This document shows, one piece after another, positions 1 through 64,000 of a DNA stretch of 64,000 nt. A model generated the notes under the pieces. That model saw only the letters and a program-made list of their open reading frames with translations, did no database searches and was not told where the DNA came from. Origin of the DNA: Salinimicrobium sediminis (lineage in GTDB: Bacteria > Bacteroidota > Bacteroidia > Flavobacteriales > Flavobacteriaceae); assembly GCF_900215295.1 (NCBI RefSeq), contig NZ_OCMF01000004.1:124001-188000 (forward strand), in the 5' to 3' direction. The position numbers and the translations under genes are program-made. Each line of letters opens with the position of its first letter. The first letter of the stretch is position 1.

Positions 1-266
1 ATATCTCCAAAAATAAGGGCCAGAGCAGCCGCCGCAAAGAGTAGATAAATAACAGGATTGTTAACCTGAGAGAAAATTATATCCCAAACACTGCGGACTT
101 CTGCCGCCTTCAGTTTATTTAATCCGTAAATGTTTAGCCTTCTTTCTGCTTCCTCTTCAGTAAGTCCTTTGTCACAGTTGGAGAGTAGATCTTCAGCTAC
201 CTCTGCCCCGGTTTTTCGGTAAGCTTCCGGACTTCTAAGTTCTTGCTCTTTTTCATTTTTCCCCAT
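1..266 (-). CDS. Cation-transporting P-type ATPase, N-terminal part only
   Basis: The gene starts at position 266 (ATG) and runs off the left edge, so only 88 residues are visible. They show the cation-ATPase N-terminal domain: a helix beginning at GLTEEEAERR (about residues 36-45), the following NIYGLNKL segment, then the start of the first membrane helix (NPVIYLLFAAAALALIF). This order is typical of SERCA/PMCA-like P2-type ATPases that pump Ca2+ or related cations across the inner membrane. The catalytic DKTG loop and ion-binding helices lie outside the window, so the ion cannot be named. It begins 37 bp after the stop of the 141-aa gene upstream and is probably co-transcribed with it. The family call is strong; the substrate is open. 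Confidence 0.85.
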   Translation of the reverse strand, partial: MGKNEKEQELRSPEAYRKTGAEVAEDLLSNCDKGLTEEEAERRLNIYGLNKLKAAEVRSVWDIIFSQVNNPVIYLLFAAAALALIFGD

Positions 267-303
267 CGACACATACATTATAAAAATAAAATCAGAGAGG
301 CTT

Positions 304-729
304 TTACGAGATGGATCTTTCTTTTCTCTTATATTTTATAAGCAATTCAAAAGCTCTATCTGATAAATCTCTTTTGTAAAGGAGTTCAAAGTATTTCTGC
401 AAAAATTTTTTCTCTTCAAGGTAAAGCCAGTGTTGTTTGGTGCCTTTAAATTGTGAACGAGCTAACTTTTCCAACCAGAGGAAAAAAGGCATGTATTTTA
501 TTATATTCCCACAAGAGCAATGTTTATCTGCATTTTGGTTTCTTATGTTAAAGGAACATTTCTTTAACTTTAGATCCAATTCTTCTCTTTTTTCAAAAAG
601 GCTCCAAACCTTATTTATGAGATCACTTTCTTTCGCAGGAAGCAGATAATAAATTGATTTATACAAGTCCATAAGACGCTGATTACCTGCAATCAAAGTA
701 TTTAACTGATATAATAGGCCGGCTTGCAT
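304..729 (-). CDS. Hypothetical 141-aa helical protein upstream of the P-type ATPase
   Basis: I do not recognise this family. The protein is predicted to be almost wholly helical and basic, with no signal peptide and no membrane segment. It has a CSCG motif near residue 72 and an isolated cysteine about 14 residues before it; these are too few to call a metal site. It precedes the P-type ATPase by 37 bp on the same strand, so the two are likely one transcript. In architecture (small, cytoplasmic, helical, about 140 aa) it recalls the two paralogous proteins at 13630-14532, but I could not align it to them convincingly. An FNR-like site lies 117 bp upstream. Confidence 0.6.
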   Translation of the reverse strand: MQAGLLYQLNTLIAGNQRLMDLYKSIYYLLPAKESDLINKVWSLFEKREELDLKLKKCSFNIRNQNADKHCSCGNIIKYMPFFLWLEKLARSQFKGTKQHWLYLEEKKFLQKYFELLYKRDLSDRAFELLIKYKRKERSIS

Positions 730-845
730 AACATCACATTTTAATTTTTCACCACTTCATCTAATCAATGCTGAACGAATGCACTCTGAATTGATTTCAA
801 GATCTCAATTCTCTGAATTTAAGACATTAATGTGGAAGATAAAAT

Positions 846-857
846 GATTAATATCAC
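846..857 (-). promoter_or_regulatory. Candidate Crp/Fnr-type operator before the 141-aa/P-ATPase operon
   Basis: The 12-mer TGATTAATATCA is a perfect TGAT-N4-ATCA inverted repeat, the same layout as the FNR consensus core. On the minus strand a weak -7-like box (TAAATTCA) begins at position 821, about 30 bp from the operator centre, close to the spacing at the three stronger sites at 7691, 8293 and 13568. It lacks the TGACAT extension of those sites. The rest of the 730-951 gap holds no gene that I can see. Confidence 0.4.
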
Positions 858-951
858 TATACCCCTTATTTTACCCGTGAAGACTTAGGGACTGTTTAGG
901 CAGCAATAACAGTAAACCAAAAGAGAATGTATAAGACAAGCTAATGCCTTT

Positions 952-2676
952 CTATAATAAATTCCTGAAAAAGATCTTTACTTCATCCAAATCCTTTAGA
1001 GAATAGTCGGCATAGGTTTTTTGGCTATGCTCCCCCACTAAAATTCCCAGGCCATGCTGTACTTCCCTAAAGGCATCTTCATCTGTTACATCATCTCCTA
1101 CATAGATCGAAAATGGATCTTTCTGGTCTGATAATTCTTTCTTTAGGAATTCCACTGCTTTTCCTTTATCCCAATCAATATCGGGCCTTATCTCAATGAC
1201 CTTCTTCCCTCCTGCTCCTGTAAGTTTCGGGTAATTTTTCAATACCCTATTTACCTCATCCTTTACTTCCTGTTCCAGATCAGATTTCACCTGCCGGTAA
1301 TGAATAGCCAGGGTGAATTTTTTGCGCTCAAAATCTACTCCTTTTATTTTCTGAAGCTGCTCCCGCAAGACAGGTTCAATTTCATCAAAAAGAGGCAGGA
1401 TTTTTTGAGCTTCCTCGTTTTCTTTAAAAAATCCATTAGGGCCTGAGATCTCATAGCCATGACTCCCGGCATAATAAAGATCGGGCAGGTTCATTCGTTG
1501 CTTAACATCAGCCATTCCACGGCCACTAATTACTGCAATACAATACCGTTTCGAAAGTTCCTTTACCAAACCTCTCATTTCTTCAGAAATGGCTGCATCT
1601 GTATGGTGTTCTACTATGGGCGCCAGGGTACCGTCGAAATCCAGGAATAACATAGGTTTATGCCGGTTGATCTTCTTCTTTATCTCCGGAAAATCTTTCA
1701 ATGCTGAAGGAAGATCTTTAGGTTCCCTGGTTTTTTTAGGGGCAGGATTGGAAATTACCTGTTGTAATTGTTCCAATAGTGTATCCACGTCCTTTTTCTT
1801 TAGCAATTCTGTACCCGGAGATTTAATTGTTGCGCTGCCACAGGCCAATCCCAATAAAACAGCTTCTTCCACCGGGTGCCCAAGAGACAGGCTATAGACC
1901 ATTCCTGCCACCATGCTGTCCCCTGCACCTATAGAACTTACGTGCTCAACCTGTGGTGCAGGAAAATGTTTGATCTCTTGACCAGTAGCCAGCAATGCTC
2001 CCTCTGCTCCTAAAGAAAGCACTACGATCTCAACAGGGTAATGGTCTAAAATTTTAGACAAAAGTTGCTTCTGTTGTTCCAGTGTCTCTGCCGGTTCTCC
2101 TGTGATGTCTTTTAGTTCTTTTTTATTTGGTTTAAGGAGGTAAACTCCTTTTTCCAGGACTCCCTTATAGGATTTTCCGGAGGTATCAAGGACGAATTTT
2201 AATCCGCATTGATTTGCTCTTTCAGCAACTCTTGCATAAAAATCTGGTGGAGCACCGGGAGGAAGGCTACCGCTTGCTACCAAAAAAGCTCCTTTTTCAC
2301 AGGTATCAACCTTTTTGAGCAAAGCCTCGTAATCATTAGGTTCTAATTCGGCCCCGGGAAATCCAAAACGGTAAAGGTTACCTGTGGAGGTTTCGGTTAT
2401 GGCAAAATTCTGCCTTAGATCTTTCTTCACCTCAACGGGATCTTCTTTTACCCTTTCCTTCTTCAGCAGATCAGAAAATAGTTTTCCGGTATGCCCACCT
2501 TTTGTATATACCGCAGTAGATTCTCCTCCCAATCTCTTGATCACCCGCGAGACATTAATTCCGCCTCCTCCCGGGTCAATAATGGGTTTTTCGCACCTCA
2601 TTTTTTCACTGGGTTCCAATTTTTCTGTGGTCGAATAAATATCCAGGGCTGGATTGACAGTTAAGGTTATGATCAT
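952..2676 (-). CDS. Fusion of PfkB-family phosphofructokinase and trehalose-phosphatase (OtsB-like) domains
   Basis: Residues 1 to about 310 match the PfkB sugar kinase family and are the length of E. coli Pfk-2. They show the GGGGINVSR substrate/nucleotide motif (36-44) and the SSIGAGD anion-hole motif with catalytic Asp253. After a linker rich in Lys and Pro (311-338), residues 340-574 form a HAD phosphatase of the trehalose-phosphatase type: DFDGT motif I (Asp346, Asp348), SGR motif II at 384-386, and a GDDVTDED motif IV near the C terminus. Both active sites look intact, so a bifunctional enzyme is likely: phosphorylation of fructose 6-phosphate or a similar sugar phosphate, and dephosphorylation of trehalose 6-phosphate or a related ester. 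No trehalose-phosphate synthase is nearby. It is transcribed divergently from the Mla-type operon. Confidence 0.85.
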   Translation of the reverse strand: MIITLTVNPALDIYSTTEKLEPSEKMRCEKPIIDPGGGGINVSRVIKRLGGESTAVYTKGGHTGKLFSDLLKKERVKEDPVEVKKDLRQNFAITETSTGNLYRFGFPGAELEPNDYEALLKKVDTCEKGAFLVASGSLPPGAPPDFYARVAERANQCGLKFVLDTSGKSYKGVLEKGVYLLKPNKKELKDITGEPAETLEQQKQLLSKILDHYPVEIVVLSLGAEGALLATGQEIKHFPAPQVEHVSSIGAGDSMVAGMVYSLSLGHPVEEAVLLGLACGSATIKSPGTELLKKKDVDTLLEQLQQVISNPAPKKTREPKDLPSALKDFPEIKKKINRHKPMLFLDFDGTLAPIVEHHTDAAISEEMRGLVKELSKRYCIAVISGRGMADVKQRMNLPDLYYAGSHGYEISGPNGFFKENEEAQKILPLFDEIEPVLREQLQKIKGVDFERKKFTLAIHYRQVKSDLEQEVKDEVNRVLKNYPKLTGAGGKKVIEIRPDIDWDKGKAVEFLKKELSDQKDPFSIYVGDDVTDEDAFREVQHGLGILVGEHSQKTYADYSLKDLDEVKIFFRNLL

Positions 2677-2794
2677 CTTTAAGAAGGTTCGATTCTACAT
2701 TCTCCCTAAATTACAGATAAGTTTGAACATTATAAGAAAACCCGGGGATTTTCGGTTTCCTCACCTGCATTTCTTTTTTTGGCTCGGTTAAACC

Positions 2795-2837
2795 TGAGAG
2801 AAATCATAGTAGGCTGTTAAAAACTATTGTAGCTTTA
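2795..2837 (+). promoter_or_regulatory. Possible promoter of the Mla-type operon with a weak TGA-N6-TCA element
   Basis: A -7-like box TAGCTTTA (2830-2837) lies 15 bp before the mlaE start. TGAGAGAAATCA (2795-2806) is centred 29.5 bp upstream of it, the same distance as the operators at 7691 and 8293. Only the outer TGA and TCA agree with those sites, so the operator part may be chance. Confidence 0.3.
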
Positions 2838-2851
2838 TAAAAATTCCCGGT

Positions 2852-3631
2852 ATGCCAGGAAGTTTTTCCATAGCCGCAAATGCCTCCTCCTTTTTCACGG
2901 AAATTGGAGCCCTCTCGCATTTTGCCGGAAGATTTTTTAAAGAGCTCTTCTCCCGTCCATTTGAATTCAGAGAATTTTTGCGCCAGTGCTATCAAATGGG
3001 AAATAAATCTCTCGTCCTGGTAGCTATTACCGGGTTTATCCTGGGCCTGGTGTTTACGTTGCAATCGCGCCCTACCCTGATGGAATTTGGCGCCGTTTCA
3101 TGGATGCCCTCCATGATTAGCATTTCTATTGTAAGGGAAATTGGTCCTGTGATCATTGCCCTCATATGTGCCGGACGTATTGGCTCCAGTATTGGCGCAG
3201 AATTAGGTTCTATGAAAGTTACAGAACAGATAGATGCCATGGAAGTATCAGGGACCAATCCATTCAAATTTCTTGTGGTGACAAGGATTTTTGCAGCCAC
3301 TTTAATGCTACCTATTCTTATTTTGATAGGGGATTTTGTGGCGCTTGTAGGTTCTGCATTGGTCGAAAATGTGAAAGGGGATGTATCTTTCCTCCTTTAC
3401 TTCAACCAGGTTTTTGAAGCCCTGGAATTCAGCGATCTCCTCCCAGCCACAGTGAAGTCTTTTTTCTTTGGTTTCGCCATAGGACTGGTGGGATGTTTTA
3501 AAGGGTATAATAGCAATAAGGGTACTGCGGGAGTAGGTAAGGCAGCAAACTCTGCTGTGGTGTTTACTTCCCTGCTTCTATTCGTTATCGATTTTATAGC
3601 AGTTTTTGTTTCAGATGTGATCTATGGATGA
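2852..3631 (+). CDS. mlaE: MlaE-family ABC transporter permease (MCE lipid transport)
   Basis: This 259-aa inner-membrane protein has the MlaE/Ttg2B permease pattern: an amphipathic N-terminal helix, about five membrane segments, and the central conserved stretch REIGPVIIALICAGRIGSS followed by AELGSMKVTEQIDAM. In the Mla and related MCE systems this permease binds the ATPase below and the MCE hexamer above and moves phospholipid between the inner and outer membranes. The ATPase gene starts 8 bp before this gene ends, and the MCE gene follows, so all three form one operon. Length fits the family. No MlaB or MlaC partner is seen, as is common in Bacteroidota. Confidence 0.92.
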   Translation: MPGSFSIAANASSFFTEIGALSHFAGRFFKELFSRPFEFREFLRQCYQMGNKSLVLVAITGFILGLVFTLQSRPTLMEFGAVSWMPSMISISIVREIGPVIIALICAGRIGSSIGAELGSMKVTEQIDAMEVSGTNPFKFLVVTRIFAATLMLPILILIGDFVALVGSALVENVKGDVSFLLYFNQVFEALEFSDLLPATVKSFFFGFAIGLVGCFKGYNSNKGTAGVGKAANSAVVFTSLLLFVIDFIAVFVSDVIYG

Positions 3632-4388
3632 TTTATCAAATAATAGAGCAACTTCAGGAAGGACCGAGGTGATTTCCATTAAAGGTCTTTATAAGAGCTT
3701 TGGGGAAAACGTTGTGCTGGACGATTTTAATATGAACATCTATGAAGATGAAAACCTGGTCCTCATGGGGAAATCTGGTTCCGGAAAATCTGTCCTGATA
3801 AAATGTGTCATAGGTTTGATGCAACCCGATAAAGGAAAAATAGAGGTCCTTGGAAAGGATATCACCAAATTGGGGCAACAGGAAATGGATGAACTAAGGG
3901 CCGAAATTGGATTTCTCTTTCAGGGAAGCGCACTTTATGATTCAATGACGGTAAGAGAGAACCTGGAATTCCCCCTACGCCGACATCGGAATAAAATGAA
4001 TGGTAACAGAACAAAGGATCTTGTGATGGAAGCTCTGGAAAATGTAGGTCTGGCTCATACCCTTGATCTTATGCCTGCAGAACTTTCAGGAGGAATGCAA
4101 CGCAGGGTTGCATTAGCAAGAGCCCTGATCCTCAAACCTAAGATCATCTTTTATGATGAACCTACGACAGGATTAGACCCTATTACAGCTAAAGAAATCA
4201 TACTACTTATGCTGGATGTGCAGAAGAAATATAATACTTCTTCTCTAATTATCACCCATGATGTGGATTGTGCACGTGTGATCGCCAACAGGATCATACT
4301 TCTTTATGAAAAGACAAACTATGCCGAAGGTACTTTTACGGAATTGTCTACTTCCCCAGATCCTAAAGTGAAAGCCTTTTTTAAATGA
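3624..4388 (+). CDS. mlaF: MlaF-family ABC transporter ATP-binding protein
   Basis: The 254-aa protein is the ATPase of the MCE transporter. It shows Walker A GKSGSGKS (49-56), the ABC signature LSGGMQR (154-160), Walker B IIFYDE (174-179) followed by the D-loop TTGLDP, and a switch histidine in the ITHD motif. It overlaps the mlaE-like permease by 8 bp and is followed after 7 bp by the MCE gene, which points to translational coupling. It powers lipid movement through the permease. The sequence is complete with every catalytic motif present. Confidence 0.93.
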   Translation: MDDLSNNRATSGRTEVISIKGLYKSFGENVVLDDFNMNIYEDENLVLMGKSGSGKSVLIKCVIGLMQPDKGKIEVLGKDITKLGQQEMDELRAEIGFLFQGSALYDSMTVRENLEFPLRRHRNKMNGNRTKDLVMEALENVGLAHTLDLMPAELSGGMQRRVALARALILKPKIIFYDEPTTGLDPITAKEIILLMLDVQKKYNTSSLIITHDVDCARVIANRIILLYEKTNYAEGTFTELSTSPDPKVKAFFK

Positions 4389-4395
4389 CAGTAAG

Positions 4396-5385
4396 ATGAA
4401 AAATTCAAATTCTCAAAACCTTAGACTGGGGATCTTTATAATAGCAGGAATCCTCATTTTTGTCGCTGCAGTTTATTTTATTGGAAACCGCCAGCACCTC
4501 TTTGGAAATAACGCCAGGATAAGCTCTGTCTTTAAAAGTGTCAATGGTTTGCAGGTGGGAAATAATGTGCGTTATGCAGGAGTTAATGTGGGAACCGTAA
4601 GAGATATTACCATTGTTAACGACACCAGCATCTTAGTGGATTTCATTATTGAAGAAAAGACCATGCCTCTTATTAAAAGAAATTCGGTGGCTACCATAAG
4701 TTCAGATGGTCTGGTAGGCAGTATGATCATTAATCTCACCCCCGGGGAAGAATTCTCTTCGGAAACTATTAGAGGCGGGGATACTTTACAATCAATAAGT
4801 AAGGTAGCTACTGCCGATATGCTCACCACCTTAAATACTACTAATGAAAATGCTGCTTTATTGACCGCAGATCTATTAAAAATAACGGCAGCTATCAATG
4901 AGGGAAAAGGAACTTTAGGTGTTTTGATTAGAGATGAGCAAATGGCCCAGGATATAAGCAGCAGTATGGCCGAGTTAAAAAAAACCACTCAGGGTGCCGC
5001 TATAACAGTAAACAAATTGAACAGGCTAATCTCTCAATTTGATATGGAAAATAGTGTGGCAGGAGTCCTTTTTAAGGACACACTTCCTGCCTTAAAGGTT
5101 AAGGAGGTGATAGTAAGTCTGGAAAAATCGGCCGGGGAAATAGAACAAATGACCAGTAACCTTAATAAATTCTCTGAAGAGATCATAAATAATGAAGGTG
5201 TACTTGACTATGTGCTTCACGACAGCACTTTAGTAGAGCAAATAAATGCCACCCTTGAAAATGCTGAAGCTGCCAGTAAAAAACTTGATGAGAATATGCA
5301 GGCGTTACAACACAATATCCTCTTTCGAGGCTACTTTAAAAGGCAGGCCCGTATAAAAGCAAGAGAGGAAGCAAAAAGGGATTAA
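4396..5385 (+). CDS. mlaD: MlaD-like MCE domain protein
   Basis: A 329-aa protein anchored by one N-terminal membrane helix (about residues 11-28), followed by an MCE domain (about 38-115, with NGLQVGNNVRYAGVNVGTV) and a long helical C-terminal region rich in Ala, Lys and Glu. MCE proteins form hexameric rings in the periplasm that bind and pass lipids between membranes. It is the last gene of the operon with the permease and ATPase. The C-terminal helical part is longer than in E. coli MlaD (183 aa) but typical for Bacteroidota. A hairpin terminator follows immediately. Confidence 0.9.
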   Translation: MKNSNSQNLRLGIFIIAGILIFVAAVYFIGNRQHLFGNNARISSVFKSVNGLQVGNNVRYAGVNVGTVRDITIVNDTSILVDFIIEEKTMPLIKRNSVATISSDGLVGSMIINLTPGEEFSSETIRGGDTLQSISKVATADMLTTLNTTNENAALLTADLLKITAAINEGKGTLGVLIRDEQMAQDISSSMAELKKTTQGAAITVNKLNRLISQFDMENSVAGVLFKDTLPALKVKEVIVSLEKSAGEIEQMTSNLNKFSEEIINNEGVLDYVLHDSTLVEQINATLENAEAASKKLDENMQALQHNILFRGYFKRQARIKAREEAKRD

Positions 5386-5391
5386 TAAAAA

Positions 5392-5417
5392 AGGCTTCCT
5401 GTTTTAACAGAAAGCCT
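5392..5417. terminator. Bidirectional intrinsic terminator between mlaD and azurin genes
   Basis: AGGCTTCCTGTT (5392-5403) pairs with AACAGAAAGCCT (5406-5417) with one wobble and a 2-nt loop. A run of A lies on the left, giving a T run for the minus-strand azurin gene that ends at 5439. The two genes converge here. Confidence 0.75.
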
Positions 5418-5438
5418 CTAAAGAAATTTTAAAGAATT

Positions 5439-6005
5439 TTATTCCACAATGAATTTACCCTGCATTTGTATGTAATGCCCGGGGAAGCTACAAATAAAGT
5501 CATAGGTCCCAGCTTCGGGAGCGGTAAATTCAATAGATGTTTCTTCTCCTCCTCCTATCATTTCGGTATGAACAATAACCTGATCAGTATCTTCGGGGAT
5601 ATATTCATTTCCACTTGCGCTTGCAGCTTTGGTTGCAAAATCTACAATATCGGTTCCTTTTTGTAAAAGCACGAAATTATGGCCCATTGCATTCTCCGGC
5701 AATTGTCCCACATGCTTTAATGTTAAGCGCACCGTTTCCCCTGCCTTTACTCTTATCTCCTTAAGATTGAACTGCATTTGATCATTCCCGGTAAGATTTA
5801 CCTGTACAAAGCCATCCTGTCTCTCAATACCTTCAGCAGCTGTGCCTGCAGTATCAGTGGCAGTGTTTGTGGGGTTGGCAGTTGTGCTTCTTTCAACTGT
5901 TCCTTCTTCACCAATAGTTATAGTTTCCTGCTCTTTCTTTTCATCACCACAGCTTACCAACAACACGGTAGCTAAAATCATAAGAAATCTCTGAATATCC
6001 TTCAT
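5439..6005 (-). CDS. Azurin-like cupredoxin lipoprotein
   Basis: A 188-aa lipoprotein. The signal peptide ends in a lipobox (LVSC, lipidated Cys19), then a low-complexity Thr/Glu/Ala linker (20-62) that should lift the domain off the membrane. Residues 66-188 are an azurin domain with the full type-1 copper site: His109 in the MGHN motif, Cys172, His177 and Met181 in C-x4-H-x3-M. Azurins carry electrons in the periplasm, often to or from cytochrome c oxidase or cytochrome peroxidase. No partner oxidase lies in the window. It has a perfect -7 box and a palindrome overlapping it just upstream, so it may be repressed under some condition. Confidence 0.92.
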   Translation of the reverse strand: MKDIQRFLMILATVLLVSCGDEKKEQETITIGEEGTVERSTTANPTNTATDTAGTAAEGIERQDGFVQVNLTGNDQMQFNLKEIRVKAGETVRLTLKHVGQLPENAMGHNFVLLQKGTDIVDFATKAASASGNEYIPEDTDQVIVHTEMIGGGEETSIEFTAPEAGTYDFICSFPGHYIQMQGKFIVE

Positions 6006-6040
6006 ATTACTTATTTTAAATTAATAATTATACCTCCATT

Positions 6041-6061
6041 TTTGAAGTATCTTCAAAGGTA
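6041..6061 (-). promoter_or_regulatory. Azurin promoter with overlapping palindrome
   Basis: On the minus strand TACCTTTG (6061-6054) matches TAnnTTTG exactly. A perfect 7-bp inverted repeat, TTTGAAG-TAT-CTTCAAA (6041-6057), overlaps this box and the expected transcription start. Its placement fits a repressor operator. Confidence 0.5.
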
Positions 6062-6123
6062 AAAGAATTTCCATAAATAAAAGGATAACCTTAGTTAAGG
6101 AAAGTTAAAGAAGTTTTAAACGC

Positions 6124-6390
6124 CTACAGGATATGTGTCATTTTCCAGCGTTTAAGATCGGGAAGTTTTCTAATAGCCGCTTCTGCTTCCTCCAGGCATA
6201 ACCCATCATGGTGCCTGGCCATTTCCAGGAGTTTTTTCTCCATATCCTGAATACTCATATGGTGATCCCTGAACTCTCCATCTTTAAAACAGTCGTAGCA
6301 GTATTCTGCACTTTTACTCTGGTCACGATTGGTACCTCTGGCCTTAGGGGAAAAAGGGAGTCCGCAGCACTGGCATATCATAGAATTCAT
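6124..6390 (-). CDS. Small zinc-ribbon protein
   Basis: An 88-aa protein with an N-terminal zinc ribbon: Cys6, Cys8 and Cys9 in CQCCGLPF, then YCYDCFKDG with Cys31 and Cys34. This resembles the putative zinc-ribbon family (Pfam Zn_ribbon_2) found in many bacteria as stand-alone proteins of unknown function. The C-terminal half is a helical region with several His residues. ATG at codon 1 and codon 4 are both possible starts. It stands alone on its strand, between azurin and the response-regulator gene. Fold call is good; function is unknown. Confidence 0.75.
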   Translation of the reverse strand: MNSMICQCCGLPFSPKARGTNRDQSKSAEYCYDCFKDGEFRDHHMSIQDMEKKLLEMARHHDGLCLEEAEAAIRKLPDLKRWKMTHIL

Positions 6391-6614
6391 AAGATTAATT
6401 TTTCTCTCCCCTCCCTTTTAGAATTAAAATGGATTCAGGCTTGGGAGAATGATTACTAAAGATAAAAAATCAACCATCAAATAACTATACATTTTTTACT
6501 AAAAATTTTACAAAATCCATAATCCTGCCGTATCTTAATGCTATTAAAATTCTGCCTGAATATTATCTTCATTAATATTTATTCCGGCAAGCCATATTAC
6601 TGAATTTCAACAAG

Positions 6615-7652
6615 ATGGAAAAAGTTATTCTACTTATTGAAGATGATCAGATTCTTGCAGAGAACACTAAAGAATTGCTGGAACTCTCGGGATATAATGT
6701 GATTACTTCCCCTGATGGAAAATGCGGATTTAATAAAGCTTTGACCCAAGAGCCGGATTTGATAATTTCGGATATTATGATGCCCCATTTGGACGGTTAT
6801 CAAGTCTATGAAGCTCTCCAGCAACATCAAAAAACAGCTAAAATCCCCTTTATTTTTCTTTCGGCCCGATCAAACCTGTGTGATATTCGAAAAGGGATGA
6901 ATTTGGGGGCAGACGATTATATCCCCAAACCCTTCGATGAAAGAGATCTCCTTGTCGCTGTCGAAAAAAGACTTGAAAAAAAGGAAAAACTCTGTAAAGA
7001 AAAAGAAGCAACTAAATATAGTAAACAGAATCAGCTTGAAGAGCTAAAGAAATTTTTCCGGACATATGGAGAACAACAGGAGGCAGAAAAGGATGAAGAG
7101 ATCTTTCTTGAAGGCCGGTCAGCTTCCAGTGTATATCTTTTGGAGTATGGATTGGTAAAAACCTTTGAGCTCGACGAGTGGGGAAAAGAATTAATCACCG
7201 ATGTCTGTCAAAAAGGGGATTTCATAGGCTTCTATAGCTTTAAATCCCATTCTTCTCTTCCCGAAAGTGCAACTGCACTTGAACGCAGCATTTTGTTCAG
7301 GATCTCTCATCACGATTTTGTGGATATGCTTAAGCAAAATCATGATCTTAGCCTTGAATTTGCCGAACTTCTCTCCAATCACCTTATCACTCTTAAAAAC
7401 CACCTTTTGGAAATGGCCTATGGTTCTGTTCTCAAGAAAACGGCGAGTACCCTGCTTGAATTTGTGAAAAAGACCAATGGAGGCCTCCAACCCTTACTTA
7501 AAGTCTCCCGTGGAGATATGGCCAGTGTTGCCGGAATTTCTACAGAAAGTTTTATTAGAAGTCTTTCCTCTTTAAAGGCCGAAGGAATTATTGATATAAT
7601 TGGCCGCAACATCAGGATACTCGATCTTCAAAAACTTAAGAATATTCACTAA
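6615..7652 (+). CDS. Response regulator: receiver domain fused to Crp/Fnr-type cNMP and HTH domains
   Basis: A 345-aa fusion. Residues 1-120 form a receiver domain with the acidic pair at Asp11-Asp12, phospho-acceptor Asp53, Ser83 and Lys105. Residues 145-265 are a Crp-type beta-roll with the long dimer helix, and 270-345 a Crp winged helix with the recognition helix around STESFIRSL. The Glu-x3-Arg pair (Glu311, Arg315) aligns with the residues that read the TGA half-site in E. coli FNR and CRP. No clustered cysteines for a 4Fe-4S centre are present, so it is not an FNR-type oxygen sensor. Control is probably by phosphorylation from a kinase not in this window. It sits directly before hsp20 and the usp operon, whose promoters carry TGA-N6-TCA sites. 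Confidence 0.92.
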   Translation: MEKVILLIEDDQILAENTKELLELSGYNVITSPDGKCGFNKALTQEPDLIISDIMMPHLDGYQVYEALQQHQKTAKIPFIFLSARSNLCDIRKGMNLGADDYIPKPFDERDLLVAVEKRLEKKEKLCKEKEATKYSKQNQLEELKKFFRTYGEQQEAEKDEEIFLEGRSASSVYLLEYGLVKTFELDEWGKELITDVCQKGDFIGFYSFKSHSSLPESATALERSILFRISHHDFVDMLKQNHDLSLEFAELLSNHLITLKNHLLEMAYGSVLKKTASTLLEFVKKTNGGLQPLLKVSRGDMASVAGISTESFIRSLSSLKAEGIIDIIGRNIRILDLQKLKNIH

Positions 7653-7690
7653 AAATGATATGCTAATATCTTCTTAATTATTTGACTGCC

Positions 7691-7733
7691 TGACATTTAT
7701 CATGAAGCCATAAACCTGCCTTTTTTACTTTAG
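7691..7733 (+). promoter_or_regulatory. Crp/Fnr-type operator and promoter of hsp20
   Basis: TGACATTTATCA (7691-7702) fits TGA-N6-TCA. A -7-like box TACTTTAG starts at 7726, 29.5 bp from the operator centre, which would place the operator near -41 (class-II activator position). The box departs from TAnnTTTG, as expected for an activator-dependent promoter. Confidence 0.6.
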
Positions 7734-7766
7734 TACTGCATGAATGTCTAATTTAAAAAAAAAGTT

Positions 7767-8234
7767 ATGTCACTTATCAAGTCAAACAAGCGCAGGACTC
7801 CCAGGTTGAGTAATGTCTTTAGAAATGATCCTTTTTTTTCCGACCTAATGGATCGAAAAAGTATGTTTGAAAATTTTTTTGACACTAACGGCGACTTCGA
7901 TATTAGTCCCGCAATGAACATCAAAGAGAAAGAAAAAGAATTTGAAGTTGAACTTGCAGCGCCAGGCCTCAGAAAAGAGGATTTTAATATTACCCTTGAT
8001 GAAGGGATCCTTACTGTTTCTGCCCAAAAAGAGGAAAGCAAAGATGAAGAAAAAGAAGGATTTATTACTAAGGAATTTAGTTATAACTCTTTTTCAAGAT
8101 CTATAAGTATTCCAGAAAGTATTGATGAAGAAAAAGAGGTCACCGCCAAATATGAAGATGGTGTACTTAAATTAAAACTTCACAAAAAAGAAAATATGGA
8201 GCCCAAAAAGGCACGCCGCATCAACATTTCCTGA
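7767..8234 (+). CDS. Hsp20 / alpha-crystallin small heat-shock protein
   Basis: A 155-aa small heat-shock chaperone. The alpha-crystallin domain spans about residues 45-150, with the characteristic ELAAPGLRKEDF and YEDGVLKLKL segments; the second is the conserved GVL motif near the end of the domain. The N-terminal arm is basic with a Phe-rich stretch. The short C-terminal tail ends in RINIS, which can serve as the I-x-I oligomer contact. Small Hsps hold unfolding proteins in the cytoplasm without ATP. It forms its own transcription unit: an operator-promoter in front, a strong hairpin terminator behind, and the response regulator upstream. Confidence 0.93.
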   Translation: MSLIKSNKRRTPRLSNVFRNDPFFSDLMDRKSMFENFFDTNGDFDISPAMNIKEKEKEFEVELAAPGLRKEDFNITLDEGILTVSAQKEESKDEEKEGFITKEFSYNSFSRSISIPESIDEEKEVTAKYEDGVLKLKLHKKENMEPKKARRINIS

Positions 8235-8246
8235 TCTCATAAAAAC

Positions 8247-8278
8247 AAAAGAGGGATGGGATTTCTCATCCCTCTTTT
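8247..8278 (+). terminator. Intrinsic terminator after hsp20
   Basis: AGAGGGATG (8250-8258) pairs perfectly with CATCCCTCT (8267-8275), flanked by A on the left and T on the right. It separates hsp20 from the usp operon. Confidence 0.85.
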
Positions 8279-8292
8279 ATTTATTGGCACAA

Positions 8293-8335
8293 TGACATAA
8301 ATCATTATTTAATCTACTGATTTCCCGTAACTTTA
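8293..8335 (+). promoter_or_regulatory. Crp/Fnr-type operator and promoter of the usp operon
   Basis: TGACATAAATCA (8293-8304) matches the hsp20 operator at nine of twelve bases. A -7-like box TAACTTTA begins at 8328, again 29.5 bp from the operator centre. The start codon follows 15 bp after the box, so the leader would be short. Confidence 0.6.
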
Positions 8336-8350
8336 GAAAAATCCTTCCCT

Positions 8351-9199
8351 ATGAGAAAGATAGTCGTGCCAACAGATTTTTCAGAGAACGCCTTTGATGC
8401 CCTTAAATATGCTGCCGAGTTGTTTAAATACGAAAGGAGTGAGTTCTTTCTTTTGCACGCTTATGCCGATGAAGTCTTTGAAGAGGCCGACGACCTTTCC
8501 AGGGAATTTCTTGAAGAACTAAAGAGCAGAATAAAAAGTAAAGCAGATGCAGAGTTGGAAAAAACCAAATCCCGAATTCTGGAGATCTTTCCCAATCCCA
8601 AACATGAATTTAAGACGGTTTCTGCTTTTGGACTACTTATAGATGAAGTCAACGATCTCGCAGAAAGGGAAAATGCAGATCTAATTATTACTTCCACCCG
8701 TGGAGTCTCTGATGACCGCAAACTTACCTTTGGAAGCAACTCCCTACAGATTATTAAATATGTTCAATGTCCTGTTCTCAGCATACCCGCAAGCTACAGC
8801 TTCAGAGACCTGAAAAGAGTATTATTCCCCTCCAATTTCATGTTACCTTACCAGCGCAGAGAATTAAAGTTGGTAGGGGATTTAGTGCGATCCATATGTG
8901 CAGAGATACATTTGCTCTACATTTCCAAATATCCGCAAGAAACTTTGAGACAAAAAGAACATAAAGCGGCAGTCCTGGAGCAATTTTATAACATAAAGAT
9001 TACTGAACATTTTGAAGAACTGGATGATAAAGCTGAAGTTATTAAAAAACTTATCCCCCAGTTGAACATCGACCTGTTGGTACTCGTAAACTCGCGCCAC
9101 AGTTACCTTGAGAATCTCCTATACACTTCGACTATAGATAAAATAGGATTTGACCCAAAAATTCCATTTCTGGTACTTCAAAATTTTTACCGTTTATAA
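8351..9199 (+). CDS. Universal stress protein with two Usp domains (first of three)
   Basis: A 282-aa protein made of two UspA-like domains, roughly residues 1-145 and 150-282. The N terminus has the standard PTDFSENAFDALKYA strand-helix. The first domain ends in the segment TSTRGVSDDRKLTFGSNS, a degenerate form of the G-x2-G-x9-G-(S/T) ATP-binding motif (the first Gly is replaced by Ser), so nucleotide binding may be lost here. The second domain lacks the motif. It heads the operon usp-usp-usp-nuclease-RNase. Tandem-domain Usps are linked to survival under energy or oxygen limitation in other bacteria; the specific role here is unknown. Confidence 0.88.
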   Translation: MRKIVVPTDFSENAFDALKYAAELFKYERSEFFLLHAYADEVFEEADDLSREFLEELKSRIKSKADAELEKTKSRILEIFPNPKHEFKTVSAFGLLIDEVNDLAERENADLIITSTRGVSDDRKLTFGSNSLQIIKYVQCPVLSIPASYSFRDLKRVLFPSNFMLPYQRRELKLVGDLVRSICAEIHLLYISKYPQETLRQKEHKAAVLEQFYNIKITEHFEELDDKAEVIKKLIPQLNIDLLVLVNSRHSYLENLLYTSTIDKIGFDPKIPFLVLQNFYRL

Positions 9200-9211
9200 A
9201 TTTTCAGACCG

Positions 9212-10057
9212 ATGAAAAAGATCCTGCTTCCCACCGATTTTTCTGCAAATGCACTTAATGCCATTTGTTATGCTATGGAACTTTTTGCCGGGGAAGAGTG
9301 TTTGTTTTTCCTTCTCAATACCTATACTCCTGTACTGTATGATAATGAATATTTAACTTATAGCAGCACACAACCCACATTAACAGAAATCTACAGAAAT
9401 AAATCCCAGCAGGGTCTTGAGCGGGTACGGCGAAGAATACTGCGAAAGTATAAGAATGAAAATCACCATTTTGAACTGGTTTCTTCATTTAATCTCCTTA
9501 GCGATGAATTGAAGGAAATTGTAAAGGAGAAAAAAATTGATCTTGTGGTAATGGGTACTAAAGGAGCCACCGGTGCCGAAGAAATCTTATTTGGCACTCA
9601 TACCGTTCATGCTATAAAAAAGACGCGCTGCCCTTTACTGGCAATTCCTGCTCATTTTGAATACCGGCCGCCAAAAAACATCCTGTTCCCAACAGACTAT
9701 GAGACTGAAATTCCCGGGGTACTTAAGATCATGCGCAATATTGTTGATACTCACAACTCTGCCATAAATGTGCTCCATGTGTATTCCGAACTGAATCTTA
9801 CTGAAAGTCAGGCGGGCAGGAAGAAAGCATTGGTACGAGCCTTTAAGGATAATAAACTTAACTTTTTCAGTATTACCGATAAAACCGTCACCCGCGCCAT
9901 CTATGATTTTACTGAAGAAAATGAAGTTGATATGCTCGTAATGGTCAACAACAAACATTCATTTTTTGAGAACCTTCTCTTCCGTCCGGTGGTAAATGAA
10001 ATTGGTTTTAATGTGAAAGTGCCTTTTTTGGTAATTCCGTCAAATAAGAAATCATGA
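9212..10057 (+). CDS. Universal stress protein with two Usp domains (second of three)
   Basis: A 281-aa paralogue of its neighbours, starting 12 bp after the first usp gene and overlapping the third by 4 bp (ATGA). Domain 1 keeps a GTKGATGAEEILFGTHT loop that fits G-x2-G-x9-G-(S/T), so this copy may bind ATP. Domain 2 (about 150-281) again lacks the full motif but keeps the NNKHSFFENLLF segment shared by all three paralogues near the C terminus. The shared length and arrangement show the trio arose by tandem duplication. Confidence 0.88.
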   Translation: MKKILLPTDFSANALNAICYAMELFAGEECLFFLLNTYTPVLYDNEYLTYSSTQPTLTEIYRNKSQQGLERVRRRILRKYKNENHHFELVSSFNLLSDELKEIVKEKKIDLVVMGTKGATGAEEILFGTHTVHAIKKTRCPLLAIPAHFEYRPPKNILFPTDYETEIPGVLKIMRNIVDTHNSAINVLHVYSELNLTESQAGRKKALVRAFKDNKLNFFSITDKTVTRAIYDFTEENEVDMLVMVNNKHSFFENLLFRPVVNEIGFNVKVPFLVIPSNKKS

Positions 10058-10902
10058 AAAAGATCCTTTTACCCACAGATTTCTCGCAGAATGCTTTTAA
10101 TGCGATCACCTATGCTTTGGAAATGTTTAGGGAAGATAAAATCACTTTTACCTTTTTACACGCCTATAAGGTTTTTGAATACCACGAGAAAAGTAAGCTA
10201 ACCGCAGAGCCGGGTGAAAAGAATCTGGAGAAGGTAAGGAAGGATACAGAAAAAAAACTTGAACAGCTTGCCGAAGAATTTTCCTTGAAGGCTGGCAAAA
10301 ACCACACATTTAAAACAGCTGTTCACAACCTGTTGCTTGTTGATGCCATAAATAAAGAGCTAAGAATCCATAAACAGGATCTAATTGTAATAGGCACCCA
10401 GGGAAAGACCGGTAATAAAGAAGTTGTTTACGGCAGTAATACTATTAACATCATGGAAGATGTGGAAAAGTGTCCCGTCCTTGCTATACCTGCGCATGTT
10501 TCTTTTAAACCGCCTACGGAAATTGTTTTGGCGAACAGTTTTAAGGTGGAGCTTACTCCTACAGACCTGGATTTTTTGATTGGTTTAGCACGAAAATATG
10601 GGTCTGCTATTCGAATTTTACATATCGCTGAAGAAGGCGGATTAAGCAGATCTCAAAAATACAACCGGGCTCAGCTTCAGGAAAAACTTGAAGGGGTAAG
10701 ACATTCCTTCCATTTTCTGGAATACCTCAGTGTACCAATAGGCATTTATTCATTTTTGGAAAGCAGAGGGAGTGATATGATCGCATTTATTAATAAAAAA
10801 CATACGCTCGTACAGAATCTTTTACTACAACCTTTGTATAAGAACCTTGCACATTATTCTAAGGTACCGGTACTGGTTTTACATCAACCCGAAAAATCCT
10901 AA
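10054..10902 (+). CDS. Universal stress protein with two Usp domains (third of three)
   Basis: A 282-aa double-Usp protein. The start overlaps the stop of the preceding gene by 4 bp, a sign of translational coupling. Domain 1 has GTQGKTGNKEVVYGSNT, a complete G-x2-G-x9-G-S nucleotide-binding motif, the best preserved of the three copies. Domain 2 is divergent but keeps the INKKHTLVQNLL segment matching NNKHSFFENLL in the second copy. The next gene, a nuclease with an ATP-cone, begins 9 bp later. Confidence 0.88.
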   Translation: MKKILLPTDFSQNAFNAITYALEMFREDKITFTFLHAYKVFEYHEKSKLTAEPGEKNLEKVRKDTEKKLEQLAEEFSLKAGKNHTFKTAVHNLLLVDAINKELRIHKQDLIVIGTQGKTGNKEVVYGSNTINIMEDVEKCPVLAIPAHVSFKPPTEIVLANSFKVELTPTDLDFLIGLARKYGSAIRILHIAEEGGLSRSQKYNRAQLQEKLEGVRHSFHFLEYLSVPIGIYSFLESRGSDMIAFINKKHTLVQNLLLQPLYKNLAHYSKVPVLVLHQPEKS

Positions 10903-10911
10903 AATTTTGCT

Positions 10912-11760
10912 ATGAAGATCCTTACTGCTTCGGGAGAACGACCTGATTATTCAAAAGAAAAAGTTGCAGGCTCTCTAAGAAGGTCGGGTGCAAAGGAACA
11001 CGTCATCCAGGATATCCTTAAGACTCTGGAAAAGGATCTTTATGAAGGAATGAGCACAAAACAGATCTACAAACTGGCTTACAAACTTTTAAAATCACAG
11101 GATGGACTAACAGCTTCCAGGTACAAACTTAAAAAAGCAATTTTTGAACTGGGACCTACCGGTTTTCCTTTTGAACGATTTATTGGAGCCGTTTTAGAAC
11201 ACAGCGGGTACAAGGTGGAAATTGGTAAAGTGGTACAGGGAGCCTGCGTCCCCCATGAAATAGATGTAATTGCAGTAAAGGATGAAAAGAAGTTGTTTAT
11301 TGAATGTAAATTCCATGGTGAACAGGGAAGAAATTGTAATGTGAAGATCCCCCTGTATATTCATGCCCGCTTTCAGGATATCAGGAATCACAGGTCTCAA
11401 AAAGGAGAAAATGTACAGGTCTATAACGAGGGTTGGGTTGTTACCAATACCAGGTTTACTAAAGACGCACTCCAGTACAGTCACTGCGTTGGTTTGCAGC
11501 TCTTAAGCTGGGATTACCCTAAATACCAGGGTCTTAAAGATCGCATCGATCATCTGGGTCTTTATCCTATTACTGTATCTTCTTTGTTATCAGGCAGGGA
11601 AAAACAATTCCTTTTAAGCAGAGATGTTGTTTTATGCATGGAACTTTTGGATAATCAGTTTCTTCTGGACCAACTGGAAATATCACCGGGCAGGAAAAAG
11701 AAGATTTTAAAAGAAATGGAAGAACTATGTAATTCGGGAATGGCTTATCATGAAAAATAA
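10912..11760 (+). CDS. ATP-cone domain fused to a PD-(D/E)xK (Mrr-like) nuclease domain
   Basis: A 282-aa protein. Residues 2-85 look like an ATP-cone, the nucleotide-sensing domain known from ribonucleotide reductases and NrdR. Residues 86-210 form a restriction-endonuclease-like fold: HEID with Asp118, then the strand LFIECK with Glu131 and Lys133, which is a complete D-x(n)-E-x-K catalytic set, preceded by a helix containing Glu95. The last 60 residues are helical and could bind DNA. An ATP-cone beside a nuclease suggests cutting controlled by ATP/dATP level; the target is unknown. It is the fourth gene in the usp operon and overlaps the beta-CASP RNase gene by 11 bp, so it is expressed with stress proteins and not with a methyltransferase. 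That argues against a restriction system. Confidence 0.82.
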   Translation: MKILTASGERPDYSKEKVAGSLRRSGAKEHVIQDILKTLEKDLYEGMSTKQIYKLAYKLLKSQDGLTASRYKLKKAIFELGPTGFPFERFIGAVLEHSGYKVEIGKVVQGACVPHEIDVIAVKDEKKLFIECKFHGEQGRNCNVKIPLYIHARFQDIRNHRSQKGENVQVYNEGWVVTNTRFTKDALQYSHCVGLQLLSWDYPKYQGLKDRIDHLGLYPITVSSLLSGREKQFLLSRDVVLCMELLDNQFLLDQLEISPGRKKKILKEMEELCNSGMAYHEK

Positions 11761-13123
11761 TGTGCAAATACATTTCTTAGGTGCTTCGGGAACTGTGACC
11801 GGGTCAAAATTTCTTTTGCAAGCCTTTGAAAAAAATATTCTTATAGACTGCGGAATGTTCCAGGGGCTTAAAGAGCTTCGGGAAATGAACTGGAATAAAT
11901 TTGCTTTCCCGCCTGGGAAAATCGACCTGATATTACTTACCCATGGACACCTGGACCATACCGGAGCTTTACCACGGTTAATTAAAGAAGGCTTCAAAGG
12001 TCAAATCATAGGAACCTCTCCTACTCTGTCTATCGCAGAAATTATTTTGACAGATAGCGCAAAGATCCAGCAGGAGGATGCAGAGAGAGCCAATGAAGAA
12101 CATTACTCTCATCATGAACCCGCTTTACCTTTGTATGACGAAAAAGATGTAGCACAGACAGTCTCTCTTTTTAAGACGGTAAAACCCGAAGAATGGTTTG
12201 AAGTTTCCGAGCATATAAAATACAGGTTCAGACCAAATGGACATATCCTGGGCTCCACTTATATTGAACTGGAAATAGGAAAGAAGATCTTTGTATTTTC
12301 GGGCGATATTGGTCAGGATGAAGATAGCCTGCTCAATCCCCCTCTAAAACCACAACGTGCCGATTTTCTCTTTCTGGAAAGCACCTATGGAGATCGCTTA
12401 CATCCTGATGAGGATCCCGATATCATCTTAAAAACTGCTATAGAAACGACCCTTGAACAGCAGGGAATACTTATTATACCAAGTTTTGCGGTGGAGAGAT
12501 TACAAACTCTTATGTATCGTATCTATAAACTCAGGGACAGGAATTTAATTCCCAAGATTCCGCTTTACATTGACAGTCCCATGGGTAATGAAGTGCTTAC
12601 GGTTTTTAGCAGGTTCATGTCATGGCATAAACTATCTCACGATGAGTTTAAACGGATGAAAAAATGTTTTAAAGTCATAACCCAATACAAGGATACCTGG
12701 AATACTATTGAAGATCCATCTCCTAAGGTCGTAATTGCAGGTAGTGGGATGGTTACGGGGGGACGCGTACTTACCTATCTGCGTTTTTTCATTGAAGACC
12801 CAAAAACAATAATTTTACTCACAGGTTTCCAGGCCGAAGGCACCCGGGGAAGACAACTATTAGAAGGTTTGCCTGAAGTAAAGATTTTTGGAAAATATTT
12901 ACAGGTAAAAGCGGCAGTGGAAAGCATCAACAGCCTTTCGGCTCATGCAGATCAAAACGGGCTGCTGAACTGGATCTCTGGGATTGAGAATGTGCCGGAA
13001 AGGATTTTTCTAATCCACGGTGAAAAAAAGGCAGCAGATGTACTTAGGGTAAAGATTAGGGATAGATATAACTGGAAACCTGAGATCCCTCACCTTGGGC
13101 AGGTGGTAACCGTTTCTGTTTAA
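11750..13123 (+). CDS. Metallo-beta-lactamase / beta-CASP RNase (CPSF73-like)
   Basis: A 457-aa protein with a metallo-beta-lactamase core and a beta-CASP insert. The zinc motif HGHLDH is at residues 65-70, a further metal Asp is in FSGDIG near 180-185, and the C-terminal SAHAD motif lies near residue 405. The GASGTVTGS start and the GSGMVTGGR segment are typical of CPSF-73/YSH1-like bacterial proteins. Relatives act as RNA endonucleases or 5'-3' exonucleases. As the last gene of the usp operon it overlaps the ATP-cone nuclease gene by 11 bp and is followed by a hairpin terminator. Its likely task is RNA processing or decay under stress; the substrate is not known. Confidence 0.9.
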   Translation: MKNNVQIHFLGASGTVTGSKFLLQAFEKNILIDCGMFQGLKELREMNWNKFAFPPGKIDLILLTHGHLDHTGALPRLIKEGFKGQIIGTSPTLSIAEIILTDSAKIQQEDAERANEEHYSHHEPALPLYDEKDVAQTVSLFKTVKPEEWFEVSEHIKYRFRPNGHILGSTYIELEIGKKIFVFSGDIGQDEDSLLNPPLKPQRADFLFLESTYGDRLHPDEDPDIILKTAIETTLEQQGILIIPSFAVERLQTLMYRIYKLRDRNLIPKIPLYIDSPMGNEVLTVFSRFMSWHKLSHDEFKRMKKCFKVITQYKDTWNTIEDPSPKVVIAGSGMVTGGRVLTYLRFFIEDPKTIILLTGFQAEGTRGRQLLEGLPEVKIFGKYLQVKAAVESINSLSAHADQNGLLNWISGIENVPERIFLIHGEKKAADVLRVKIRDRYNWKPEIPHLGQVVTVSV

Positions 13124-13131
13124 AACAAAAA

Positions 13132-13154
13132 GATCCGTGATAAGCTCACGGATC
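13132..13154. terminator. Terminator between the usp operon and a small lipoprotein gene
   Basis: GATCCGTGA (13132-13140) and TCACGGATC (13146-13154) form a perfect 9-bp stem with a 5-nt loop. The A-rich left flank supplies a T run for the convergent minus-strand lipoprotein gene; the plus-strand side has only a short TT. Confidence 0.75.
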
Positions 13155-13195
13155 CTTCCAAGGCACTTATGTGCCGGGTTCTTCGAAAGAATAAA

Positions 13196-13417
13196 TTATT
13201 CTACAGAAGTAGTATCTGTAATGTCTTCTACTACGGTACCGCCGGTGCTTGTAGTATCAACAACTTCTTCAACTTCAACTTCCTCAACTTCTGGAGTCTC
13301 TGGAGTTTCGATAACTTCTACTGCACTTTCTTCAGTGGTTTCAGTAGTAGTTTCTTTACAAGAAGTAAAACTAAATACTAATGCGATAACAGCAAAAGTC
13401 AAAAAGGATTTTTTCAT
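13196..13417 (-). CDS. Small acidic lipoprotein, 73 aa
   Basis: The start chosen is the ATG at 13417, which gives a typical lipoprotein signal (MKKSFLTFAVIALVFS, then TSC with Cys20). A longer reading from 13486 would bury the signal peptide 23 residues in and would begin upstream of the promoter box at 13448, so I reject it. The mature part is about 53 residues, made almost only of Glu, Thr, Val and Ser, with repeated EVEEVE and TTE patterns and no recognisable fold. It is probably an unstructured surface or periplasmic lipoprotein. Function unknown. Confidence 0.7.
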   Translation of the reverse strand: MKKSFLTFAVIALVFSFTSCKETTTETTEESAVEVIETPETPEVEEVEVEEVVDTTSTGGTVVEDITDTTSVE

Positions 13418-13447
13418 TTTAAATGAATTATTAATTGTTTGAGGCGC

Positions 13448-13455
13448 CAAATGTA
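13448..13455 (-). promoter_or_regulatory. -7 promoter box of the acidic lipoprotein gene
   Basis: TACATTTG on the minus strand is an exact TAnnTTTG match, 31 bp before the chosen ATG at 13417. It lies inside the longer alternative reading frame and so supports the shorter start. Confidence 0.55.
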
Positions 13456-13567
13456 TATCATTTTTAGACTCATAATACATATTCAAAAATTATTTTTAGT
13501 TAAATTTTTAAGACCACAAAACTTCCTTAAAAAATACCCTTTTTGAGCCTGCTAAATTTTAAATTCT

Positions 13568-13609
13568 TGACATTTGTCATCTTATTAAAATATTTATTTT
13601 TTACCTTAA
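13568..13609 (+). promoter_or_regulatory. Crp/Fnr-type operator and promoter of the helical protein pair
   Basis: TGACATTTGTCA (13568-13579) has perfect 5-bp arms TGACA/TGTCA and fits TGA-N6-TCA. A -7-like box TACCTTAA begins at 13602, 28.5 bp from the operator centre, within 1 bp of the spacing at hsp20 and the usp operon. Confidence 0.6.
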
Positions 13610-13629
13610 TAACTTAAACGTAAGGATTT

Positions 13630-14061
13630 ATGAACCGGAATACTTCCAGAAGTTTCTCGGCAAACGAGAAAGAGATAGAGAGATTGCTTCAGGAAAACAG
13701 GAGCTGGAAAGAGGAGTTGTCCTATATTTCTGAGGAGATCAATTTCCTCATCCTTTTCCTTACGGCAGATATATTCAGAAAAAACGTTTTGAACCTGTAT
13801 GAAAAGCTTCAACTATTTTACAATGATCTACAGGAGATCAAAAAAGAAAACATAGAATTGATAAGAGAAGTACATAATCACAGGTACGATATTGAAGGTA
13901 TTCTGGAATGTGAAGACATTAGCTGTGAAGTGTTTTATCACGAGGAACATATAAAATTGGGTCAAAGAATACAAGACTTTGCCGATAATTTCAAGGTTCT
14001 TAAAATGGACATCTATCTCTATACTGGCAGTAATCTTAGAAAGACCAGTAAAGAGACCTAA
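13630..14061 (+). CDS. Helical protein of unknown function, paralogue of the next gene (143 aa)
   Basis: A cytoplasmic, mainly helical protein of 143 residues without signal peptide. It shares a pattern with the next gene: WK-x-EL near residue 27, an I-x2-E-x2-F stretch, a V-x2-H segment in the middle, an EH-x2-L motif around residue 108 and F-K-x-LK-x-DIY near 127. The spacing of these matches the second protein closely, so the two are tandem duplicates of a coiled-coil family that I cannot name. It is preceded by the third TGACAT-type operator and therefore likely belongs to the stress regulon. No catalytic residues are evident. Confidence 0.7.
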   Translation: MNRNTSRSFSANEKEIERLLQENRSWKEELSYISEEINFLILFLTADIFRKNVLNLYEKLQLFYNDLQEIKKENIELIREVHNHRYDIEGILECEDISCEVFYHEEHIKLGQRIQDFADNFKVLKMDIYLYTGSNLRKTSKET

Positions 14062-14082
14062 TAAAACATAATTTTTTTCATC

Positions 14083-14532
14083 ATGGAAAATAAGGCTCAC
14101 CATTACCGGTACATTGAGTGGAAATCACCCGATGAAATGCATTTCTCCTCGCTGCAGTGGAAATCTGAACTCAACTTTATTAAGGATGAACACAGGTTCT
14201 TTGAGGATATGCTCAAAGAATATACTATGCCTATTATAGAATCTCAGCTGTTTACGGTGGTTAGAGAACTTATTCAGCAACTGGACCATTCCCGGAAAGA
14301 TCTGGTACTCCTGGAGCAAAAGGTTAATGACCATAGCAACAGGTTACAAAAATTACTGGAAGATATTGACACTCCCCGTGAAGGCAGGATCTATAGAGAT
14401 GAACATAAAATTCTCCTTAACGAAGTAATCCATTTTTCAAGGCAATATAAGCGCCTGAAAAAGGATATTTTTGAAGCTGTAACCAAGGCATTAAAACAAC
14501 AAAGACAAAAAAGACTTTTACCTAAAGAATAA
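14083..14532 (+). CDS. Helical protein of unknown function, paralogue of the previous gene (149 aa)
   Basis: This 149-aa helical protein begins 21 bp after its paralogue and is clearly in the same transcript, which ends at the hairpin at 14563. Shared landmarks are WKSELNFI, a VNDH segment, YRDEHKIL and YKRLKKDIF, in the same order and at similar distances as in the first copy. It carries a longer N-terminal extension with several His residues and a basic C-terminal tail (KQQRQKR). I predict a helical bundle, possibly a hetero-oligomer with its neighbour. Function is not known. Confidence 0.7.
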   Translation: MENKAHHYRYIEWKSPDEMHFSSLQWKSELNFIKDEHRFFEDMLKEYTMPIIESQLFTVVRELIQQLDHSRKDLVLLEQKVNDHSNRLQKLLEDIDTPREGRIYRDEHKILLNEVIHFSRQYKRLKKDIFEAVTKALKQQRQKRLLPKE

Positions 14533-14562
14533 TGGTGTAAAAGCTTATTTTAACTCAACAGG

Positions 14563-14585
14563 GCCTGCTCTTATTGCAGGCTTTT
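14563..14585 (+). terminator. Intrinsic terminator after the helical pair
   Basis: GCCTGC (14563-14568) pairs with GCAGGC (14576-14581) with a 7-nt loop and is followed by TTTTC. Confidence 0.75.
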
Positions 14586-14643
14586 CTATTGCAGAGGTTC
14601 TTTGCCATCCCGCAGATTTCCATATCTTTAAAAGAAACTTCCC

Positions 14644-15261
14644 ATGTGTTTCAGGACCAGGCTTAATGCTAAAATTATAGAGATAGAAAAAGCTTTTGAA
14701 GCCCGATTTATGGAACCGGGCTCATATCAGCCGCAGGAAGAGATCAATGGCTTTGATTTCTCTTCCAATCCTGTGATCACCGATTATGCTCCCGGGGAGA
14801 TCCTGTTATACAACTGGGGTCTCATTCCTGGTTGGGCTAAAAATGACAACCTGAAGAAATCCACTCTCAATGCCCGAATTGAAACTCTCACCGAAAAACC
14901 TGCTTTTCGTAATTCAGTAGAAAATCGTTGTCTGGTAATCGCAAACGGTTACTATGAATGGCAATGGCTGGATGAAAAAGGAAAACAAAAACAGAAATAT
15001 CTTATCACTCCGGTAAAAGAGGAAATTTTTGCCTTCGCAGGGATATACTCTTCATGGAGAGATCCTGTAACCCGAAATTTTCTGAATACTTATTCTATAG
15101 TGACCACCAGGGCAAATGAGCTCATGAGTGAAATTCATAACAATAAAGAAAGAATGCCGGTAATTATACGTAAGGAAGACCGGCAGGCGTGGCTGGAAAA
15201 AAAACCGGTTGAAAATTTTGCATTTCCTTATGAAGTAGAATTAAAAGCCACAAAAATTTAA
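14644..15261 (+). CDS. SRAP domain protein (YedK/HMCES family)
   Basis: A 205-aa SOS-response-associated peptidase. The start fits the family: Cys2 becomes the N-terminal nucleophile once Met1 is removed. Other conserved elements are WGLIPGWA (about 59-66), the NARIET motif with Asn and Glu, NGYYEW (about 101-106), and HNNKERMP with the active-site His. These enzymes form a DNA-protein crosslink at abasic sites in single-stranded DNA and protect them during replication. It is a single gene after the stress island, with no LexA box that I could see. Confidence 0.92.
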   Translation: MCFRTRLNAKIIEIEKAFEARFMEPGSYQPQEEINGFDFSSNPVITDYAPGEILLYNWGLIPGWAKNDNLKKSTLNARIETLTEKPAFRNSVENRCLVIANGYYEWQWLDEKGKQKQKYLITPVKEEIFAFAGIYSSWRDPVTRNFLNTYSIVTTRANELMSEIHNNKERMPVIIRKEDRQAWLEKKPVENFAFPYEVELKATKI

Positions 15262-15333
15262 ATCCTATAAAACCTGTTTCAACTGCAGAACAATTTTAAA
15301 TTTGTTCCGGAATTTGCACCCAAAACACCCTTA

Positions 15334-16128
15334 ATGGGAAAAATTGAAGATATAAGAACGGTTACGGTTTGTCGTTATATTGCTCCTTTACGGGAAGGAG
15401 GCTCTCTACCTGCCCTTGCCGAAGCAGATGATGATTTTAAATACGTCCTGAAGTTTCGTGGCGCAGGCCATGGCGTAAAAGCTCTGATTGCTGAATTTTT
15501 AGGAGGAGAGATCGCCCGGCTGTTGGGCCTCCCGGTGCCTGAACTCGTTTTTGCTAATTTAGATGAAGCATTTGGGAGGACTGAAGGAGATGAAGAAATA
15601 CAGGATCTACTTCAAGGCAGCAAAGGTTTAAACCTTGCCCTTCATTTTCTTTCGGGTGCCATTAATTATGATCCGGCGGTAAATACTATAGATGAATCTA
15701 CAGCCTCCAGAATTGTTTGGCTGGATGCATTTATTACGAACGTAGACAGAACCTATAGGAATACAAACATGTTGATGTGGCACAAGGAGCTCTGGCTTAT
15801 TGACCACGGCGCCTCGTTTTATTTCCATCATTCCTGGACCGACCTGGAAAAACAGGCAAAGACTCCTTTCAGCTTGATCAAAGACCATGTTTTACTGCCA
15901 CAGGCCACACAACTTGACACTATTGATGCTGAGTTCACCAAATTACTTTCAGAAGAAAATTTAAAAGATATCGTTGCAGGTTTGCCCGATCAATGGCTGC
16001 AATGGCAGGAAACAGAAGAAACTCCCGAAGAGATACGGGCAGCCTATCTCCAATTTTTAAAAATAAGGCTGGAGCACTCTCACATTTTTAAAAAAGAAGC
16101 ACAAAATGCAAGACAAGCACTTATATGA
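15334..16128 (+). CDS. HipA-like kinase family protein (HipA_2 type)
   Basis: A 264-aa protein resembling the HipA_2 family, a short relative of the HipA Ser/Thr kinase. It has a Lys in YVLKFRGAG (ATP-binding region), a conserved FLGGEIARLLGLPVPE helix, then DAFITNVDRTYRNTNML, which looks like the catalytic HxD/N loop, and LIDHGASF as the metal-binding D-x-G. It overlaps the following DUF3037 gene by 23 bp, and the pair recurs in many bacteria. HipA proteins can act as toxins that phosphorylate translation factors, but whether this short form does is not known. It lacks the N-terminal subdomain of full HipA. Confidence 0.8.
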   Translation: MGKIEDIRTVTVCRYIAPLREGGSLPALAEADDDFKYVLKFRGAGHGVKALIAEFLGGEIARLLGLPVPELVFANLDEAFGRTEGDEEIQDLLQGSKGLNLALHFLSGAINYDPAVNTIDESTASRIVWLDAFITNVDRTYRNTNMLMWHKELWLIDHGASFYFHHSWTDLEKQAKTPFSLIKDHVLLPQATQLDTIDAEFTKLLSEENLKDIVAGLPDQWLQWQETEETPEEIRAAYLQFLKIRLEHSHIFKKEAQNARQALI

Positions 16129-16489
16129 ATATGCCGTCTTAAGGGTGGTACCACGGGTGGAGCGGGAAGAGTTCCTCAACGTAGGGGTAGTTGTGTTTTG
16201 CAAAAAAGAGAAATACCTCAAGGTTCGCTACCTGCTCAATTCTGAAAAACTGCTCATGCTCTGTTCCGATTGTGATATAGAGCAGCTGGAAAAAAACCTG
16301 AGGTCTTTCGAAAGGATATGCCGGGGAGACAAAGAAGGCGGACCTATCGCGCAAATGGATGTGGCTTCAAGGTTTAGGTGGTTAACCGCCGTTCGGAGCT
16401 CAGTGATCCAAACCTCCAGGCCTCACCCCGGGCTTTGCATTGATCTGGACAATACTCTGGACCGGTTATTTACTGAATTAGTTTTATAA
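16106..16489 (+). CDS. DUF3037 family protein
   Basis: A 127-aa protein of the DUF3037 family, starting inside the 3' end of the HipA-like gene (23-bp overlap). The N-terminal half has the family pattern EYAVLRVVPRVEREEFLNVGVV, and the C-terminal half contains the SRFRWLTA and ...DLDNTLDRLF segments. Members usually sit next to HipA_2-type genes, as here, which suggests they act together. No biochemical role is known. A hairpin terminator follows the stop after 3 bp. Confidence 0.82.
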   Translation: MQDKHLYEYAVLRVVPRVEREEFLNVGVVVFCKKEKYLKVRYLLNSEKLLMLCSDCDIEQLEKNLRSFERICRGDKEGGPIAQMDVASRFRWLTAVRSSVIQTSRPHPGLCIDLDNTLDRLFTELVL

Positions 16490-16492
16490 AAA

Positions 16493-16513
16493 AAGCTGCC
16501 TCTCCGGCAGCTT
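16493..16513. terminator. Bidirectional terminator between DUF3037 and wrbA
   Basis: AAGCTGCC (16493-16500) and GGCAGCTT (16506-16513) form a perfect 8-bp stem with a 5-nt loop; A run at left gives T run for the converging wrbA gene. Confidence 0.75.
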
Positions 16514-16547
16514 CCTAAAATTATATATTTCAAAAGTTAGGTTTTAA

Positions 16548-17153
16548 TCAGGACCCTTTTTTCACCCATTGGGCCAATTGAAGGGTTCTTTTAGTCTGGT
16601 GACCAACAGCTTTTTTCACTTTTTCACCCATTTCATCTTTTCCGGCGGTGACACTTACTCCGTAAGGGTTTCCTCCTGCATTAAAAATAGCTTCATCTGT
16701 ATATCCAGGGGCCGCAACTATTGCACCCCAATGGAACATGGTCTTGTACAAAGATAGGAGCGTTGATTCCTGACCTCCGTGAACATTACTTGCACTGGTC
16801 ATACCACTAACTACTTTATTGGCCAATTTTCCGCTAAACCATAATCCGCCGGTAGTATCCAGGAATTGCTTTAACTGGGAAGGTAGGTTCCCGTAACGGG
16901 TAGGAGCGCTAAAGATATAGGCATCTGCCCATTCCAGGTCATCCATGGATGCCTCCTTAACGTCTTTGGTGGCTTCAATATGCTTCTTCCAGTCTTCATT
17001 TGCTGCAATTGCTTCCTGTGGTGCGAGCTCCTTCACTTTTCTAAATCTTACTTCGGCGCCATTCTCATTTGCTGCAGCTTCTGCCCATTTTGCCAGTTGA
17101 TAATTGGTTCCTGTAGAGCTGTAATAAATCACTGCCAGTTTTAGATCTTCCAT
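16548..17153 (-). CDS. wrbA: WrbA-type NAD(P)H:quinone oxidoreductase
   Basis: A 201-aa flavodoxin-like protein. It opens with the FMN phosphate loop YYSSTGTNYQLA (about 10-21), and has SAPTRYGNLPSQLKQFLD (84-101) and the GGQESTLLS segment (about 126-134), all typical of WrbA. The family binds FMN as a tetramer and reduces quinones with two electrons from NAD(P)H, limiting redox cycling. It is monocistronic and flanked by hairpins on both sides. Confidence 0.93.
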   Translation of the reverse strand: MEDLKLAVIYYSSTGTNYQLAKWAEAAANENGAEVRFRKVKELAPQEAIAANEDWKKHIEATKDVKEASMDDLEWADAYIFSAPTRYGNLPSQLKQFLDTTGGLWFSGKLANKVVSGMTSASNVHGGQESTLLSLYKTMFHWGAIVAAPGYTDEAIFNAGGNPYGVSVTAGKDEMGEKVKKAVGHQTKRTLQLAQWVKKGS

Positions 17154-17260
17154 TCTTATATATTTTAATATTAAACTTCCTTTTCCTTATTAATATAAGC
17201 AACAGTAAATTCCTTTCTATTAAACTAATTATAAAGTTACAGGCTCCAAAAAGGGCAAAA

Positions 17261-17287
17261 AAAATCCCCTTCGAAAAAGGGGATTTT
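17261..17287 (-). terminator. Intrinsic terminator after the alpha-oxoamine synthase gene
   Basis: AAAATCCCCTT and AAGGGGATTTT form an 11-bp symmetric stem with a 5-nt loop, 24 bp past the stop of the minus-strand gene at 17312. Confidence 0.8.
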
Positions 17288-17311
17288 TAGCAATTATATT
17301 TTAGTATAAAA

Positions 17312-18571
17312 TTATTTCTCCATAGCAGCGGCTACTCCTGCAGAAAGCCTGCGGTAAGTCCCATTTTCCAGACGTTCCCTAATTGCAGAAAAAGCAGCAA
17401 GGGTTTCCTCTATATCTTCCATAGAATGAGTCGCAGTAGGAATTAATCTTAGCAGGATCATTCCTTTCGGTATTACCGGATACACCACAATCGAGCAGAA
17501 AATTCCGTAATTCTCTCTAAGGTCATTAACCAGGGCCATAGCTTCAGGAATACTTCCCTTAAGATAAACAGGAGTCACACAACTTTGGGTAGTTCCAATA
17601 TCAAATCCGCGGTCTTTTAAGCCATTTTGAAGGGTATTCACATTCTCCCAAAGCTTTTCTTTAAGCTGAGGCATGGTTCTTAGCATTTCAAGACGTTTTA
17701 GTGCTCCAATAACCAGCTGCATTTGCAGGGATTTGGCGAACATTTGCGAACGAAGATTGTATTTAAGATAATCTATGATCTCCTGGTCTGCAGCTATAAA
17801 AGCTCCGGTACTTGCCAGGGACTTGGCAAAAGTGGCAAAATAAACATCTATTCCATCCTGCACTCCCTGCTCTTCACCTGCTCCTGCACCGGTAGCCCCA
17901 AGGGTACCAAATCCATGTGCATCATCAACAAGGAATCTGAAGTTATACTTTTCCTTTAGGGCAATAATTTCTTTAAGTTTCCCCTGCTCTCCTCTCATTC
18001 CGAAAACTCCTTCAGAAATAACAAGGATCCCTCCGCCGGTTTGTTCAGCGATCTTTTCGGCACGTTGCAGGTTCTTCTCGATACTCTCCATATCGTTATG
18101 CTTATAGGTGAAGCGCTGACCTAAATGCAGGCGCACCCCATCTATAATACAAGCATGAGCATCAACATCATATACAATAACATCTTTTTTGGATACCAAA
18201 GCATCGATGGTTGATACCATCCCCTGATAACCAAAATTGAGCAGGTAAGCAGCCTCTTTAGAAACAAAAGAAGCAAGTTCGTCCTGAAGTTTTTCATGCA
18301 GGTCTGTATGTCCACTCATCATTCTTGCGCCCATTGGGTATGCAGAACCCCATTGAGCAGCAGCTTCAGCATCTACTTTTCTAACGTCAGGGTGATTGGC
18401 AAGCCCCAGGTAATCATTAATACTCCAGGTGATTACATCCTGTCCCCGAAATTTCATTCGGTTGGAAATAGGTCCTTCAAGCTTTGGAAATACAAAATAC
18501 CCTTCTGCTACCTCACTCCATTTCCCCAAAGGCCCTTTGTCCTTATATATTTTATCAAATAAGTCTGCCAT
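17312..18571 (-). CDS. Alpha-oxoamine synthase (serine palmitoyltransferase / cysteate acyltransferase-like)
   Basis: A 419-aa PLP enzyme of the alpha-oxoamine synthase family, which condenses an amino acid with an acyl thioester. Conserved features are the DYLGLANHP segment (53-61), the SGHTDLHEKLQ motif, the DDAHGFGTLG motif (Asp binds the PLP ring) and TFAKSLASTGAF with the PLP lysine. Length fits serine palmitoyltransferase and KBL. In flavobacteria the close relative described from Flavobacterium johnsoniae joins cysteate to a fatty acyl group, the first step to capnine and sulfonolipids. The neighbouring cysteine-synthase-like gene could supply cysteate. Serine palmitoyltransferase remains the alternative. 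It has its own promoter and terminator. Confidence 0.85.
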   Translation of the reverse strand: MADLFDKIYKDKGPLGKWSEVAEGYFVFPKLEGPISNRMKFRGQDVITWSINDYLGLANHPDVRKVDAEAAAQWGSAYPMGARMMSGHTDLHEKLQDELASFVSKEAAYLLNFGYQGMVSTIDALVSKKDVIVYDVDAHACIIDGVRLHLGQRFTYKHNDMESIEKNLQRAEKIAEQTGGGILVISEGVFGMRGEQGKLKEIIALKEKYNFRFLVDDAHGFGTLGATGAGAGEEQGVQDGIDVYFATFAKSLASTGAFIAADQEIIDYLKYNLRSQMFAKSLQMQLVIGALKRLEMLRTMPQLKEKLWENVNTLQNGLKDRGFDIGTTQSCVTPVYLKGSIPEAMALVNDLRENYGIFCSIVVYPVIPKGMILLRLIPTATHSMEDIEETLAAFSAIRERLENGTYRRLSAGVAAAMEK

Positions 18572-18593
18572 TTTTTATATTTTTTGACTTCTG

Positions 18594-18601
18594 CAAAAGT
18601 A
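18594..18601 (-). promoter_or_regulatory. -7 promoter box of the alpha-oxoamine synthase gene
   Basis: TACTTTTG on the minus strand is an exact TAnnTTTG match, 22 bp before the start codon at 18571. Confidence 0.55.
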
Positions 18602-18720
18602 GTAAATTAATAGCAACTGCATAATCCTCCATACCTAAGACTGCTGAAAAACATGTTCTAAGAACATAATTTAACACCGGCTGCTGCTGAAGGGTAATTA
18701 CAACTCTTTAACGAAAAAAA

Positions 18721-18748
18721 AAGAAGGTATATTTCTATACCTTCTTTT
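18721..18748 (-). terminator. Intrinsic terminator after the cysteine-synthase-like gene
   Basis: AAGAAGGTAT (18721-18730) and ATACCTTCTT (18737-18746) form a perfect 10-bp stem flanked by A and T runs, 22 bp past the stop at 18770. It makes this gene a separate unit from the alpha-oxoamine synthase downstream. Confidence 0.82.
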
Positions 18749-18769
18749 TCTTTTCAAGCGGAAAATCAT

Positions 18770-19810
18770 TTACTTGATAAATTCTATTTGATTTGCAGCT
18801 TTTTCGTGTTTACTATCAAAAAAGCCCTGCTCATTCATCCATTCATCACTAAATACCTTGCTCATATAGCGGGAACCATGATCGGGGAAGATAATGACGA
18901 CCTTGCTGTTCTTGTTAAATTCTCCTTCTTCAGCGAGCTGGCGGGTGCCCTGTAGTGCAGCCCCGCTGGTATAACCTACAAAAAGACCTTCGGTTATTGC
19001 CAGCTGCCTCGCAGCATGAGCACTATCCTCGTCGCTTACCTTCACAAATTTGTCAATAGATTCAAAGTCGGTTGCAGTAGGGATAAGGTTTTTTCCAAGG
19101 CCTTCGATTCGGTAGGGATAGATCTCCGCAGCATCAAATTCTTTGGTTTCATGGTATTTTTTAAGAACAGAACCATAAGCATCGATTCCTAAAATGCGAA
19201 TCCTGGGATTCATTTCTTTCAGGAACCTTGCAGTACCCGAAATTGTTCCGCCGGTTCCGCTGCAAGCCACAAGGTGAGTGATCTTACCCTCGGTTTGTTT
19301 CCAGATTTCAGGACCGGTGCTTCGGTAATGAGCTTCTATATTCAGTTCATTGAAGTATTGGTTGATATAGACAGAACCCTTTATCTCATCATGCATCCTC
19401 TTTGCTACCATATAATAGGATCTGGGATCATCTGCCGAGACATTGGCAGGACACACATATACTTTGGCGCCCATAGCCCGCAACATGTCGATCTTGTCTT
19501 TGGAGGATTTCGAACTTACCGCAAGAATACATTCATAACCTTTGATCACACTCACCATGGCAATACTAAATCCGGTATTTCCGGAAGTGGTTTCAATGAT
19601 TGTGTCACCGGGCTTTAAAATGCCTTTTCTCTCGGCCTCTTCAATAATGTGTAGTGCTATTCTATCTTTAGTGGAGTGCCCCGGGTTAAAGGCTTCAACC
19701 TTGGCATAAAATTCTCCTTCTAAATTCTGGATGATACGGTTTAAGTGTATTAGGGGCGTATTACCGATTAACTGTAATACGTTATCATAAACCTGTAAAT
19801 CTTCTCTCAT
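18770..19810 (-). CDS. PLP-dependent cysteine synthase / cystathionine beta-synthase family protein
   Basis: A 346-aa fold-type II PLP enzyme. It has the IGNTPLIHL start (15-23), Lys48 in STKDR as the Schiff-base residue, TTSGNTGFS for the substrate carboxylate, and SGTGGTISG for the PLP phosphate. Canonical O-acetylserine sulfhydrylases have NP-(G/S)-x-SVKDR; here the Val is Thr, a small departure that could mark a different substrate. There is no CBS regulatory domain. Next to an alpha-oxoamine synthase, a role making cysteate from phosphoserine or serine and sulfite for sulfonolipid synthesis is possible; plain cysteine or cystathionine synthesis is the alternative. Confidence 0.82.
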
Positions 19811-19897
19811 AAATTGAAGTTATTTACATTAATCGCATTTGAAAAAATCTCCCAGCCACGATCACAAAACGGAACAAATTTAAGTCAAATATTTGAA

Positions 19898-21967
19898 TTA
19901 TTCGTGTATTCCCTCTAAATCCAATAGAAACGCATACTCTTCTGCCACTTCTCTTAAGGCTTCAAAGCGTCCTGATGCTCCTCCATGCCCCGCATCCATA
20001 TTAGTATGAAAAAGTAAAATATTGTTATCGGTTTTTAACTCCCTGAGTTTTGCAACCCACTTGGCCGGCTCCCAATACTGCACCTGAGAATCATGTAAAC
20101 CGGTAGTAACCAGCATATTTGGGTAATCCTGCGCCACTACATTGTCATAAGGAGAATAGGATTTCATATAATGATAAAAAACAGGATCATTAGGATTTCC
20201 CCATTCATCATACTCTCCTGTGGTTAATGGAATGGTCTCATCGAGCATAGTAGTGACCACATCCACAAAAGGTACAGATGCAATGATGCCTTTGTACAGC
20301 TGCGGTGCCATGTTGGCCACAACTCCCATAAGAAGTCCTCCGGCCGAGCCCCCGCTTGCATACATATGATCTGCAGAGGTATAATTCTCTTTAATGAGAT
20401 GAAGTGTGCAATCAATAAAATCTGTAAATGTATTTTTCTTCTTCAGGAGCTTTCCATCTTCATACCACTGCCTTCCCAGGTATTCTCCTCCCCTTACGTG
20501 AGCAATTACAAATATAAATCCTCTATCCAGTAAACTTAGCCTAACATTCGAGAAGTAAGGATCAATGGTAGAACCATAGGATCCATAGGCATACTGCAGA
20601 ACAGGATTGGTTCCATCCCTTTTCAATTCTTTACGGTGTACCAGGGTCATAGGGATCTTTGTACCATCCTGTGCTGTCGCCCAAATCCTATCCGACACAT
20701 AGTTCTCCTTTTTAAATTTTCCGCCGAGCACCTCCAGTTCTTTTTTCACATCCTTTTCACGGGTTCTCATGTTGAAATCCACCACCTGAGTCGGAGTGAT
20801 CAATGAGTTATAGGTGTACCGCAGGATCTCCGTATCAAAATCAGGATTGGTACCGGTAAAGGCTGTGTAGGTCTCATTTTCGAAAGGAAGAAAATAAGAA
20901 TCTGTTCCATCCCAACGTCTTATATGGATCTTGTTAAGACCGTTGCTCCTTTCGCTTACTACCAGGTAATCTCTAAAAAGGTCGATATCTTCCAGCAATA
21001 CTTCTTCCCTGTGTGGGATAACTTCTTCCCAGTTCTCAATGGAGGGATTATAAACTGGGGCTTTCATAAGTTTGAAATTTGTCGCTCCATCTTTATTGGT
21101 AAGTATGTAAAAACATTCCCTGTAATGAGCAATGCTGTATTCAAGACCTCTGATCCTTGGCTGAATGACCTTAAATTCTCCGTGAGGATCATCTGCAGAT
21201 AAGACCCTGTATTCTGAAGTAAGGGTGCTGTCTGATCCTATGATGATGTAGCGTTTGGATTTGGAATTATAAACATACGTGTGGAAGGTTTCATCTTCTT
21301 CCAGGTATACTAACTCATCATCCTTTGCTTTGGTTCCAAGCCGGTGCTTAAAGATCTTGTTACTTCTTAAAGTCTCTTCATCTTTGCGGGCATAAAAAAG
21401 GGTTTTATTATCATTTGCCCATGTGGCGCCTCCGGTGGTATTCCTTATTTTTTCTGAATACACCTCTCCTGTCTCAAGGTTCTTAATGTATAAGGTGTAT
21501 TTTCTCCGGCTAACTGTGTCCACAGCATAGGAAATAAGCTTATTATTAGGACTTACACTTAATCCTGAAAGTTTATAATAATCATGGCCTTTAGCCATTT
21601 TATTGACGTCAAAAAGAATTTCTTCAGGCGCGTCAAGGCTTTCCTTCTTTCGGGAGTAGATAGGATAATCCTTTCCTTTTTCAAACCTGGTGATATACCA
21701 GTAACCATTAAGTTTATAGGGAACCGAAGAATCATCTTCCTTGATCCTGCCTTTTACCTCCTGAAAAAGATTTTCCTGAAGCTCTTTAGTATGAGCAGTC
21801 ATTTGCTCATTATAAAGATTTTCCTGGGTTAAATAGTCAAGGACCTCGGGATTCTCACGCTCTCTTAGCCAAAAATAATTATCAATTCTAATATCCCCAT
21901 GTTTCTCGAGTTCAACAGGCACTTTTCTTGCGCGGGGAGCAATCCTTTCGTTCTCAATCACTTTCAT
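19898..21967 (-). CDS. ptrB: Oligopeptidase B-type S9 serine peptidase
   Basis: A 689-aa prolyl-oligopeptidase family enzyme. The N-terminal part (about 1-400) forms the beta-propeller gate, and the C-terminal part (400-689) the alpha/beta hydrolase domain, with the nucleophile Ser in GGSAGG near residue 539, the Asp in the TTGLHDSQV segment and the His in the DAGHGG segment near the end. The acidic residues and the YGSYG and RGGEYLGRQWYEDG motifs are those of oligopeptidase B, which cuts short peptides after Arg or Lys. There is no signal peptide, so it is cytoplasmic. Confidence 0.9.
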   Translation of the reverse strand: MKVIENERIAPRARKVPVELEKHGDIRIDNYFWLRERENPEVLDYLTQENLYNEQMTAHTKELQENLFQEVKGRIKEDDSSVPYKLNGYWYITRFEKGKDYPIYSRKKESLDAPEEILFDVNKMAKGHDYYKLSGLSVSPNNKLISYAVDTVSRRKYTLYIKNLETGEVYSEKIRNTTGGATWANDNKTLFYARKDEETLRSNKIFKHRLGTKAKDDELVYLEEDETFHTYVYNSKSKRYIIIGSDSTLTSEYRVLSADDPHGEFKVIQPRIRGLEYSIAHYRECFYILTNKDGATNFKLMKAPVYNPSIENWEEVIPHREEVLLEDIDLFRDYLVVSERSNGLNKIHIRRWDGTDSYFLPFENETYTAFTGTNPDFDTEILRYTYNSLITPTQVVDFNMRTREKDVKKELEVLGGKFKKENYVSDRIWATAQDGTKIPMTLVHRKELKRDGTNPVLQYAYGSYGSTIDPYFSNVRLSLLDRGFIFVIAHVRGGEYLGRQWYEDGKLLKKKNTFTDFIDCTLHLIKENYTSADHMYASGGSAGGLLMGVVANMAPQLYKGIIASVPFVDVVTTMLDETIPLTTGEYDEWGNPNDPVFYHYMKSYSPYDNVVAQDYPNMLVTTGLHDSQVQYWEPAKWVAKLRELKTDNNILLFHTNMDAGHGGASGRFEALREVAEEYAFLLDLEGIHE

Positions 21968-21993
21968 TCTTCAAATCATTTTTTTTCAAGCTG

Positions 21994-22001
21994 CAAAGTT
22001 A
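21994..22001 (-). promoter_or_regulatory. -7 promoter box of the oligopeptidase gene
   Basis: TAACTTTG on the minus strand matches TAnnTTTG exactly, 26 bp before the start at 21967. Confidence 0.5.
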
Positions 22002-22063
22002 CACTTTCTTATAAAGAAAACTTAAAATCTCCTGTCTTAAGTTATGTATTATGTCTTTTTAGG

Positions 22064-22071
22064 TAGTTTTG
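22064..22071 (+). promoter_or_regulatory. -7 promoter box of ybaB
   Basis: TAGTTTTG matches TAnnTTTG exactly, 22 bp before the ybaB start; it shares the 126-bp divergent region with the oligopeptidase promoter. Confidence 0.5.
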
Positions 22072-22093
22072 CTGAAAGCAAAAACTGAAGACT

Positions 22094-22423
22094 ATGTTTG
22101 GAGATATGATGGGTATGATGAATAAGATCAAAGAGACCCAAAGAAAAGTTGAAGAAACAAAGGAAAGACTAAAAACAGTCCTTCTGGACGAGCAGTCTGC
22201 CGACGGATTATTAAAAGTAACGATTACTGCCAGCCGGGAGATCAAAAATATTGAGATTGCCGATGAGCTCCTGCAGGATAAAGAACAACTTGAAGATTAC
22301 CTTGTACTTACATTGAATAAGGCAGTTGCCCGTGCTACTGAAGTCAATGAGGCAGAACTTGCTGCCGTTGCCAAAGAAGGCATGCCCGATATTCCCGGAA
22401 TGAACGATATGCTGAACGGATAG
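22094..22423 (+). CDS. ybaB: YbaB/EbfC family nucleoid-associated protein
   Basis: A 109-aa DNA-binding protein. The pattern is that of the family: Met-rich N terminus ([21 protein letters not shown]), a central beta hairpin with [15 protein letters not shown], then the C-terminal helix with LNKA and an MPDIPGM-type tail. YbaB forms dimers that bind and bridge DNA and is often next to dnaX or recR; here dnaX is 40 kb away, so the usual link is broken. A hairpin terminator with an 8-base T run follows. Confidence 0.92.
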
Positions 22424-22529
22424 TATATAGTAGTTAGTATTGAGAATTGAGTAGTGAGAATTGAGATATGAGATATGAATGAGGTAAAATTCTGCTCTAC
22501 ATTCTTACTCCTCAGACCGTATTGAAAAA

Positions 22530-22569
22530 ATACCCTCCAGAAATGACATTTTTGGAGGGTATCTTTTTT
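22530..22569 (+). terminator. Intrinsic terminator after ybaB, facing threonine aldolase
   Basis: ATACCCTCCA (22530-22539) and TGGAGGGTAT (22553-22562) form a 10-bp stem followed by CTTTTTTT. The loop contains AAATGACATTT, part of a recurring palindrome. The preceding 22424-22500 stretch holds degenerate GAATTGAG/GATATGAG repeats and no gene. Confidence 0.82.
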
Positions 22570-23597
22570 TATAGTTTAATTTTCCTGAGCACTTCCCTAA
22601 ACCTGTCATGCATTTCTTCGGAATAATCCAGGTGAGTAACTATCCTCAATTTCCCCTGCCCCATATTGCTGATCCTGATATTCTCTTTTTTAAGTGCCTC
22701 CATAAAATCAGCTTCATCTGAAAAATTCTTAAGGTAAAAGATCACGATATTTGTTTCCACCGGCTCTACTTCGGCAACATAATCCTGCTCCCTAAGGGTT
22801 TTACCCAATTCTGAAGCTCTCCTATGATCTTCTGCCAGTCTTTCCACGTGATGATCTAAAGCATAAATTCCGGCGGCAGCCATAAAACCAATCTGCCGCA
22901 TTCCGCCACCTAAAACTTTTCGCACCCGCATCGCATTTTTCATGATCTCCTTGTTCCCAATGAGTACGGTACCCAGTGGGGTGCCAAGACCTTTTGAAAG
23001 ACAAACAGAAATAGTGTCGAAAACTTTTCCATAATCTTTAGGATCTTCTTTTGTAGCTACCAAAGCATTAAAAAGTCGGGCGCCGTCAAGGTGTAAGCCC
23101 AGGTTGTGCTCATCACACACTTTCCTTATCTTTTTTATTTCCACAAAATCATAGCAGGCGCCTCCACCCTTATTGGTGGTGTTTTCAAGGCACACCAGGG
23201 TAGTTAAGGGAGAGTGGTAGAAGTCTGGCGGATTAATATTTTCCTCCACCTGCGCCGCAGTGATCATCCCGCGTTGCCCATCCACAAGCTTACACGATAC
23301 TCCGCTATTAAAGGAAGCCCCTCCGCCTTCGTAATTATATACATGAGCCCATTTATCACAGATCAACTGATCTGCCGGCTGAGTATGTAACTTAATGGCT
23401 GCCTGGTTAGCCATGCTGCCGGTTGGAAAGAACAAAGCTTCCTCCATCCCAAACATATCGGCCAGTTTTCGCTCCAGTTTATTTACTGTGGGATCTTCCT
23501 TATATACATCATCCCCTACTTCGGCATTAATGATCGCCTCCATCATTCCGGGAGTGGGTTTTGTTACCGTATCACTTCTTAGGTCAATTTCTTTCAT
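22569..23597 (-). CDS. ltaE: Low-specificity L-threonine aldolase
   Basis: A 342-aa PLP enzyme that splits L-threonine (and allo-threonine) to glycine and acetaldehyde. It begins with the family hallmark LRSDTVTKP (6-14), then GDDVYKEDPTVNKLE (28-42) and FPTGSMANQ, and has the PLP lysine in LSKGLGTPLG about residue 200. Length matches the family. It is transcribed on its own, 38 bp from the large protease gene in the same direction, and could share a transcript with it. The stop codon abuts the ybaB terminator's T run. Confidence 0.93.
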   Translation of the reverse strand: MKEIDLRSDTVTKPTPGMMEAIINAEVGDDVYKEDPTVNKLERKLADMFGMEEALFFPTGSMANQAAIKLHTQPADQLICDKWAHVYNYEGGGASFNSGVSCKLVDGQRGMITAAQVEENINPPDFYHSPLTTLVCLENTTNKGGGACYDFVEIKKIRKVCDEHNLGLHLDGARLFNALVATKEDPKDYGKVFDTISVCLSKGLGTPLGTVLIGNKEIMKNAMRVRKVLGGGMRQIGFMAAAGIYALDHHVERLAEDHRRASELGKTLREQDYVAEVEPVETNIVIFYLKNFSDEADFMEALKKENIRISNMGQGKLRIVTHLDYSEEMHDRFREVLRKIKL

Positions 23598-23635
23598 TTG
23601 TTTATATGGATAAAATAATTTTGTTCAACTGAATT

Positions 23636-26035
23636 TTAAAAATTGCCGATTGGAGAACCATCGGGAATTTGTGGCGCCACAAGTAAGGCTTTAAATGCTG
23701 CAGGATCTTTTCTAAAAGACTTGATATCCTCAATAAATTGCCTGAACATCACCGGATTTTGCTTAATATTTTTTTGGAGCCATTCTTCCAGCTCAATGAG
23801 CTGAAAATTGGTAATCGCTTTTACCTGGGGCACAGCATCTTTATGAACGGCCAGGTTCATTAAATGCTGAAGCACATTATGATTGATGGAATTTTGAACC
23901 TCCTGCAAATAAGGATCTCTTATTCCGGCCTTAATAGTTTCGGTCACGAGGTCTTCCAGGACTTCAGCAAGACCTAATTGATCCTCATCCAATGCTTTTT
24001 GCTGTACCAGCCGGGCAGCTCTTTCAGGATGAAGCAACAGCGATAACGTCATATCTGCCGCGGTAGCAGCCGCTCCCAAAGCATCAAAGGCCACCCCTGT
24101 GTTACTTTTAAAAGATTCCCGGGATCTGGAATAACCAAAGGCCCTGGGTGGAAAAAGATTAAGCTTCTCTTTTGGAATAGCTATTTCTTCGGCATCCAGA
24201 GTTCTAAGAAGGACATCCAACGCCTGCTCCTGAACATCCTCGTCCAGGCTTTCCACAACCGTTTCTTCAATTCCCTTTACGGCGTATGAATAATCAAGAC
24301 CTCCAATATGCTTTACAGCGGCTTCGGTTTGATAGCGATGGAAGAAATATAAAGGCACAAATACATCTTCCAAAACTGAATAAGGTTCTCCTGTGCGGAT
24401 ATTATCAACAGAAAAATTGGCAATTGCCTTCTTTCTTACCTCAAGGATCCTCGCCAATTCCCGGGCAGCATCATCAGCATTATCCCAAAGATGGGCATTG
24501 ACGTGGGCTCCACCTGCAGCCCTGGCATCATTATCACTTATAAATTGTAATCCTTTTTCCTGAGCTTCAGCCAAAACTCCTGTCAAAAATTGCTTTTTTG
24601 ACACCCCTTCAGGAATGGCCCCATAAGAATATTTTACCGTTACCTTGTCCCACTCGCCTATTCCTGTATCATACGCATTTTTAAGATCAGGCTGCCCGTT
24701 TTCCAACCTGATCATTGGGTGAGGATAATCCATTACAGAAGAATTGTCATTGGTACTTGCTGCAAAATTATGAGCAAAGCCCAAAGTGTGTCCCACTTCA
24801 TGAGCAGATAGCTGCCGAATCCTTGCAAGAGCAAGATCCATCATTTGATTGTAATTATCATCCCTTTCGGCAAAAGGTTTATTCAGCAATGCCTGCGCGA
24901 TCATGAGATCCTGCCTTATTCTAAGGCTTCCCAGGCTCACGTGTCCTTTAATGATCTCTCCGGTTCTTGGATCAATCACACTGGCGCCATAACTCCATCC
25001 CCGGGTAGACCGATGCACCCATTGGATCACATTATATCGCACATCAAGAGGATCTGCATCTTCAGGCAGCATTTTCACCTGATAGGCATTTTTGTACCCG
25101 GCAGCGTCAAAAGCTTCTGCCCACCATTTCGCACCATCGAGTAGAGCCGATCTCACCGGCTCCGGAGTGCCGGGATCAAGGTAATAGATAATTGGCTCAA
25201 CCACTTCACTTTCTGCAGCCCCGGGCTTTTTTTTATTCAACCTGTGGCGAATTATAAATCTTTTTTCAAGCGGCTCGTATACCGGAGAGGAATAGTTAAA
25301 ATAGGACATGAAAATCGCGCCGCTACCAGGAAGGAAAGGTCGCATTTCGAAGCCTTCTCCGGGAAGTTTCACAAAGGAATGATGTAAGCTTACCGTAAAG
25401 TTTTGGAAATTAGGAGTAACACTGCGCAATGCACCACTATTTGCTTCCCCTTTGAAAGTGAGCATGGTCTCAAATTCCACATTTTCAGGAAAAGCTTTGG
25501 TGCCCTCCAAAAACAACGCACTTTTGGATTTGTCTACATTAAAATTCCCGTGGTTGCCTTGTTTTAAACGGGAAGCTACTCCATGAGCATCTTCAAAAAG
25601 GAACGGAGTAAGATCAATTATGTATTTCCCATCTACCTCCTCTTTAATTTCAAATCCATAAAGAACGGATCTTGCGAAAGCTTCTTCTACACTTTTTTTC
25701 TCTGCAGCATTATCTGTTATTGCCCTGTATCGCAGATTGGGTTGCACCAGGAGCAGCTTATTTCCTGCTTTTTCAAACCTAACCACTGCTTCACTGCCTA
25801 ATTGGCCTCTATCCAACCCTATATCATTAGAACCTACTCCCGTTGCAAGGGAAGGCACATAAAGAAAATCTTCATTGAGCTTCTCCACTTCCAGGTAGAT
25901 CTCATCATTTTTCGCTGAATAATAAAAATCAAAGTAGCCTTCATGATTTACAAGGTCTTCCTTGCTTTTCAGAAATTGAGATTGGGCGCTAAGTATTATA
26001 CTGAACGTTAAAGCAATAGTGGCAAGGATTTTCAT
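23636..26035 (-). CDS. Secreted zinc-dependent metalloprotease (DUF5117-type)
   Basis: A 799-aa exported protein with a signal peptide (first about 19 residues, ending in SAQS). The zinc site HEVGHTLGFAHN (HExxHxxGxxHx) lies near residue 405-416 and is followed within about 20 residues by a MDYPHP Met-turn, placing it in the metzincin-like group. Bacteroidota carry this large family, annotated as zinc-dependent metalloprotease with DUF5117 at the N side of the catalytic part. The last 350 residues are mostly helical. It probably digests proteins in the periplasm or outside; the substrate is unknown. Complete and intact. Confidence 0.88.
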   Translation of the reverse strand: MKILATIALTFSIILSAQSQFLKSKEDLVNHEGYFDFYYSAKNDEIYLEVEKLNEDFLYVPSLATGVGSNDIGLDRGQLGSEAVVRFEKAGNKLLLVQPNLRYRAITDNAAEKKSVEEAFARSVLYGFEIKEEVDGKYIIDLTPFLFEDAHGVASRLKQGNHGNFNVDKSKSALFLEGTKAFPENVEFETMLTFKGEANSGALRSVTPNFQNFTVSLHHSFVKLPGEGFEMRPFLPGSGAIFMSYFNYSSPVYEPLEKRFIIRHRLNKKKPGAAESEVVEPIIYYLDPGTPEPVRSALLDGAKWWAEAFDAAGYKNAYQVKMLPEDADPLDVRYNVIQWVHRSTRGWSYGASVIDPRTGEIIKGHVSLGSLRIRQDLMIAQALLNKPFAERDDNYNQMMDLALARIRQLSAHEVGHTLGFAHNFAASTNDNSSVMDYPHPMIRLENGQPDLKNAYDTGIGEWDKVTVKYSYGAIPEGVSKKQFLTGVLAEAQEKGLQFISDNDARAAGGAHVNAHLWDNADDAARELARILEVRKKAIANFSVDNIRTGEPYSVLEDVFVPLYFFHRYQTEAAVKHIGGLDYSYAVKGIEETVVESLDEDVQEQALDVLLRTLDAEEIAIPKEKLNLFPPRAFGYSRSRESFKSNTGVAFDALGAAATAADMTLSLLLHPERAARLVQQKALDEDQLGLAEVLEDLVTETIKAGIRDPYLQEVQNSINHNVLQHLMNLAVHKDAVPQVKAITNFQLIELEEWLQKNIKQNPVMFRQFIEDIKSFRKDPAAFKALLVAPQIPDGSPIGNF

Positions 26036-26105
26036 TGGAAGAATTTTGAGTGGCTTAAAACTATAAAATAATCGTAAAATAGTTTTCGGGAAGACTCACA
26101 AATTC

Positions 26106-26113
26106 TATTTTTG
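26106..26113 (+). promoter_or_regulatory. -7 promoter box of prfB
   Basis: TATTTTTG matches TAnnTTTG exactly and ends 14 bp before the prfB ATG. Confidence 0.5.
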
Positions 26114-26127
26114 TTAAAAATTAAAGT

Positions 26128-27226
26128 ATGCTTACTATAGATACTATTAAAGATCTCAAAGATCGCCTGGTTGCGTTAAGGAGGTATCTTTGACGTTGAT
26201 GCCAAAAAAATAGAAATTTCTAATCAGCAGGAGAAGACCCTTGCTCCCGATTTCTGGAACGATCCCAAAAAAGCCGAATTACTCCTCAGAGAGATCAACT
26301 CCCAAAAAAAATGGGTAGATGATTATGAAGAGGCTGTAACTCTTGTGGATGACCTCGAAGTGCTTTTCGAATTTTTTAAAGAAGGTGAGGCTACAGAGGA
26401 GGATGTAAACGAAAGGCATGAAAAAGCCAAAAATCTAATCGAAGATCTTGAATTCAGGAACATGCTTTCAGAAGAAGGTGACAGCCTGAGTGCGGTGCTG
26501 CAGGTGACTGCGGGTGCCGGCGGAACTGAGAGTTGTGACTGGGCAGAAATGCTTATGCGAATGTATCTTAGGTGGGCCGAAGACAAAGGTTATACCGTGA
26601 AAGAACTCAACTACCAGGCAGGGGAAGTGGCCGGAGTTAAAACAGTAACGCTTGAGATCGAAGGTGAATTTGCATTTGGTTGGTTAAAGGGTGAAAATGG
26701 GGTACACCGTTTGGTGCGCATCTCCCCTTTTGACAGTAATGCAAAACGCCACACTTCCTTTGCCAGTGTTTACGTTTATCCGTTAGCCGATGAGTCTATT
26801 CAAATCGAGATCAATCCTGCAGATATTTCCTGGGAAACCATGAGATCTTCGGGTGCAGGAGGGCAAAATGTGAATAAGGTAGAAACTGCCGTAAGACTTA
26901 GGCATGCACCTTCGGGCATTGTCATAGAAAATTCTGAAACCCGTTCCCAGTTAGATAACAAGAACAAGGCAATGCAGTTGCTAAAAAGCCAGTTGTATGA
27001 AATTGAACTTCAGAAACAACAGGCACAGCGAAGGGAGATTGAGGACTCAAAAATGAAGATCGAATGGGGATCTCAGATCAGGAATTATGTGATGCATCCC
27101 TATAAATTGGTTAAAGACGTTCGCACCGGGGAAGAAACCGGAAATGTGGATGCTGTGATGGATGGAGATATAGACAGCTTCCTGAAAGCATTTTTAATGA
27201 TGATGGGACAGAAGGTCGAAGAATAG
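26128..27226 (+). CDS. prfB: Peptide chain release factor 2, with programmed +1 frameshift
   Basis: RF2 recognises UAA and UGA and triggers peptide release. Translation begins at ATG 26128; codon 22 is TGA (26191-26193), where ribosomes slip +1 from CTT-T to read GAC, and the main frame then runs 26192-27226. The joined protein is about 365 residues, the usual length. The main frame has the SPFDS stop-recognition motif (the SPF anticodon tripeptide of RF2) and GAGGQ, whose Gly-Gly-Gln catalyses release. The in-frame TGA is the normal autoregulatory device and not a mutation. A tract of ten 7-bp repeats starts right after the stop. Confidence 0.96.
26179..26194 (+). promoter_or_regulatory. prfB programmed +1 frameshift signal
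   Basis: AGGAGG TAT CTT TGA C: an internal Shine-Dalgarno-like sequence (AGGAGG), 3 bases, the slippery CTT and the TGA stop. This is the same arrangement as in E. coli prfB. Low RF2 slows termination at TGA and favours the shift. It is notable that the anti-SD interaction is kept here although ordinary starts in this lineage rarely use it. Confidence 0.95.
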
Positions 27227-27296
27227 TGATCAGTGATCAGTGATCAGTGGTCAGTGGACAGTGGACAGCGGACAGTGGACAGTGGACAGTGGACAG
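27227..27296. repeat. Tandem 7-bp repeat tract after prfB
   Basis: Ten abutting heptamers without gaps: TGATCAG three times, TGGTCAG, TGGACAG twice, CGGACAG, TGGACAG three times. It begins with the base after the prfB stop. The following 27297-27381 stretch has short AACTCATAACTT-like repeats and no gene. The variants grade from TGATCAG to TGGACAG, as expected if repeats spread by slippage. Confidence 0.95.
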
Positions 27297-27381
27297 TAAT
27301 TTAGAATTAATAACTCGGAACTCAAAAACATGCAACCGACTACAGGCTTAACTCATAACTTATAACTCATAACTGTAAAAA

Positions 27382-27726
27382 ATGATAATTATATACCATA
27401 ACCCCCGCTGCAGCAAATCCAGAGAAGGAGTAAAAGTCTTAGAGGCTTCCGGTAAAGATTTTAAAGTAAGGGAATATTTAAAGGATCCACTTTCTGAAGA
27501 TGAACTAACGTCTTTACTCCAAAAGCTGAACATGTCTCCCATAGAACTCGTGCGGACAGAAGAGAAGATATGGAAAGAAGAATACCGGGACCGGGACCTG
27601 AGTGATAAGGAATTGATCAGGGTAATGGTTGAAAATCCAAAACTTATCCAACGTCCTGTGGTGGAAAAAGAAGGAGCTGCAATTGTGGGCCGCCCCTCTT
27701 CTAACATCGAAAGACTGTTATCTTAA
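27382..27726 (+). CDS. ArsC/YfgD family arsenate reductase-like protein
   Basis: A 114-aa thioredoxin-fold protein of the glutaredoxin-linked ArsC family. The N terminus IYHNPRCSKSREG places the catalytic Cys at residue 10, and the RPVV motif (91-94) contains the conserved Arg that binds the oxyanion. Other Arg residues of the family (near 57-70) are present. It could reduce arsenate with glutaredoxin, but no other ars gene is close, and YfgD-type members without an ars operon often have unclear substrates. Confidence 0.85.
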   Translation: MIIIYHNPRCSKSREGVKVLEASGKDFKVREYLKDPLSEDELTSLLQKLNMSPIELVRTEEKIWKEEYRDRDLSDKELIRVMVENPKLIQRPVVEKEGAAIVGRPSSNIERLLS

Positions 27727-27781
27727 CATGTTTTACAACGGTTTTAACCCGCAGTTAACCGGATAAACTATTGTTCTTCAA

Positions 27782-27789
27782 TACTTTTG
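27782..27789 (+). promoter_or_regulatory. -7 promoter box of the LTxxQ-type gene
   Basis: TACTTTTG matches TAnnTTTG exactly, ending 13 bp before the ATG at 27803. Confidence 0.5.
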
Positions 27790-27802
27790 TAAAAAAGGTA
27801 TT

Positions 27803-28192
27803 ATGGTAACGATTAACAAAACATATAAATTACTTCTTTTAATTTCAATAGCGTTCTTAACCTCTGCTATAACCTATTCGCAGACCAGAACGCAACCTGA
27901 AGCTTCTCAGGAGCTCCAAGAAGCTGCTAAAGAACAGGTTGAATACTGGGAAAATGAACTCTCTCTTACTGCCAAGCAATCTCTGCTTATGGAGCATAAG
28001 ATCATTGAATTTGTCTTCAAAAAAGATAATGTAATACAATCAAACCTGGACAAGAAAGAAAAATCAAGACAGCTTCTTGAGCTTAAGGAATTAGAAAACC
28101 GCGATATGAGGGATATACTTACCAAACCTCAGTTCGACCGCTACCTGATGCTACAGGAGCAAAAAATTCAGCAGCAGAATACTGATAATTAA
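27803..28192 (+). CDS. Exported helical protein with two LTxxQ-like motifs (129 aa)
   Basis: A 129-aa protein with an N-terminal signal peptide (about residues 1-26, ending in TYSQ) and a helical mature part of about 100 residues. It contains two LTxxQ-like motifs, LTAKQ near residue 55 and LTKPQ near 110, the signature of the Spy/CpxP family of periplasmic chaperones and metal/stress proteins. The match is by pattern only; the protein could be another helical exported protein. It precedes an outer-membrane receptor gene by 137 bp on the same strand. Confidence 0.65.
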   Translation: MVTINKTYKLLLLISIAFLTSAITYSQTRTQPEASQELQEAAKEQVEYWENELSLTAKQSLLMEHKIIEFVFKKDNVIQSNLDKKEKSRQLLELKELENRDMRDILTKPQFDRYLMLQEQKIQQQNTDN

Positions 28193-28329
28193 TACAGAAA
28201 GAGAACCAGCCTCTTTCCTTAAGCACTTCAAGATCAGGTTTATTAAAAGTTTAACGCTATTTTGTTTAAAATTTCTCTCTAATCTTTAAACCTTCTTCCG
28301 ATTTACAGGTCAAACTAGAAAAACCAGGT

Positions 28330-30864
28330 ATGACCACAAATTCGAGCAGGCACTTATGGAGTAGTGTCTTAATCTTTTCTTTTCTTTTAATAAACACCTT
28401 TTCAGCTTTAGCCCAAAGAAATCTGCACACCGTCACAGGAAAAGTGACCGATGAGCAGGGGACACCGCTGGAATATGCAACAATATCTTTTCAGAATCCC
28501 AGTGATCCCAAAAACCTCACAGGAGGAATTACAGATCCCCAGGGAAATTTTTCCATAGATGTATCGGCAGGCACTTATGACATTACAGTAGAGTTTATCT
28601 CTTTTGAACCAAAAACCTTCAGTAATCGGGAAATTACCGGAGACGTCAATATGGGAAATATTGTACTTGGCATGGCAGCCGGGGAACTCGGGGAAGTCGT
28701 AGTGACTGCCGAAACCACTCAGGTGGAGGTAAGACTGGATAAAAAGATCTATAATATTGGAAAAGATCTTACTACCGCAGGAGGAACAGTGGCAGATGCT
28801 CTTAATAATGTACCCTCAGTCTCTGTAGACGTAGAAGGGGGAATTAGTTTAAGAGGAAACGAAAATGTGCGTATCCTTATCAACGGAAAACCATCGGCCA
28901 TGGCAGGTTTTGGGAATACCGATGTACTTTCCCAACTTCCTGCAGATGCTATAGAGCGTGTGGAAGTGATCACCTCCCCTTCTGCCAGGTATGATGCCGA
29001 AGGTACCGCAGGGATACTCAACATTATCCTTAGAAAAGAGAACACTCTTGGCTTTAATGGTTCTGTTTCAGCAAGGGCGGGTTATCCCGATCAGGCGGGA
29101 CTTTCCACTAATCTTAACTTAAGGACCGATAAATTCAACATTTTTAATACCACAGGCTTCCGTTATTTCGATGCACCCGGAAATTCCTTTGCCGATACAC
29201 GTTACTTCGATTATACCAATGAGGATGGAGAGTTGGTATCTCCAAGATTTGATCGTATCATAGAAGATCGTGAGATCGAAAGACTCAACCGAAACTTTAA
29301 TACCAGCCTTGGGGTAGAATATTACCTTACCGACAGGTCTTCGGTTACAGCAACCGGTTTTTACAGGTACGGGGAAGACGAAGATGTTACCACAAACCTT
29401 AGCAGAATGTTTGAGGACGGTGCAAGATCTCAGGAAACCCGCAGAGTGGAAGAGGAAATGGAAGAGGATAACAGCTACCAAATTTCCTTGAACTACATGA
29501 ACAGGTTTGATGACAGCGGCCATCAATTAACTGCCGATCTTCAATTCGAAAAAGATAAAGAAACCCAGGTGGGGGATATCAACGAAACCATTGATTTTAA
29601 CCTGGGAGAAGAATTACCTTTTTATCCAAGAGAACAGACTTTTACTAAAGAAGATCAAACAGAATATTTGATACAGGCAGATTATGTGCGACCTATTGGA
29701 GAGGAAGCCCAGTTTGAAGCCGGATACCGGGGTAATTTTGAAGAGCAGATCACCGATTATTCCCTCTTGCTGGAAGATGAGGAGACAGGAGATCTAATCC
29801 AATCTCCCCTTTCAAATATGTTCACATATACCGAAAATGTAAACTCCCTGTATTCTCAATATGGAAACAAGTTTGGAGATTTTTCCTTCCTGCTTGGGCT
29901 ACGTTTAGAGAACACCCAGTTAAAGGGTGATATACAGTCTGAACTTACTGCAGAGGAACTGGAAGAAGAATTCGGCATCCCGATTGACACCCAGTTCGAC
30001 AATAATTACCTGGGACTTTTCCCTACAGTCAACCTTATCTATGAAATAGGAGAAAGAGAAAATGTTACCGTGGGATATAACAGAAGGATCAACCGTCCCC
30101 GCGGCTGGTTTATCAATCCTTTTCCTTCCAGGTCGAGCCGAACCAATATATTTCAGGGAAATCCAAATCTGGAGCCCGCCTTTTCTAATGCCTTTGATGT
30201 TGGTTATTTAAAGAGATGGGATAAACTCACTTTTACATCCTCAGTTTATTATCAACATGAGACAGATTCTTTTGAGCGCGTGGAACAGGGAACAACTGCA
30301 GCCGATGGGACACAGGTAATTCGTACCATCCCAATTAATCTCGCTACCAATACCCGCCTTGGTGCCGAAGCCGGGATTCTCTACAATCCTGCAAGATGGT
30401 TAAGACTAAACGGGAGCTTTAACTTTTTCCAGTTTGATACTGAAGGAGAATACAATAATGTAGACTATAGTGCCAAAAACACAAGTTACTTCGGAAGGTT
30501 TAGTTCCAAGGTTTCCCTACCTTGGAAAATCGACTGGCAAACCAATGCCTTTTACCGGGGAGCTTCTGAAGGCGCACAAACTGAAACCGAAGGACTGCTT
30601 TCCATCGATATGGCTTTGAGCAAGGAATTATTTAATGAAACCGCTTCCCTGACGCTAAACGTAAGAGACCTTCTAAACTCTCAAAAAAGAGAATCCTTTA
30701 CTACTACCCAATTCTTTGAAAGAGAAAGCGAATTCCAGTGGAGACAAAGAAGTGTAACTTTATCTTTCACTTACAGATTCAATCAACAAAAAAGAGATCA
30801 GCAAAGAAGGGAGCGAGGAGAAGGAATGAATGATGAAGACATGGATAATGGAGGAGAATTCTAA
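28330..30864 (+). CDS. Outer-membrane beta-barrel receptor with carboxypeptidase-like domain (TonB-dependent type)
   Basis: An 844-aa outer-membrane protein. It has a signal peptide ending near residue 34 (TFSALAQ), a CarboxypepD-regulatory-like beta domain (about 38-120, with GKVTDEQGTPLEYA), a plug-like domain (about 120-240, with LRGNENVRILINGKP and NIILRKE) and then a long beta-barrel of the OMP_b-brl_3 type rich in aromatic strands. It probably imports or binds a large ligand using TonB energy, but no SusD partner or degradative genes are nearby, so the ligand is unknown. The tail after the barrel is Gln/Arg/Asp rich. A strong hairpin follows. Confidence 0.87.
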   Translation: MTTNSSRHLWSSVLIFSFLLINTFSALAQRNLHTVTGKVTDEQGTPLEYATISFQNPSDPKNLTGGITDPQGNFSIDVSAGTYDITVEFISFEPKTFSNREITGDVNMGNIVLGMAAGELGEVVVTAETTQVEVRLDKKIYNIGKDLTTAGGTVADALNNVPSVSVDVEGGISLRGNENVRILINGKPSAMAGFGNTDVLSQLPADAIERVEVITSPSARYDAEGTAGILNIILRKENTLGFNGSVSARAGYPDQAGLSTNLNLRTDKFNIFNTTGFRYFDAPGNSFADTRYFDYTNEDGELVSPRFDRIIEDREIERLNRNFNTSLGVEYYLTDRSSVTATGFYRYGEDEDVTTNLSRMFEDGARSQETRRVEEEMEEDNSYQISLNYMNRFDDSGHQLTADLQFEKDKETQVGDINETIDFNLGEELPFYPREQTFTKEDQTEYLIQADYVRPIGEEAQFEAGYRGNFEEQITDYSLLLEDEETGDLIQSPLSNMFTYTENVNSLYSQYGNKFGDFSFLLGLRLENTQLKGDIQSELTAEELEEEFGIPIDTQFDNNYLGLFPTVNLIYEIGERENVTVGYNRRINRPRGWFINPFPSRSSRTNIFQGNPNLEPAFSNAFDVGYLKRWDKLTFTSSVYYQHETDSFERVEQGTTAADGTQVIRTIPINLATNTRLGAEAGILYNPARWLRLNGSFNFFQFDTEGEYNNVDYSAKNTSYFGRFSSKVSLPWKIDWQTNAFYRGASEGAQTETEGLLSIDMALSKELFNETASLTLNVRDLLNSQKRESFTTTQFFERESEFQWRQRSVTLSFTYRFNQQKRDQQRRERGEGMNDEDMDNGGEF

Positions 30865-30887
30865 TTCAATCTTCCATAGGTAAAATG

Positions 30888-30917
30888 AAAAAGCCGTCGA
30901 AAATTCGACGGCTTTTT
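30888..30917 (+). terminator. Intrinsic terminator after the receptor gene
   Basis: AAAAAGCCGTCGA (30888-30900) and TCGACGGCTTTTT (30905-30917) form a 13-bp perfect stem with a 4-nt loop. Confidence 0.88.
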
Positions 30918-30944
30918 CATTTTATCATTTCCTTCAATAAAGGA

Positions 30945-30972
30945 CAAAAAAAAGGACTTAAAATAAGTCCTT
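30945..30972 (-). terminator. Terminator overlapping the stop of the 57-aa membrane protein
   Basis: AAGGACTTA (30952-30960) and TAAGTCCTT (30964-30972) form a 9-bp stem; the A run on the left gives a T run on the minus strand. It overlaps the stop codon at 30971. Confidence 0.75.
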
Positions 30973-31144
30973 ATACTTTTTCACGTTCCAGTCTTTTCTT
31001 TTCTTTCTTTTCATCCAGCATTTCTTTGACAGCTCCGCCAATCCAGTACGGGATAATGCCAATTAGAAAAACCATTACCCAAAACCCTAACAGGCCGATG
31101 ACGAGAAAAGCAATAAATCCCAGATATTGATCGAATTCAAACAT
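30971..31144 (-). CDS. Small membrane protein, 57 aa
   Basis: The start chosen is the ATG at 31144 (MFEFDQYLGF), giving 57 residues: two closely spaced hydrophobic segments (about 8-24 and 25-41) and a strongly charged Lys/Glu/Arg tail. A longer reading from 31201 would start upstream of a perfect -7 box at 31171-31178, so it is unlikely to be used. The family is unknown; such small hairpin-type membrane proteins are frequent in flavobacteria. Confidence 0.65.
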   Translation of the reverse strand: MFEFDQYLGFIAFLVIGLLGFWVMVFLIGIIPYWIGGAVKEMLDEKKEKKRLEREKV

Positions 31145-31170
31145 GTTTTCCTTGTTTTTTGAATCTTTGT

Positions 31171-31178
31171 CAAAGATA
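31171..31178 (-). promoter_or_regulatory. -7 promoter box of the 57-aa membrane protein
   Basis: TATCTTTG on the minus strand matches TAnnTTTG exactly and lies 26 bp before the ATG at 31144. Confidence 0.55.
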
Positions 31179-31312
31179 GCAACTCCTGTTAGTTCTCCCA
31201 ATAGTTTTTATTTTATTTTTCCAGGCTTCATTTTCAAAGCTTTCGTTCAGATTTTTTCTCTTTTAGTTCATATTTTTATTCTCATTTCGGGCTAAAGATT
31301 TTACTGAAAATG

Positions 31313-31320
31313 TAAATTTG
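31313..31320 (+). promoter_or_regulatory. -7 promoter box of fumC
   Basis: TAAATTTG matches TAnnTTTG exactly, 19 bp before the ATG; a TTTC at about 31286 is a possible degenerate -33 element. Confidence 0.5.
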
Positions 31321-31339
31321 TAACAAATCACCAGTCATT

Positions 31340-32737
31340 ATGAAATATAGAATAGAGAAAGATACCATGGGGGAAGTAAAAGTCCCTTCAGATAAATTAT
31401 GGGGCGCGCAAACTGAACGTTCCAGGAACAATTTTAAGATTGGCGCTCCGGGCAGTATGCCCCTTGAGATCATTTATGGCTTTGCATATCTTAAAAAAGC
31501 AGCCGCTTTTACAAACTGTGAGCTGGGAGCGCTGTCTGTAGACAAAAGAGATCTTATCGCCAAGGTATGTGACGAGATCCTTGCCGGGAAGCACGATGAT
31601 CAATTTCCATTGGTGATATGGCAAACGGGAAGCGGCACCCAAAGCAACATGAACCTTAACGAGGTGATCGCAAACCGTGCTCAACAATTAGCCGGAAAAA
31701 ACATTGGGGAAGGTGAAAAGGTCCTTTCTCCAAATGATGATGTGAATAAATCCCAGTCTTCTAATGACACTTTTCCAACAGGTATGCACATTGCGGTGTA
31801 TGAAAAGATTGTAAAAGTGACACTGCCCGGGGTTAAGAAATTGAGAAATACCCTCAAGAAAAAGTCAGAAGAATTTAAGGATGTGGTGAAAATAGGCCGT
31901 ACTCATTTTATGGATGCTACTCCCCTTACCCTTGGGCAGGAATTCAGCGGCTATGTTTCCCAGCTTGATCATGGAATTATTGCTCTTGAAAATACCTTGC
32001 CTCACCTTTCTGAACTTGCTTTGGGAGGAACAGCCGTGGGAACTGGGTTAAATACTCCAAAAGGTTATTCAAAAAGGGTAGCCGAATTTATAGCGAAATT
32101 TACCGACCTGCCTTTTATTTCGGCACCTAACAAATTTGAAGCCCTGGCTGCTCATGATGCATTTGTAGAAACCAGCGGGGCCTTAAAAACTCTGGCAGTT
32201 TCTCTTAACAAAATAGCAAATGACATTCGTATGTTGGCATCGGGCCCCCGCAGTGGAATTGGCGAGATCCTTATTCCTGCCAATGAGCCGGGATCTTCAA
32301 TTATGCCCGGAAAAGTTAATCCTACCCAGGTGGAAGCCCTTACAATGGTATGCGCACAGGTAATAGGAAATGATGTTACTATAAACGTAGGAGGAATGCA
32401 GGGTCAGTTTGAGCTCAATGTTTTTAAACCTGTTATGGCTGCCAATATTTTACAAAGCGCCCGTCTCTTAGGAGATGCCTGCGCTTCTTTTGATGAACAT
32501 TGTGCAGTAGGAATCGAGCCTAACAAGCCCAGGATCCAGGAATTGCTGAATAATTCCCTCATGCTGGTGACCGCTCTTAATACTAAAATAGGTTATTATA
32601 AAGCTGCAGAAATTGCAAACACCGCTCATAAAAATGGTACCACCCTTAAGGAGGAAGCCGTGAATCTTGGATATGTTACCGCCGAAGATTTTGATGAGTG
32701 GGTACAGCCTAAGGACATGGTAGGTGGTTTGAAATAA
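31340..32737 (+). CDS. fumC: Class II fumarate hydratase
   Basis: A 465-aa homotetrameric fumarase that interconverts fumarate and L-malate in the TCA cycle. The aspartase/fumarase signature [11 protein letters not shown] is intact (about 317-327), as are the GSGTQSNMN (99-107) and SSNDTFPT substrate segments. Length and order of segments match class II fumarases, which need no iron-sulfur cluster. It is a single gene with its own promoter and a strong terminator. Confidence 0.96.
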
Positions 32738-32760
32738 GATCCCTGAAAATCATTCACCGG

Positions 32761-32798
32761 GACCCTTCCAAAATGCCATTTTTGGAAGGGTCTCTTTT
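32761..32798 (+). terminator. Intrinsic terminator after fumC
   Basis: GACCCTTCCAAAA (32761-32773) and TTTTGGAAGGGTC (32780-32792) form a perfect 13-bp stem with loop TGCCAT, followed by a T run. The apex is one copy of the AAAATGNCATTTTTGG palindrome. Confidence 0.88.
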
Positions 32799-32874
32799 TT
32801 TACATTAATCCTAAGACAGGCGAGACGCAATTTAAATATTTATACTATTTTCACGCCTGAAATCCCTACTACGA

Positions 32875-33276
32875 ATGATTGATAAAATTGAATTGGACTG
32901 CGGTGTTCTCCGTGTTCAGGACAGGATCCTTATTAATGAAATGAACGAAGGCGCACTTCTGGATGTGGAAACAAACAGAAGGATATTGAAAATAGGAACC
33001 GAGATATTTGAAAATGAAGTATTTGGCTATATTTCTCACCGGGTCAACTCCTACGCAGTTAATCCTATGGTTTACCGGGATTCTGCAGAGCATCCTTTAC
33101 TTAAAGCCATTGCCGTGGTTTCCCAAAGTGAAATGAGACGTGAGAATGCCCGTATAGAACAACAATTCTACACCAACAGGAATTCCTTTAAGATCTTTAG
33201 CACCCTGGAAGAAGCTATGGATTGGATGAAGGAGGTAATAGGCAGTTATTCAAAAGAAAAATCCTTTAGTGAATAG
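32875..33276 (+). CDS. STAS-like protein, 133 aa (paralogue of 62203-62601)
   Basis: A 133-aa cytoplasmic protein of mixed alpha/beta pattern, similar to the protein at 62203. Both have a ...Y(I/L)S(H/Y)RVN-x-Y-x-VNP stretch near residues 57-66 and an Ala/Leu-rich C-terminal helix with a Trp. The pattern resembles SpoIIAA/STAS-type folds used in protein-protein contact, but I have no direct motif proof, so the fold is an inference. Its 3' end overlaps the converging hutH gene by 31 bp. Function unknown. Confidence 0.65.
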   Translation: MIDKIELDCGVLRVQDRILINEMNEGALLDVETNRRILKIGTEIFENEVFGYISHRVNSYAVNPMVYRDSAEHPLLKAIAVVSQSEMRRENARIEQQFYTNRNSFKIFSTLEEAMDWMKEVIGSYSKEKSFSE

Positions 33277-34751
33277 CTTTCCAGGAAATCTTTGGATTTC
33301 TGAATAAGAGGCGACATCACAACATCTTCTTTTACAAGCGGAACCTCTTTTCTAAACTCGGTGATCAACTTTTGTAGAATGGGAGAAGTCTTGTGAGGGT
33401 TTCTATAGGAAAGCGCCTGGGACGCATTAAACAACTCAATTGCCAGGACGGTCGAAACATTTTCAACCACTTTTACAAGTTTTGTGGCTGCATTTGCCCC
33501 CATGCTCACATGGTCTTCCTGTCCGTTTGAAGAAACAATAGAATCTATACTTGCAGGGGTACATAATTGTTTATTCTGGCTAACAATACTCGCAGCTGTA
33601 TATTGAGGGATCATGAATCCGCTGTTCAATCCGGGGGCATCCACTAAAAATGCAGGACCTCGCAATCCCGATACCAGCTGATAGATCCTTCTTTCTGAAA
33701 TATTTCCCAGCTCGGCCATTGCAATCGCCAGGTAGTCCATAGCCAAAGCCAGGGGTTGTCCGTGAAAATTCCCTCCGGAAATGATCTTATCTGCATCCGC
33801 AAAAATATTCGGATTGTCTGTTACTGAATTGATCTCGGTCTTAAAAACCTTGTACACAAAATCCAAAGTATCCTTACTGGCTCCGTGCACCTGCGGTATA
33901 CACCTGAAGGAATATGGATCCTGCACGTTTTGCTTCACCTGTTTAGCGATCTCACTCCCGGATAAGATTTTCCTTATCCTTTCAGCAGTTTTCACCTGTC
34001 CGCGGTGAGGTCTCACCAGGTGCACCAGCTCGTCAAAAGGAGTAATATTGCAGTCGTATGCATCTACAGACAGAGCTCCGATAACGTCTGCCCACATGGA
34101 AAGTTTTGTTGCTTTTAGGACCGCCTGCACTCCGTGCGCACTCATGAATTGAGTGCCGTTAAGCAAAGCCAGCCCTTCCTTGGACTGAAGGGTTATAGGT
34201 TTCCAACCAAACTTCTTCAGCATTTCTTCGGAAGGCACAATTTTTCCGTCGAGATAAACTTCTCCTTTTCCAATGAGGGGAAGCGATAAATGCGCAAGTG
34301 GCGCAAGATCGCCGGAAGCTCCCAAAGAACCCTGTTCATAGACCACCGGCAAAATATCATTATTAAAAAACTCCACAAGCCTGTCTACAGTTTCTCTTGA
34401 GACCCCGGAATGACCATAGCTTAACGACTGGATCTTTAGCAACAGCATTAGGCGAATTATAGGTTTTGACACCAATTCTCCTGTTCCGCAGGCATGAGAC
34501 ATTACCAGGTTTTCCTGGAGTTTGGTAAGATTTTCAGAAGAGATCCTTACGTTGCAAAGCGAACCAAAACCGGTATTGATCCCATAAATAGGAGCCTTGT
34601 TCTCCTTCATCTTCTTATCGAGATATTTACGGGCTTTATCAATGTTGTAAATAGCTTCTTCGCTTAAGGCAAGGTTCTTTTCGTTATCGATAATTCCTCT
34701 TATTTCTTCAACATCAAGAACAGAAGAACTTATATAGTGACAATCTCTCAT
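33246..34751 (-). CDS. hutH: Histidine ammonia-lyase
   Basis: A 501-aa enzyme that releases ammonia from histidine to give urocanate, the first step of histidine breakdown. The Ala145-Ser146-Gly147 triad in GSLGASGDLAPL forms the MIO cofactor, and YGINTGFG (56-63) and the central SVTDNP motif are present. No other hut genes lie beside it, so the pathway may be split in this genome, and a different aromatic amino acid cannot be ruled out. It overlaps nnr by 4 bp and the upstream STAS-like gene, convergent, by 31 bp. Confidence 0.93.
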   Translation of the reverse strand: MRDCHYISSSVLDVEEIRGIIDNEKNLALSEEAIYNIDKARKYLDKKMKENKAPIYGINTGFGSLCNVRISSENLTKLQENLVMSHACGTGELVSKPIIRLMLLLKIQSLSYGHSGVSRETVDRLVEFFNNDILPVVYEQGSLGASGDLAPLAHLSLPLIGKGEVYLDGKIVPSEEMLKKFGWKPITLQSKEGLALLNGTQFMSAHGVQAVLKATKLSMWADVIGALSVDAYDCNITPFDELVHLVRPHRGQVKTAERIRKILSGSEIAKQVKQNVQDPYSFRCIPQVHGASKDTLDFVYKVFKTEINSVTDNPNIFADADKIISGGNFHGQPLALAMDYLAIAMAELGNISERRIYQLVSGLRGPAFLVDAPGLNSGFMIPQYTAASIVSQNKQLCTPASIDSIVSSNGQEDHVSMGANAATKLVKVVENVSTVLAIELFNASQALSYRNPHKTSPILQKLITEFRKEVPLVKEDVVMSPLIQKSKDFLESYSLKDFSFE

Positions 34752-36280
34752 TGTTTGGGGTTGGTTTGTTCGGTTTCAAAAAGGTCAAAAATGGCGGCTC
34801 CTGTTTTTTTGGCAATATCTCCTGCAAGAGTGCTCTCGTAGCTTAGCTCTGCAGCCGCGAGGTCTCCTGCTTTACCATGTAAATAGACACCCAGGACAGC
34901 TGCCTGTAAAGGTTCATATCCCTGCCCTATTAATGCAGTTATTACTCCTGTAAGCACATCTCCACTACCTGCTGTAGCCATGCCCGGATTCCCGGAGGTA
35001 TTGATGAAAATATTTTCAGAAGTTACCGTAAAGGTATAGGCTCCTTTTAGCACCAGAATGATCTTGTACTTAGTAGTGAAATCCTTAATCTTTTCAAGTT
35101 TGTCGAAATCATCTTTCCACTTTCCTATAAGCCGTTCCAGCTCCTTTGGATGAGGGGTAAGCACAGAACCTTCTGGCAAAAGCTTCAGGAACTCAACATT
35201 TTTGGAAAGTATATTTAAACCATCGGCATCAATGACCATAGGTATTTTATATTGTTTTAGAAGCCCCTCGAACGCGGTAACCGTTTCTTCTTTAGTACCC
35301 ACTCCTATTCCGAAGCCAATTACTTCGGGATCAAGGTCAAAGTCGATACTGCTCAAGATTTCGAGATGAGGATCTGTGAGCACCATGGCTTCCGGCACCA
35401 GGGTTTGAAGGATGTCATAACCACATTTTGGAGCATAAATGCTTACCAGCCCTGCACCGGCTCTTAAAGCTGCAAGTGCAGTAAGACTCACGCTTCCTAT
35501 TTTTCCATAGCTTCCTCCAATTATCAGGGCATGACCATAGGTCCCTTTATGGGAGAATTTATTGCGGGGCCTGTATAAGGCTTTGGCTTCAGGCTTTGAG
35601 ATCAACTGAGCCGAGCCGGGAGTATTCTGAAGGAATTCGCGATCAAGAGCAATGTCAATGACCTGCAGTTCACCCACAAATGGCGCAGTCTCGGGCATAT
35701 AAAATGCCATTTTTGGTACCTGAAAAGTTATAGTGAAATTGGCTCTAATTATACTCTCCTTATCCTCAACTGCAGCATCGGCCATAAGTCCCGAGGGCAT
35801 ATCTACGGCCAGTACAAAGGCTTTGGAATTATTGATATGCTTTACCAGGTTTGCCACCCATTCCACAAGAGGGCGGTTCAACCCTACTCCAAAAATGGCA
35901 TCTACAACAAAATCTCCATAGCTTATTTCGGGAAAATCGGCTTCAGATTTTAGCAGCACCGGCCATTTTTTGGTCATATTTTTAACGCGGTCATAATTCA
36001 CCAGGAATTCCTGTGAGCGTTGATCGCTGTAATTCACCACATATATGGTAACGTCATAACCTGAATCAATGAGCAGCCGGCCAATGACCAACCCGTCACC
36101 TCCGTTATTACCTATTCCGCAGAAAATCTTGATTGGGATCTGTACCCCCTGTAATCGCCTGTGGATTTCATTAAAAACCATGGTAGCAGCTCTTTCCATA
36201 AGATCTACAGAAGAGATCTCCTGCTTTTCAAGAGTAAGCCTGTCGGCTTCTTTAATTTGACTTGCACTGAGGATCTTCAT
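34748..36280 (-). CDS. nnr: Bifunctional NAD(P)H-hydrate repair enzyme (epimerase and dehydratase)
   Basis: A 510-aa fusion of two repair domains. The N-terminal YjeF_N part (about 1-215) epimerises damaged NAD(P)HX and has GNNGGDGL (about 57-64). The C-terminal part (about 225-505) is the ADP-dependent (S)-NAD(P)H-hydrate dehydratase, with the GYGHALIIGGSYGKIG nucleotide region and GSGDVLTG near the end. This domain order is common in bacteria. The gene leads a two-gene unit: hutH starts at its stop with a 4-bp overlap. A perfect -7 box sits 25 bp before the ATG. Confidence 0.94.
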   Translation of the reverse strand: MKILSASQIKEADRLTLEKQEISSVDLMERAATMVFNEIHRRLQGVQIPIKIFCGIGNNGGDGLVIGRLLIDSGYDVTIYVVNYSDQRSQEFLVNYDRVKNMTKKWPVLLKSEADFPEISYGDFVVDAIFGVGLNRPLVEWVANLVKHINNSKAFVLAVDMPSGLMADAAVEDKESIIRANFTITFQVPKMAFYMPETAPFVGELQVIDIALDREFLQNTPGSAQLISKPEAKALYRPRNKFSHKGTYGHALIIGGSYGKIGSVSLTALAALRAGAGLVSIYAPKCGYDILQTLVPEAMVLTDPHLEILSSIDFDLDPEVIGFGIGVGTKEETVTAFEGLLKQYKIPMVIDADGLNILSKNVEFLKLLPEGSVLTPHPKELERLIGKWKDDFDKLEKIKDFTTKYKIILVLKGAYTFTVTSENIFINTSGNPGMATAGSGDVLTGVITALIGQGYEPLQAAVLGVYLHGKAGDLAAAELSYESTLAGDIAKKTGAAIFDLFETEQTNPKQ

Positions 36281-36304
36281 GGAAGCATGATTTCAAAATT
36301 ATTA

Positions 36305-36312
36305 CAAATATA
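36305..36312 (-). promoter_or_regulatory. -7 promoter box of nnr-hutH
   Basis: TATATTTG on the minus strand matches TAnnTTTG exactly, 24 bp before the nnr start at 36280. Confidence 0.55.
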
Positions 36313-36394
36313 GAATTTCCTGACTGCTCATTCCGGCAAAGCTTTATTTCTGTTTAAATTTTCTTCAAACCTATTCATTCCATGCTGAAATAAT

Positions 36395-36402
36395 TAAATT
36401 TG
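36395..36402 (+). promoter_or_regulatory. -7 promoter box of gcvT
   Basis: TAAATTTG matches TAnnTTTG exactly, 18 bp before the gcvT start; it lies in the 140-bp divergent region with nnr. Confidence 0.55.
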
Positions 36403-36420
36403 CGCAAATTGATTTAAAAT

Positions 36421-37503
36421 ATGAAGAATACAGCCCTAACCTCTACTCATATAGAACTGGGAGCCAAAATGGTTCCTTTTGCGGGTTATAACATGCCTGT
36501 TTCCTACGAAGGCGTAAATGCAGAACACGAAACCGTAAGAAAGTCGGTCGGTGTTTTTGATGTTTCTCATATGGGGGAATTCCTCATTACCGGAGAGCAC
36601 TCCCTGGATTTGATCCAGAAGATCTCTTCCAATGATGCTTCAAAACTTACAGACGGTAAGGCGCAGTACAGCTGCATGCCAAATAGTACCGGCGGGATTG
36701 TTGATGATCTAATCATCTATCGTTTCAATGCCGAGAAATATTTACTTGTTGTAAATGCTTCCAATATCGAAAAAGACTGGAACTGGATCTCTCAGCACAA
36801 TTCCATGGACGCAACCATGAGAGATCTGTCTGACGAATATTCTCTGCTCGCCATCCAGGGGCCTAAAGCTGCAGAAGCCATGCAGTCCCTTACCGATGTA
36901 AATTTAACAGATATTAAATTCTACTCTTTTGAGGTTGCACCGTTTGCGGGTGTGGAAAATGTCATCATTTCGGCCACAGGATATACCGGAAGCGGTGGCT
37001 TCGAGATCTACGTAAAAAACGAAGATGCCCAGAAGGTTTGGGACCGCGTTTTTGAAGCAGGGGCAGAATTTGGTATTAAACCCATTGGTCTAGCTGCCCG
37101 AGACACATTGCGTCTCGAAATGGGATTCTGTCTTTACGGAAATGATATTGACGACACTACTTCCCCTATAGAAGCCGGACTTGGATGGATCACTAAATTC
37201 ACAAAGGATTTCGTTAATTCTGAAGCTCTAAAAGAGCAAAAAGAAAACGGGCCGAAGCGAAAATTGATCGGTTTTGAAATTGAAGAGCGCGGAATACCCC
37301 GCCAGAGCTATGAAATTGTAGATGACAATGGCAAGGTTATTGGCAATGTAACTTCAGGAACCATGTCTCCTTCCCTTGAAAAAGGAATTGGAATGGGTTA
37401 TGTTCCTGTAGAATATGCCACCCCGGGAAGTAAAATTAATATACAAATTCGTAAAAAAGCTCTTCCTGCTACGGTGGTAAAAATGCCATTTTATAAAGGA
37501 TAG
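36421..37503 (+). CDS. gcvT: Glycine cleavage system aminomethyltransferase (T protein)
   Basis: A 360-aa T protein that transfers the methylene group from the lipoyl H protein to tetrahydrofolate and frees ammonia. Features include VFDVSHMGE (45-53), the DD in [12 protein letters not shown] that binds folate, [11 protein letters not shown], and the conserved RDTLRLEMG and GMGYV segments. The protein ends in VKMPFYKG, a common GcvT C terminus. The H and P genes are not in this window. It is followed by an SDR-type gene after 3 bp. Confidence 0.95.
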
Positions 37504-37506
37504 TTT

Positions 37507-38325
37507 TTGAAAAAAATATTGATCTTAGGGGGAAGCGGCTTTATAGGGAACAGCCTGTATAAAGAGCTTTACCCCTACTTTGATACACACGCCACCTATC
37601 TCTCAGAAAATGCCTTTTTCGATAAGAACCAAAAGTTTCATCAGTTCGATATGGAGCGGGAAAGCATCAGTATTCTGCTGGAAAACCTGCGCCCTAATGT
37701 GATCATTTCTGCCCTCCGCGGAAACTTTGATGCCCAGGTGCATGCCCATTTTGAAATCATAGAATACCTGCTGAAGCATAAGAACACCAAACTTATCTTT
37801 CTTTCTTCGGCAAACGTGTTTGACGCTTTCACTAATTACCCTTCTTATGAATACGATAAGACCCTGTCGCAAAGCGTCTACGGAAGGTTTAAGATCAAAA
37901 TTGAAAATGCGTTGCTGCGACTTCCCAACAACAAATATGTAATTGCAAGATTGCCTATGGTGTTTGGAGCCAATTCTCCGCGGGTGAACGAAATAAAGCG
38001 CCAGCTAAAGGAAAATGAAGCTATAGAGGTATTTTCAAATGTTGTGGTGAATGCTACTTCTGAAGCAAAACTCACTCAGCAACTTCATTACATCATCAAC
38101 AGAAATCGGCAGGGAGTATTTCACCTTGGCAGTAATGATCTTGTCCATCACAATGATCTTATTACAGATATCTGTGAAACTTTAGGCGAGAAGAAACCAT
38201 TGGTTAAGAACGTTTTCGATTCTAACTTTGACAGGTTCTTGGCAGTTATTCCCAAAGATAATCTCCTCCCAAAGAACCTCCAGATCTCCATCCAGGAAGT
38301 AGTAGCCAGCACCCTGGTTAGCTGA
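37507..38325 (+). CDS. NAD-dependent epimerase/dehydratase-like protein (RmlD-type), TTG start
   Basis: A 272-aa protein of the extended SDR group. The GGSGFIG dinucleotide loop (8-14) is near the very N terminus, so the start must be TTG at 37507, three bases after the gcvT stop. It has the HTN-like FLSSANVFD, and an active-site pattern Y-x3-K (YGRFKIK about 125-131), and resembles dTDP-4-dehydrorhamnose reductases. Its C-terminal half is less conserved, so the substrate cannot be named. Co-transcription with gcvT is likely but looks metabolically unrelated. Confidence 0.78.
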   Translation: MKKILILGGSGFIGNSLYKELYPYFDTHATYLSENAFFDKNQKFHQFDMERESISILLENLRPNVIISALRGNFDAQVHAHFEIIEYLLKHKNTKLIFLSSANVFDAFTNYPSYEYDKTLSQSVYGRFKIKIENALLRLPNNKYVIARLPMVFGANSPRVNEIKRQLKENEAIEVFSNVVVNATSEAKLTQQLHYIINRNRQGVFHLGSNDLVHHNDLITDICETLGEKKPLVKNVFDSNFDRFLAVIPKDNLLPKNLQISIQEVVASTLVS

Positions 38326-38397
38326 TTGTTAATCTTCTACTAATTGCTCCCTTGCCAGTGGCAGGTTGTGTAACTTTAAATTTTAATACCTGAAGTT

Positions 38398-38688
38398 ATG
38401 GAAATACTGGATAAATATGAGATCAACAGGAGACTGGAAGATCTTGAAGGTTGGGAGTATAAGGATGACGCAATCCACACCTCTTTTCAATTTGAGAATT
38501 TTAAAGAAGCCTTTTCTGTCATGGTACGAATAGCTTTTGAAGCCGAAGCTCAGCAACATCACCCAGATTGGTCTAATGTTTACAATGAACTCCAAATTTC
38601 GCTCTCTACCCATGATGCCGGCGGGGTGACCGAGAAGGATTTTAAACTCGCCCGCGCCATTGAAAATATAGTGGACTCTGGCGAATAA
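38398..38688 (+). CDS. phhB: 4a-hydroxytetrahydrobiopterin dehydratase (PCD)
   Basis: A 96-aa pterin-4a-carbinolamine dehydratase. The conserved HHPDWSNVYNELQISLSTHDAGGVTEKD region carries the HH and HD residues of the active site, and the EGWEY opening matches. It recycles pterin cofactor for aromatic amino acid hydroxylases; it can also work in molybdopterin-related chemistry. No hydroxylase is next to it. Promoter-like TAACTTTA lies at 38371-38378. Confidence 0.92.
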   Translation: MEILDKYEINRRLEDLEGWEYKDDAIHTSFQFENFKEAFSVMVRIAFEAEAQQHHPDWSNVYNELQISLSTHDAGGVTEKDFKLARAIENIVDSGE

Positions 38689-38753
38689 TCTTTTTTAGGA
38701 GCTTGATGATTTTTCCTATTTTTACGGCTCGTTAATACCAGTAACAATAAGAA

Positions 38754-39482
38754 ATGGGAAGAGCATTTGAATTCAGGAAAGCGCGAAAGATGAAGCGATG
38801 GTCTGCTATGGCCAAAGCCTTTACCCGCATTGGAAAAGATATCGTAATGGCTGTAAAGGAAGGCGGCCCCGATCCCGATACAAATTCCAGGCTAAGAGCA
38901 GTGATCCAGAATGCCAAGAGTGTCAACATGCCCAAGGACAATATTGAACGTGCTATTAAACGCGCTTCAGATAAAAGTCAGGGCGATTATAAAATTGTAC
39001 TTTTTGAAGGTTATGCTCCTCATGGCATTGCCGTGCTTGTAGAAACTGCTACAGACAATAATAACCGCACCGTTGCTAATGTGCGTTCCTACTTCAATAA
39101 ATGCGACGGGAACCTGGGAACTTCAGGCTCTGTTGAATTTATGTTCGATCATACGTGTAATTTCAGAATTGCAAAAGATGGCCTTGATGCCGAAGAACTG
39201 GAACTTGAATTAATCGATTTTGGTGCCGAAGAAGTTTTTGAGGACGAAGACGGTATAATTATTTATGCTCCTTTTGAAGCTTTTGGAGCGCTTCAGAAAG
39301 AACTGGAAAGCCGTGACGCAGAGATCATATCTTCCGGTTTTGAGTACATTCCGCAGGTGACGAAAAAATTAACTTCCGAAGAAGCTGCCGATGTGGAAAA
39401 ACTTCTGGAAAAGCTTGAGGAAGATGATGATGTACAGCATGTATATCACACAATGGAAGAATCTGAAGAAGAGGAAGAATAA
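38754..39482 (+). CDS. yebC: YebC/PmpR family protein
   Basis: A 242-aa member of the YebC/TACO1 family. It shows the family segments GRAFEFRKARKMKRWSAMAKAFTR, the GGPDPDTNSRLRAV loop, the NMPKDNIERAIKRA helix and the YEGYAPHG-like YAPHGIAVLVE strand. Recent work links YebC proteins to ribosome rescue at proline stretches as well as to DNA binding, so a translation-related role is plausible. The C terminus is very acidic. A hairpin terminator follows. Confidence 0.93.
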   Translation: MGRAFEFRKARKMKRWSAMAKAFTRIGKDIVMAVKEGGPDPDTNSRLRAVIQNAKSVNMPKDNIERAIKRASDKSQGDYKIVLFEGYAPHGIAVLVETATDNNNRTVANVRSYFNKCDGNLGTSGSVEFMFDHTCNFRIAKDGLDAEELELELIDFGAEEVFEDEDGIIIYAPFEAFGALQKELESRDAEIISSGFEYIPQVTKKLTSEEAADVEKLLEKLEEDDDVQHVYHTMEESEEEEE

Positions 39483-39488
39483 TAACAG

Positions 39489-39511
39489 AGGCCGGTGAAA
39501 ACCGGCCTTTT
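39489..39511 (+). terminator. Intrinsic terminator after yebC
   Basis: AGGCCGGT (39489-39496) and ACCGGCCT (39501-39508) form a perfect 8-bp stem with a GAAA tetraloop, followed by TTT. Confidence 0.85.
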
Positions 39512-39528
39512 AGCTTCTACTTTACCCC

Positions 39529-40416
39529 ATGAAAACAGAACTACACGCGAAGGCGGTGAAAGCTGCATATTTCAGCATTTTTGGAAATGCCGTTCTTGCC
39601 ATTATCAAAGGGGTAACCGGTATTTTTGGAAATTCATATGCACTTATTGCAGATGCTATTGAATCTACTACAGACGTTTTTTCCAGCCTGCTCGTCCTAT
39701 TCGGCCTAAAATATTCGGCCCGCCCGGCAGATGAGAATCACCCCTATGGCCATGGCCGCGTGGAACCTCTTATCACCTTTGCTGTAGTGGGTTTCCTTGT
39801 GGTATCGGCAACTATTATTGTTATGGAAAGCATTGAGAACATTCAGACTCCTCATAAAGTTCCCAAACCTTACACACTTATAGTACTCGCAGCGATCATC
39901 CTTACAAAAGAGATCTTCTACAGGTTCATCAATAAGAAAAGTGACGAGACCAAAAGCAGCTCCTTAAAAGCTGACGCCTGGCATCATCGCAGCGATGCCA
40001 TCACTTCCCTAATGGCTTTTATTGGTATTTCTATAGCGCTCTTCATGGGCAAAGGCTATGAAACTGCCGATGATTGGGCAGCTCTTTTTGCATCGGGCTT
40101 TATTCTCTATAACGCCTATTTGATCCTGCGCCCCGCCCTGGGTGAGATCATGGACGAACACGTTTATGATGATATGGTGGAGGAAATTAGAGAAATCTCC
40201 CAAAAGGAAAAAGGTGTTATTGAGACGGAAAAATGTTATATCCGAAAAACCGGAATGACCTATCACGTGGACCTTCATGTCATCGTGGATGGAGAGCTTT
40301 CTGTCAATGAAGGTCATAAGATCTCTCATGACCTCAAGGATCGCCTGTTGCATGAAATGCCCGAGATTGCAGACATTCTTATCCACATTGAACCCGATAA
40401 CATAAAACACTCTTAA
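39529..40416 (+). CDS. Cation diffusion facilitator (CDF) family transporter
   Basis: A 295-aa inner-membrane transporter with about six membrane helices and a cytoplasmic C-terminal metal-binding domain. The paired sites of the family are visible: ADAIESTTDV in helix 2 and ADAWHHRSDAITS in helix 5, i.e. His/Asp and Asp/Asp pairs for the transported ion. CDF proteins exchange Zn2+, Fe2+, Co2+ or Mn2+ for protons and export metal. No regulator is beside it, so the metal is unknown. The palindrome AAAAATGCCATTTTTGG starts at the last two bases of the stop codon. Confidence 0.92.
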   Translation: MKTELHAKAVKAAYFSIFGNAVLAIIKGVTGIFGNSYALIADAIESTTDVFSSLLVLFGLKYSARPADENHPYGHGRVEPLITFAVVGFLVVSATIIVMESIENIQTPHKVPKPYTLIVLAAIILTKEIFYRFINKKSDETKSSSLKADAWHHRSDAITSLMAFIGISIALFMGKGYETADDWAALFASGFILYNAYLILRPALGEIMDEHVYDDMVEEIREISQKEKGVIETEKCYIRKTGMTYHVDLHVIVDGELSVNEGHKISHDLKDRLLHEMPEIADILIHIEPDNIKHS

Positions 40417-40431
40417 AAATGCCATTTTTGG
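40415..40431. repeat. Palindromic AAAAATGNCATTTTTGG element, intergenic copy
   Basis: The 17-mer AAAAATGCCATTTTTGG overlaps the CDF stop codon. Similar copies lie at 22541-22554, 32770-32784, 58627-58642 and 62934-62948. A perfect 6-bp inverted repeat (AAAATG/CATTTT) with one central base repeated this often is unlikely by chance. Here it is not part of a long GC stem, unlike the two terminator copies. Confidence 0.6.
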
Positions 40432-40548
40432 CACTTCTAAATTTTCAGGATTTTCTGCTTTCCTAAAAAAATCTTAATCCAGCCAATGCTTCGGCAGGGT
40501 CGTGGTCAATTCCCTATCTTTATAGGATAATCAAGAAAGTTAAAATTA

Positions 40549-41277
40549 ATGGATACAAGATTAGCGGTATTAATAGACGGCGACAATATACCTTCTGCCT
40601 ATGTAAAGGAAATGATGGAAGAGATCGCCAAATACGGCAACCCCACGATAAAAAGAATTTACGGTGACTGGACCAAACCTCATCTGGTCAAATGGAAAAA
40701 TGTATTGCTTGAAAATGCAGTGACTCCAATACAGCAATACGGCTACACCCAGGGCAAGAATGCCACCGACTCGGCTATGATCATCGATGCGATGGACATA
40801 CTTTACTCCCAAAAAGTGGACGGGTTTTGCCTGGTTTCGAGCGACAGTGATTTCACCCGTTTAGCCACCAGGTTGCGGGAAGCAGGAATGAATGTAATTG
40901 GGATTGGAGAAAAGAAAACCCCAGATCCTTTTATAGTGGCCTGTGACAGGTTTATCTACATCGAGATCTTAAAGAATCAGGCGAAAGAATCCAGCAAGGA
41001 AAGAGAAACGAAGAAGAGTGACTACGATAAGATCACCAATAAAGTGATCAAATTGATCGCTTCCACGATCTCTGATGTTGCCGATGATGACGGATGGGCC
41101 TTTTTGGGTGATGTGGGCAGTCTGCTTCAAAAGAAACAGCCAAACTTCGATTCCCGTAACTACGGATTTCAGAAATTAACCCCTATGATCAATTCAATTG
41201 ACAGGTTTGAGATCGAATCCAGGGAAAACCAGGGAAGAGGGAAATACAAACTTATTTACGTAAGAAATAAGGAATAA
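40549..41277 (+). CDS. NYN (PIN-like) ribonuclease with C-terminal OST-HTH-type domain
   Basis: A 242-aa protein. The NYN/PIN-fold half (about 1-140) has LIDGDNIPS with two acidic residues (about 9-16), DSAMIIDAMDILY (66-78) and SSDSDFTRL (90-98), the four-acid set of this nuclease family. After a charged linker (138-155), the C-terminal 85 residues are like an OST-HTH/LOTUS domain, used for RNA binding. NYN proteins cleave RNA, in some cases tRNA or double-stranded RNA. It is a lone gene; no partner is visible. Confidence 0.87.
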   Translation: MDTRLAVLIDGDNIPSAYVKEMMEEIAKYGNPTIKRIYGDWTKPHLVKWKNVLLENAVTPIQQYGYTQGKNATDSAMIIDAMDILYSQKVDGFCLVSSDSDFTRLATRLREAGMNVIGIGEKKTPDPFIVACDRFIYIEILKNQAKESSKERETKKSDYDKITNKVIKLIASTISDVADDDGWAFLGDVGSLLQKKQPNFDSRNYGFQKLTPMINSIDRFEIESRENQGRGKYKLIYVRNKE

Positions 41278-41359
41278 AAAATGATTCAGGTTTAAGGAAT
41301 AAGGTCAAATACCTCTTGAAGTAAATCCAGAACTTTAAATTTTAAATTGGATTCATGCT

Positions 41360-42202
41360 ATGCGAACAATTAAAAGAACCTATAAGGCCGAATACAGGCC
41401 GATTGCCGATCTTATCACTTATTCTCCTATGCCTACCAGGTCGCTGAGGATGATCGACCCATTCCTGTTCCTTAACCACCATGGGCCGCAGAGATATTCT
41501 CCGGGAAACAACGGTTTACCCTTTGGACCTCATCCCCACCGCGGAATGGAAACAGTCACTTTTATTCTGGATGGCGACATTGCCCATAAAGATTCCGGCG
41601 GAAATAACAGCGTGATCGAAAGCGGCGGCGTACAATGGATGACTGCTGGAAAAGGCCTTACTCACGCCGAAGTTTCTTCTGAAAAATTTAAAAAAGAAGG
41701 TGGACCTCTGGAAATTCTGCAGCTATGGGTAAACCTGCCTGCAAAACTTAAAATGACCGATCCTAAATATAAGGGCCTTCAAGAAAAGGATATTCCTGTA
41801 GTCTCTTTAGACGGCGGAAAAGTAAAAGCTCAAGTCGTTTCGGGCAAGATCGATAATACTTCCGGAGGTTTCGAGACCATTACAGATATTCACCTCAGTA
41901 CCCTCTTCTTTGAACCTGAAGGGGTCTTTTCTACAAAAGTACCCATAGATCACAATATTCTATGTTATGTGATCAAAGGTGAAATCAGGATAAACGGAGA
42001 GATCATTCAGTCGCTGCATCTGGTGGAATTCAACAACGATGATGAAGACCTGAGAATAGAAGCATTGGCAGAATCTACTGTCTTATTTGGTCATGCCAAA
42101 CCTTTTAATGAACCCGTGGTTGCGCAGGGACCGTTTGTAATGAATACCATGGAAGAAATAGAACAGGCATACCAGGATTACCAGCAGGGGAAATTTGATT
42201 AA
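41360..42202 (+). CDS. Pirin family protein
   Basis: A 280-aa bicupin. The first cupin has the pirin metal motif FGPHPHRGMETVTFILDG (His at about 56, 58) plus the later HAEVS segment with the remaining ligand. Bacterial pirins bind iron, and some cleave quercetin with oxygen. The second cupin (about 170-280) lacks the metal ligands, as usual. A lone gene. The substrate is unknown. Confidence 0.92.
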   Translation: MRTIKRTYKAEYRPIADLITYSPMPTRSLRMIDPFLFLNHHGPQRYSPGNNGLPFGPHPHRGMETVTFILDGDIAHKDSGGNNSVIESGGVQWMTAGKGLTHAEVSSEKFKKEGGPLEILQLWVNLPAKLKMTDPKYKGLQEKDIPVVSLDGGKVKAQVVSGKIDNTSGGFETITDIHLSTLFFEPEGVFSTKVPIDHNILCYVIKGEIRINGEIIQSLHLVEFNNDDEDLRIEALAESTVLFGHAKPFNEPVVAQGPFVMNTMEEIEQAYQDYQQGKFD

Positions 42203-42284
42203 TTATTTTCATGTTGAGCAAAAAACTTCATGACTCTCTTCTATGTCATATTTTCAGGTAGATCATCTGAAACAGCCTTTTTAG

Positions 42285-42321
42285 CATGTCTTTTCTTTTA
42301 ACTTAATAAATGAAAGACATG
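42285..42321. repeat. Inverted repeat in the AT-rich gap after pirin
   Basis: CATGTCTTT (42285-42293) and AAAGACATG (42313-42321) form a perfect 9-bp inverted repeat with a 19-base spacer. The 42203-42498 gap also contains TCGCTT/AAGCGA (about 42388-42403) and a long AT-only stretch, but no gene. It could be a weak terminator for pirin or an operator for the next gene. Confidence 0.45.
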
Positions 42322-42498
42322 TAAAAATTATCTACTTAAGTAATAAAATTCATTTAATTATTATTAATTTTATAGATAAGTCTTATCGCTTAATAAAGCG
42401 ACGCTATTAACCTTCCTCTCCCCTGTACTGGTTAATATATTTTTATACCGGCCCCAATTTTCTGTTATAAATGATTTGTGAAACTAAATAATGGAATT

Positions 42499-42885
42499 AT
42501 GGACAGAAAAACTTTTATCCGGAAAACAACAGCAGGTTTGCTTTTAGGAATTCCTGCGATTACGATCCTTGGTTGTTCAGGTTCAGATGATGGGGGAGAT
42601 TCTAATCCCAATCCGAACCCACCTTCCCAGGCCAATTGCCTCGAAAATGGGACCAACAGTAATGTAGCCAGTTCAGCTGGTCACAGCCACAGTTTCACGG
42701 TACCCAAGGAAGATGTTTCTGCAGGTGTAGAGAAATCCTATGTCTTAAGTAACGTTAATTCCCATACTCATCAGGTAACGATAACCGCTGCACAATTTGC
42801 CACTTTACGGGGCAACAGTTCAATTACCGCAACTTCTACGTCCGATAGCGGCCACACTCATGCTGTGACTGTTTCCTGCGCTTAA
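42499..42885 (+). CDS. Small lipoprotein with three GHxH repeats
   Basis: A 128-aa lipoprotein. I chose the ATG at 42499; a GTG at 42478 would add seven residues before the signal. The signal peptide has a twin-arginine-like start (MDRKTFIRKTTAGLL) and a lipobox ILGC. The mature part has three copies of a short His repeat: GHSHSFTV, SHTHQVTI and GHTHAVTV, roughly 38 and 30 residues apart. Six His in paired H-x-H form suggest metal (Cu or Zn) binding on a beta-rich scaffold. No known family could be named. A sugar dehydrogenase of the PQQ type follows after 18 bp and is probably in the same operon. Confidence 0.65.
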   Translation: MDRKTFIRKTTAGLLLGIPAITILGCSGSDDGGDSNPNPNPPSQANCLENGTNSNVASSAGHSHSFTVPKEDVSAGVEKSYVLSNVNSHTHQVTITAAQFATLRGNSSITATSTSDSGHTHAVTVSCA

Positions 42886-42903
42886 TTCAAAAAATATTGG
42901 ATC

Positions 42904-44316
42904 ATGAAATGGAAATGTGAAGAAGAAATAATTTTTCTCAAATCGATAAAATTCTCTTTTAACGGGATTAAGCAATTTGTAGCCCTGTTACTTCTTTTGA
43001 GCACTTTGTCGGGATGTGATAATGATGATGATTCCACACGCAGGGAACCTGAACCCGAAATGGCAATGGACCTGTTACTCGTGGCAGAAGGAATGATTTC
43101 CCCGGTGGGTTTAACTGAAGCACCCAACGACAGTGGCTGGTTATACGTCATTGATCAGGCAGGAATGGTTTGGATTATTGACGAGAATGGCGATCTAATG
43201 GAAGAGGCATTTCTCGATGTAAGCGACAGGATGGTCAGCTTAAACACAAATTATGATGAAAGAGGACTGTTAGGATTAGCTTTTCATCCTTCCTATGACT
43301 CTAATGGAAAGCTTTATGTCTACTACACTGCCCCGCCAAATGCCGGTGGACCTGCCGAAGGTGAAAGCTGGAATAATATTAGCCGGATATCAGAATTTAC
43401 AATATCCGCAACAGATCCTTCCATGGTGAACATTGGTTCGGAAAAGATCATTCTGGAGGTAAATCAACCCCAGGGAAACCATGAAGGAGGAACTATAGCT
43501 TTTGGAATCGATGGTTATCTTTACATTTCAATAGGTGACGGTGGAAACTCCAATGATGTTGCTCCGGGGCACGTGGAAGATTGGTACGAAGTGAATGCAG
43601 GGGGCAATGGGCAGGACATAGAGGCTAATTTATTGGGAGATATTCTGCGCATTGATATTGATGGTGGAAGCCCATATACCATTCCCACAGATAATCCCTT
43701 TGTTGGTCAAACCGGATTGGACGAGATATACGCATATGGTTTTCGGAATCCTTTTAGGTTTTCCTTTGATATGGGAGGCTCCAATTCTCTTATCGTAGGG
43801 GATGCAGGCCAGAATCTGTATGAAGAGATAAATCTGGTCCAGAAAGGCGGCAATTATGGATGGAATGTAAAGGAAGGTACTATTTGCTTTGATGCTTCAA
43901 ACAACGAAAATATTCTTGATTCCTGTCCGGATGTTGATGTACATGGAAATGAACTTGTGGATCCCGTTATCGAAATAGCCAACGCTTCAAATCCCGGAGG
44001 GGGAATTACAGTCACAATCATTGGAGGAAACGTATATCGGGGTTCGGAGATCCCAGAGCTGAACGGTAGATATATATTCGGATCCTTCTCGAGTGATTTT
44101 GAACCTAAGGGTGAATTATTTGTTGCCACTCCATCAGGCACAGGCCCTTGGTCTTATGAATCCTTAAACCTTGAGAGTTATCCAGACAACCTGGGATATT
44201 TTGTAAAGGGATTTGGGCAGGACATGAATGGAGAAGTGTATGTAACAGTTTCATCGACATTAGGGCCCGATGGTACAACAGGAAAGATTTTTAAAATAGC
44301 AATGGTTGAGCAATAA
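42904..44316 (+). CDS. PQQ-dependent sugar dehydrogenase (soluble aldose type), lipoprotein
   Basis: A 470-aa six-bladed propeller enzyme. The N terminus has a signal with lipobox LSGC (about residue 36), so it is attached to a membrane. Family segments are LLGLAFHPSY (about 117-126), GDGGNSNDVA and the GDAGQNLYEEIN block (about 297-308). Relatives oxidise aldoses or sorbosone with PQQ in the periplasm and pass electrons to the respiratory chain. The upstream His-rich lipoprotein starts 18 bp before and may be a partner. No PQQ biosynthesis genes are in the window. Confidence 0.88.
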   Translation: MKWKCEEEIIFLKSIKFSFNGIKQFVALLLLLSTLSGCDNDDDSTRREPEPEMAMDLLLVAEGMISPVGLTEAPNDSGWLYVIDQAGMVWIIDENGDLMEEAFLDVSDRMVSLNTNYDERGLLGLAFHPSYDSNGKLYVYYTAPPNAGGPAEGESWNNISRISEFTISATDPSMVNIGSEKIILEVNQPQGNHEGGTIAFGIDGYLYISIGDGGNSNDVAPGHVEDWYEVNAGGNGQDIEANLLGDILRIDIDGGSPYTIPTDNPFVGQTGLDEIYAYGFRNPFRFSFDMGGSNSLIVGDAGQNLYEEINLVQKGGNYGWNVKEGTICFDASNNENILDSCPDVDVHGNELVDPVIEIANASNPGGGITVTIIGGNVYRGSEIPELNGRYIFGSFSSDFEPKGELFVATPSGTGPWSYESLNLESYPDNLGYFVKGFGQDMNGEVYVTVSSTLGPDGTTGKIFKIAMVEQ

Positions 44317-44396
44317 CCAGACAAACGAACTATTGAAATAAAATTGTACGGACTTATTTCTTGCGATTCTGGCGTTTAGGAACACACATGAACTAA

Positions 44397-44430
44397 AACA
44401 AAAATCCTGCTTTTCAGCAGGATTTTTGTT
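44397..44430. terminator. Bidirectional terminator between sugar dehydrogenase and ccsBA
   Basis: AACAAAAATCCTGCT (44397-44411) and AGCAGGATTTTTGTT (44416-44430) form a perfect 15-bp stem with a 4-nt loop. The right arm overlaps the last bases of the ccsBA stop. Confidence 0.85.
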
Positions 44431-47400
44431 ATTCATTCTTCTTCTTTTTCTTATTCATCTTCTCCAGCGTAAGGCGGCTGCGGTTTTTCTTCTTGTAGTG
44501 TTTTTTAAACCTCCAGTAGGAAACAGCACCCAACAATCCAACAACAGCAATAGAATAATACACAAAGGTCGGGGTGATCACCTTATCTCCACTTGCATAG
44601 GAATGAAGGCCGGAGAGATAGAAGTTTACTCCAAAATAGGTCATCATAATACTGGCGAACGCTACAATTGCCATAAAGTTGAATAACCAGCGGCTTCTCA
44701 TCCCCGGCACCAGGCGCATGTGGATCACGAAGGCATAGACCATTATACTTACCAGGGCCCAGGTCTCTTTGGGATCCCAGCCCCAGTATCTACCCCAGCT
44801 TTCATTTGCCCATTGTCCTCCCAGGAAATTTCCAATAGTAAGCATGACCAGACCTATGGTAAGGGCCATCTCAGTAATAATGGTAATTTCTTTAATGGTG
44901 AGATCCATCTTCTTTTTGTTCTTTTTTGTGGTAAAGATCATCAGAAGCAAGGCTACAGCTCCCAGGATCATCCCCAGCGTAAAGGGCCCGTAACTTCCTA
45001 CGATCACCGATACATGGATCATCAACCAGTAAGAATCCAGTACAGGTGCTAAATTGGCTATTGAAGGATCCATCCAATTCCAGTGAGCGATCATGAGGAT
45101 CATTGATGTCACAAAAGCAGTAGAAGCGATGGTAAGATCACTTTTCCTTCCAAAAAGCAACCCAAAGAGCATAGTTGCCCATGCCACATAGATCATAGAC
45201 TCATAGGCATCACTCCATGGAGCATGACCTGAAAGATACCAGCGGGCAATAAGACCAGCCGTATGCAGGATGAACAGGATAATAATGACCACCTTGCTCA
45301 CGGTTATTAAACCCCGCATGATCTTACTGTCTTTAAAGATCTGGAAGATCACAAAGACCAGCATGATCACCCCGGCAAACATATACCAGGAGAAAAGATT
45401 TCTAAAGATGTCATACTTGTTGTAAATGATCTCAGTTTCGATCCTTCTTTCGGAAGGAATTACCTCTGCCCCAAATTTTTTCTGAAAACCTTTTATGCTA
45501 TTGAGCAGCTCGTTCGCCTGTTCGTAATCCCCTGTTTCCTTTGCCGAACGAAGAGCTGTAAAATACATGGGCAGAATTTGCCTGGTGTACACGGAGTCCA
45601 TGCCCTTGAAACCGGCCTCGGCTGCTTCGGGAAAGGAGACCCATTTGTTATTTTCATCTCCGGGAATTGGAAATATCCTCAAGATCTTTCCTTGCAATGC
45701 ATTGTAAAGCAGGTTCACCCTTCTGTCGGTCTCAATAAAATCTTTATCGAACTGGTTTGGAACTGCTGCCTGGTATGCATTCTCCAGGTAAGGACTTAGT
45801 TTGTAATTCCCCTCCTTATCAAAAAAGCTGGTTAGAGCCAGGTATTTTTGATCTTCGGGCACTCCTACAATATGGCGAATACTGTCATTATCTTTCTTAA
45901 CATTGATCACCGGCACATTATACCAGATGGTAGGATTTTCAGTCATCGAAACAATTACCTGGTCTGAGGTCAAACCTTCGTAATCATCACTTTTACTCAG
46001 CTTCCGAAGCAATTCAGAAGAATAGGTATTCACAGGCTTCATCCTTCCGCCGGCATCCTGTACTACAAGTCGCCCGAATTCCGCGGCATGTTCTTCAGAA
46101 ACAACATTGGCTTTAATGATGGAGTCAATTCGTGCTTTTGGAATAACCAGTGGGTTCTCATGCTCATGCTCCTGTTCCTGTGCAAAACCGGAAACCGAAG
46201 TGAAAAGAATTACCAATAAAGCCATGATCTTAGCTTTCTTTTTCTTCACTTTCTCAAGCATGACTTTGAGTTCTCCAAAACGGGAACCTTTAGCAAACAG
46301 GATCCACATCAAACCGATATAGAGCAATGTATAACCAATATAGGTGATCCAGGTGCCCCAATAATCATGATTTACAGAAAGTACAGTTCCTTTCTCATCG
46401 GGATCAAAGGAAGCCTGGAAAAACCTGTATCCGCGGTGATCAAGCACGTGGTTCATGAAAATCTCGTAATCAAAATTTTCCTGCCCTTCATCAATTACGG
46501 TCACCTTACTTTTAAAGGAGGAGTAGCTATTCTCCGTTCCCGGATATTTTTCAGCGATGAAATCATTAAGTTTTATTGAAAACGGAAGTTCATATTCCTT
46601 GGAACCATACCGTACGTAGAATTCCAGTCCGCCAAGGTTGAGCTTTATTGGATCATTGATCCTGCCCTGCCCTCCCAGCAACTTCACTGTTTCAGATTCT
46701 CCATTAGTGGTAACCCTTACAACAGCAGCGTCCTGTTGACCTTCAGTCTTTTCTTCTGTAGGAATGATATCATATTTTCCTCTCACTACAGGCTCAGGAA
46801 GCACGAACTGCATTCCGGCCATATTGTATAACGACCTTAGCACTAATGGCTGGATGGTGTCTGCCTGCACTTCTCCCTGCTGTTGATCGGCCATTCTAAG
46901 ATAAGAACCTTCAAAAGGTGAAGAGATGAAATAATCACCATCCTCAAAGGTAATATTAATAGCACCTTCGGTAGGCTTATTCAGCGTAAAGAGCACATTA
47001 TGTATGCTGGAGACCTCCCCTTCCTCAAGGTAATGATCGTGACGATCTCCACCTCCTGCTTCCACGATCTTAAGGTAGTTTTTACCTTCGGGATCTTCAA
47101 CAAGACCTTCTTCGGCGCCGTGAATAAAATCAATGATCTCAAGCTTTACCGGCTGCCCGTTATAATCTGTATTGAAGGTATGTTCATTGGAAGCTCCGGG
47201 AGCCAGAAGCAGCGCCTCTTCCACTACCCTTCTTCGTGGTTGCCCATCGATCTCCCCATCAATAAAGGTGGTCAAAAATGTCTTTTCTGAAAGGAATGTA
47301 TTTTCTGTAGCGCCTTCTCTAATGGGCATCATTCCTTCGTAACTAATATATCTTGTGACAAATGCACCAACAAGTATCAGAATGAAGGAAAGGTGAAGTA

Positions 47401-47641
47401 ACAGGGAGGACCACTTTTCCTTTTTATGCAATTTAAACCGGAAAATATTTCCCGTGAAATTCACGACGAAGAGCGCCATGATCACTTCAAACCAAAGTGC
47501 GTTGTAGATCCAGACTTTTGCGGTAGCCGTACTGTACCAGCTTTCAATAAAAGTTCCAAGCCCAAGAGCGATAGCAAAAACGATAAAAAGAAAGGCCATT
47601 AACCGGGTGGAAAATATAATGGAGGCAATTTTTTTCTGCAT
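44429..47641 (-). CDS. ccsBA: Cytochrome c biogenesis fusion protein CcsBA (System II)
   Basis: A 1070-aa membrane protein that carries haem to the outside and attaches it to apocytochrome c. The N-terminal ResB/CcsB part (about 1-480) has several membrane helices and a large periplasmic domain; the middle (about 500-720) is a second large loop. The C-terminal CcsA/ResC part (about 730-1050) has the WWD-type haem motif WGWDPKETWALVS and conserved His residues in flanking helices. Fused CcsBA is typical of Bacteroidota and epsilonproteobacteria. The sequence is complete, with a -7 box just upstream. A single-gene unit. Confidence 0.94.
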   Translation of the reverse strand: MQKKIASIIFSTRLMAFLFIVFAIALGLGTFIESWYSTATAKVWIYNALWFEVIMALFVVNFTGNIFRFKLHKKEKWSSLLLHLSFILILVGAFVTRYISYEGMMPIREGATENTFLSEKTFLTTFIDGEIDGQPRRRVVEEALLLAPGASNEHTFNTDYNGQPVKLEIIDFIHGAEEGLVEDPEGKNYLKIVEAGGGDRHDHYLEEGEVSSIHNVLFTLNKPTEGAINITFEDGDYFISSPFEGSYLRMADQQQGEVQADTIQPLVLRSLYNMAGMQFVLPEPVVRGKYDIIPTEEKTEGQQDAAVVRVTTNGESETVKLLGGQGRINDPIKLNLGGLEFYVRYGSKEYELPFSIKLNDFIAEKYPGTENSYSSFKSKVTVIDEGQENFDYEIFMNHVLDHRGYRFFQASFDPDEKGTVLSVNHDYWGTWITYIGYTLLYIGLMWILFAKGSRFGELKVMLEKVKKKKAKIMALLVILFTSVSGFAQEQEHEHENPLVIPKARIDSIIKANVVSEEHAAEFGRLVVQDAGGRMKPVNTYSSELLRKLSKSDDYEGLTSDQVIVSMTENPTIWYNVPVINVKKDNDSIRHIVGVPEDQKYLALTSFFDKEGNYKLSPYLENAYQAAVPNQFDKDFIETDRRVNLLYNALQGKILRIFPIPGDENNKWVSFPEAAEAGFKGMDSVYTRQILPMYFTALRSAKETGDYEQANELLNSIKGFQKKFGAEVIPSERRIETEIIYNKYDIFRNLFSWYMFAGVIMLVFVIFQIFKDSKIMRGLITVSKVVIIILFILHTAGLIARWYLSGHAPWSDAYESMIYVAWATMLFGLLFGRKSDLTIASTAFVTSMILMIAHWNWMDPSIANLAPVLDSYWLMIHVSVIVGSYGPFTLGMILGAVALLLMIFTTKKNKKKMDLTIKEITIITEMALTIGLVMLTIGNFLGGQWANESWGRYWGWDPKETWALVSIMVYAFVIHMRLVPGMRSRWLFNFMAIVAFASIMMTYFGVNFYLSGLHSYASGDKVITPTFVYYSIAVVGLLGAVSYWRFKKHYKKKNRSRLTLEKMNKKKKKNE

Positions 47642-47666
47642 GGAGGCGTTGCTTTAGAAAACGCTG

Positions 47667-47674
47667 CAAAAGTA
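47667..47674 (-). promoter_or_regulatory. -7 promoter box of ccsBA
   Basis: TACTTTTG on the minus strand matches TAnnTTTG exactly, 25 bp before the ATG at 47641. Confidence 0.55.
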
Positions 47675-47767
47675 GGATTTTTTTATGAATTAAAATTATC
47701 TTAAAGCCGCATTATCAATAAGGCAGCAGCAGCGGAATCGTTGAAAAAATTTTGGTAATTTAGCCGC

Positions 47768-48532
47768 ATGATCGAGGTCGTACTTTTAGGTTCCGGTAAT
47801 GTAGCTACACATCTTTTTAAAGCTTTTTCGGCTGCGGAAGGAATTCATGTAAAACAGGTCTATAATCACTCAAAAAACAGTCTTGCCTACTTTCAGAATA
47901 AAACTGAAATTACCACACAAATCTCTGAACTTTTTGAAGCAGACATTTATCTTATGGCCTTAAAAGATGATGTCATTCCAACTGTGGCTGCACAACTTCA
48001 GGATAAACAGGGATTAATAGTTCACACCTCGGGATCTGTTGCTCTTGAAGCTCTTAACGGCTGTAAAAGAAAGGGAGTGCTATACCCGCTACAGACTTTT
48101 TCGAAAGAAAATGAGGTAATTTATTCAGAAATTCCTTTTTGTCTGGAAGCTAATACTCCCGAAGATCTACAGTTACTTAAATCTCTTGCTGAAATGATTT
48201 CCGGAAAGGCTTACGAGATCAATTCACAACAGCGCAGGAAGCTGCATCTTTCGGCAGTTTTTGTTTGTAATTTTGTGAATCATCTTTATGCTGTAGGAGA
48301 ACAGATCTGTCAAAAAAGCGAAATTCCATTTGATATTTTGAAGCCTCTCATTGCCGAGACCGCACGTAAAGTTCAAAATGCCTCTCCTGCCAAGGTGCAA
48401 ACCGGGCCGGCCATAAGAAATGATCAATCTACAATTAAAGGACACCTGGAACTCCTGGAGTCCAACGAAAACAAAAAGATCTACGAACTACTAACTTCTG
48501 CAATCCAAACCTTTCATGGAAAAAAGTTATAA
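47768..48532 (+). CDS. DUF2520 / Rossmann-fold protein
   Basis: A 254-aa protein with an N-terminal Rossmann domain (LLGSGNVATHLFKAF, about 6-20, of the GxGxxA type) and a C-terminal DUF2520 helical domain (about 120-254, with the RRKLHLSAVFVCNFVNHL segment), related in shape to 6-phosphogluconate dehydrogenase and F420-dependent NADP oxidoreductases. The substrate is not known. It heads a closely packed run with KdsC, SMR, UbiA and Maf and overlaps kdsC by 17 bp. Confidence 0.85.
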   Translation: MIEVVLLGSGNVATHLFKAFSAAEGIHVKQVYNHSKNSLAYFQNKTEITTQISELFEADIYLMALKDDVIPTVAAQLQDKQGLIVHTSGSVALEALNGCKRKGVLYPLQTFSKENEVIYSEIPFCLEANTPEDLQLLKSLAEMISGKAYEINSQQRRKLHLSAVFVCNFVNHLYAVGEQICQKSEIPFDILKPLIAETARKVQNASPAKVQTGPAIRNDQSTIKGHLELLESNENKKIYELLTSAIQTFHGKKL

Positions 48533-49028
48533 AGAATACCTTGCCAGGATCAACACATTCATTTTTGACGTTGACGGCGTACTTACAGATGGTTCCATTC
48601 AAATAAGCACCTCGGGCGAATTGTTGAGGACGATGAATATTAAGGATGGGTACGCGATGAAATATGCCCGGGAGAAAAATTACACGATCTGTGTGATCTC
48701 CGGCGGAAAAAATGAAGGAGTTCGCCTTAGGTTAAAAGGCCTGGGGATCACGGATATCTATCTTGGCTGCCCTGATAAAGTGGAGCAAATGGAAGAATTT
48801 TTTGATATTTATGATATAGATCCTCAGAACGTACTTTATATGGGTGACGACCTGCCCGATCTTTACGCTATGAAAAAGGTGGGATTACCCTGCAGTCCAC
48901 AGGACGCTGCCCCCGAAATCAAAGAGATCTCCAAGTACATTTCCCATAAAAAAGGCGGTAAAGGCTGCGTGCGTGATGTTATCGAGCAGGTATTGAAAGT
49001 ACAGGGTAACTGGAACGATCATAAATGA
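48516..49028 (+). CDS. kdsC: KdsC-type HAD phosphatase (Kdo 8-phosphate phosphatase)
   Basis: A 170-aa HAD hydrolase. It has FDVDGVLTDG (18-27) with the catalytic Asp pair, the VISGG loop and GDDLPDLYAM (Mg-binding Asp pair), and lacks a cap, as in the KdsC/CMP-KDO tetrameric group. It makes Kdo from Kdo 8-phosphate for LPS. The Kdo cytidylyltransferase KdsB is 9 kb away, consistent. It overlaps DUF2520 by 17 bp and the SMR gene by 4 bp. Confidence 0.88.
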   Translation: MEKSYKEYLARINTFIFDVDGVLTDGSIQISTSGELLRTMNIKDGYAMKYAREKNYTICVISGGKNEGVRLRLKGLGITDIYLGCPDKVEQMEEFFDIYDIDPQNVLYMGDDLPDLYAMKKVGLPCSPQDAAPEIKEISKYISHKKGGKGCVRDVIEQVLKVQGNWNDHK

Positions 49029-49351
49029 ATTGGTTCTATCTCATCATCGCAGGTTTATTTGAAGTAGGTTTTGCCACCTGCCTTGGAAAAGCTAAAGAAA
49101 CCTCAGGAAGTCTCGCTTTTTGGTGGATGGTAGGATTTTTTGTTTGTCTCTCCATTAGTATGTCTCTGCTGTACAAGGCGACTCAAACTTTACCTATTGG
49201 CACTGCTTATGCCGTGTGGACGGGAATCGGCGCTTGCGGAACAGTATTGATCGGGATATTCCTTTTTAAGGAACCTGTGCATTTTTGGCGTTTGTTCTTC
49301 CTTTTTACCCTCATCGCATCGATCGTGGGGTTAAAATTTGTTTCAGCTTAA
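49025..49351 (+). CDS. Small multidrug resistance (SMR) family transporter
   Basis: A 108-aa protein with four membrane helices. The conserved Glu of the first helix (LIIAGLFEVGFA, Glu13) drives proton exchange; WTGIGACGT and the KEPVHFWRL segment match the SugE/Gdx branch more than EmrE. Such proteins export guanidinium-type cations. It overlaps kdsC by 4 bp, so it is translationally coupled in a gene run where SMR genes are not expected. It may be a recent insertion into the operon. Confidence 0.9.
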   Translation: MNWFYLIIAGLFEVGFATCLGKAKETSGSLAFWWMVGFFVCLSISMSLLYKATQTLPIGTAYAVWTGIGACGTVLIGIFLFKEPVHFWRLFFLFTLIASIVGLKFVSA

Positions 49352-49354
49352 GCT

Positions 49355-50275
49355 ATGGCTGTATCTCCTTTTTTGACGCTCGTAAGATGGCCTAACCTGT
49401 TGATGATCCTTCTTACCCAGGTGCTGGTAAAATATTTCCTTTTTGAACCCTTTGGAATAGCTACTGTTCTTTCCCATCTGGAATTTGCACTCCTGGTAAT
49501 TTCCATGATGAGCCTGGCGGCTGCAGGAAATATCATAAATGATATTCATGACACGGTTGCAGATAAGATCAATAAACCGCACAAGCTTATCATCGGCACC
49601 ACAATATCTGAGAAAACAGCCTGGAACTGGTTCATGGTCCTGAACATTATAGGTGTGGGAATCGGCTTTTATCTTAGTAATATTGTTGGAAAACCTTCTT
49701 TTGTAGCTTTGTTTATTCTGCCTTCAGCATTTCTGTATTTTTATGCGACCCAAATCAAAGGCACCCTGCTCGTGGGGAATCTTGTGGTGAGTATCATGGT
49801 AGCTATGATCATCGTAATGGTAGGTATCTTTGATCTCGTACCGGCAATTACCCCACAAAATTTACAGACGCAAAAAGTGATGTTTTCCATCCTCATTGAC
49901 TATGCAGTTTTTGCCTTCCTGGTCAATTTTATAAGGGAAATGGTTAAAGATCAGGAAGATATAACAGGAGATTATAACGCCGGCTATAATACGCTTCCGG
50001 TTCTACTGGGGCGAAAAAGGACAAACATGATCATCTTTGCTGTTACCCTACTGCCGCTCGCGGGGGTTCTTTATTATATATATACGTACCTTTATGAAAG
50101 TCAGCCGGCGATGCTATATGTCTTGTTGCTGGTCATGGGACCTTTACTCTACTTCCTTGTGAGACTTACAGGAGCAGAGACCAAAAGGGATTTTCATAAA
50201 CTGAGTCACATCCTCAAATTCGTTCTTGCTGCCGGAATTCTTTCTATTGGCCTTTATAAATTTGTATTGCTATAA
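49355..50275 (+). CDS. UbiA-family prenyltransferase (geranylgeranylglycerol-phosphate type)
   Basis: A 306-aa membrane protein with about eight to nine helices. Both aspartate-rich Mg motifs of the family are present: NDIHDTVAD (about 68-76) and DITGDYNAG (about 198-206). Flavobacterial copies are annotated as geranylgeranylglycerol-phosphate geranylgeranyltransferase, but the true substrate in bacteria is uncertain; menaquinone or other lipid roles are possible. It starts 4 bp after the SMR gene and is followed by maf after 3 bp. Confidence 0.85.
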   Translation: MAVSPFLTLVRWPNLLMILLTQVLVKYFLFEPFGIATVLSHLEFALLVISMMSLAAAGNIINDIHDTVADKINKPHKLIIGTTISEKTAWNWFMVLNIIGVGIGFYLSNIVGKPSFVALFILPSAFLYFYATQIKGTLLVGNLVVSIMVAMIIVMVGIFDLVPAITPQNLQTQKVMFSILIDYAVFAFLVNFIREMVKDQEDITGDYNAGYNTLPVLLGRKRTNMIIFAVTLLPLAGVLYYIYTYLYESQPAMLYVLLLVMGPLLYFLVRLTGAETKRDFHKLSHILKFVLAAGILSIGLYKFVLL

Positions 50276-50277
50276 GT

Positions 50278-50865
50278 ATGCTACAGGAAAAATTAAAAGA
50301 TCATCATATCATTCTTGCTTCAGGTTCTCCCAGGAGACAACAATTCTTCCGGGACCTGGGACTGGATTTTGAAATTAGACTAAAACCCATCGAAGAGAAA
50401 TTTCCGTCGGAATTGAGAGGCGTAGAGATCACAAATTATCTTGCTGAATTAAAAGCAGCTGCTTTTGAAGGTGAACTTTCCACAGACGATATCTTAGTCA
50501 CCAGCGACACTATTGTATGGCATGGAGGAAGAGCACTGGAAAAACCTGCAGACCCTGCACAGGCCCTTCAAATGCTAAAAGAACTTTCAGGTAAAACCCA
50601 TGAGGTCATTACTTCCGTTTGTTTCATGACTTCAGAAAAGCTGCGCACTGTTCATGCTATTACCCGCGTCACTTTCAGCAGGCTTGAAGAAGATGAAATT
50701 CAGTTTTACATCGACAATTTCAGGCCGTTTGACAAAGCCGGAGCATATGGAATTCAGGAATGGATTGGCCTCATTGGGGTAGAACATATTGAAGGCAGTT
50801 ATTTCAATGTTGTAGGGCTTCCCACCCATTTGGTATACCAAACATTAAGGGAAATTGCAGAATAA
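50278..50865 (+). CDS. maf: Maf-family nucleotide pyrophosphatase
   Basis: A 195-aa Maf protein. The ASGSPRRQQFF loop (15-25) and the SDTIVW segment (about 76-81) carry the catalytic and nucleotide-binding residues, and E-K-P-x-D (LEKPADP) is present. Maf enzymes hydrolyse modified or canonical NTPs such as dTTP and UTP and prevent their use in nucleic acids. It follows UbiA after 3 bp and ends the tight gene run. Confidence 0.92.
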   Translation: MLQEKLKDHHIILASGSPRRQQFFRDLGLDFEIRLKPIEEKFPSELRGVEITNYLAELKAAAFEGELSTDDILVTSDTIVWHGGRALEKPADPAQALQMLKELSGKTHEVITSVCFMTSEKLRTVHAITRVTFSRLEEDEIQFYIDNFRPFDKAGAYGIQEWIGLIGVEHIEGSYFNVVGLPTHLVYQTLREIAE

Positions 50866-50900
50866 AACCTGAACCGAAGAACTATTCCTGCTGTAAAAAT

Positions 50901-50908
50901 TATCTTTG
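50901..50908 (+). promoter_or_regulatory. -7 promoter box of the MscS-type gene
   Basis: TATCTTTG matches TAnnTTTG exactly, 19 bp before the ATG at 50927. Confidence 0.55.
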
Positions 50909-50926
50909 TAAAAATTTAATTCCGGA

Positions 50927-51466
50927 ATGACCGAACTGTTTCTTCTTAATAAAAATCAGATCCTTACTACCCTTGCCATAATGCTGGTACTATGGATCTT
51001 CCAGTTTATTCTTAAAAAAACAGCCAATCGTGTGGGCCACAACAGCGGGATCCACGTCACCCGTACCCGGTTGATGTTTAAGTATATCAACGTTTTGGTG
51101 ACCATTCTGGCTATTTTCCTGCTCTCTCTCACCTGGGGTTATAATGCACAGGAGCTGGCACTCATCTTTTCTTCGGTCTTTGCGATAATTGGAGTTGCCA
51201 TGTTCGCCATTTGGTCCATTCTTAGTAATATAACAGCCGGAATCATTCTTTTCTTCTCCTTTCCATACAAGATTGGAAGCCGCATTAAAATTCATGACAA
51301 GGATCTGCCAATAGAAGCAGTGATCGAGGATATAAAGGCCTTTCACCTGCACCTTCGCACGCTTGAAGGGGAATTGATCACTTATCCCAACAACCTTATT
51401 TTGCAAAAAGCGGTCTCTCTTATTGAAAAAGAATACCATGCCGATGAAGGGAAAGATGCCCTGTAA
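50927..51466 (+). CDS. MscS-family mechanosensitive channel (short form)
   Basis: A 179-aa protein, shorter than E. coli MscS (286 aa). It has three membrane helices (about 12-30, 50-68, 75-95), the last being the pore-like Gly/Ala-rich helix, and the beginning of the cytoplasmic beta domain (GSRIKIHDKDLPIEAVIEDI). The C-terminal cage domain is absent. Short forms occur in flavobacteria. It may open on membrane stretch, but the missing cage makes it unclear. It has its own perfect -7 box. Confidence 0.82.
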   Translation: MTELFLLNKNQILTTLAIMLVLWIFQFILKKTANRVGHNSGIHVTRTRLMFKYINVLVTILAIFLLSLTWGYNAQELALIFSSVFAIIGVAMFAIWSILSNITAGIILFFSFPYKIGSRIKIHDKDLPIEAVIEDIKAFHLHLRTLEGELITYPNNLILQKAVSLIEKEYHADEGKDAL

Positions 51467-51467
51467 C

Positions 51468-51497
51468 TTTGAATAGATAGGAATCTTGCTATATTTG
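51468..51497 (+). promoter_or_regulatory. Promoter of the PIG-L deacetylase operon (both -33 and -7 elements)
   Basis: TTTG (51468-51471), an 18-base spacer, then TATATTTG (51490-51497), 24 bp before the ATG. This is one of the two best full flavobacterial promoters in the window. Confidence 0.6.
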
Positions 51498-51520
51498 AAA
51501 GCTTATCAAAAGAAAATCCT

Positions 51521-54043
51521 ATGCGGAAGCTTTTTTGCCATATTCTCATACTTGTCACCACCCTTGCATATGCTCAAAAACCTGAAAAATTAAGTTCTTC
51601 TGAAATCTATTCAGAAATTGAAAAACTTAATTTCCTGGGTTCGGTTTTGTATATAGCGGCTCATCCCGATGATGAGAACACCAGGCTTATCTCCTATTTT
51701 AGCAACGAACTTAATGCCCGTACCGCCTATCTTTCTCTGACCCGCGGAGATGGGGGACAAAACCTTATAGGCCCTCAACTAAGGGAACTGTTGGGAGTAA
51801 TTCGGACACAAGAGTTGCTCGCGGCCAGAAAAATTGATGGTGGCGAACAATTCTTCACCCGCGCAAATGATTTTGGCTACAGTAAAACGCCAGAGGAAAC
51901 CCTCTCTATCTGGAATGAAGAGGAAGTTCTAAAGGATGTGGTGCGGGCGGTAAGGAAATTCAAACCCGATGTGATCATCAATCGGTTCGATGCAAATTCT
52001 GCCGGGGAAACTCACGGTCATCATACCTCATCGGCCATTTTAAGCAGCCGCGCATTTGATCTTGCCGGTGAAAAAGATAAATTTCCGCAACTTGCTGAGG
52101 AGTTGGGAACCTGGCAGCCAAAAAAGCTATTTTTCAACACCTCGCCCTGGTTCTATGAATCTCAGGAAGCCTTTGACGCGGCAGATAAATCAGGATTTGT
52201 AACTTTTGACACTGGTGTGTATTTTCCGTTAATGGGAATGTCAAACACCGAGATCGCCTCTCTAAGCCGCAGCCAGCATCAATCCCAGGGTTTTGGCAGC
52301 ACCGGAACCCGCGGTAGTGCTGCCGAATATATTCAGCTGCTTAAGGGAGACCATCCAATGAACAATAATGATGTCTTCCACGGAATAAATACCGAATGGA
52401 GCCGCATCAAAGGCGGAAAGGAAATTGGAAAGTTGCTTCAAAAGGTACAGGAAAACTTCGATTTTAAGGATCCAGCCGCCAGTGTACCTCAATTAGTGAA
52501 TGCATATCAATTGATCCTGAAGCTCGAAGATCAACACTGGAAAAAGGTAAAGTCCCAACAGATCAAAGATATCATCGCTGCTTCTCTTGGCTTATATCTG
52601 GAAGCGATTACCGGCTCTCCCCTGGCAACTCCGGGAGAGGTGATTAAACTGGACCTGGAAGCAATAAACCGTAGTGATATAAATGCAGAATTAGTTGCCG
52701 TAAAGATCTTTCCTGTAGAAAAGAATTTACCGGTAGATCTCAGCCTGGCCAACAATACCCCTTGCTTAAATAGTGTGGAGTACAAAATCCCCAAAAAAGT
52801 GGATTTTACAAGCCCTTATTGGCTCAACGAGCCGGGAAGCCTGGGGATGTACAAAGTTGAAAATTCAGAAAACATCGGTCTTCCTGAAACTCCGCGGGAG
52901 CTCAAGGCAGAATTTCGCATCAGGATCAATGGTGTGGAAATTCCTTTTCAACGGGAACTAAAGTACAAATACAACGATCCGGTTACCGGGGAAACCTATC
53001 TTCCGTTTGAGATAGTGCCGGCGCTTTCGGTCACAACTGAAGCCGATGTGCTGGTATTCGCCGATAATGCTCCCAAAACAATTCCGGTAACCATAAAGGC
53101 CATGAAGGACGGAATTTCCGGAACTCTGTTCCCGGGGAAACTGAACGGCTGGAAAATAACTCCGGAAAAACACCTTTTTGACAGTCTTCAAAAAGGAGAA
53201 GAAAAGACCTTCTATTTTGAAGTTTTTCCGCCTGAAGCTCAGGATACCTATATCTTCCATCCGGTTGCCCAGGTAGCAGGAGAAAAATATGATAAAACTG
53301 TGATGCAGATGGCTTACAGCCACATTCCGCTGCAAACTCTTGTGCTTCCCAATGAGACCCGTCTGGTAAAACTGGATATCCAAAAAAGAGGAAATCTAAT
53401 AGGTTATATCCAGGGCGCCGGTGATGCGGTTCCACAGGGATTGTTGCAAATGGGCTATGAAGTGGAAAATATTGATTTGGAGAATATTTCCGCAGGAGCT
53501 CTTGAGAAATTCGATGCAGTGGTGATTGGAATAAGGGCGTACAATACCCTGGATATTCTAAAGTACAAACAGCCGGCTTTATTCGAATATGTCAATCGCG
53601 GCGGAAATCTCGTTATCCAGTACAACACCAGCCGGGGACTTGTCACTGACGAGCTTGCCCCATATAACCTGAAGCTGTCCCGTGACCGTGTTACAGATGA
53701 GCATTCAAAAATCACATTTTTGGCACCCGATCATCCGGTGCTTCATTACCCAAATAAAATTACCGCCAAAGATTTTGAAGGATGGGTGCAGGAACGGGGA
53801 TTGTATTTTCCAGATGAATGGGCAAAGGAATTCACTCCTATTCTGGCGATGAACGACAAAGGAGAAACTCCAAAAAAGGGAAGTTTATTGATCGCTCCCT
53901 ACGGAAAAGGAAATTATATTTACACCGGCTTAAGCTTTTTCAGGGAATTCCCTGCCGGGGTGCCGGGAGCTTTCAGGCTTTTTGCGAACATCCTTTCGCT
54001 GGGAAAAGAAACACCTTCCGCCGCTACAAACAATTCTAAATAA
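51521..54043 (+). CDS. Large exported PIG-L (LmbE)-family deacetylase
   Basis: An 840-aa exported protein with a signal peptide (about 1-19, ending in AYAQ). The PIG-L domain (about 40-300) has AHPDDE (47-52) and a second zinc His in GHHTS about residue 168. The family removes acetyl groups from GlcNAc-type compounds. The remaining 500 residues include beta domains and a C-terminal class I glutamine-amidotransferase-like fold (from about 620). Copies of this size with a downstream symporter occur in Bacteroidota, but the substrate is unknown. It shares an operon with a 35-aa peptide, a sodium symporter and an oxidoreductase. Confidence 0.86.
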   Translation: MRKLFCHILILVTTLAYAQKPEKLSSSEIYSEIEKLNFLGSVLYIAAHPDDENTRLISYFSNELNARTAYLSLTRGDGGQNLIGPQLRELLGVIRTQELLAARKIDGGEQFFTRANDFGYSKTPEETLSIWNEEEVLKDVVRAVRKFKPDVIINRFDANSAGETHGHHTSSAILSSRAFDLAGEKDKFPQLAEELGTWQPKKLFFNTSPWFYESQEAFDAADKSGFVTFDTGVYFPLMGMSNTEIASLSRSQHQSQGFGSTGTRGSAAEYIQLLKGDHPMNNNDVFHGINTEWSRIKGGKEIGKLLQKVQENFDFKDPAASVPQLVNAYQLILKLEDQHWKKVKSQQIKDIIAASLGLYLEAITGSPLATPGEVIKLDLEAINRSDINAELVAVKIFPVEKNLPVDLSLANNTPCLNSVEYKIPKKVDFTSPYWLNEPGSLGMYKVENSENIGLPETPRELKAEFRIRINGVEIPFQRELKYKYNDPVTGETYLPFEIVPALSVTTEADVLVFADNAPKTIPVTIKAMKDGISGTLFPGKLNGWKITPEKHLFDSLQKGEEKTFYFEVFPPEAQDTYIFHPVAQVAGEKYDKTVMQMAYSHIPLQTLVLPNETRLVKLDIQKRGNLIGYIQGAGDAVPQGLLQMGYEVENIDLENISAGALEKFDAVVIGIRAYNTLDILKYKQPALFEYVNRGGNLVIQYNTSRGLVTDELAPYNLKLSRDRVTDEHSKITFLAPDHPVLHYPNKITAKDFEGWVQERGLYFPDEWAKEFTPILAMNDKGETPKKGSLLIAPYGKGNYIYTGLSFFREFPAGVPGAFRLFANILSLGKETPSAATNNSK

Positions 54044-54150
54044 TGGAACCTCCCAAGAAATATCAATGGAAAAGGTCTTACACGGCAGTTCTTATTGCCA
54101 ATGCCGTTTACATCGTACTGTTCTATGTGCTAATGACAATCTTTTCCTGA
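54043..54150 (+). CDS. Short membrane peptide, 35 aa, before the sodium symporter
   Basis: This frame starts with an ATG that overlaps the stop of the deacetylase gene by one base (TAATG) and ends 1 bp before the symporter ATG. It encodes 35 residues: a charged, aromatic N-terminal part with Lys, Trp and Arg (about 1-12), then one membrane helix from about residue 14 to 35 (TAVLIANAVYIVLFYVLMTI). The tight coupling on both sides and the membrane helix make it a likely small accessory subunit of the transporter. It is too short for ordinary gene calling. Confidence 0.7.
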   Translation: MEPPKKYQWKRSYTAVLIANAVYIVLFYVLMTIFS

Positions 54151-54151
54151 T

Positions 54152-55855
54152 ATGCAATTACTCGACTGGATCGTACTGGCAGGAACTTTAGCTTTTATTG
54201 TAAGTTACGGAGTATGGAAAACCCGCGGCAGCAGGAATGTGCAGGATTATATTCGCGGAGGGAATGAAGCCAGGTGGTGGACGGTAGGATTGTCTGTCAT
54301 GGCTACCCAGGCCAGTGCTATTACTTTCCTCTCTACTCCCGGCCAGGCTTTTCATGACGGAATGGGGTTCGTACAATTCTACTTTGGTTTACCCATTGCA
54401 ATGATCATCATCTGCATGGTATTTATACCCATTTATTACCGGCTGGAGGTTTATACAGCCTACGAATACCTTGAATCCCGGTTTGATCTGAAAACCCGTA
54501 CCCTTACTGCCTTTCTTTTTCTTATTCAGCGCGGGCTGGCTGCCGGAATTACCATCTTTGCCCCCGCTATTATTCTTTCGGCAGTACTGGGGTGGAATCT
54601 TACAACACTCAATATTATTATAGGAGTGCTGGTGACCATCTACACAGTTTCCGGCGGAACAAAGGCTGTGAACATCACTCAAAAACAGCAAATGGCGGTG
54701 ATATTTTTTGGAATGGTGGTGGCGCTTCTGCTTATCATCCAATATCTGCCGGAAGAGATCAGCTTCACAAAAGCCCTGGAAATAGCCGGTGCCAGCGGAA
54801 AATTAGACATTATCGACTTTTCATTTGATCTTGATAACCGATATACCTTTTGGAGCGGATTGATTGGCGGGACTTTCCTCGCTCTCTCCTACTTTGGAAC
54901 AGATCAAAGTCAGGTGCAGCGGTATCTTTCCGGAAAATCTGTGAAGCAGAGTCAATTGGGCCTCATCTTTAACGGGCTCCTTAAAGTTCCCATGCAGTTC
55001 TTTATTCTGCTGGTTGGGGTGATGGTTTTTGTGTTCTACCAGTTCAATTATTCCCCGCTTAACTTTAATCCCGCGGCAACCACTGCAGTGGAGAATTCTG
55101 AAATGGCTTCGGAATATAAGGCTTTGCAGCAGGAACTGGAGGACATCCAGGATCAAAAACAGGAAAAAAGTCTGGCTTATGCTAACGCCGGAAAATTTGC
55201 AGACAACGACCGAGACAGCTTTAAAAATGATCTTATTAAATTAAATGAAGCCGAACTCGCTACCCGCGCCCAGGCTTCAGAAATTATTTCGCAGGCAGAT
55301 GCTACCGTAGAGACCAACGACAAGGATTATGTGTTCATTCATTTTATACTAAATAACCTTCCGCGGGGGCTAATAGGTCTATTGCTGGCGGTAATCCTTT
55401 CTGCAGCCATGTCTTCCACCGCCTCAGAATTGAATGCCCTGGCTTCTACCACCGTGATCGATCTTTACAAAAGAAACATAACAGGGGAGCGTTCGGAAAA
55501 GCATTTTGTAAAAGCGTCGAAATGGTTTACCCTGCTATGGGGATTAATAGCCATTGCAGTGGCCAGTATAGCCGATCTTTTTGATAACCTAATTCAACTC
55601 GTGAACATCATAGGTTCGATCTTCTACGGAAATGTATTGGGAATCTTTTTGCTCGCTTTCTTTATAAAGTTTGTAAAGAGCACTGCAGTTTTTATAGCCG
55701 CCATTATTACTCAAAGCATTATCATCAGCGTTTATTTTATGGACCTCCTGCCCTATCTATGGCTTAACCTGCTGGGTTGTGCTTTGGTAATAGGACTTGC
55801 TATGCTCTTCCAGATGTTTATGACTTCAGAACCTGACAGAATTGAAGCTGAATGA
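54152..55855 (+). CDS. Sodium:solute symporter (SSS family)
   Basis: A 567-aa membrane transporter with about 13-14 helices of the SSS fold. The GTDQSQVQRYLS motif of the family is in the middle, and helix 1 contains the SVMATQASAITFLSTPG segment that forms the sodium site. A charged loop (about 310-385) lies between helices in the middle and is longer than in many SSS proteins. It probably takes up the product of the deacetylase or another sugar, driven by sodium. The next gene, a Gfo/Idh/MocA oxidoreductase, overlaps it by 4 bp. Confidence 0.9.
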   Translation: MQLLDWIVLAGTLAFIVSYGVWKTRGSRNVQDYIRGGNEARWWTVGLSVMATQASAITFLSTPGQAFHDGMGFVQFYFGLPIAMIIICMVFIPIYYRLEVYTAYEYLESRFDLKTRTLTAFLFLIQRGLAAGITIFAPAIILSAVLGWNLTTLNIIIGVLVTIYTVSGGTKAVNITQKQQMAVIFFGMVVALLLIIQYLPEEISFTKALEIAGASGKLDIIDFSFDLDNRYTFWSGLIGGTFLALSYFGTDQSQVQRYLSGKSVKQSQLGLIFNGLLKVPMQFFILLVGVMVFVFYQFNYSPLNFNPAATTAVENSEMASEYKALQQELEDIQDQKQEKSLAYANAGKFADNDRDSFKNDLIKLNEAELATRAQASEIISQADATVETNDKDYVFIHFILNNLPRGLIGLLLAVILSAAMSSTASELNALASTTVIDLYKRNITGERSEKHFVKASKWFTLLWGLIAIAVASIADLFDNLIQLVNIIGSIFYGNVLGIFLLAFFIKFVKSTAVFIAAIITQSIIISVYFMDLLPYLWLNLLGCALVIGLAMLFQMFMTSEPDRIEAE

Positions 55856-56826
55856 AACGGGAGAAGATAAAATGGGGAATTATTGGTCCGGGAAAAATCG
55901 CCCGCAAATTTGCAATTAGCCTAAAATTTGTAGAAGACGCTGAATTATATGCAATTGCCAGTAGAAATCCTGAAAGAGCAGCAGCTTTTGCAGAAGAAAT
56001 GGGTACTATAAAATCCTATTCTTCTTATGAGACCATGCTGGAGGACCCTGCTATAGACATTATATATGTTGCTACTCCACATAGCTTTCATCATCCTCAT
56101 ACCCTGCTTTGCCTGAACGCGGGTAAACCGGTTCTATGTGAGAAACCTTTTGCCTTGAACCGGCAGGAAGTGGAAGAAATGATCCTTACATCCCATAAGA
56201 GAAATGTGTTTCTAATGGAAGCTATGTGGACCATTTTCCTGCCTCACATAGGGTACGTAAAGGAAATTATTGATTCCGGAAAATTCGGAAAAGTAAAGAC
56301 CCTAAAAGCAGATTTTGGATTCGATACTCCTTTTGATGCAGAAGGCAGGCTCTTTTTGAAGAGTTTAGGAGGAGGAAGTCTTATGGATATAGGAATATAT
56401 CCTGTATTCCTGGCGCTTCACCTGTTGGGAACCCCCAAGAAAATAAAGGCCACCGCCAAATTAGGTAAAACCGGAATAGACGAGCATTGTGACATCATCT
56501 TTAAATATTCCGGAGATACCACGGCACTTCTGCACAGCAGTATAATTGAAAAGACGCCAACGCTAGCCGTAATTGAGCTCGAAGCAGCCAGTATTAAAAT
56601 TAGTCCAAATTGGTACGAACCTACTGCCGTATCCATCACTTCAAAAAAAGGAACTGAAACTAAGGTATTTGAGGCTGCATCTTTTGGTTATGAGTTTGAG
56701 GCAAGACATGTGCAGGAAATGCTAAGGCAGAATAAAACTGAAAGTGAGATAATGAGCTTTGATAAAAGCCTGGAGCTCATCTCCATACTTGACAAAATCA
56801 GGAAGCAAATTGGGCTTGAGTTCTAA
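55852..56826 (+). CDS. Gfo/Idh/MocA family oxidoreductase
   Basis: A 324-aa NAD(P)-dependent oxidoreductase. GIIGPGKIARKFA (about 9-21) is the dinucleotide loop, CEKP (about 95-98) holds the conserved Lys of the active site, and the C-terminal beta-sheet domain starts near 125. The family oxidises sugars, inositol or related diols; trans-1,2-dihydrobenzene-1,2-diol dehydrogenases are the nearest by pattern. It overlaps the symporter gene by 4 bp, so it probably acts on the imported compound. Confidence 0.9.
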   Translation: MKREKIKWGIIGPGKIARKFAISLKFVEDAELYAIASRNPERAAAFAEEMGTIKSYSSYETMLEDPAIDIIYVATPHSFHHPHTLLCLNAGKPVLCEKPFALNRQEVEEMILTSHKRNVFLMEAMWTIFLPHIGYVKEIIDSGKFGKVKTLKADFGFDTPFDAEGRLFLKSLGGGSLMDIGIYPVFLALHLLGTPKKIKATAKLGKTGIDEHCDIIFKYSGDTTALLHSSIIEKTPTLAVIELEAASIKISPNWYEPTAVSITSKKGTETKVFEAASFGYEFEARHVQEMLRQNKTESEIMSFDKSLELISILDKIRKQIGLEF

Positions 56827-56830
56827 AGAA

Positions 56831-56855
56831 AAAAGCGGCTAAAAAAGCCGCTTTT
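56831..56855. terminator. Bidirectional terminator after the oxidoreductase gene
   Basis: AAAAGCGGCT (56831-56840) and AGCCGCTTTT (56846-56855) form a perfect 10-bp stem with a 5-nt loop, serving the converging DUF2911 gene as well. Confidence 0.88.
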
Positions 56856-56878
56856 GACATAGTATTAAATGTTTGGGA

Positions 56879-57727
56879 TTACATAGCACCCCACTCTTTC
56901 AAAGAGTCACGGTTCATCTTTACGTAATCCTTATTTCCGGCCTTTTCGGCGGCTGCTAAAGAAAGTTTTGCTGTTTCAATAGCTTCTTTTTTCATACCCA
57001 GATCTGCCTGGATAAGGGATTTCTTCCGTAGCACCCAAAAAGGAGCATTTTTGCCCTGCATTTCTAAAGCTTTATTGATCCATTCCAAGGCTTGTTTATT
57101 ATCTTTTTTTGCATCATGATAATAAGTTGCAGCTGCGAAATAATCTGCGGCAGTTGGACCATTCATCACTCTATTGATGCTTGCCAGCGCCTGCTCATCT
57201 GTTGGCACTTCAAATTTTAAGGTTGCGACAGTGTCTTCCCAAATAAAATTAAGAGCTGCAGAGTCATTTTTAAGTTCGTCAATTAAAATGGTAAAAGTTT
57301 CCATTGGCATAGGCATCTCCTGTACCTGTGCAGTGGCTTTAAGAGCAACTTTGTTCTCATCCCATTGCTGTGGAAGCCCCCAGTTATTAGTGTCTTTATA
57401 GAAGATCACTTCCCACTTGTCTTTGTTGGGAATAGTAAAAATCGCATAAGAACCGGGTTCAAGTTCTTTACCTTCAATAGTAACTTTGGTGTCAAAAGCA
57501 ATAGTGGTATTGTTGTTGGCTCCTGTACGCCATTTTTCGCCGTAGGGCACAAGATTTCCAAAAATGGTTCGCCCTCTCATGCCGGGGCGGGAATATTTTA
57601 AGGTAACATTGGTAAGGCCTACCTCCTGTTCAATGGTGGTAGAGGGACTTGGCTGTGGCACTTCGATCTGCGCCGAAGCAGCCCCGGAAATAAGTCCTGC
57701 AAAAAGGAATAAGATGATTTTTTTCAT
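56879..57727 (-). CDS. Exported DUF2911 domain protein
   Basis: The start at 57727 gives a clean signal peptide (MKKIILFLFAGLISGAASAQ). A longer reading to 57820 would add 31 residues and start upstream of the -7 box at 57748, so it is rejected. The mature part has a DUF2911 domain (about 25-170, with LKYSRPGMRGRTIFG and KWRTGANNNTTI), and the last 90 residues look like a pair of tetratricopeptide-type helices (with ALEWINKALEM). The function of DUF2911 is unknown; it occurs mostly in exported proteins of Bacteroidota. Confidence 0.82.
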   Translation of the reverse strand: MKKIILFLFAGLISGAASAQIEVPQPSPSTTIEQEVGLTNVTLKYSRPGMRGRTIFGNLVPYGEKWRTGANNNTTIAFDTKVTIEGKELEPGSYAIFTIPNKDKWEVIFYKDTNNWGLPQQWDENKVALKATAQVQEMPMPMETFTILIDELKNDSAALNFIWEDTVATLKFEVPTDEQALASINRVMNGPTAADYFAAATYYHDAKKDNKQALEWINKALEMQGKNAPFWVLRKKSLIQADLGMKKEAIETAKLSLAAAEKAGNKDYVKMNRDSLKEWGAM

Positions 57728-57747
57728 ATTTTTTAGGTTAGTTTTCC

Positions 57748-57755
57748 CAAAGATA
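57748..57755 (-). promoter_or_regulatory. -7 promoter box of the DUF2911 gene
   Basis: TATCTTTG on the minus strand matches TAnnTTTG exactly, 20 bp before the chosen start at 57727. Confidence 0.55.
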
Positions 57756-57850
57756 GAGAATTTCAGCATTAGCACTTTAGCAAAACAACCTTCCGGAATA
57801 CGATTTTTCGAGAGAGTCACATTTAATAAGAAAAAGGAAGTAGGTCCTTA

Positions 57851-58603
57851 TTATTTTTCCGCAGAAAGGATCTTTCTTGCCTCTTCAAGATCTTCGGGCG
57901 TATCTATACCCACACCTTTCACCGTGGTCTCCACCATTTTGATGTTCTTTCCGTATTCGAGATAACGGATGCATTCGATCTTTTCGGTTGCTTCCAGCTT
58001 CAGCATGGGCAGGCGGTAAAAATCCAGTAGAGCCTGTTTCCGGAAGGCATAAATTCCGATGTGTTTGTACCAGGTGACGCCTGTATTTTCATCCCGTGGG
58101 TATGGAATGGGAGATCTCGAAAAATAAAGGGCAAAATCTTCCTTATTGGTGATCACCTTTACATTATTAGGATTTTCAATATCCTTCTTTTCCTTAAGCG
58201 GCGCTTTTAATGAAGCCAGATCGATCCTGTTCGCGTCTTTTCCGCGGAAGACATTCAGCAGTAAAGAAAGGCTCTCGGTATCGATCATGGGCTCGTCACC
58301 CTGCACGTTCACCACAATATCTACTTTCATATTTTCGACGGCCTCGGCAATACGGTCACTGCCGCATTCGTGCTCCTTTTTGCTCATGATGGCATTTCCG
58401 CCGTTTTTAGTGATTTCAGAATAGATCACATCGCTGTCTGTAACCACATAAACCTCCTGAAAAAGGCCGGTATTCTTTGCCGCCTCATAAGTACGTAAAA
58501 TGACAGTTTTGCCATGCAGGTCCTGCATTAATTTACCCGGAAAGCGTGTTGCGGCGTATCGTGCCGGGATCATAGCGATTATTTTAAGCGGCGTCTTTTC
58601 CAA
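57851..58603 (-). CDS. kdsB: 3-deoxy-manno-octulosonate cytidylyltransferase
   Basis: KdsB joins Kdo to CMP for LPS synthesis. [15 protein letters not shown] and the NVQGDEP motif (Mg-binding Asp) are intact, as are the [10 protein letters not shown] and the C-terminal GIDTPEDLE segments. I place the start at TTG 58603, six codons before the family's usual N-terminal KIIAMIPAR, giving 250 residues, the normal length. An ATG at 58669 or 58681 would add an unrelated basic extension that overlaps the upstream helicase gene. Start choice is uncertain; identity is not. Confidence 0.92.
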
Positions 58604-58643
58604 AGCTGTAGTTTTAAAGATGTTGTAAAAATACCATTTTTGA

Positions 58644-60083
58644 CTAGTCTGCCGGAGCAAAAAAGTCATCCTTGAACCCAATCAAATATAGTTTTTCCTG
58701 CGCCCGGGTAACTGCCGTATACAGCCAGCGCAGGTAATCCCTGTCTATTCCATTTGGGAGGTATGGCTGTTCCACAAAAACAGTATTCCATTGCCCACCC
58801 TGGGATTTATGGCAGGTCATGGCATAGGAAAATTTTATCTGTAAGGCGTTGAAATATTTGTTGTTCTTCACCTGCAGGAATTTCTTGTATTTAGTTCGCT
58901 CTTCTTCATAATCTTTCATCACTTCCTGGTACAGGCGGTTCGATTCTTCATAAGTAAGTGAAGGGTTATTGCTTTCCAAAGTATCCAGCAAGACCACCGT
59001 CTCTATGGGCTGCATATTTGGATAATCTACCATTTGAGCCTTTATTTCAGCAAACCTGAAACCGTAGAGTTCTTTTATTGCAAAGATCTCCAACACTTTT
59101 ATAATATCCCCGTTGGCAATGAATCCTGCTTCGCTGTTTGGCTTTACCCAAAAGTAGTTGTTCTTCACTACCATAAGATAATCTCCCGAAGAGATCTCCT
59201 CTTCCTGAAAAAGGATCCGGTTCCTTATCTGTTGGTTATACAGATTTGCCCTTTTATTAGATCTTACGATAATAGTAGTATCCTCATGACCCAGGTTGCG
59301 GTAGGAATCTTCAATAGCTTCCATGATCTCATAGCCATCTACCAGCCTTATCACATCCTTTTTCTGGCTCAGCTCAAAACTGAAGGATTCATAGAACTCT
59401 TCTCTAAGTGCCTCTCTTATTAAGGTAGCATTATGCAAAATGTCACTTTCCTCACTTTGTCTTACTACTTCATCAAGTTCAATGTGCGTGACCTCCTTAA
59501 AATAATTATTCCGAAGCTTCTGTTCTTCCAGTGCCGGACTCACCTCCAGTTTTACCGGCGGCAGCTGAGCCGTGTCTCCTATTAATATTAGCTTGCAGTT
59601 GTGGCCGGAGTAAACGTATTCAATAAGGTCGTCGAGCAGAGAGCCATTCTCGAACATTTGAGCATCATTATTTACATCGGGGATCATGGAAGCTTCATCA
59701 ACAATGAAGATGCTGTTTCGGTGTTTATTAGGTTGCAGTACAAAACTCACTCCGGCACCCGACTTTTTCTTGGGGAAATAGATCTTTTTATGGATGGTAA
59801 AGGCCTCCCTTCCGGAGTAATTAGCGATCACCTTTGCTGCGCGGCCTGTTGGTGCCAAAAGGATCCCACTTTTCTTTACCTGCCACAGGTTTTTTACAAG
59901 AGCACTTATTATTGTAGTCTTTCCTGTACCCGCAAATCCCTTAAGTAAAAAAAGAGAATCCTTATCTTCATTTACTACGAAGGAGGCAAGTTGTTGCAGT
60001 GCAATATCCTGTTTAACTTTTGCTTCAAATTTTAGGTCCTTAAGTAACAGGTTGTAAAAAGTTGCAACATTCATTTTCTCCAT
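58644..60083 (-). CDS. RecD-like ATP-dependent helicase (SF1B)
   Basis: A 479-aa SF1B helicase. Walker [10 protein letters not shown] (49-57), motif [11 protein letters not shown], the GDTAQLPPV motif III, and the C-terminal UvrD-type [10 protein letters not shown] and [11 protein letters not shown] motifs are all present. It resembles RecD2/Dda-type helicases without the long N-terminal part. These unwind DNA 5' to 3' in repair. The ATG at codon 4 is an alternative start. A perfect -7 box lies 20 bp upstream. Confidence 0.9.
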
Positions 60084-60102
60084 AAGCGATTTCCTCTAAG
60101 CC

Positions 60103-60110
60103 CAAAGATA
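60103..60110 (-). promoter_or_regulatory. -7 promoter box of the RecD-like helicase gene
   Basis: TATCTTTG on the minus strand matches TAnnTTTG exactly, 19 bp before the start at 60083. Confidence 0.55.
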
Positions 60111-60134
60111 ACAAGGTTTTTTTCGGAAGAATCT

Positions 60135-60163
60135 TTTGTGAATAAAAAAAAATTGTAGATTTG
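60135..60163 (+). promoter_or_regulatory. Promoter of the 60200-62601 gene run (both elements)
   Basis: TTTG (60135-60138), a 17-base spacer, and TAGATTTG (60156-60163), 36 bp before the ATG at 60200. Confidence 0.6.
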
Positions 60164-60199
60164 CGTGGAACACTTAAATAAATCTTAATCTGCACCCAC

Positions 60200-60850
60200 A
60201 TGAAACTTGTAATTCAGTTAGTTCTTTGGATCGTAATTATCTTCCTTGGATATCTGGTTTTTAATTCAATTTATGAGCCTATTAAATTTAATGAAGTTAA
60301 GGAGGCAAGATATGCCAAAGTGATTAACAACCTCAAAGACATAAGGGATGCAGAACTTGCTCACCGTACTGTTACCGGAAAATTTGAAGGAGATTGGGAC
60401 AAGCTGGTACGTTTCTTAGATACCGCTCAGTTCACCCTTACCCAAAGAAGAGATACTACAGTAATGGATGAGGAATATCGTAAGACCTATGGGGTAGATC
60501 GCAGAGTGGAGATTGTAGTGATCGACACCCTTGGATATAAATCTATCAAAGATTCTCTTTTCCAGGGAACAGATCGTTATAAGACCATGATGAACGTCCC
60601 GATACAAGGTGTTGACCAGAAATTCGAATTAAAAGCAGGTACTGTAAGTAAGAATGATACTCAAATCCCTGTATTTGAAGCTAAAATTCCAAAGGCTGTT
60701 GTGCTTTACGATCAGGACAAGGATCTTGTGAACCAGGCAGAAGAAATAGTTGGAGTTGACGAAGTTCCCGGACCATACATTTCTGTAGGTTCTATGGAAG
60801 AAGTTAAAACCAGCGGTAACTGGCCACTCAAGTATGGTGACGCCGAATAA
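60200..60850 (+). CDS. Membrane-anchored protein of unknown function, 216 aa
   Basis: A 216-aa protein with one N-terminal membrane helix (about 4-21) and a helical stretch (30-50) followed by a mixed soluble domain without recognisable motifs. It is predicted to face the periplasm. It starts a four-gene run with DUF3822, RsmD and the STAS-like protein, overlapping DUF3822 by 17 bp. This order is seen in flavobacteria, but I cannot name a family. Possibly a cell-envelope protein. Confidence 0.68.
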   Translation: MKLVIQLVLWIVIIFLGYLVFNSIYEPIKFNEVKEARYAKVINNLKDIRDAELAHRTVTGKFEGDWDKLVRFLDTAQFTLTQRRDTTVMDEEYRKTYGVDRRVEIVVIDTLGYKSIKDSLFQGTDRYKTMMNVPIQGVDQKFELKAGTVSKNDTQIPVFEAKIPKAVVLYDQDKDLVNQAEEIVGVDEVPGPYISVGSMEEVKTSGNWPLKYGDAE

Positions 60851-61664
60851 GGAAATCGAAACTCAAAATATAAAGTTGTCCATTCAGGTTAGCCTGAATG
60901 GACTTTCTTTTTGCGCTCTATCCCGGGAAGAAAAGAGGATCGTATTTTTTAAAGATCTGCTCTTCCCGCGGAAGCTTAATCCGCAGCAGGTGCTTCAACA
61001 GATCGAAAAGATCTATGACGAAGAAGCCTTTTTAAAGGAGCAACAGGCAGAGGTTATCGTCTTATTTTCCAATGAACTTTACAGTCTTGTGCCTCAAGTT
61101 TATTTTAACGAAGAGAACGCTTCAGAATACCTTAAATACAACACCAGGATCCTGGAGACAGATTATGTGGCGCAGGATGAACTGGCTGAAGGTAAAATGG
61201 TCAATGTTTATATTCCGTACACCAACATCAACAACTTCTTTTTTGACAGGTATGGAGAATTTGAATATAGACATACCGTAAGTGTCCTGGCAGAAGAATT
61301 CCTGATCCAGAACCGGTTCCAGACCGAAGGCACCCGGGTATACCTCAATTGTTTCCCGGGAGGTTATGACCTGCTGGTCTTCCAAAAAGGGCAATTATTA
61401 CTCGCTAATACTTTCAAATGTAGTACTAAGGAAGACTTTATCTACTACCTGTTGTTTACGGCTGAACAGCTGGACCTGGATCCTTCCCGTTTTGAATTGA
61501 TCCTGCTTGGAAGGATCAAAGAACATTCAGATTATTATGATATCGCCTACACCTATGTTAAGGAGATAAAATTCCTGAACACTTCTTTTGGATACATTTT
61601 TTCAACCAGTGAGGAGCCCCCAAAAGGCTATATGCATTATTCACTTTTTAAAGTTCTGGTATGA
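60834..61664 (+). CDS. DUF3822 family protein
   Basis: A 276-aa protein of the DUF3822 family found in Bacteroidota. Its fold is thought to be of the ASKHA (actin/hexokinase-like) type: an N-terminal beta-rich part with LSFCALSREE and a C-terminal part with LYFCPGGYDL-type LNCFPGGYDLLVF and ELILLGRIKEHS, the latter resembling the phosphate-2 region. Catalytic residues are not obvious. It overlaps rsmD by 4 bp. Confidence 0.78.
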   Translation: MVTPNKEIETQNIKLSIQVSLNGLSFCALSREEKRIVFFKDLLFPRKLNPQQVLQQIEKIYDEEAFLKEQQAEVIVLFSNELYSLVPQVYFNEENASEYLKYNTRILETDYVAQDELAEGKMVNVYIPYTNINNFFFDRYGEFEYRHTVSVLAEEFLIQNRFQTEGTRVYLNCFPGGYDLLVFQKGQLLLANTFKCSTKEDFIYYLLFTAEQLDLDPSRFELILLGRIKEHSDYYDIAYTYVKEIKFLNTSFGYIFSTSEEPPKGYMHYSLFKVLV

Positions 61665-62194
61665 GAATAGTTTCAGGAATACACAAAGGGAAAAGGATCA
61701 CAGCTCCCAAGAAACTTCCGGTAAGACCTACTACAGATTTTGCCAAGGAAGCCCTTTTCAACATCCTCAATAATCAATATCACTTTTCAGCATTAAAGGT
61801 AATCGACCTTTTTAGCGGCACAGGCAATATCGCCTATGAATTTGCCTCGCGGGGAGCGCAGGAGATCATAGCTGTTGATGCACATTTTGAATGCGTCAAG
61901 TTCATCAATAAAATTTCCGAGGAGATGAATATGCCCATTCGTACTGTCAAAAGTGACGCTTTTAAATTCCTGAATGCTACAGGAGAAACAGCACATATTA
62001 TTTTTGCCGATCCTCCATATAATTTTGAAGTAGATGTGCTTAAGGACCTGGCGGAAATTACCTTCTCCCGAAACCTGTTGGAAGACGGTGGCTCTTTGAT
62101 CATCGAACATTCCAAAAAGATCGACCTTTCTCACCTGCCACATTTTTCTGAAGTGAGGAAGTACGGAAATTCTGTTTTCAGTTTTTTTGTATAA
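61661..62194 (+). CDS. rsmD: 16S rRNA (guanine966-N2)-methyltransferase
   Basis: A 177-aa SAM-dependent methyltransferase. RIVSGIHKGKRI (2-13) is the family start, RPTTDFAKEALFNIL (25-39) binds rRNA, DLFSGTGNIAYEFASRGA (about 49-66) is the SAM loop, and FADPPYN (about 108-114) is the catalytic motif IV. It methylates G966 in helix 31 of 16S rRNA. It overlaps DUF3822 by 4 bp, and the STAS-like gene follows after 8 bp. Confidence 0.94.
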   Translation: MRIVSGIHKGKRITAPKKLPVRPTTDFAKEALFNILNNQYHFSALKVIDLFSGTGNIAYEFASRGAQEIIAVDAHFECVKFINKISEEMNMPIRTVKSDAFKFLNATGETAHIIFADPPYNFEVDVLKDLAEITFSRNLLEDGGSLIIEHSKKIDLSHLPHFSEVRKYGNSVFSFFV

Positions 62195-62202
62195 ATTAGA
62201 GG

Positions 62203-62601
62203 ATGGCAAGACCCCTTAAGACACTGGAACTGGAATTCACAGTCCTGGAATTCTTTGATAACTACGTCATCTCCCAGCCCCGGGAAGGAGAACTTCTTGC
62301 AGGCAAACAGGTTGCAGCCCTTGTAGAGGTTTGTTCTGATTTTTATGCTGAAAAGAACTTTGTCTATCTCTCTTACCGGGTCAACGATTACAATGTCAAT
62401 CCTACAATCTACCTTAATCTTAATGAAGTACGCAATCTTGCAGGAATAGGTGTGGTAAGCCGTAAACCCTCATCCTTGAATATGGCTAGTTTTGAAAAGA
62501 GATTTTGTAAAATACCCTATGAGATCTTTCTTGATCTTGATAAAGCCCTATTGTGGACACAAGAGGTAATAGAAGAAAAGAATAAAAAAGCAGACCTGTA
62601 A
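62203..62601 (+). CDS. STAS-like protein, 132 aa (paralogue of 32875-33276), overlaps rnpB
   Basis: A 132-aa cytoplasmic protein. YLSYRVNDYNVNP (about 56-68) matches YISHRVNSYAVNP in the protein at 32875, and both end with an amphipathic helix bearing a Trp. It closes the rsmD run. The last 14 bases, including the stop TAA (62599-62601), coincide with the 3' end of rnpB on the other strand, so the C-terminal Lys-rich residues are encoded by the rnpB terminator region. Function unknown. Confidence 0.65.
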   Translation: MARPLKTLELEFTVLEFFDNYVISQPREGELLAGKQVAALVEVCSDFYAEKNFVYLSYRVNDYNVNPTIYLNLNEVRNLAGIGVVSRKPSSLNMASFEKRFCKIPYEIFLDLDKALLWTQEVIEEKNKKADL

Positions 62602-62916
62602 GCCGGATTCTGTTCTCCAAAAGGAGCCCTTATCATTTATCTGAAACTTTTGTTACCAAAAGCCTTTAGCTGCCTACCCTCCGGCAACGGACGGGCAATC
62701 CTTAACAGCCGGTATACATGGCATTGCACCGCATAGAGTTTACCTGATTTCACTACAGCATTACCTGTACATCCTTTCTGTTGCACTGGTCCTGACCCTG
62801 ATTTGCATCAGTGCCGGTGGGTGTTACCCACTATGCTGCCCTATGGTGTCCGGACTTTCCTCCACCCCGCGCTCCCGATTGTAACGGGACGGGGCAGCGA
62901 TAAGGCGGTCTGCTTG
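62588..62916 (-). ncRNA. rnpB: RNase P RNA (bacterial class A)
   Basis: The catalytic RNA that trims tRNA 5' ends. On the minus strand the hallmark GGAGGAAAGTCCGGAC (CR-I region) lies at about 62848-62863, and the 3' block ACAGAATCCGGCTTA lies at 62599-62613. The outer helix P1 is closed by AAGCAGACC (near 62915) and GGTCTGCTT (near 62588), giving about 329 nt. The 3' arm runs into a T run (TTTTTTATT), which would act as terminator, inside the converging 132-aa gene. A perfect -7 box is just upstream. Ends are estimated from P1. Confidence 0.93.
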
Positions 62917-62919
62917 CTG

Positions 62920-62927
62920 CAAAGATA
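62920..62927 (-). promoter_or_regulatory. -7 promoter box of rnpB
   Basis: TATCTTTG on the minus strand matches TAnnTTTG exactly and ends 4-6 bases before the predicted 5' end. A palindrome copy (62934-62948) sits directly upstream. Confidence 0.6.
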
Positions 62928-63039
62928 CATTTATAATGCCATTTTTGAGAGGGGTAAAATCAAGGAAAATATCATGAGTGTCAACAGGTTTTTGTGGATA
63001 AAAACACCGGGAATTACTCCGGCATCGGTTTTGTATTTT

Positions 63040-63047
63040 TATATTTG
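63040..63047 (+). promoter_or_regulatory. -7 promoter box of dnaX
   Basis: TATATTTG matches TAnnTTTG exactly, 17 bp before the dnaX ATG. Between it and rnpB (62928-63039) I see only the palindrome copy and no gene. Confidence 0.55.
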
Positions 63048-63064
63048 TCTTCTAAAGCATTTCA

Positions 63065-64000
63065 ATGGAACATTTTGTAGTATCGGCGAGGAAATACCGC
63101 CCTCAAACTTTTAAAGACGTTGTGGGCCAGCAGGCTATCACGAACACGCTACTCAATGCCATTGAACATAATCACCTGGCCCAGGCCCTTCTTTTTACAG
63201 GTCCCAGAGGAGTTGGAAAGACCACCTGTGCCCGAATTCTGGCAAAAAAGATCAACCAGGACGGGGAACAGGATCCCAATGAAGATTTTGCTTTCAACAT
63301 CTTTGAACTTGATGCCGCCTCTAATAACTCGGTTGATGATATAAGGAACCTTATCGACCAGGTTCGTATCCCGCCACAGGTTGGAAAGTATAAGGTCTAT
63401 ATTATTGATGAGGTGCACATGTTGTCTCAGGCTGCTTTTAATGCATTTTTAAAGACCCTGGAAGAGCCGCCAAAGCATGCGATCTTCATTCTTGCGACTA
63501 CAGAGAAGCATAAGATCATCCCAACTATTCTTTCACGTTGCCAGATCTTCGATTTCAAGAGAATCACGGTAAAGGATGCTAAGGAGTATCTTGGCTATAT
63601 AGCACAGCAGGAAGGTGTGGAAGCCGACGATGACGCCCTGCACATCATTGCTCAAAAGGCCGATGGTGCGATGAGGGACGCGCTTTCGATCTATGACAGG
63701 GTAGTAAGTTTTAGCGGAAAGAATCTTACAAGACAGGCAGTGACCGAAAATCTGAATGTACTTGATTATGATACCTATATCACTGCTACAGATCTCATCC
63801 TGAAAAATGATATTCCGCAGCTGCTTTTGCTGTTTAACGAGATCCTGTCTCACGGCTTTGACGGTCATCATTTTATAGCAGGACTAGCCTCCCACTTCAG
63901 GGACCTGCTGGTTTGTAAAGATCCCAAGACCATCAATCTTTTAGAAGTAGGCGATAACACCAAAGCCTTATATTACAAGCAGTCACAGCAAGCTTCTTCA
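63065..64000 (+). CDS. dnaX: DNA polymerase III gamma/tau subunit, N-terminal part
   Basis: The gene starts at 63065 and runs off the right edge; 312 residues are visible. It is an AAA+ clamp-loader ATPase: RKYRP-x-T-F (9-16), Walker A GPRGVGKT (46-53), Walker B VYIIDEVH (111-118), sensor 1 ATTE (144-147) and the SRC arginine finger (157-159). The zinc-binding Cys module normally found after Walker A is missing: between 55 and 85 only Cys55 remains. I think this is usual in flavobacteria and does not mean loss of function. The tau-specific C terminus lies outside the window. Confidence 0.94.
   Translation, partial: MEHFVVSARKYRPQTFKDVVGQQAITNTLLNAIEHNHLAQALLFTGPRGVGKTTCARILAKKINQDGEQDPNEDFAFNIFELDAASNNSVDDIRNLIDQVRIPPQVGKYKVYIIDEVHMLSQAAFNAFLKTLEEPPKHAIFILATTEKHKIIPTILSRCQIFDFKRITVKDAKEYLGYIAQQEGVEADDDALHIIAQKADGAMRDALSIYDRVVSFSGKNLTRQAVTENLNVLDYDTYITATDLILKNDIPQLLLLFNEILSHGFDGHHFIAGLASHFRDLLVCKDPKTINLLEVGDNTKALYYKQSQQASS

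Follow-up and report, generated by a model that had tools for sequence, protein, structure and literature searches.

The window analysed here is a 64,000-nt stretch of contig NZ_OCMF01000004.1 of Salinimicrobium sediminis, and all coordinates are positions within it. At 6615–7652, on the forward strand, it encodes a receiver-Crp/Fnr regulator, paralogue A, identified from Pfam matches, receiver and HTH residues, and a tree. The protein consists of a receiver (residues 5–116; PF00072, 1.7e-26), a cNMP-binding fold (155–242; PF00027, 1.7e-14), and a Crp HTH (275–343; PF13545, 7.1e-14), the last two matches assigning it to the Crp/Fnr superfamily. The receiver phospho-site residues D53 and K105 were present in 33/33 homologues. 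The E-x3-R recognition helix was equally invariant (33/33), and its residues are Glu311 and Arg315, as the preliminary description of this DNA had stated.

The genes that follow are all on the forward strand. Pfam matches identified an Hsp20 small heat-shock protein (7767–8234), the universal stress proteins 1 (8351–9199), 2 (9212–10057), and 3 (10054–10902), an Mrr-type nuclease protein whose N-terminus resembles an ATP-cone (10912–11760; the ATP-cone match is under the cut-off), and a metallo-beta-lactamase/beta-CASP/RMMBL nuclease-like protein (11750–13123). Helical protein 1 (13630–14061) and helical protein 2 (14083–14532), which share 23–24% identity, belong to no family in Pfam or NCBIfam. 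Protein 2 is predicted to form a three-helix bundle; the three-helix model (pLDDT 82, four input sequences) gave no PDB match at E ≤ 0.001.

We located TGACAT-N3-TCA sites upstream of hsp20 (box 1, TGACATTTATCA, 7691–7702), the usp operon (box 2, TGACATAAATCA, 8293–8304), and the helical pair (box 3, TGACATTTGTCA, 13568–13579), all on the forward strand. Their positions outside ORFs, and the 28–29 bp between each site centre and a promoter box, agreed with the preliminary description. The promoter box reads TAnnTT and lies 23, 23, and 22 bp past the respective site (TACTTTAG, 7726–7733; TAACTTTA, 8328–8335; TACCTTAA, 13602–13609; forward strand). Provided that TAnnTT corresponds to the −7 element, the sites would lie near −41. 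The window contains a fourth exact match, within a gene (35406–35417), and a further box on the reverse strand (TGATATTAATCA, 845–856), with TAAATT 23 bp downstream, followed by the gene for a 141-aa protein (304–729, reverse strand). As targets, hsp20, the usp-nuclease operon, and the helical pair were retained in most same-genus stretches. Among the same-genus promoters read, the box was strict at 5/7 for hsp20 (the remaining two differ by one change), at 7/9 for usp1 (one change in one, absent in one), and at 7/8 for the helical pair (absent in one).

The bare pattern occurred 15 times forward and 17 times reverse in the 3.48-Mb genome, close to the chance rate of once per 260 kb per orientation estimated previously; read backwards, it gave 20 matches (10 + 10). 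When one mismatch was permitted, the window showed no enrichment (14 matches vs 16.1 in shuffles). We read 30 of the 32 genomic matches, of which 15 were inside ORFs of at least 100 aa and 15 outside; TAnnTT followed at 22–24 bp in 6/15 of the latter vs 1/15 of the former. A spacing of 23 bp was found at five sites among these 30 loci, with every other spacing from 0 to 79 bp represented at most twice; the signal therefore resides in the motif and the spacing together. The refined box is TGAY-N4-RTCAT, then 23 bp, then TAnnTT. In regulator neighbourhoods, 84/296 sites had the 23-bp spacing, as did 36/186 in a second set of 20 loci fetched by protein alone, and other spacings accounted for 0–11 sites; within this 20-locus set, the 12 loci in other families contributed just 8/38 sites with a spacing of 22–24 bp. 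The refined box with its spacing is not due to chance. In one Saprospiraceae relative (L032), neither of two TGAY-N4-RTCA sites had TAnnTT at 22–24 bp.

The genome was scanned with a profile, R1, trained on 74 promoters, none of them from this genome. It detected 22 places at E ≤ 0.05, three of them in the window. Boxes 2, 1, and 3 were recovered at ranks 2, 13, and 40, their E values being 4.7e-4, 0.0125, and, for box 3 with its spacing of 22, 0.45; the box at 845–856 ranked ninth. Among the best 30 matches, 29 lay outside ORFs of at least 100 aa, which occupy 89% of the 198 kb sampled around matches. Boxes were found upstream of a 2-oxoacid oxidoreductase gene (E 0.0098) and, opposite it, a divergent YfhL ferredoxin gene (E 0.70), as well as hemN (E 0.034), ccoS-ccoNO (E 0.050), NADH dehydrogenase chain 3 (E 0.24), and five usp-type genes (E up to 0.19). 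We infer from this gene set, which fits FNR/FixK targets, an oxygen-limitation regulon.

The regulator had previously been proposed as a phosphorylation-controlled activator of hsp20, the usp-nuclease operon, and the helical pair. Comparison supported this proposal as regards the domains, the intact phospho-site, the placement of the sites, and the conserved targets, but it proved too narrow: the identical box also precedes respiratory and anaerobic genes genome-wide, and a second receiver-Crp paralogue, accompanied by a FixL-like kinase, has just as strong a claim to the sites. This paralogue, B, is encoded elsewhere in the genome beside a PAS kinase gene. Paralogue A is an orphan with no adjacent kinase gene and forms a separate clade in the tree. 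Support for a single origin of the receiver-FNR proteins was 99/74, in a group that contains a long-branched short Crp protein. On sequence grounds, A, B, or both could act at the window boxes, and other Crp proteins appear less likely.

A protein search of genome contigs found just two full-length relatives of the regulator among six loci, and whole-genome searches were therefore used. Full-length relatives occurred in 56/395 genomes of a phylum sample, representing 39/171 genera (E ≤ 1e-45). NCBIfam gave 102 matches for A and 106 for B, and none of the 25 listed for each reached the cut-off. At two loci (L190 and L193), the usp/ATP-cone/MBL/hsp20/helical set adjoins kinase-regulator pairs. 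In the B kinase of S. sediminis, alignment to FixL chains located both of the residues that we take to be the proximal heme His and the distal Arg of FixL. The His was present in 17/21 kinases of the first set and in 19/19 of the second, in which a kinase gene adjoins the regulator at 19/20 loci.

The four cysteine positions of FNR were each occupied by Cys in 28/28 stand-alone FNRs read and in 0/11 A proteins; among B and other receiver proteins (n = 22), two retain one of the four. A four-cysteine FNR was found in 20/25 other genomes of the family and was not found in 12 genomes of the genus itself, two of them incomplete. Profile matches per genome had a median of 15 where a receiver-FNR was the only such regulator (13 genomes) and of 0 where neither type was present (15 genomes); these counts are partly circular, many training promoters adjoining regulators in the counted genomes, a circularity that spares the S. 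sediminis genome and the FNR-only genomes. The box occurs too in genomes with a four-cysteine FNR alone, and by itself is therefore no pointer to a receiver-FNR.

The domains, the box with its spacing and conservation, the distribution of the regulators, the absence of the cysteines, and the kinase residues can all be read directly from the sequences. We consider it probable that they are best explained by a genome-wide oxygen-limitation regulon, including this island, that is read by receiver-fused FNR proteins with input from a heme kinase. Both A and B have an FNR-like DNA-binding half, and in both the receiver stands where FNR has its cysteine region. The PAS kinase adjacent to B would sense oxygen through heme and phosphorylate B, and perhaps orphan A too. 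Class II CRP/FNR activators bind a site centred near −41 and activate from the adjacent promoter box; in the same manner, the phosphorylated dimer would bind TGAY-N4-RTCAT centred near −41 and activate transcription from TAnnTT 23 bp downstream. The broader proposition, for which we see an even chance, is that FNR was rebuilt as a one-piece two-component regulator in this genus and a sizeable minority of Bacteroidota, the Fe-S sensor giving way to a receiver that takes its input from a FixL-like heme kinase, with the box, spacing, and targets retained.

The mild enrichment of the bare pattern (32 vs 20) and the one-mismatch result in the window would suit three alike sites that share an island by chance, without regulatory meaning. 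The spacing peaks reject such an origin of the box, the peak in the 20 protein-picked loci opposing it for boxes of this kind in general; conservation among relatives and the held-out profile matches also argue against chance, which we regard as extremely improbable. A different regulator could be involved, since six Crp-type proteins in this genome, A and B included, exceed the cut-off. If the boxes were bound mainly by another of these, A would be a mere neighbour. The short Crp protein (C8:1415809-1416402) is an example: it carries the E-x3-R helix, has two boxes within 3 kb, one of them upstream of hemN, and is found in 11/12 genomes of the genus. However, three genomes that have it and lack a receiver-FNR or clear FNR gave 2, 3, and 1 profile matches, a small sample, and outside the genus the box tracks the receiver-FNR or four-cysteine FNR and not the short protein (60 genomes followed). 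Receiver-FNR genes, moreover, repeatedly adjoin box-bearing usp genes directly, in several genera, and the assignment to another Crp/Fnr protein appears quite unlikely.

The paralogues might instead serve two regulons with separate kinases and signals, A reading TGAC-type island sites in general stress and B reading TGAT-type sites in response to oxygen. Within the genus, island sites are mostly TGAC and B-linked usp sites mostly TGAT, and A has no kinase nearby and a clade of its own; yet orthologous island promoters can carry either type (TGAT was seen in three genomes for usp1 and in one for hel1), and A and B share the E and R of the recognition helix and have a similar receiver helix 1, making this division unlikely in our view. 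Somewhat less doubtful is that the B kinase has no heme at all, or that its signal is not oxygen but, for example, nitric oxide or the redox state. PAS domains are versatile in function, the distal Arg is missing from 6/19 second-set kinases, the L090 kinase has no FixL His, and two related systems have LOV-type PAS domains. Against this, the solved relatives of the S. sediminis PAS domain (E ≤ 1e-4) are, after another kinase chain (10jx), FixL chains, DosP, and similar entries, and the targets are respiratory and anaerobic.

To our knowledge, oxygen regulation in Bacteroidota is poorly charted, and among the literature matches listed (titles and abstract starts; few subscription journals covered) none dealt with a receiver-Crp regulator from this phylum. 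A CRP/FNR meta-regulon study treats Flavobacteriales and Saprospiraceae homologues as MalR-like, and the word 'receiver' is absent from its main text (PMC8510549). The combination of a receiver-FNR and a precisely placed box looks widespread in the flavobacterium group. If the receiver-FNR reading is right, the box and its fixed 23-bp spacing would allow the low-oxygen regulon of a flavobacterium to be listed from sequence.

The site centre near −41 resembles class II CRP sites, but the promoter box here is TAnnTT. DosS-DosR of mycobacteria comprises a heme kinase and a response regulator with usp-rich targets and an Hsp20, and the present system shares these features, with the heme kinase predicted. 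DosR has a LuxR-type HTH as its output, whereas the regulator here has HTH_Crp_2. Stand-alone FNRs share the box, the spacing, and a related CNB-HTH, along with ccoS-like and usp-like targets that we identified by eye; unlike them, A has lost all four cysteine positions and has a receiver, and its input would be phosphorylation. In Alphaproteobacteria, the cco, hemN, and nuo genes are among those under the control of FnrN/FixK (PMC4999443). The same paper describes FixK as an FNR relative without an Fe-S cluster, and the Caulobacterales, inferred to have lost FnrN and to use FixLJ-FixK instead, represent a comparable swap (PMC4999443). The likeness extends to the FixL-like PAS kinase; the difference is that FixJ and FixK are two proteins in series, FixJ turning on fixK (PMC4999443). 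Here, a single chain combines the receiver with the Crp domains and could perform both steps. If true, the sensor was swapped while the regulon was kept, in a parallel to FixL-FixJ-FixK, yet a simpler one.

The three TGACAT-N3-TCA sites proposed in the preliminary description, at 7691-7702 (hsp20), 8293-8304 (usp1, of the usp operon), and 13568-13579 (hel1, of the helical pair), were exact and lay outside ORFs, and the promoter box described after each site was found as TAnnTT, 23, 23, and 22 bp downstream, respectively. The nine-base pattern also recurs exactly at a fourth place in the window, within a gene. The whole S. sediminis genome (3.48 Mb, 8 contigs, with the window on contig C4) contained 32 copies, versus 20 for the reversed control, and a one-mismatch search of the window gave 14 matches, versus 16.1 from shuffles. 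We read 30 of the 32 genomic matches for ORF context and TAnnTT spacing. Half of them (15/30) fell in ORFs of 100 aa or longer, and TAnnTT stood at 22-24 bp in only one of these 15, compared with six of the 15 not in such ORFs, including the three window sites. A spacing of 23 bp occurred in 5/30 matches, while every other spacing from 0 to 79 occurred at most twice. The genomic counts, the one-mismatch null, and the excess at 23 bp indicated a weak signal from the nine-base pattern itself and a strong one from its spacing.

Conservation was assessed in 10 stretches from same-genus genomes. The strict box was present in 5/7 hsp20 promoters (one change in 2/7), 7/9 usp1 promoters (one change in 1/9, absent in 1/9), and 7/8 helical-pair promoters (absent in 1/8). 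The helical gene of G007 was not called, yet its site was present, and at the threshold used the G004 stretch yielded none of the hsp20, usp1, or helical genes. The regulator in the window, A, is 84% identical to its counterpart in Salinimicrobium nanhaiense, the closest named relative found. A short, low-complexity lipoprotein-like gene on the minus strand (13196-13486), between the nuclease operon and the third box, was called in 6/10 of the same-genus stretches at 79-98% identity and matched no family in a Pfam search.

The spacing was analyzed in the window and 31 stretches around receiver-Crp genes (30 from relatives, one from the same genome; 663 kb in total), excluding one overlapping stretch, L086. 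TGAY-N4-RTCA occurred at 296 sites on both strands, 84 of which had TAnnTT at exactly 23 bp; other spacings from 0 to 60 accounted for 0 to 11 sites each, and five scrambled controls gave no spacing peak. Among 83 distinct sites with spacings of 22-24 in stretches from other genomes, outside ORFs longer than 450 bases, 74 had a spacing of 23. The base following TCA was T in 69/74 of these promoters, versus an A at the mirrored position in only 33/74, and thus the box is asymmetric, towards the promoter. A palindromic box between divergent genes of the S. sediminis genome (C6:188968-188979, equal to L146:5969-5980) has TAnnTT 23 bp away on both sides. In a second set of 20 loci from other genera and families, picked by protein alone, 36/186 sites had a spacing of 23, and other spacings 0 to 10. 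As 30 of the 38 sites at 22-24 came from eight same-family (Flavobacteriaceae) loci, versus eight from 12 other-family loci, the box is well demonstrated within the family only.

A sequence-only profile built from the 74 promoters found 58 places in the S. sediminis genome at E<=10 and 22 at E<=0.05, these E-values being rough owing to a shortened calibration, and 29 of the 30 best places lay outside ORFs of 100 aa or longer. The 22 places include three window sites; the usp1, hsp20, and helical-pair sites ranked 2, 13, and 40, and an additional window site (845-856) ranked 9. Among targets with families over curated cut-offs, those whose box matched the profile at E<=0.05 were oxygen-independent HemN, 2-oxoacid:acceptor oxidoreductase, formate-THF ligase, an Rrf2 regulator, a phosphoribosyltransferase, an HlyD-type protein, and three usp-type genes; those at E 0.05 to 0.7 were CcoS (followed by a CcoN/CcoO fusion), YfhL ferredoxin (encoded divergently to the 2-oxoacid:acceptor oxidoreductase), NADH dehydrogenase chain 3, a multicopper oxidase, a POR-type enzyme, and two more usp genes. 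Zinc alcohol dehydrogenase-like (E<=0.05), MoeA-like, and molybdopterin oxidoreductase-like proteins (both E 0.05 to 0.7) fell below the full-protein cut-off, and citrate synthase (E<=0.05) was identified by eye. A few matches were off-theme, near a TonB-like gene, a lipoprotein, and unknowns. Our guess is that the hsp20, usp, nuclease-like, and helical proteins might support the survival of non-growing cells at low oxygen, the function served by the mycobacterial Dos regulon.

We sorted 60 genomes on regulator content and counted profile matches at E<=0.05. The medians were 15 with receiver-FNR (A/B-type proteins) only (13 genomes), 19.5 with both receiver-FNR and stand-alone FNR, the four-cysteine oxygen regulator (six genomes), 7 with FNR only (23 genomes; range 0 to 20), 2 in three unclear genomes, and 0 with neither (15 genomes). 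The difference between receiver-FNR only and neither (Mann-Whitney p = 7e-6) is weakened by shared ancestry, smaller genomes in the latter group, and training overlap, some profile promoters having come from genomes counted in the 60. G001, a genus genome, had 3 matches.

The box is also present in genomes without receiver-Crp, where at two loci (L137, L139) it precedes usp-like and ccoS-like genes, as judged by eye, and it precedes fnr itself in three genomes with both regulators (L165, L166, L169). Four positions were Cys in all 28 stand-alone FNR sequences read (30 loci, two without a usable ORF). The four cysteines were lost in 11/11 A proteins, and 2/22 of B and the other receiver proteins keep one. 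An FNR search (E<=1e-20) of 12 genus genomes, two of them (G001 and G008) only ~75% complete, gave no match above 37% identity and none extending to the N-terminal cysteines. Clear FNR was found in 20 of 25 other family genomes, with a partial match in G030, which was classed as unclear and does carry the four Cys.

The second receiver-Crp protein of the genome, B (C8:566422-567465), is 44% identical to A; its gene follows that of a PAS kinase and precedes a usp-type gene with a box at spacing 23. The kinase PAS matches FixL chains, and in the alignment both the heme His and the distal Arg of FixL are present. The heme His was conserved in 17/21 first-set kinases, the exceptions being L090 (without His), L092 and L093 (LOV-type PAS), and L104 (interrupted); second-set kinases had the heme His in 19/19 and the distal Arg in 13/19. 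The phosphorylated Asp and the Lys were intact in 33/33 regulators, with one acidic position replaced by N in 4/33. At L104 (near 11025-12100, G009), the B kinase gene of this relative is broken within its PAS-coding portion, through either a pseudogene or a sequencing error. The LOV-type PAS kinases (NCRFLQ) adjoin receiver-Crp regulators at L093:13946-15976 (G021) and L092:2657-5935 (G012), and copies of this box abound in the L093 stretch; a related regulon in these systems may take blue light as its input.

A and genus B each formed a clean group in the tree (100/99 and 100/100, respectively), and all receiver proteins clustered with the short Crp protein, which has a long branch, at a support of 99/74 that leaves this fork open. 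The receiver-Crp fusion probably had one origin. Full-length B relatives were found in 56/395 phylum genomes and 39/171 genera.

The closest parallel to the proposed mechanism is FixLJ-FixK, in which FixK, an FNR relative, no longer has the cluster and is controlled by a heme kinase (PMC4999443). The same paper infers that FnrN disappeared from Caulobacterales, which rely on FixLJ-FixK. The difference lies in the fusion of the receiver to the FNR-like half, which would reduce the pathway to one step: the fused receiver-FNR would do at once what FixLJ-FixK does as a cascade.
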